DNA from: a bacterium
Lineage (GTDB): Bacteria > Patescibacteria > Microgenomatia > Levybacterales > GWA1-39-11
DNA length: 9,042 bases
Direction of reading: 5' to 3'
NCBI GenBank assembly: GCA_021825285.1
Contig: JAKAHW010000034.1
Location: 1-9,042, forward strand
Under the pieces are notes generated by a model. The model worked only from the letters and a program-made list of their open reading frames with translations. It did not search any database and was not told where the DNA came from. Numbering within the stretch: the stretch's first letter is position 1; each line of letters begins with the position of its first letter. The translations under genes and the position numbers were made by a program. Of the stretch, positions 1-9,042 are shown piece by piece.

Positions 1-3
1 GCG

Positions 4-189
4 TTACCGCTGGGAGTGGAAAGGATCATTTGGAGGTCCTCGAGGTTCCTTAGGAACATCTAAGGTCACATTTTCCCAGCGCTTGGAGAGCTCGTTGGCT
101 CCTGCAAATAGGTAGCTGAGCAATACCCAAAGTGGGTAAAGCCCCACAAGCAGTGCGTAAAAGGTTCCGAATACGAACTTGTCTTTCAT
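4..189 (-). CDS. Small single-pass membrane protein, unknown (61 aa)
   Basis: I do not recognise this protein. Residues about 5-29 form one hydrophobic segment rich in Leu, Tyr, Phe and Val. A polar tail follows, with several Pro and charged residues toward the C terminus. This looks like one membrane span with a soluble tail of roughly 30 residues. The ATG shares the bases ATGA with the TGA of the gene upstream (186-374), and AGGGAG lies six bases before the start, so initiation is well supported and probably translationally coupled. It is the last of four tandem tiny membrane-protein genes visible here, and the operon may continue past the window edge. Its G+C is higher than that of the ribosomal genes in this window. 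Membrane location is inferred from hydrophobicity only; a phage or plasmid accessory protein is possible but unproven. Confidence 0.6.
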   Translation of the reverse strand: MKDKFVFGTFYALLVGLYPLWVLLSYLFAGANELSKRWENVTLDVPKEPRGPPNDPFHSQR

Positions 190-374
190 GTCGCGCTCCC
201 TGCGAACATTCCGGTCGCGAAGACCAGAAAGAGCACTCCCACAACGAAGCCCAAGCCTACCACTGGGGTTAATGCTTTAGCTGCGCTGTCTGAGCGTGCG
301 GGAACGAAATGAAGTGTGGTGGAACCACCGGTAAAGGCAATTCCGGTTGCGAGGACGATCAGTCCGATGCTCAT
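186..374 (-). CDS. Small membrane protein with two hydrophobic segments, unknown (62 aa)
   Basis: This is an unrecognised protein made almost entirely of two hydrophobic segments, about residues 2-16 and 37-60. They are joined by a short polar linker containing the only charged residues (Arg, Asp, Lys). It could be a helical hairpin in the membrane. Gly, Ala and Val are frequent. The start is an ATG whose ATGA overlaps the TGA of the upstream gene. AGGAG lies five bases before the ATG, a strong Shine-Dalgarno sequence. The downstream gene is joined by another ATGA overlap. Holin-like or pilin-like roles are conceivable from size and topology, but no motif supports a specific one. Confidence 0.6.
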   Translation of the reverse strand: MSIGLIVLATGIAFTGGSTTLHFVPARSDSAAKALTPVVGLGFVVGVLFLVFATGMFAGSAT

Positions 375-637
375 GGCCTCTCCTGTGCTAGGTGTCGGAG
401 CAGTTTCGTGTTGGAGACGACTATCCAGGCGCAGATCGCGGCCAGGATAAGTTTGGTCACCTTGAACTGCTTAACGACAGAGTCGGTGAGGGTGTTGGAA
501 CCACGGAGATTTCGGGCATGAATTTGTCCAAGCTGCCACACGTTTACTAATGAGTAAACAGTAATGACACCAGAGACAAACCTCAGGCCGTCGATGATTC
601 CGTCGTGTCCTGTATTTGAGGCTTTCGTTTTTTTCAC
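371..637 (-). CDS. Small membrane protein, unknown (88 aa)
   Basis: This is an unrecognised protein. A Lys-rich start is followed by a hydrophobic stretch at about residues 18-36, a polar middle, and a second hydrophobic stretch at about 62-77 ending in a basic tail. That predicts two membrane segments. The start is GTG, chosen because an in-frame TAG (the stop of the preceding tiny gene) lies just one codon upstream, so the frame cannot extend. The Shine-Dalgarno sequence is weak (AAGAAG or AGG in the preceding bases). The gene ends in an ATGA overlap with the next gene. It shares the raised G+C of this block and belongs to the same run of four genes. Confidence 0.55.
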   Translation of the reverse strand: MKKTKASNTGHDGIIDGLRFVSGVITVYSLVNVWQLGQIHARNLRGSNTLTDSVVKQFKVTKLILAAICAWIVVSNTKLLRHLAQERP

Positions 638-640
638 AAC

Positions 641-772
641 CTACTTCTTTCTCGGCTTGCGTCGGGGTTTGAACACTTCCCACCAAATGAGGAGGGGAAG
701 AGTTATTGCCCCTAAGATTGCGACTACGATGTCCAATTCGAATACCTCGAAAATAAATCCATGTTTGCTCAC
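641..772 (-). CDS. Tiny single-pass membrane protein, unknown (43 aa or shorter)
   Basis: This short frame was found by reading upstream of the 88-residue gene. From GTG it begins MSKHGFIFEVFELDIVVAIL and continues through a hydrophobic stretch to a very basic tail (FKPRRKPRKK) before TAG. One membrane span at about residues 14-31 with a positive C terminus is predicted; by the positive-inside rule that tail would face the cytoplasm. The start is uncertain. GTG at 772 or 775 has poor upstream spacing. A TTG 12 codons further in is preceded at seven bases by GAGGT, a good Shine-Dalgarno sequence, and would give 31 residues starting at the hydrophobic segment. The stop lies three bases before the next gene's GTG. 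Its reality rests on topology and tight packing. Confidence 0.4.
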   Translation of the reverse strand: MSKHGFIFEVFELDIVVAILGAITLPLLIWWEVFKPRRKPRKK

Positions 773-797
773 CACTTTCTCGTTTCGTGCGTTTGAT

Positions 798-845
798 ACG
801 AGTTGTGCTGAGTCTGATATCTCGGGTTTTCAATGTGCAACTCGT
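798..845. repeat. Inverted repeat ACGAGTTG / CAACTCGT with 32-base spacer
   Basis: A perfect 8-base inverted repeat (798-805 and 838-845) lies upstream of the tiny-gene run. On the plus strand the second arm runs into TTTTT, so it resembles a loose terminator, but no plus-strand gene ends here. On the minus strand it would sit in the leader or promoter region of the membrane-protein operon and could be a regulatory site. The long spacer makes chance quite possible. Confidence 0.25.
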
Positions 846-919
846 TTTTAGCGAGAAGCTCAAAGAACAGCCACGAGTCTAGCGTTTCGAATGCATGTGT
901 CGAAGGGTAAAACCCGTAG

Positions 920-948
920 TTGCTTTGAATTGCTTAAAATTATATAAA
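920..948 (+). promoter_or_regulatory. Candidate distal promoter for galT
   Basis: TTGCTT (920-925) and TATAAA (943-948) are separated by 17 bases in the AT-rich gap before galT. The -10 overlaps a small AT palindrome, AAAATT/AATTTT (936-952). Use of this promoter would leave a leader of about 90 bases. It competes with the closer candidate at 1005-1032. The call rests on consensus matching by eye. Confidence 0.3.
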
Positions 949-1004
949 TTTTGGGCAAGTAAAGCAAATTCTTATGGGACGCAAAAAACATGTGGGGCTT
1001 GATT

Positions 1005-1032
1005 TTGTTATTTTTTTTCTCCTTAATATAAA
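1005..1032 (+). promoter_or_regulatory. Candidate proximal promoter for galT
   Basis: TTGTTA (1005-1010), a 16-base spacer and TATAAA (1027-1032) end 11 bases before the galT ATG. The transcript would have only a few leader bases, although AGGTAG just before the ATG could serve as a weak Shine-Dalgarno sequence if transcription starts further upstream. This short spacing matches other candidate promoters in the window. Confidence 0.35.
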
Positions 1033-1043
1033 TAGGTAGCATT

Positions 1044-1925
1044 ATGGCTGATTTTAAATTCATAAATATTCCAAGTCTTGAAAACTGGGTAATTTTGGCG
1101 CCCCGCCGCGCGAAGCGGCCGGACATTCACGGAAGAAAGAAAAAGAATTTTTGCCCCTTTTGTGTGGGCCATGAAAAGAAAGATCCTGATGTTTACAGGA
1201 TTGGAGGAGAAGAAGGGGATAAGAATTGGGCAGTTAGGGTAGTAAAGAACAAATTTCCTTTTGCCCCAATTCACGAAGTAATAATTCATACACCGCAGCA
1301 TATTCAGGATATTTCAGACCTTCCGGTTGAGCATATCAGGCTTGTCATTGAGTCATTTGTGAACAGATTTAATACTCATTTGAAAGACGGGACTGTTTGC
1401 ATTTTTAGTAACTCAGGACACGATGCCGGAGAGTCCATAAACCATTCCCATTCACAATTGGCAGTAGTTCCAAAGGAGGTTCCTGTAGTTGTTCCCCGTC
1501 TTGAGGAGATACTGGACTACACGGGTGAGCATTTTAAAATAAAGGACCTCAAGCTTATTTGTCCGCCATATTCTCAATGGCCGGACGAAGTTTGGATAGT
1601 TCCTGAGGAGCGCGGAAAAATTTTTGGGGAAATTACATATGAAGAAATTGTGAGTCTTGCGTATGCATTAAAGCGTTTAATCAGGATATTTCAAGTCAGA
1701 CACGGTGATGATTTTCCTTACAATTTTTACATTTATCCATACCGCGACTGGTATTTGCGGATAATGCCACGTGCAAAAATTGCCGGAGGTTTTGAAATGG
1801 CAACAGGGATTTTTGTCAACACACAGGACCCTCACGATACAATGCAGTTCATACAAGCGCATTTCTATGAGGAGGACGAGGAGAAGATAAAGATGAGAAG
1901 CGCCGACTACAGGAAAGGGGTTTAA
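1044..1925 (+). CDS. galT: Galactose-1-phosphate uridylyltransferase (GalT family, 293 aa)
   Basis: Family members transfer UMP between UDP-glucose and galactose-1-phosphate through a covalent uridylyl-histidine, in the cytoplasm (Leloir pathway). Recognisable motifs, in order: WVILAPRRAKRP near residues 15-26, CPFC at 37-40, VRVVKNKFP at 64-72, TPQH at 83-86, and SINHSHSQL at 131-139. Cys37, Cys40, His86 and His134 line up with the zinc ligands of the E. coli enzyme, and His136 of the H-x-H-x-Q motif is the expected nucleophile. At 293 residues it is shorter than the common 330-350. ATG at 1044 is chosen because it starts right before the conserved N-terminal motif. The stop overlaps the convergent 210-residue gene by four bases. 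A related nucleotidyltransferase such as an ADP-glucose phosphorylase-like enzyme cannot be excluded from sequence alone. Confidence 0.88.
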   Translation: MADFKFINIPSLENWVILAPRRAKRPDIHGRKKKNFCPFCVGHEKKDPDVYRIGGEEGDKNWAVRVVKNKFPFAPIHEVIIHTPQHIQDISDLPVEHIRLVIESFVNRFNTHLKDGTVCIFSNSGHDAGESINHSHSQLAVVPKEVPVVVPRLEEILDYTGEHFKIKDLKLICPPYSQWPDEVWIVPEERGKIFGEITYEEIVSLAYALKRLIRIFQVRHGDDFPYNFYIYPYRDWYLRIMPRAKIAGGFEMATGIFVNTQDPHDTMQFIQAHFYEEDEEKIKMRSADYRKGV

Positions 1926-2554
1926 GCGGAGGCTTGAGCCGGTGTCGGAGTGAAAATCGTTCTAACACGAGGAGTATAAGCTGTTTTTTTGGGACTTTTA
2001 GCGTCAAATTTTTCAGGCCGTTCCACCTCTGTTCTAAAATTTCCTTTTGGTGAGAAGGGAAGTCCTCTTGAAAGTATTCTTCCAATCAAGTCATCTGTCC
2101 CATTTACATTTGTCATCCAGCCCAAATCATCCTTATTATTGCCCAGATTTTTTGATTTGGTCCAAGAGTCCTCATTGCTTGGTTCCCCAACTTTAAAAGA
2201 TGTGACTATTACTGTCTCGTCTTTTCTTGTGAATGCCGGTTGTCCTGACATTACTGCTTCCACAAGTCTTGCAGCTTCCATTTCTTCCGGAATCCTTGCT
2301 CTCAGACGTTCTACAACCGAATCAATATATTTTTTATCGTCTCCCAAAAACCGCGGTAATAGTTTTCCTAATTGGTTGGTTAAACCTCTACCTTGAAAAT
2401 GAGCTGTTAATTCGTCAAAAAGACTGGGGTCAATAGTTCTCATTTGCGTTCTTGCAATCTCTTGAAAGCTTGCTCTCAGAGGTTCCTCATTTTTTGCCGT
2501 TTCGTTTGCTTGCAAGAAGCTATCTATTTCGCCAATTAATTCATCTTCCGCCAC
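1922..2554 (-). CDS. Hypothetical soluble protein (210 aa)
   Basis: I do not recognise this protein. The first ~105 residues are rich in Glu, Leu, Arg and Ala and look largely helical. The second half is polar, with Asn/Asp/Gly-rich stretches and a Pro/Thr-rich tail (FTPTPAQASA) that is probably disordered. No signal peptide or membrane segment is seen. The start is GTG at 2554; TATAAT on the minus strand ends six bases upstream and there is no Shine-Dalgarno sequence, so a leaderless transcript is likely. Its last bases overlap the galT stop. The next gene upstream is the DUF5667 gene on the same strand, 50 bases away. The body of the gene is AT-rich like its neighbours, so recent transfer is not suggested. 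Confidence 0.7.
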   Translation of the reverse strand: MAEDELIGEIDSFLQANETAKNEEPLRASFQEIARTQMRTIDPSLFDELTAHFQGRGLTNQLGKLLPRFLGDDKKYIDSVVERLRARIPEEMEAARLVEAVMSGQPAFTRKDETVIVTSFKVGEPSNEDSWTKSKNLGNNKDDLGWMTNVNGTDDLIGRILSRGLPFSPKGNFRTEVERPEKFDAKSPKKTAYTPRVRTIFTPTPAQASA

Positions 2555-2560
2555 GAGAAA

Positions 2561-2589
2561 ATTATAACAAAATTAGATAGCGTTGGGAA
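2561..2589 (-). promoter_or_regulatory. Candidate promoter of the 210-aa gene
   Basis: On the minus strand, TTCCCA (2584-2589) is followed after 17 bases by a consensus TATAAT (2561-2566), which ends six bases before the GTG at 2554. Transcription would start at or next to the start codon. The -35 matches consensus at four of six positions. Confidence 0.5.
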
Positions 2590-2604
2590 GTTAAATTACT
2601 AAGA

Positions 2605-3594
2605 TTAATCCTCAATCTTAAAACTTCCAGTTTTGACATTTGTTGAAGGAGTGGTGGAAGTTGTTGAGTTTTGTGCTTTTATTTCATCAGCTTTTTGTTG
2701 TGCTTCAAGGGCTTTTTGGGCTGATTCTTTGGCTTTTTCTGCCGCCTCAAGAGCTTGTTCATTAAAATTGAATTGCTGTTTTAACAATGCTTCTTGTTTA
2801 ATTTTTTCATTTTTTAATAAAAACTCCTGTTTTCTTTTTAATTCCTCATTTTTTGCCTCAATTGCTTTTTGGAGTGCTTCTTCGCGATTTTTGAGTGCTT
2901 TCTGTGAATTTTGGCTTGCTTGGACTTTCAGTTCATTAATCATTAGTTCTATATTTTTCGCAGATTCGGAAGCTCCCTCAAATTCATTTTTCAGGTCAAA
3001 GTTAAGCGAATCCTCGATTTCGTTCTCTAAATCTGCCTCTGGAAGAGCGTCCTCAATTTCAGTTTTGGCATCCATTAAAGAATCTTGTGTTGCTTCAACT
3101 TTGTGTCTTAACTCACCTTGAGCCTGTCCTTGAATTTCCGCCAAAACTTCCCTTTTGTCTTTTACGGAATCATTAATTTCTTTTGCCAGTTTTGCTACAT
3201 CTTTTCCGCTTGCTTTGGCATCCGTAAGGCTTTTTGCTGTTTGGGTAATTTCTTTGTCAAGGCCGTTAATTGCAGTATCGATGCCATTTTTATTGTTTCG
3301 GGCAAACATTACCCGAAGCTCCGCAAGTCTTTCTCCTGCAATTTCCGAATGAAGTTTGGCTTTATCTTGGGGAGTAAAAGCGAGCAGCAATCTTACGCTT
3401 TGTTTTATTTGGTCAAGAAAATAAAAAGGACTGTCGGGAAGGATAAGCCCGGGACCGGAAGTCACAGGAGGAAAGTCAATTTGGGAAGCCGAAGTTGAGG
3501 TGCCCAAAACCCGGCCGCGATGATGGGCAGCAGCAGGTTGTGCCAACAAGACAAATACTATGAAAACTAAGACAAAAGGCAAAAACCTTTTCAC
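2605..3594 (-). CDS. Exported DUF5667 domain protein with long coiled coil (329 aa)
   Basis: The N terminus has a basic start, a hydrophobic core (residues 5-19) and AQPAAAHH, a typical Sec signal peptide with likely cleavage after about Ala23. Residues about 50-100 carry the DUF5667 pattern LPDSPFYFLDQIKQSVRLLL, then TPQDKAKLHSEIAGERLAEL. From about 205 to 310 it is a Glu/Lys/Ala-rich coiled coil with many Gln and no Pro, ending in a short Ser/Thr/Pro tail. The protein is expected outside the cytoplasmic membrane. The family has no settled biochemical function; from general knowledge, members often occur in Actinobacteria and Patescibacteria near sigma factor genes. Here an ECF sigma gene lies about 5 kb away. 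GTG at 3594 is chosen from the signal peptide and the promoter just upstream; there is no Shine-Dalgarno sequence. Confidence 0.8.
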   Translation of the reverse strand: MKRFLPFVLVFIVFVLLAQPAAAHHRGRVLGTSTSASQIDFPPVTSGPGLILPDSPFYFLDQIKQSVRLLLAFTPQDKAKLHSEIAGERLAELRVMFARNNKNGIDTAINGLDKEITQTAKSLTDAKASGKDVAKLAKEINDSVKDKREVLAEIQGQAQGELRHKVEATQDSLMDAKTEIEDALPEADLENEIEDSLNFDLKNEFEGASESAKNIELMINELKVQASQNSQKALKNREEALQKAIEAKNEELKRKQEFLLKNEKIKQEALLKQQFNFNEQALEAAEKAKESAQKALEAQQKADEIKAQNSTTSTTPSTNVKTGSFKIED

Positions 3595-3600
3595 AGTTTT

Positions 3601-3630
3601 ATCGTATAACTATTTAAAATAGTTTGTCAA
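3601..3630 (-). promoter_or_regulatory. Promoter of the DUF5667 gene with palindromic spacer
   Basis: On the minus strand, consensus TTGACA (3625-3630) and TACGAT (3601-3606) are 18 bases apart, and the -10 ends six bases before the GTG. The spacer is almost entirely a perfect inverted repeat, AACTATTT-A-AAATAGTT (3608-3624). The -35 lies just beyond the stop codon of the upstream 164-residue gene, whose stop (3614-3616) falls inside the palindrome. Confidence 0.6.
3608..3624. repeat. 17-base palindrome between -35 and -10 (possible operator)
   Basis: The arms AACTATTT and AAATAGTT pair perfectly around one base and fill the promoter spacer of the DUF5667 gene. This is a classic position for a repressor or MerR-type activator site. 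It is AT-rich, and its last bases coincide with the end of the upstream gene, so chance remains possible. No regulator can be named. Confidence 0.4.
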
Positions 3631-4108
3631 GACGGGAGTCTAAAAATCCTTGATTGTGATTATTTTCGTTTGCGAGTTGTCCTAAATATATTTCGCGTTC
3701 ACTTTTTGCAATAAATCCCACCATAAGCTGAGCTGTTTCAAGTTTGGTGAAGCGCCACAAACCTTCATCTGTCTGCTTAACCAATTGTCCCACTCCAAGT
3801 GAGCTTCTGATTTTTTTCGCACATCTTGAATCCCTTATTCCGACCAGATTTCCTAATTCCTGAAGGGAAACGTCTGCTGTCTCCCCCATATTCTCCCAAA
3901 ATTCTCTAATTGGAGTGCCATATGAAGGATTTTGAAACATTTTTTGAAAATCCTGTTCTGCTTTTGTCCACACCGAAACAATTTCTTCCCGCATTTGTTG
4001 GTAGCCATTTGAAGGCATTGGAGTAGAGGGAAAAGGAATTGGGCATGTCAAAAAAAATGGTTTTTCCGAAGAAGGTGCAAAGTTTTGAATGCGACTTTCT
4101 ATAGACAT
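3614..4108 (-). CDS. Hypothetical protein with possible helix-turn-helix (164 aa)
   Basis: I do not recognise this protein. It has a Pro-rich, probably disordered N terminus (about residues 1-35), then a helical stretch rich in Glu, Gln and Lys. Residues about 80-120 read SLQELGNLVGIRDSRCAKKI, then SSLGVGQLVKQTDEGLWRFT, which resembles a winged helix-turn-helix layout; this is a weak resemblance, not an identification. No membrane segment or signal peptide is seen. The ATG lies four bases after the rplA stop, without a Shine-Dalgarno sequence, so it is probably cotranscribed with the ribosomal genes. It occupies the place where many bacteria have rplJ and rplL. An internal ATG at codon 31 is an alternative start. 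Confidence 0.65.
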   Translation of the reverse strand: MSIESRIQNFAPSSEKPFFLTCPIPFPSTPMPSNGYQQMREEIVSVWTKAEQDFQKMFQNPSYGTPIREFWENMGETADVSLQELGNLVGIRDSRCAKKIRSSLGVGQLVKQTDEGLWRFTKLETAQLMVGFIAKSEREIYLGQLANENNHNQGFLDSRLDKLF

Positions 4109-4112
4109 GAAA

Positions 4113-4952
4113 CTATTTGGAAGCTTTGGAAATATTAATTCTTACCGAGGGGCTCATTGTAGATTTGAGAACGATTTGGTCAATTTTGCTTGGTCCAATT
4201 GATGAAATAACTGATTTTATATTATCTTCAAGTTGGTTGTCTTCAAATGAGACCTTTCCGACAACTAAATGGATGAGGGGCGCTGCTGACTCCGTTTTGT
4301 AAGAAATTTGACCTTTTGAAAGTTTTTCTGCTAATGCTTCAGGTTTGTCGGTTACAGTTCCCGCTTTTGGATTTGGCATAAGTCCGCGAGGCCCCAATAC
4401 GCGTGCTACCTTTGCTAAGCGAGGCATCATTTGAGGCGTCGCAACAAGAATATCAAAATCTATCTTTCCTTTTTCCACTTCTGCTATTAAGGCGTCATCT
4501 GCTATTCTAATTTTAGTCTCGCGTCCGGTTCCGTGAGGAAGGGCGATTTGTCCGGAAAGTCCTTTTTCTTTGACATTTATATGAAGTTCGACTGTTTCGT
4601 CAAATTTGCTTTTTTTGAATTTTTTAATCATCTCAACACCATTCTTAAGAGGGTAGAAAGTTTTTTTATCAATTTGGCTTTTATTTTCTTTGTGCCTTTT
4701 TGAAAATACTTTTTTCTTTGCAAATTTTGCTTTCTTAGTTTTTTTACCCTCCTCAGGTGCTTGCTCAACCGGGGTTTCGGCCATGATTTCTTCTTCGGAA
4801 GGACCGACGGAGTTAATTCTTTGTCCTCCGCCCATGTTTTTCATGTGAGCTTTTTTTTCAAGACTTTTTTGCTCACGCTTTTCCTTGAGCTTTTTTTGAT
4901 CTTCTTGCTCTTGGTTTTCGTCTCCTAATGTTTTTACTCTAATTTTACCCAC
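4113..4952 (-). CDS. rplA: Ribosomal protein uL1, N-terminally extended and internally shortened (279 aa)
   Basis: uL1 forms the mobile L1 stalk of the large subunit and in many bacteria represses its own L11-L1 operon mRNA. Key signatures are ALPHGTGRETK (137-147), DFDILVATP (165-173), LGPRGLMPNPKAGTV (186-200), GQISYKT (214-220) and KSTMSPS (263-269). The first ~85 residues are an extra Lys/Glu/Gln-rich tail not found in E. coli uL1. Between HGTGR and FDILVA there are about 18 fewer residues than in E. coli, and about six are missing before HGTG, so domain II is reduced. The usual STMGPG motif reads STMSPS. The start is GTG at 4952 with AAGGA ten bases upstream, and rplK ends 21 bases before it. 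Identity is certain; the extension could act in RNA or protein contacts. Confidence 0.95.
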   Translation of the reverse strand: MGKIRVKTLGDENQEQEDQKKLKEKREQKSLEKKAHMKNMGGGQRINSVGPSEEEIMAETPVEQAPEEGKKTKKAKFAKKKVFSKRHKENKSQIDKKTFYPLKNGVEMIKKFKKSKFDETVELHINVKEKGLSGQIALPHGTGRETKIRIADDALIAEVEKGKIDFDILVATPQMMPRLAKVARVLGPRGLMPNPKAGTVTDKPEALAEKLSKGQISYKTESAAPLIHLVVGKVSFEDNQLEDNIKSVISSIGPSKIDQIVLKSTMSPSVRINISKASK

Positions 4953-4973
4953 GGTATTTATTTCCTTTCTTTT

Positions 4974-5396
4974 TTACTCGGTTTGAATTCCCATTGAACG
5001 GGCCGCGCCTTTGACAATTTTTGCTGCCTGTTTTACGTCTTTAGTGTTCAAGTCGTCCATTTTTGTTTTTGCGATTTCTTCTGCCTGTGCATCAGTCAAT
5101 TTTCCTGCGACCTCACGTCCCGGTTTTTGTGAAGCTTTTTCAAGTTTCAAAGCCATTTTAATAAGTTCTGCAACCGGCGGTTTTTTGACAATGAAAGAGA
5201 AAGTTCTATCTTCGTAAACCGTGATAACAACAGGCAAGACCGTTCCTTTTTGCTCTCCGGTCTTATCATTGAAAGCTTTTACAAACTCCATGATTGGAAG
5301 GCCGTGTTGTCCCAAAGCAGGACCAACCGGCGGTGCAGGAGTTGCCTCTCCGCCTTTAATGTTTAATTTTATAAGTGTTTTTATTTTTTTAGCCAT
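4974..5396 (-). CDS. rplK: Ribosomal protein uL11 (140 aa)
   Basis: uL11 binds the GTPase-associated region of 23S rRNA at the base of the L7/L12 stalk. The N-terminal domain contains [20 protein letters not shown] (11-30) and IMEFVKAFN (35-43). The C-terminal domain carries [11 protein letters not shown] (91-101) and a conserved end with [13 protein letters not shown] (126-138). Length matches the usual ~141. ATG at 5396 has AAGG only one base upstream, an unusually tight spacing. The 95-base leader contains a repeat of this start region, a nine-codon ORF and a hairpin with a T-run. rplA follows 21 bases downstream. Residues HGLP replace the common QGVN before IMEF, a mild divergence. Confidence 0.97.
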
Positions 5397-5406
5397 ACCT
5401 TAATTT
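5382..5406 (-). repeat. Direct repeat, rplK copy (21/25 identical to 5466-5490)
   Basis: The start region of rplK, from AAATTAAG through codon 5 (ATA), recurs at 5466-5490 with four mismatches. Both copies contain an ATG in the same context. The copies are 84 bases apart and bracket the hairpin with the T-run. Confidence 0.6.
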
Positions 5407-5428
5407 AATTTATAATATTTTTTGGCTG

Positions 5429-5468
5429 AAAAAATATGTTGAGGCTCCATTTATGGAGTTGAACATAT
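5429..5468 (-). terminator. Hairpin plus T6 in the rplK leader (attenuator-like)
   Basis: On the minus strand, ATATGTT (5462-5468) pairs with AACATAT (5434-5440). Inside, CTCCAT (5453-5458) pairs with ATGGAG (5445-5450). An asymmetric internal loop (three against four bases) separates the two stems, and a run of six T (5429-5434) follows. It could terminate the nusG-orf112 transcript, or act as a conditional terminator for rplK-rplA. It is also placed where a uL1 autoregulatory leader would be expected, but I cannot show the uL1-binding fold. Confidence 0.5.
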
Positions 5469-5480
5469 CTTCTTTGCCAT
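5451..5480 (-). CDS. Nine-codon leader ORF, MAKKICSTP, upstream of rplK
   Basis: ATG GCA AAG AAG ATA opens a frame whose first five residues (MAKKI) match the first five of uL11. After TGT TCA ACT CCA it stops at TAA, which lies in the loop of the downstream hairpin. Its start context (AAATTAAGTT before ATG) nearly repeats that of rplK (AAATTAAGGT). Three of the four differences across the 25-base repeat are synonymous changes at third codon positions. A ribosome on this ORF would cover the 5' arms of the hairpin. Whether it is translated is unknown; a tandem duplication without function is the alternative. Confidence 0.4.
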   Translation of the reverse strand: MAKKICSTP

Positions 5481-5490
5481 AACTTAATTT
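5466..5490 (-). repeat. Direct repeat, leader copy of the rplK start region
   Basis: This is the upstream partner of the repeat at 5382-5406. It begins just after the orf112 stop codon and ends exactly where the hairpin stem begins (the ATA codon is shared by repeat and stem). Confidence 0.6.
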
Positions 5491-5491
5491 T

Positions 5492-5830
5492 TTAAAATTC
5501 TGCCTGATTTGTTGCTGCCTGTTGATTCATAGTCCTAACTGTTGCAGCTCTTAGTTCGAGCTGTTTTCTCCAGGTTCCTTCGTTAGTTTCAAAAGCATGA
5601 ACAAGCGCTAATCCTTGTCTATGAGCCAGATATGGGTTTCCTGTTTTGTCCTGTACGTCTTGGAAAAAAGCTCCGTAATTTCTTTCTCCGGGTTCTTGAC
5701 CAAGTAACCCTTGTGCTATATCCATTAGTTCCAAAACAACGTCGTATCCTACGCCCTCAAAAGCCCTGTTTAAATTTTTCTGGGCGGTATCTGCATCCTG
5801 GAATCTTTCAAATGCTTCGAGTCTTCTCAT
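5492..5830 (-). CDS. Hypothetical helical protein inserted between nusG and rplK (112 aa)
   Basis: I do not recognise this protein. It is soluble, rich in Glu, Gln, Ala and Leu, probably mostly helical, with no signal peptide, membrane segment or Cys. Recognisable stretches include LMDIAQGLLGQEPGERNYGA near the middle and a Gln/Ala/Asn-rich C terminus. ATG at 5830 lies five bases after the nusG stop, with no Shine-Dalgarno sequence, so it is most likely cotranscribed with secE-nusG and translated by coupling. In most bacteria nusG is followed directly by rplK, so the position is unusual. A role tied to transcription or ribosome assembly would be guesswork from context. Confidence 0.7.
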   Translation of the reverse strand: MRRLEAFERFQDADTAQKNLNRAFEGVGYDVVLELMDIAQGLLGQEPGERNYGAFFQDVQDKTGNPYLAHRQGLALVHAFETNEGTWRKQLELRAATVRTMNQQAATNQAEF

Positions 5831-5835
5831 AGCAA

Positions 5836-6375
5836 TTAAATTTTTGCGACTTGCAGGAAATCTAATTCAACCGGTGTTTCCCGTCCGAAAATGGAAACCA
5901 AAACTCTGACTTTGCCTTTTGATTCGTCAATTGATTCAATTGTCCCAAGAAAATCCGAGAAAGGGCCGTCTGTAATCTTGACAGCTTCACCCTGTGAGAA
6001 AGCAGCTTTGAAGACAGGCTCTTTCATTTCAACGAATTTTACAATTGCCTCAACTTCATCATCTCTGACCGGAGTCGGTTTGTTTTGCGCCCCTACGAAA
6101 GAAGTGACACCAGGGGTAGTTCGAACAAGTAACCAAGATTCATCATCAAGTCTCATTTTCACAAAAATGTATCCTGCGAAAATCTTTTCTTTTACTGTTT
6201 CTTTTTTGCCGCCTCTAACTTTTACGATTTCTTTTGTAGGCACCAAAACCTCAAGGATTCTTTCGTCGAATCCCATGGATTTGACACGTTGCATCAAGGT
6301 TGTTGCGACCTTATTTTCATGTCCTGAGTATGTGTGGACAATATACCAACGAGCACGATTTTCTTGTAATTCCAT
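5836..6375 (-). CDS. nusG: Transcription termination/antitermination protein NusG (179 aa)
   Basis: NusG binds the RNA polymerase clamp and affects pausing, Rho termination and coupling to the ribosome. The NGN domain spans about residues 8-115, with RWYIVHTYSGHENKV (9-23), VPTKE (45-49), KIFAGYIFVKM (64-74) and VRTTPGVTSFVG (84-95). A linker leads to the C-terminal KOW domain (about 127-179), with GEAVKITDGPFSDFLGTIES and a final SIFGRETPVELDF region. Length matches the family (about 175-180). The ATG has no Shine-Dalgarno sequence, and secE ends 14 bases upstream, consistent with cotranscription. No odd residues are noted beyond FAGY for the common FPGY. Confidence 0.97.
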   Translation of the reverse strand: MELQENRARWYIVHTYSGHENKVATTLMQRVKSMGFDERILEVLVPTKEIVKVRGGKKETVKEKIFAGYIFVKMRLDDESWLLVRTTPGVTSFVGAQNKPTPVRDDEVEAIVKFVEMKEPVFKAAFSQGEAVKITDGPFSDFLGTIESIDESKGKVRVLVSIFGRETPVELDFLQVAKI

Positions 6376-6389
6376 ATAATTTTTGTTTA

Positions 6390-6563
6390 TTAGCGGACTA
6401 TGAGGCCGAGTAGAGATGTAAACATGTAATCGCTTCCTCCTAAATAAATCCCGACCAGTACGCTGATTCCTATAACAAGGAGAGTAAGTCTAGTGACATC
6501 ATTTCGTGATGGAAAAGTTACTTTTCCCATCTCCGCCCTTACTTCCTTAAGGAACGTAAACAT
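6390..6563 (-). CDS. secE: Preprotein translocase subunit SecE (57 aa)
   Basis: SecE is the essential small subunit that clamps SecY in the export channel. The amphipathic surface helix and the conserved MFTFLKEVRAEMGKVTFPSR are followed by one membrane span (about residues 26-48 from this start). The single-span form of about 60 residues is usual outside Proteobacteria. In-frame ATGs at 6581 and 6596 would add 6 or 11 residues. I prefer 6563 because the protein then starts like Bacillus SecE, and because a candidate promoter (-10 at 6572-6577) lies inside the longer versions and would make a leaderless mRNA. None of the three starts has a Shine-Dalgarno sequence. It heads the nusG cluster. 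Confidence 0.9.
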   Translation of the reverse strand: MFTFLKEVRAEMGKVTFPSRNDVTRLTLLVIGISVLVGIYLGGSDYMFTSLLGLIVR

Positions 6564-6571
6564 ATCTAGTG

Positions 6572-6601
6572 ATTTTACCATATAAATTATTGACATGTAA
6601 A
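6572..6601 (-). promoter_or_regulatory. Candidate promoter for secE-nusG cluster
   Basis: On the minus strand, TTTACA (6596-6601) and TAAAAT (6572-6577) are separated by 18 bases; the -10 ends eight bases before the ATG at 6563. It overlaps the opposing galU promoter: its -35 lies in the galU spacer. Confidence 0.45.
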
Positions 6602-6619
6602 GAGGAAAGGAGATACAAT
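6590..6619 (+). promoter_or_regulatory. Promoter of galU
   Basis: Consensus TTGACA (6590-6595), an 18-base spacer and TACAAT (6614-6619) end 12 bases before the galU ATG. The expected start site near 6626 leaves about six leader bases. The purine-rich AGGAAAGGAG in the spacer looks like a Shine-Dalgarno sequence but would not be transcribed from this promoter and is 19 bases from the ATG. Confidence 0.65.
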
Positions 6620-6631
6620 AAAAAAACCAAA

Positions 6632-7507
6632 ATGAAAATCAAAAAAGCTGTAATTCCTGCCGCCGGATTCGGAACCCGATTTCTCCCGCAAACAAAAGCC
6701 ATGCCCAAAGAGATGCTTCCAATAGTGGACAAGCCCGTAATTCAATATGTGGTTGAAGAGGCGGTGGATTCAGGAATAGAGGATATCGTGATTGTTACGG
6801 GAGCTTTGAAGCGCGCAATTGAAGACCACTTCGATGTGATAAATGCGGAATTAGCCAAAAACCTTGAGGCCGGAGGAAAGCATGAATTGATGAAGCAAAC
6901 CCAAAAATTGTCCGAGATGGCAAACTTTATATATGTAAGGCAGAAAGGACCTTACGGGAATGGGACACCGGTTCTGGCTGCCGAGCCGATAATTGAGAAT
7001 GAGCCGTTCGCTGTAGTTTGGGGTGATGAATTTATTTATTCCAAGCCTCCAAGGCTTGCGCAGATGATGGAAGTTTATGAAAAATATGGCGGAATTGTTA
7101 TTTCGGGCGTAAAGATTGAGAAAAAAGAGGACTTGAAAAGATACGGAATTGCAGATCTTGAGCATGTCGAAGGAAACGTCCATAGGATTAAGTCAATTGT
7201 CGAAAAGCCGGAACCCGATGAAGCCCCCTCAAATATTGCCACACATGGAGGATATATTTTTCCTCCGGAAATTTTTGGGGCTTTGAAAAGAATTAACCCT
7301 GGAAAAGGCGGGGAAGTATGGCTCGTTGATGCGATAAATCTTTTGAAAGATGAAGGAATGCCGGTTTACACCGTAGTTATTGAAAATGGAAAGTACTACG
7401 ATACGGGGAACAAATTAGAGTATATGAAAACGGTTGTAGAACTGGCTTTGGAACACCCGGACATCAACGGAGAGTTCAAACAATTCTTAAGAGACCTCAA
7501 GATTTAG
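6632..7507 (+). CDS. galU: UTP-glucose-1-phosphate uridylyltransferase (GalU family, 291 aa)
   Basis: GalU makes UDP-glucose from UTP and glucose-1-phosphate, feeding cell-surface glycan synthesis and the GalT reaction. The N-terminal nucleotide-binding motif AVIPAAGFGTRFLPQTKAMP (6-25) and KEMLPIVDKP (26-35) are clear. Other motifs are VWGDEF (129-134, Asp132 likely metal ligand), SIVEKPEPDE (188-197), HGGYIF (205-210), GGEVWLVDAI (226-235) and KYYDTGNKLEYMK (254-266). Around 109-114 the sequence reads GNGTPV where typical GalU has GLGHAV, a divergence in the substrate region. Length is typical (about 290-300). ATG at 6632 is chosen because it directly precedes the conserved motif; a GTG at 6569 in the same frame lies upstream of the promoter. 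A related dTDP- or CDP-sugar nucleotidyltransferase is less likely. Confidence 0.92.
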   Translation: MKIKKAVIPAAGFGTRFLPQTKAMPKEMLPIVDKPVIQYVVEEAVDSGIEDIVIVTGALKRAIEDHFDVINAELAKNLEAGGKHELMKQTQKLSEMANFIYVRQKGPYGNGTPVLAAEPIIENEPFAVVWGDEFIYSKPPRLAQMMEVYEKYGGIVISGVKIEKKEDLKRYGIADLEHVEGNVHRIKSIVEKPEPDEAPSNIATHGGYIFPPEIFGALKRINPGKGGEVWLVDAINLLKDEGMPVYTVVIENGKYYDTGNKLEYMKTVVELALEHPDINGEFKQFLRDLKI

Positions 7508-7691
7508 TTTTTCCTAATAGTTTATTTATTGCAAGCGGGGAAATAAAAGTATGAACCCTTGCTCCTTCGGCTAAAGTCTGTACAGTTTCAGCGGCTTGTT
7601 CCGGAGTGACCAGTCCCGGATGTCTTGCGTCAACTGTCCTAAATGCAGCCTCAGCAGCTCTTGAGGGATCAAAATTTTCAGGAGATCTCAT
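7497..7691 (-). CDS. Hypothetical small protein (64 aa)
   Basis: I do not recognise this protein. It is soluble and Ala-rich, with PSRAAEAAFRTVDARHPGLV followed by TPEQAAETVQTLAEG, and is likely two or three helices. No Cys, signal peptide or membrane segment is seen. ATG at 7691 is preferred; an in-frame TTG at 7703 would add four residues. A minus-strand promoter (TTGACA, 17 bases, TTAAAT) at 7708-7736 would start transcription around 7701, leaving about ten leader bases, and there is no Shine-Dalgarno sequence. The 3' end overlaps the end of galU by 11 bases in convergent orientation. Coding status rests on amino-acid composition and the promoter. Confidence 0.55.
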   Translation of the reverse strand: MRSPENFDPSRAAEAAFRTVDARHPGLVTPEQAAETVQTLAEGARVHTFISPLAINKLLGKTKS

Positions 7692-7707
7692 AATAGACGT
7701 CAAAATG

Positions 7708-7736
7708 ATTTAAATACTTTACTAAAAAGTTGTCAA
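7708..7736 (-). promoter_or_regulatory. Candidate promoter of the 64-aa gene
   Basis: On the minus strand, consensus TTGACA (7731-7736) overlaps the stop codon of the upstream membrane-protein gene and is followed after 17 bases by TTAAAT (7708-7713). The -35 is perfect and the -10 is fair. Confidence 0.45.
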
Positions 7737-8677
7737 TATGGGATTTTTGAGGTAGTAGAGGGGAGGGTTTTTAGCTGTTGTTTTATCGGAGTTGGTTTTG
7801 CATTTTTAAAATTATTTGAAACCATAGTTGTGATAAAGCCAATTAGTGTTGTAATTAACAGAATTGAGATTACCCATCCGACTAATGCAATAAGCATTGG
7901 TATTAATAATTTGCTTCCTTTGTTTTTTTCAAATCCACGACTTGCTTCCTTGTAAAGATTTACGTTATAGCAAAGAACAAACCATCCAAGTGCAAGGTTA
8001 ATAAAGAAGGAAATAAATCCGTAAAAACCGCCTGCATTTTTGTTTGCGCCATTGATTATTATTGAAGGAAGAAAAGCGACCAATATATAAATGCCGATTA
8101 TTACTAAAAATCTTACAAAAAGAGGGCCAAAGTTAGAAAAAATAATTTTCATACTGCGTTTTAGTGCTGCAGCATATCTTTGATTGTTCAAAATTACCTC
8201 GTAAGCAGAAAAAGCAAAAGCAATTTGAAAGATTATTGCAGGAATTATTAGTACAAAGAAACTTCCGAAAACGATAAAAAATGAAAGAAGATTTGTTAAG
8301 AATAAGGGAAGGGCGAGAGAAAGGCCTTTCTTAAAAAGTACTCCGTAATTTTTCTGCCCTTTTCCGACTATTAAAATTGAACCAATTTGTAGGATATAGC
8401 TTAAGACTATAAAAACAAAAGAAAGAATTATCCCAAGAATTACTAAACCGCCAATTGACGGGAGAAGCATTGCAAGATTTGGTTTTCCGGTAAAAATCTG
8501 AAAAAGCGTAAACCCTCCAAGAGGAAGAGCAACTAGCAACCCTATTATAAAAACAACAATATTAAGCCCTATTCCTATGAAAAGCCAAACGATAAGAGTG
8601 GTAAGATTTTCTCTAAATGTTTTCCAAGAATTGGAAAGAAGTTTGCCAATTGGTGAAAAATTAGATTTTGTTGCCAT
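7733..8677 (-). CDS. Polytopic membrane protein, unknown (314 aa)
   Basis: The sequence is dominated by hydrophobic helices: about residues 28-50, 74-104, 118-158 (probably two), 180-208, 216-240 and 256-284, giving roughly seven membrane spans. The N terminus, SPIGKLLSNSWKTFRENL, is a cytoplasmic amphipathic lead-in like that of glycerophosphodiesterase membrane-domain-type and related uncharacterised proteins common in Patescibacteria; this is a resemblance, not an assignment. The C-terminal ~25 residues are polar with Lys, Pro and Thr. No catalytic motif is seen. ATG at 8677 lacks a Shine-Dalgarno sequence. It is divergent from the ECF sigma gene with 53 bases between, so the two may be co-regulated. 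Confidence 0.8.
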   Translation of the reverse strand: MATKSNFSPIGKLLSNSWKTFRENLTTLIVWLFIGIGLNIVVFIIGLLVALPLGGFTLFQIFTGKPNLAMLLPSIGGLVILGIILSFVFIVLSYILQIGSILIVGKGQKNYGVLFKKGLSLALPLFLTNLLSFFIVFGSFFVLIIPAIIFQIAFAFSAYEVILNNQRYAAALKRSMKIIFSNFGPLFVRFLVIIGIYILVAFLPSIIINGANKNAGGFYGFISFFINLALGWFVLCYNVNLYKEASRGFEKNKGSKLLIPMLIALVGWVISILLITTLIGFITTMVSNNFKNAKPTPIKQQLKTLPSTTSKIPY

Positions 8678-8684
8678 AATATAA

Positions 8685-8715
8685 TTAGTATTTACCCAAG
8701 TGCTTGTTTTGTCAA
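8685..8715 (-). promoter_or_regulatory. Candidate promoter of the membrane-protein gene
   Basis: On the minus strand, consensus TTGACA (8710-8715) is followed after 19 bases by TACTAA (8685-8690), which ends seven bases before the ATG. The -35 is strong; the -10 and the long spacer are weak. It sits within the footprint expected for RNA polymerase at the sigma-gene promoter. Confidence 0.4.
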
Positions 8716-8717
8716 GG

Positions 8718-8723
8718 TATAAT
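8718..8723 (+). promoter_or_regulatory. -10 element of the ECF sigma gene
   Basis: A perfect TATAAT ends seven bases before the ATG at 8731, so transcription would begin at or next to the start codon. No good -35 is seen 16-18 bases upstream, which may mean an activator or alternative sigma factor is needed. Confidence 0.5.
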
Positions 8724-8730
8724 AGCAGTT

Positions 8731-9042
8731 ATGGAAGAGGTATCCGAGGAAGAGATAATCCGAAAAATAAAAAGAGGAGAAATTAATTATTTCGAATTTT
8801 TGGTTAACAAATATTCCCGGCTTGTGTATTTTTATGCCTTAAAGAAAGTAGCAAATAGGGAAGACGCAGAAGATATAGTCCAAAACGCTTTTGTCAAAGC
8901 GTATAAAGGAATTGACAGATTTGATTTAAAACAAAAATTTTATCCATGGTTTTTTACCATTGTTAAAAACGAAATAAATGAATTTTTCAGAAAGAAAAAA
9001 ACTCATTCGAAGCTGGATGAAGAAATGGCAGAAGATGTAAGG
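8731..9042 (+). CDS. ECF-type RNA polymerase sigma factor, N-terminal part
   Basis: The 104 codons visible are open to the window edge, so the 3' part (region 4) is missing from view. They encode sigma-70 region 2: FEFLVNKYSRLVYFYALKKV, then REDAEDIVQNAFVKAYKGID, then PWFFTIVKNEINEFFRKKK. The DAEDIVQ(x)AF core and the W-x3-I-x2-N-E pattern are diagnostic of the ECF family, which directs RNA polymerase to stress or envelope regulons at -10/-35 sites. The start is ATG at 8731, supported by a TATAAT seven bases upstream; AAGG lies too far upstream to act as a Shine-Dalgarno sequence. It is divergent from the membrane protein. An anti-sigma partner, if present, would lie beyond the window. Confidence 0.9.
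   Translation, partial: MEEVSEEEIIRKIKRGEINYFEFLVNKYSRLVYFYALKKVANREDAEDIVQNAFVKAYKGIDRFDLKQKFYPWFFTIVKNEINEFFRKKKTHSKLDEEMAEDVR

Follow-up and report, generated by a model that had tools for sequence, protein, structure and literature searches.

We analysed a stretch of DNA of 9,042 nucleotides (from here on, the window), which comes from a relative of Ca. Levybacteria (best rplK match among genome contigs, 85%). On its minus strand, secE, nusG and orf112 are followed by a leader and then by rplK and rplA. The features of this locus are as follows.

4113..4952, minus strand: rplA (uL1), the gene downstream of rplK
4974..5396, minus strand: rplK (uL11), 140 amino acids
5382..5406, minus strand: real rplK start region, the reference for the direct copy
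5423..5436, minus strand: anti-start, a 13/14 inverted copy of the real rplK start (5395-5382), within the 3' arm of the hairpin
5423..5479, minus strand: hairpin (predicted fold)
5451..5480, minus strand: decoy ORF, ATGGCAAAGAAGATATGTTCAACTCCATAA, encoding MAKKICSTP*
5466..5490, minus strand: direct copy of the rplK start region, 21/25 (25-mer comparison)
5492..5830, minus strand: orf112, an orphan ORF in the nusG/rplK interval
5836..6375, minus strand: nusG

The rplK gene closest to that of the window is found in genome G007 (92% identity), and nusG is likewise 92% identical to its counterpart in G007. Because the two genes are equally close to this genome, they look native and the leader looks new; on the same grounds, we rejected a foreign replacement of the entire rplK gene. 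The product of orf112 is without a Pfam match, and a word-based search of the protein database returned a self-match only, in a cluster on five contigs. Homologues of orf112 were seen in 0 of 5 cases and then in none of 82 genomes of the order, the latter an empty answer that shows little because the search had no positive control. We note that several relatives (L091, L098, L148, and L160) also have long nusG-rplK spacers, apparently with other small ORFs, and that in L093, L094, L098, L102, L120, L126, and L129 a second, diverged nusG 3' end (like ELDFLQV.KL*) seems to follow after a short insert, both as judged by eye.

The rplK leader contains a second rplK start. On the minus strand, 21 of the 25 bases from 5490 to 5466 are identical to those from 5406 to 5382, which was attained by none of 20,000 dinucleotide shuffles of the 95-nt leader, and we conclude that the duplicate is not due to chance. 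The copy, referred to here as the decoy, opens a nine-codon ORF that ends 54 nt upstream of rplK; its stop codon, UAA, falls within the four-nucleotide loop (5453-5450) of a predicted hairpin, and the three differences between decoy and real start within codons 2-4 are all synonymous. In these respects, the original prediction, which described a 25-base near-copy of the rplK start, an ORF MAKKICSTP stopping in a hairpin loop and mostly synonymous differences, was accurate, and its coordinates hold.

The hairpin is predicted to consist of an outer stem UGGC/GCCA (5479-5476 paired with 5426-5423), a 12-bp middle stem (5473-5462 paired with 5440-5429) and a 5-bp inner stem (5458-5454 paired with 5449-5445). 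The predicted fold of the 119-nt stretch has an energy of -22.1 kcal/mol (z = -3.18), and 2 of 200 shuffles were as good. Its 3' arm holds a feature that had been overlooked, namely an inverted copy of the rplK start: the anti-start UAUUUUUUCAGCCA (5436-5423) matches the inverted real start UGGCUAAAAAAAUA (5395-5382) at 13 of 14 bases, a match attained by 8 of 20,000 shuffles, and the inverted identity in 212 decoy-free leaders reaches at most 11/14. The window contains, in other words, three copies of one start, direct (the decoy), inverted (the anti-start) and real, and because the 3' arm carries the inverted real start, it could take either the decoy or the real start as its partner. The six T that were thought to follow the hairpin are located inside it: in the minimum-energy fold, the six U (5434-5429) belong to the 3' arm and are paired with AGAAGA of the decoy. 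Neither the hairpin of the window nor those in the leaders of L158, L017, and L154 were listed by a terminator scan; since the scan takes no stems with internal loops or bulges, and interrupted stems such as these are outside its model, its silence is weak evidence and does not exclude a terminator. An Rfam scan of the window and the leader revealed no family at the gathering score and, below it, weak matches only, none of them to an r-protein leader.

We then looked at relatives. A sample of the family comprised eight genomes, six of them with rplK (92 to 77% identical), and in all six nusG lies directly before rplK, with 24-114 nt of varied filler between them; neither the decoy nor orf112 is present in any of the six. 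In the order to which the window belongs, rplK was obtained from 64 of 82 genomes, with the N-terminus in 62, and 61 of these 62 lack the decoy. The sole exception, G033 (L111/L144), has a decoy-like partial copy (MAAKKIKTIIKLNIKAGEA...) with a stop that overlaps the rplK AUG. Comparison of the 110-nt leader with 281 genomes drawn from the class gave matches of 25-43 bases only, in 10 of them. Further, on a tree of two proteins (NusG and RplK; branch supports were not inspected), decoy carriers are scattered and their sisters are decoy-free. Vertical conservation of the decoy thus fails, and the absence of the ORF, both from the six family members and from the tree sisters of the carriers, is the outcome that had been named as refuting the original prediction. 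Separately, eight leaders of the window's order (L103, L115, L120, L125, L126, L129, L132, and L139) share an element CTGG..ACCAGTAGATAAGA..CTCT.CT upstream of rplK, with 26 invariant columns across hand-cut segments, which is a candidate structured RNA; when five of these eight loci and L011 were scanned against Rfam, only L10_leader was detected, in L011.

Decoy rplK starts nevertheless recur across Microgenomates, in 10 of 222 distinct leaders, with the window counted and one of the ten weak. In intergenic DNA, the regular expression for decoys matched the reverse complement in 1 of 222 cases and the reversed sequence in 0-1 of 222; when the 250-nt upstream stretch was searched in reverse complement, 13 of 222 gave a match, and these matches were traced to nusG antisense and divergent genes. 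A match at -314 in L370, read by eye as rpmG, was left out of the counts. Six decoy-bearing leaders (L154, L158, L161, L162, L170, and L196) are from a second order, that of G004, which contributed 43 usable leaders and whose locus L017, the same place as L161, is named Daviesbacteria. L154 (genome G108) contains three decoys in tandem. A hairpin tip, ATAAGCARAGCTTG, comes after the decoy start and before the real start in L154, L158, L161, L170, and L196; an inverted start between decoy and real start matches at 12-13 of 14 bases in L154, L158, and L161, and at background level in L170 (10/14) and L196 (9/14). In L162, the hairpin tip is a different one, and it is later codons that have an inverted copy. 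In the other orders of the class, 110 leaders were examined. L330 has a weak decoy, MAFKKLN*, and in L343 a 25-codon ORF, MATKKVKSIIRTCAKCAEPCDQFSY*, begins 79 nt upstream of rplK and stops one base before the rplK AUG; we note that its product has a uL11-like start and is then Cys-rich. The direct copy alone, without the inverted copy, is seen in L111/L144, L343, and L330. The full layout of decoy, inverted copy and real start, for which we use the working name rplK start-mimic leader, is clear in the window, L154, L158, and L161, and weaker in L170 and L196. Outside Microgenomates, decoys were found in none of 57 loci; among 50 other Patescibacteria leaders, there were loose matches in L376 and L379 and one 17/25 match in L383, none of which was counted.

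To compare the anatomy of these leaders, we took the best spacer stretch and counted its pairs with each start, of 14 and with G-U allowed. The pairs with real and decoy start, respectively, number 13 and 12 in the window, 14 and 13 in each of L154, L158, and L161, 12 and 10 in L170, 11 and 10 in L196, 10 and 8 in L162, and 9 and 9 in L144, so that seven of eight leaders have an inverted arm with a closer fit to the real start than to the decoy, and one has an arm that fits both equally. In the window, L154, L158, and L161, the anti-start is complementary to both starts. The decoy hairpin is the predicted minimum-energy form despite the presence of the real start in the window, L154, L161, L170, and L196; L158 is the only leader in which the fold flips to pairing of the anti-start with the real start once the latter is included, L162 retains its own hairpin, and L144 is without such a hairpin. 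The decoy ORFs range from 5 to 36 codons, and their relation to the hairpin varies among the recurrences. Their stops are 29-57 nt upstream of the rplK AUG in L196, L170, and L330, and within 10 nt of it or over it in L144 (-1), L154 (2 nt), L158 (1 nt), L161, L162 (-8), and L343 (1 nt). Decoy ORFs that end at most 2 nt from the rplK AUG or overlap it are like the adjacent ORFs known for translational coupling, as outlined in the excerpt of PMC12548453; the window differs from that description, its decoy ORF ending 54 nt upstream. When the codons of nine decoy/real pairs were pooled, 29 of 37 differences were at third positions, and 24 codons differed synonymously and 6 did not. Against a rough expectation of 65%, this bias has a p value of 0.06, or 0.03 without L144, which accounts for 16 of the 37 differences; the ranges compared were chosen by us, before each hairpin tip, and omit L343, L330, and the middle decoy of L154. 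The anticipated bias of substitutions to third positions, taken as a sign that both copies are read as protein, is present, but two copies that each served as a gene start in the past would be expected to show it as well.

The tip ATAAGCARAGCTTG belongs to a 14-base dispersed hairpin repeat, present in 40 of 45 genomes of G004's order in up to 41 copies (reversed-pattern control, 0). It is often followed by a second mini-hairpin and is sometimes in tandem (e.g. L213, L237, and L246). The window hairpin does not have this tip, and we rejected the idea that it is a dispersed repeat of relatives, since its 3' arm occurs just once in the window and the leader matches are short, in 10 of the 281 genomes. 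Of 87 hairpin-repeat sites, only three beyond rplK (in L203 and L208) are, by our reading, at a duplicated gene start, which implies that more than the repeat is needed for such copies to arise. A coding-duplicate test at the 87 sites, on both strands, gave 46 matches, mostly tandem repeats or chance (random controls, 29 of 348), and these were counted only where they could be read as gene starts. In L208 (1476-1600), a decoy, MSGHSRSIISKA*, with the hairpin repeat inside it lies before a gene read as yebC; Ser codons differ between decoy and gene as TCA/AGT and TCC/AGT, and TTGTCGACCA in the spacer is the inverse of TGGTCGACAA in the yebC-like gene. Partial copies of gene 3' ends also occur: in L243 (G108) and L256 (G007), from two orders, that of a gene read as rplL is copied downstream of this gene, and in L198 (G101) part of the rplK C-terminus is copied downstream of rplK. 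Short hairpins dispersed in intergenic DNA have been described as the repetitive or double hairpin elements of mitochondrial genomes (excerpt of PMC2800124). The ATAAGCARAGCTTG repeat of G004's order resembles the elements of that excerpt, and differs from them in being bacterial and combined with a gene-start copy; the hairpin of the window is not this repeat.

A copy of the gene's own start within 150 nt was found for 7 of 103 rplK-like genes vs none of 1,134 other genes (Fisher p = 2e-8), and for 5 of 101 rplK-like genes (p = 3e-6) when the window and the doubtful L264 were left out. This criterion was fixed post hoc, with the decoys already known, and applied to loci not chosen for the hairpin repeat; it misses L170, L196, L330, and L343, the last three being in loci not given to that count. 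By other criteria, a scan of 1,322 ORFs also scored L203 and L208 (yebC by our reading), loci that had been fetched for carrying the hairpin repeat, and L248 (19/25). In G108, with 352 ORFs, a copy of at least 20/25 is present at rplK only, and among the 250 ORFs of G007 no start copy of at least 20/25 was seen. Chance similarity of AT-rich sequence could be entertained because the leader is AT-rich and MAKK starts are common; we rejected it as hardly credible on the shuffles (0 and 8 of 20,000 for the direct and inverted copies), the regular-expression controls (10 of 222 forward vs 1 in reverse complement and 0-1 reversed) and the 1,134 other genes.

This leaves the layout as either a repeated scar of DNA rearrangement or a new sort of translation switch. 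We prefer, with a probability of about 0.5, a recurrent duplication and fold-back scar without evolved regulation. The 5' end of rplK would have been rearranged recently and in this lineage alone, leaving an rplK-start stub (the decoy), then a hairpin with a fold-back copy of the start as its far arm and then the working start, and Microgenomates would have undergone similar rearrangements at rplK repeatedly, in one other order with the dispersed hairpin repeat at the centre. In the RNA, the decoy would pair with the inverted arm and leave the real AUG open, and the decoy AUG may catch some ribosomes, but selection has, we think, not produced any dedicated regulation in this species. We infer this mutational origin from the six family members that have nusG directly before rplK and no decoy, from native-looking genes beside a new leader with short matches only, and from scattered carriers with decoy-free sisters. 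The dispersed ATAAGCARAGCTTG tip in five genomes, the tandem decoys, the other partial gene-end copies and the lack of conservation in decoy ORF lengths and stops argue in the same direction. Against the scar stand the arm's better fit to the real start, the strong third-position bias and the few non-rplK duplicates at repeat sites. The preference for rplK also argues against a general scar process, unless the nusG-rplK junction is a hot spot. No donor or intermediate of the rearrangement was seen.

An evolved switch that works by start mimicry is possible, though we hold it to be doubtful. The anti-start would pair either with the decoy, leaving rplK open, or with the real start, shutting rplK, and ribosomes initiating on the decoy would free the anti-start, so that high initiation capacity would lower rplK-rplA expression; in variants whose decoy ORF reaches the rplK AUG, translation would instead pass ribosomes on by coupling. 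The inverted identities of 12-13/14 in the window, L154, L158, and L161, above those of all 212 decoy-free leaders, are consistent with such a device, as are the larger number of pairs with the real start in seven of eight leaders, the flipping fold of L158, the preference for rplK and the repetition of the layout, the decoy residues kept through synonymous changes, and the decoy stops near or over the rplK AUG in L144, L158, L343, L154, and L162. However, adding the real start does not displace the decoy hairpin from the minimum-energy fold of the window leader, L170 and L196 have inverted identities at background, the distribution is sporadic, and neither vertical descent nor the ORF layout is conserved; an inverted copy that arose later than the decoy would likewise be expected to match the real start more closely. 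In erm-type translational attenuators, a short leader ORF is combined with mutually exclusive pairings able to mask a downstream start. The window leader is like these in its short ORF and candidate alternative pairings and differs in that the start of its ORF is a copy of the regulated start. Transcription attenuators of the pyrBI or trp leader-peptide kind have a short ORF reaching into a hairpin, as here, and the original prediction proposed such translation-dependent attenuation, in which the hairpin would end transcription and translation of the decoy would prevent this. We find this quite unlikely, even though the ORF ends in the hairpin loop, six U are present in the far arm and the terminator scans are blind to internal-loop stems. 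The U tract is buried in an AU-rich stem with an internal loop, there are no runs of a single codon, the ORF is absent in relatives, and the geometry of ORF and hairpin differs among the recurrences; that the scans did not list the hairpin in the window and three recurrences counts little. It seems very unlikely that the leader is an autogenous operator for uL1 (or uL11) that happens to use start-like sequence. It does lie in the leader of rplK-rplA, and the excerpt of PMC10931766 describes uL1 sites of other bacteria in this place, the 5'UTR ahead of rplK; the autogenous uL1 operator of the rplK-rplA (L11) operon is likewise an irregular stem-loop. Yet the known sites in that excerpt mimic the uL1 site of 23S rRNA, whereas the window leader mimics the gene's own start, is not conserved in relatives and gave no Rfam r-protein leader in the leader scan.

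Among the matches listed for open-licence PubMed Central, considered by titles and abstract starts, none concerned duplicated rplK starts or Patescibacteria rplK leaders. Both the scar and the switch are testable. If the layout is a scar, it would point to a rearrangement process to which the start of one ribosomal gene is more prone than other genes are. If it is regulatory, comparative RNA searches would miss leaders of this type, since each is rebuilt from the start of its own gene and no sequence is conserved among them. In its boldest form, which we consider unlikely, Microgenomates would repeatedly evolve a start-mimic switch before rplK, by which the operon senses initiation capacity without a dedicated repressor, and these leaders would be a new class of r-protein leader that lacks a conserved sequence as it is made anew from the gene's own start each time.
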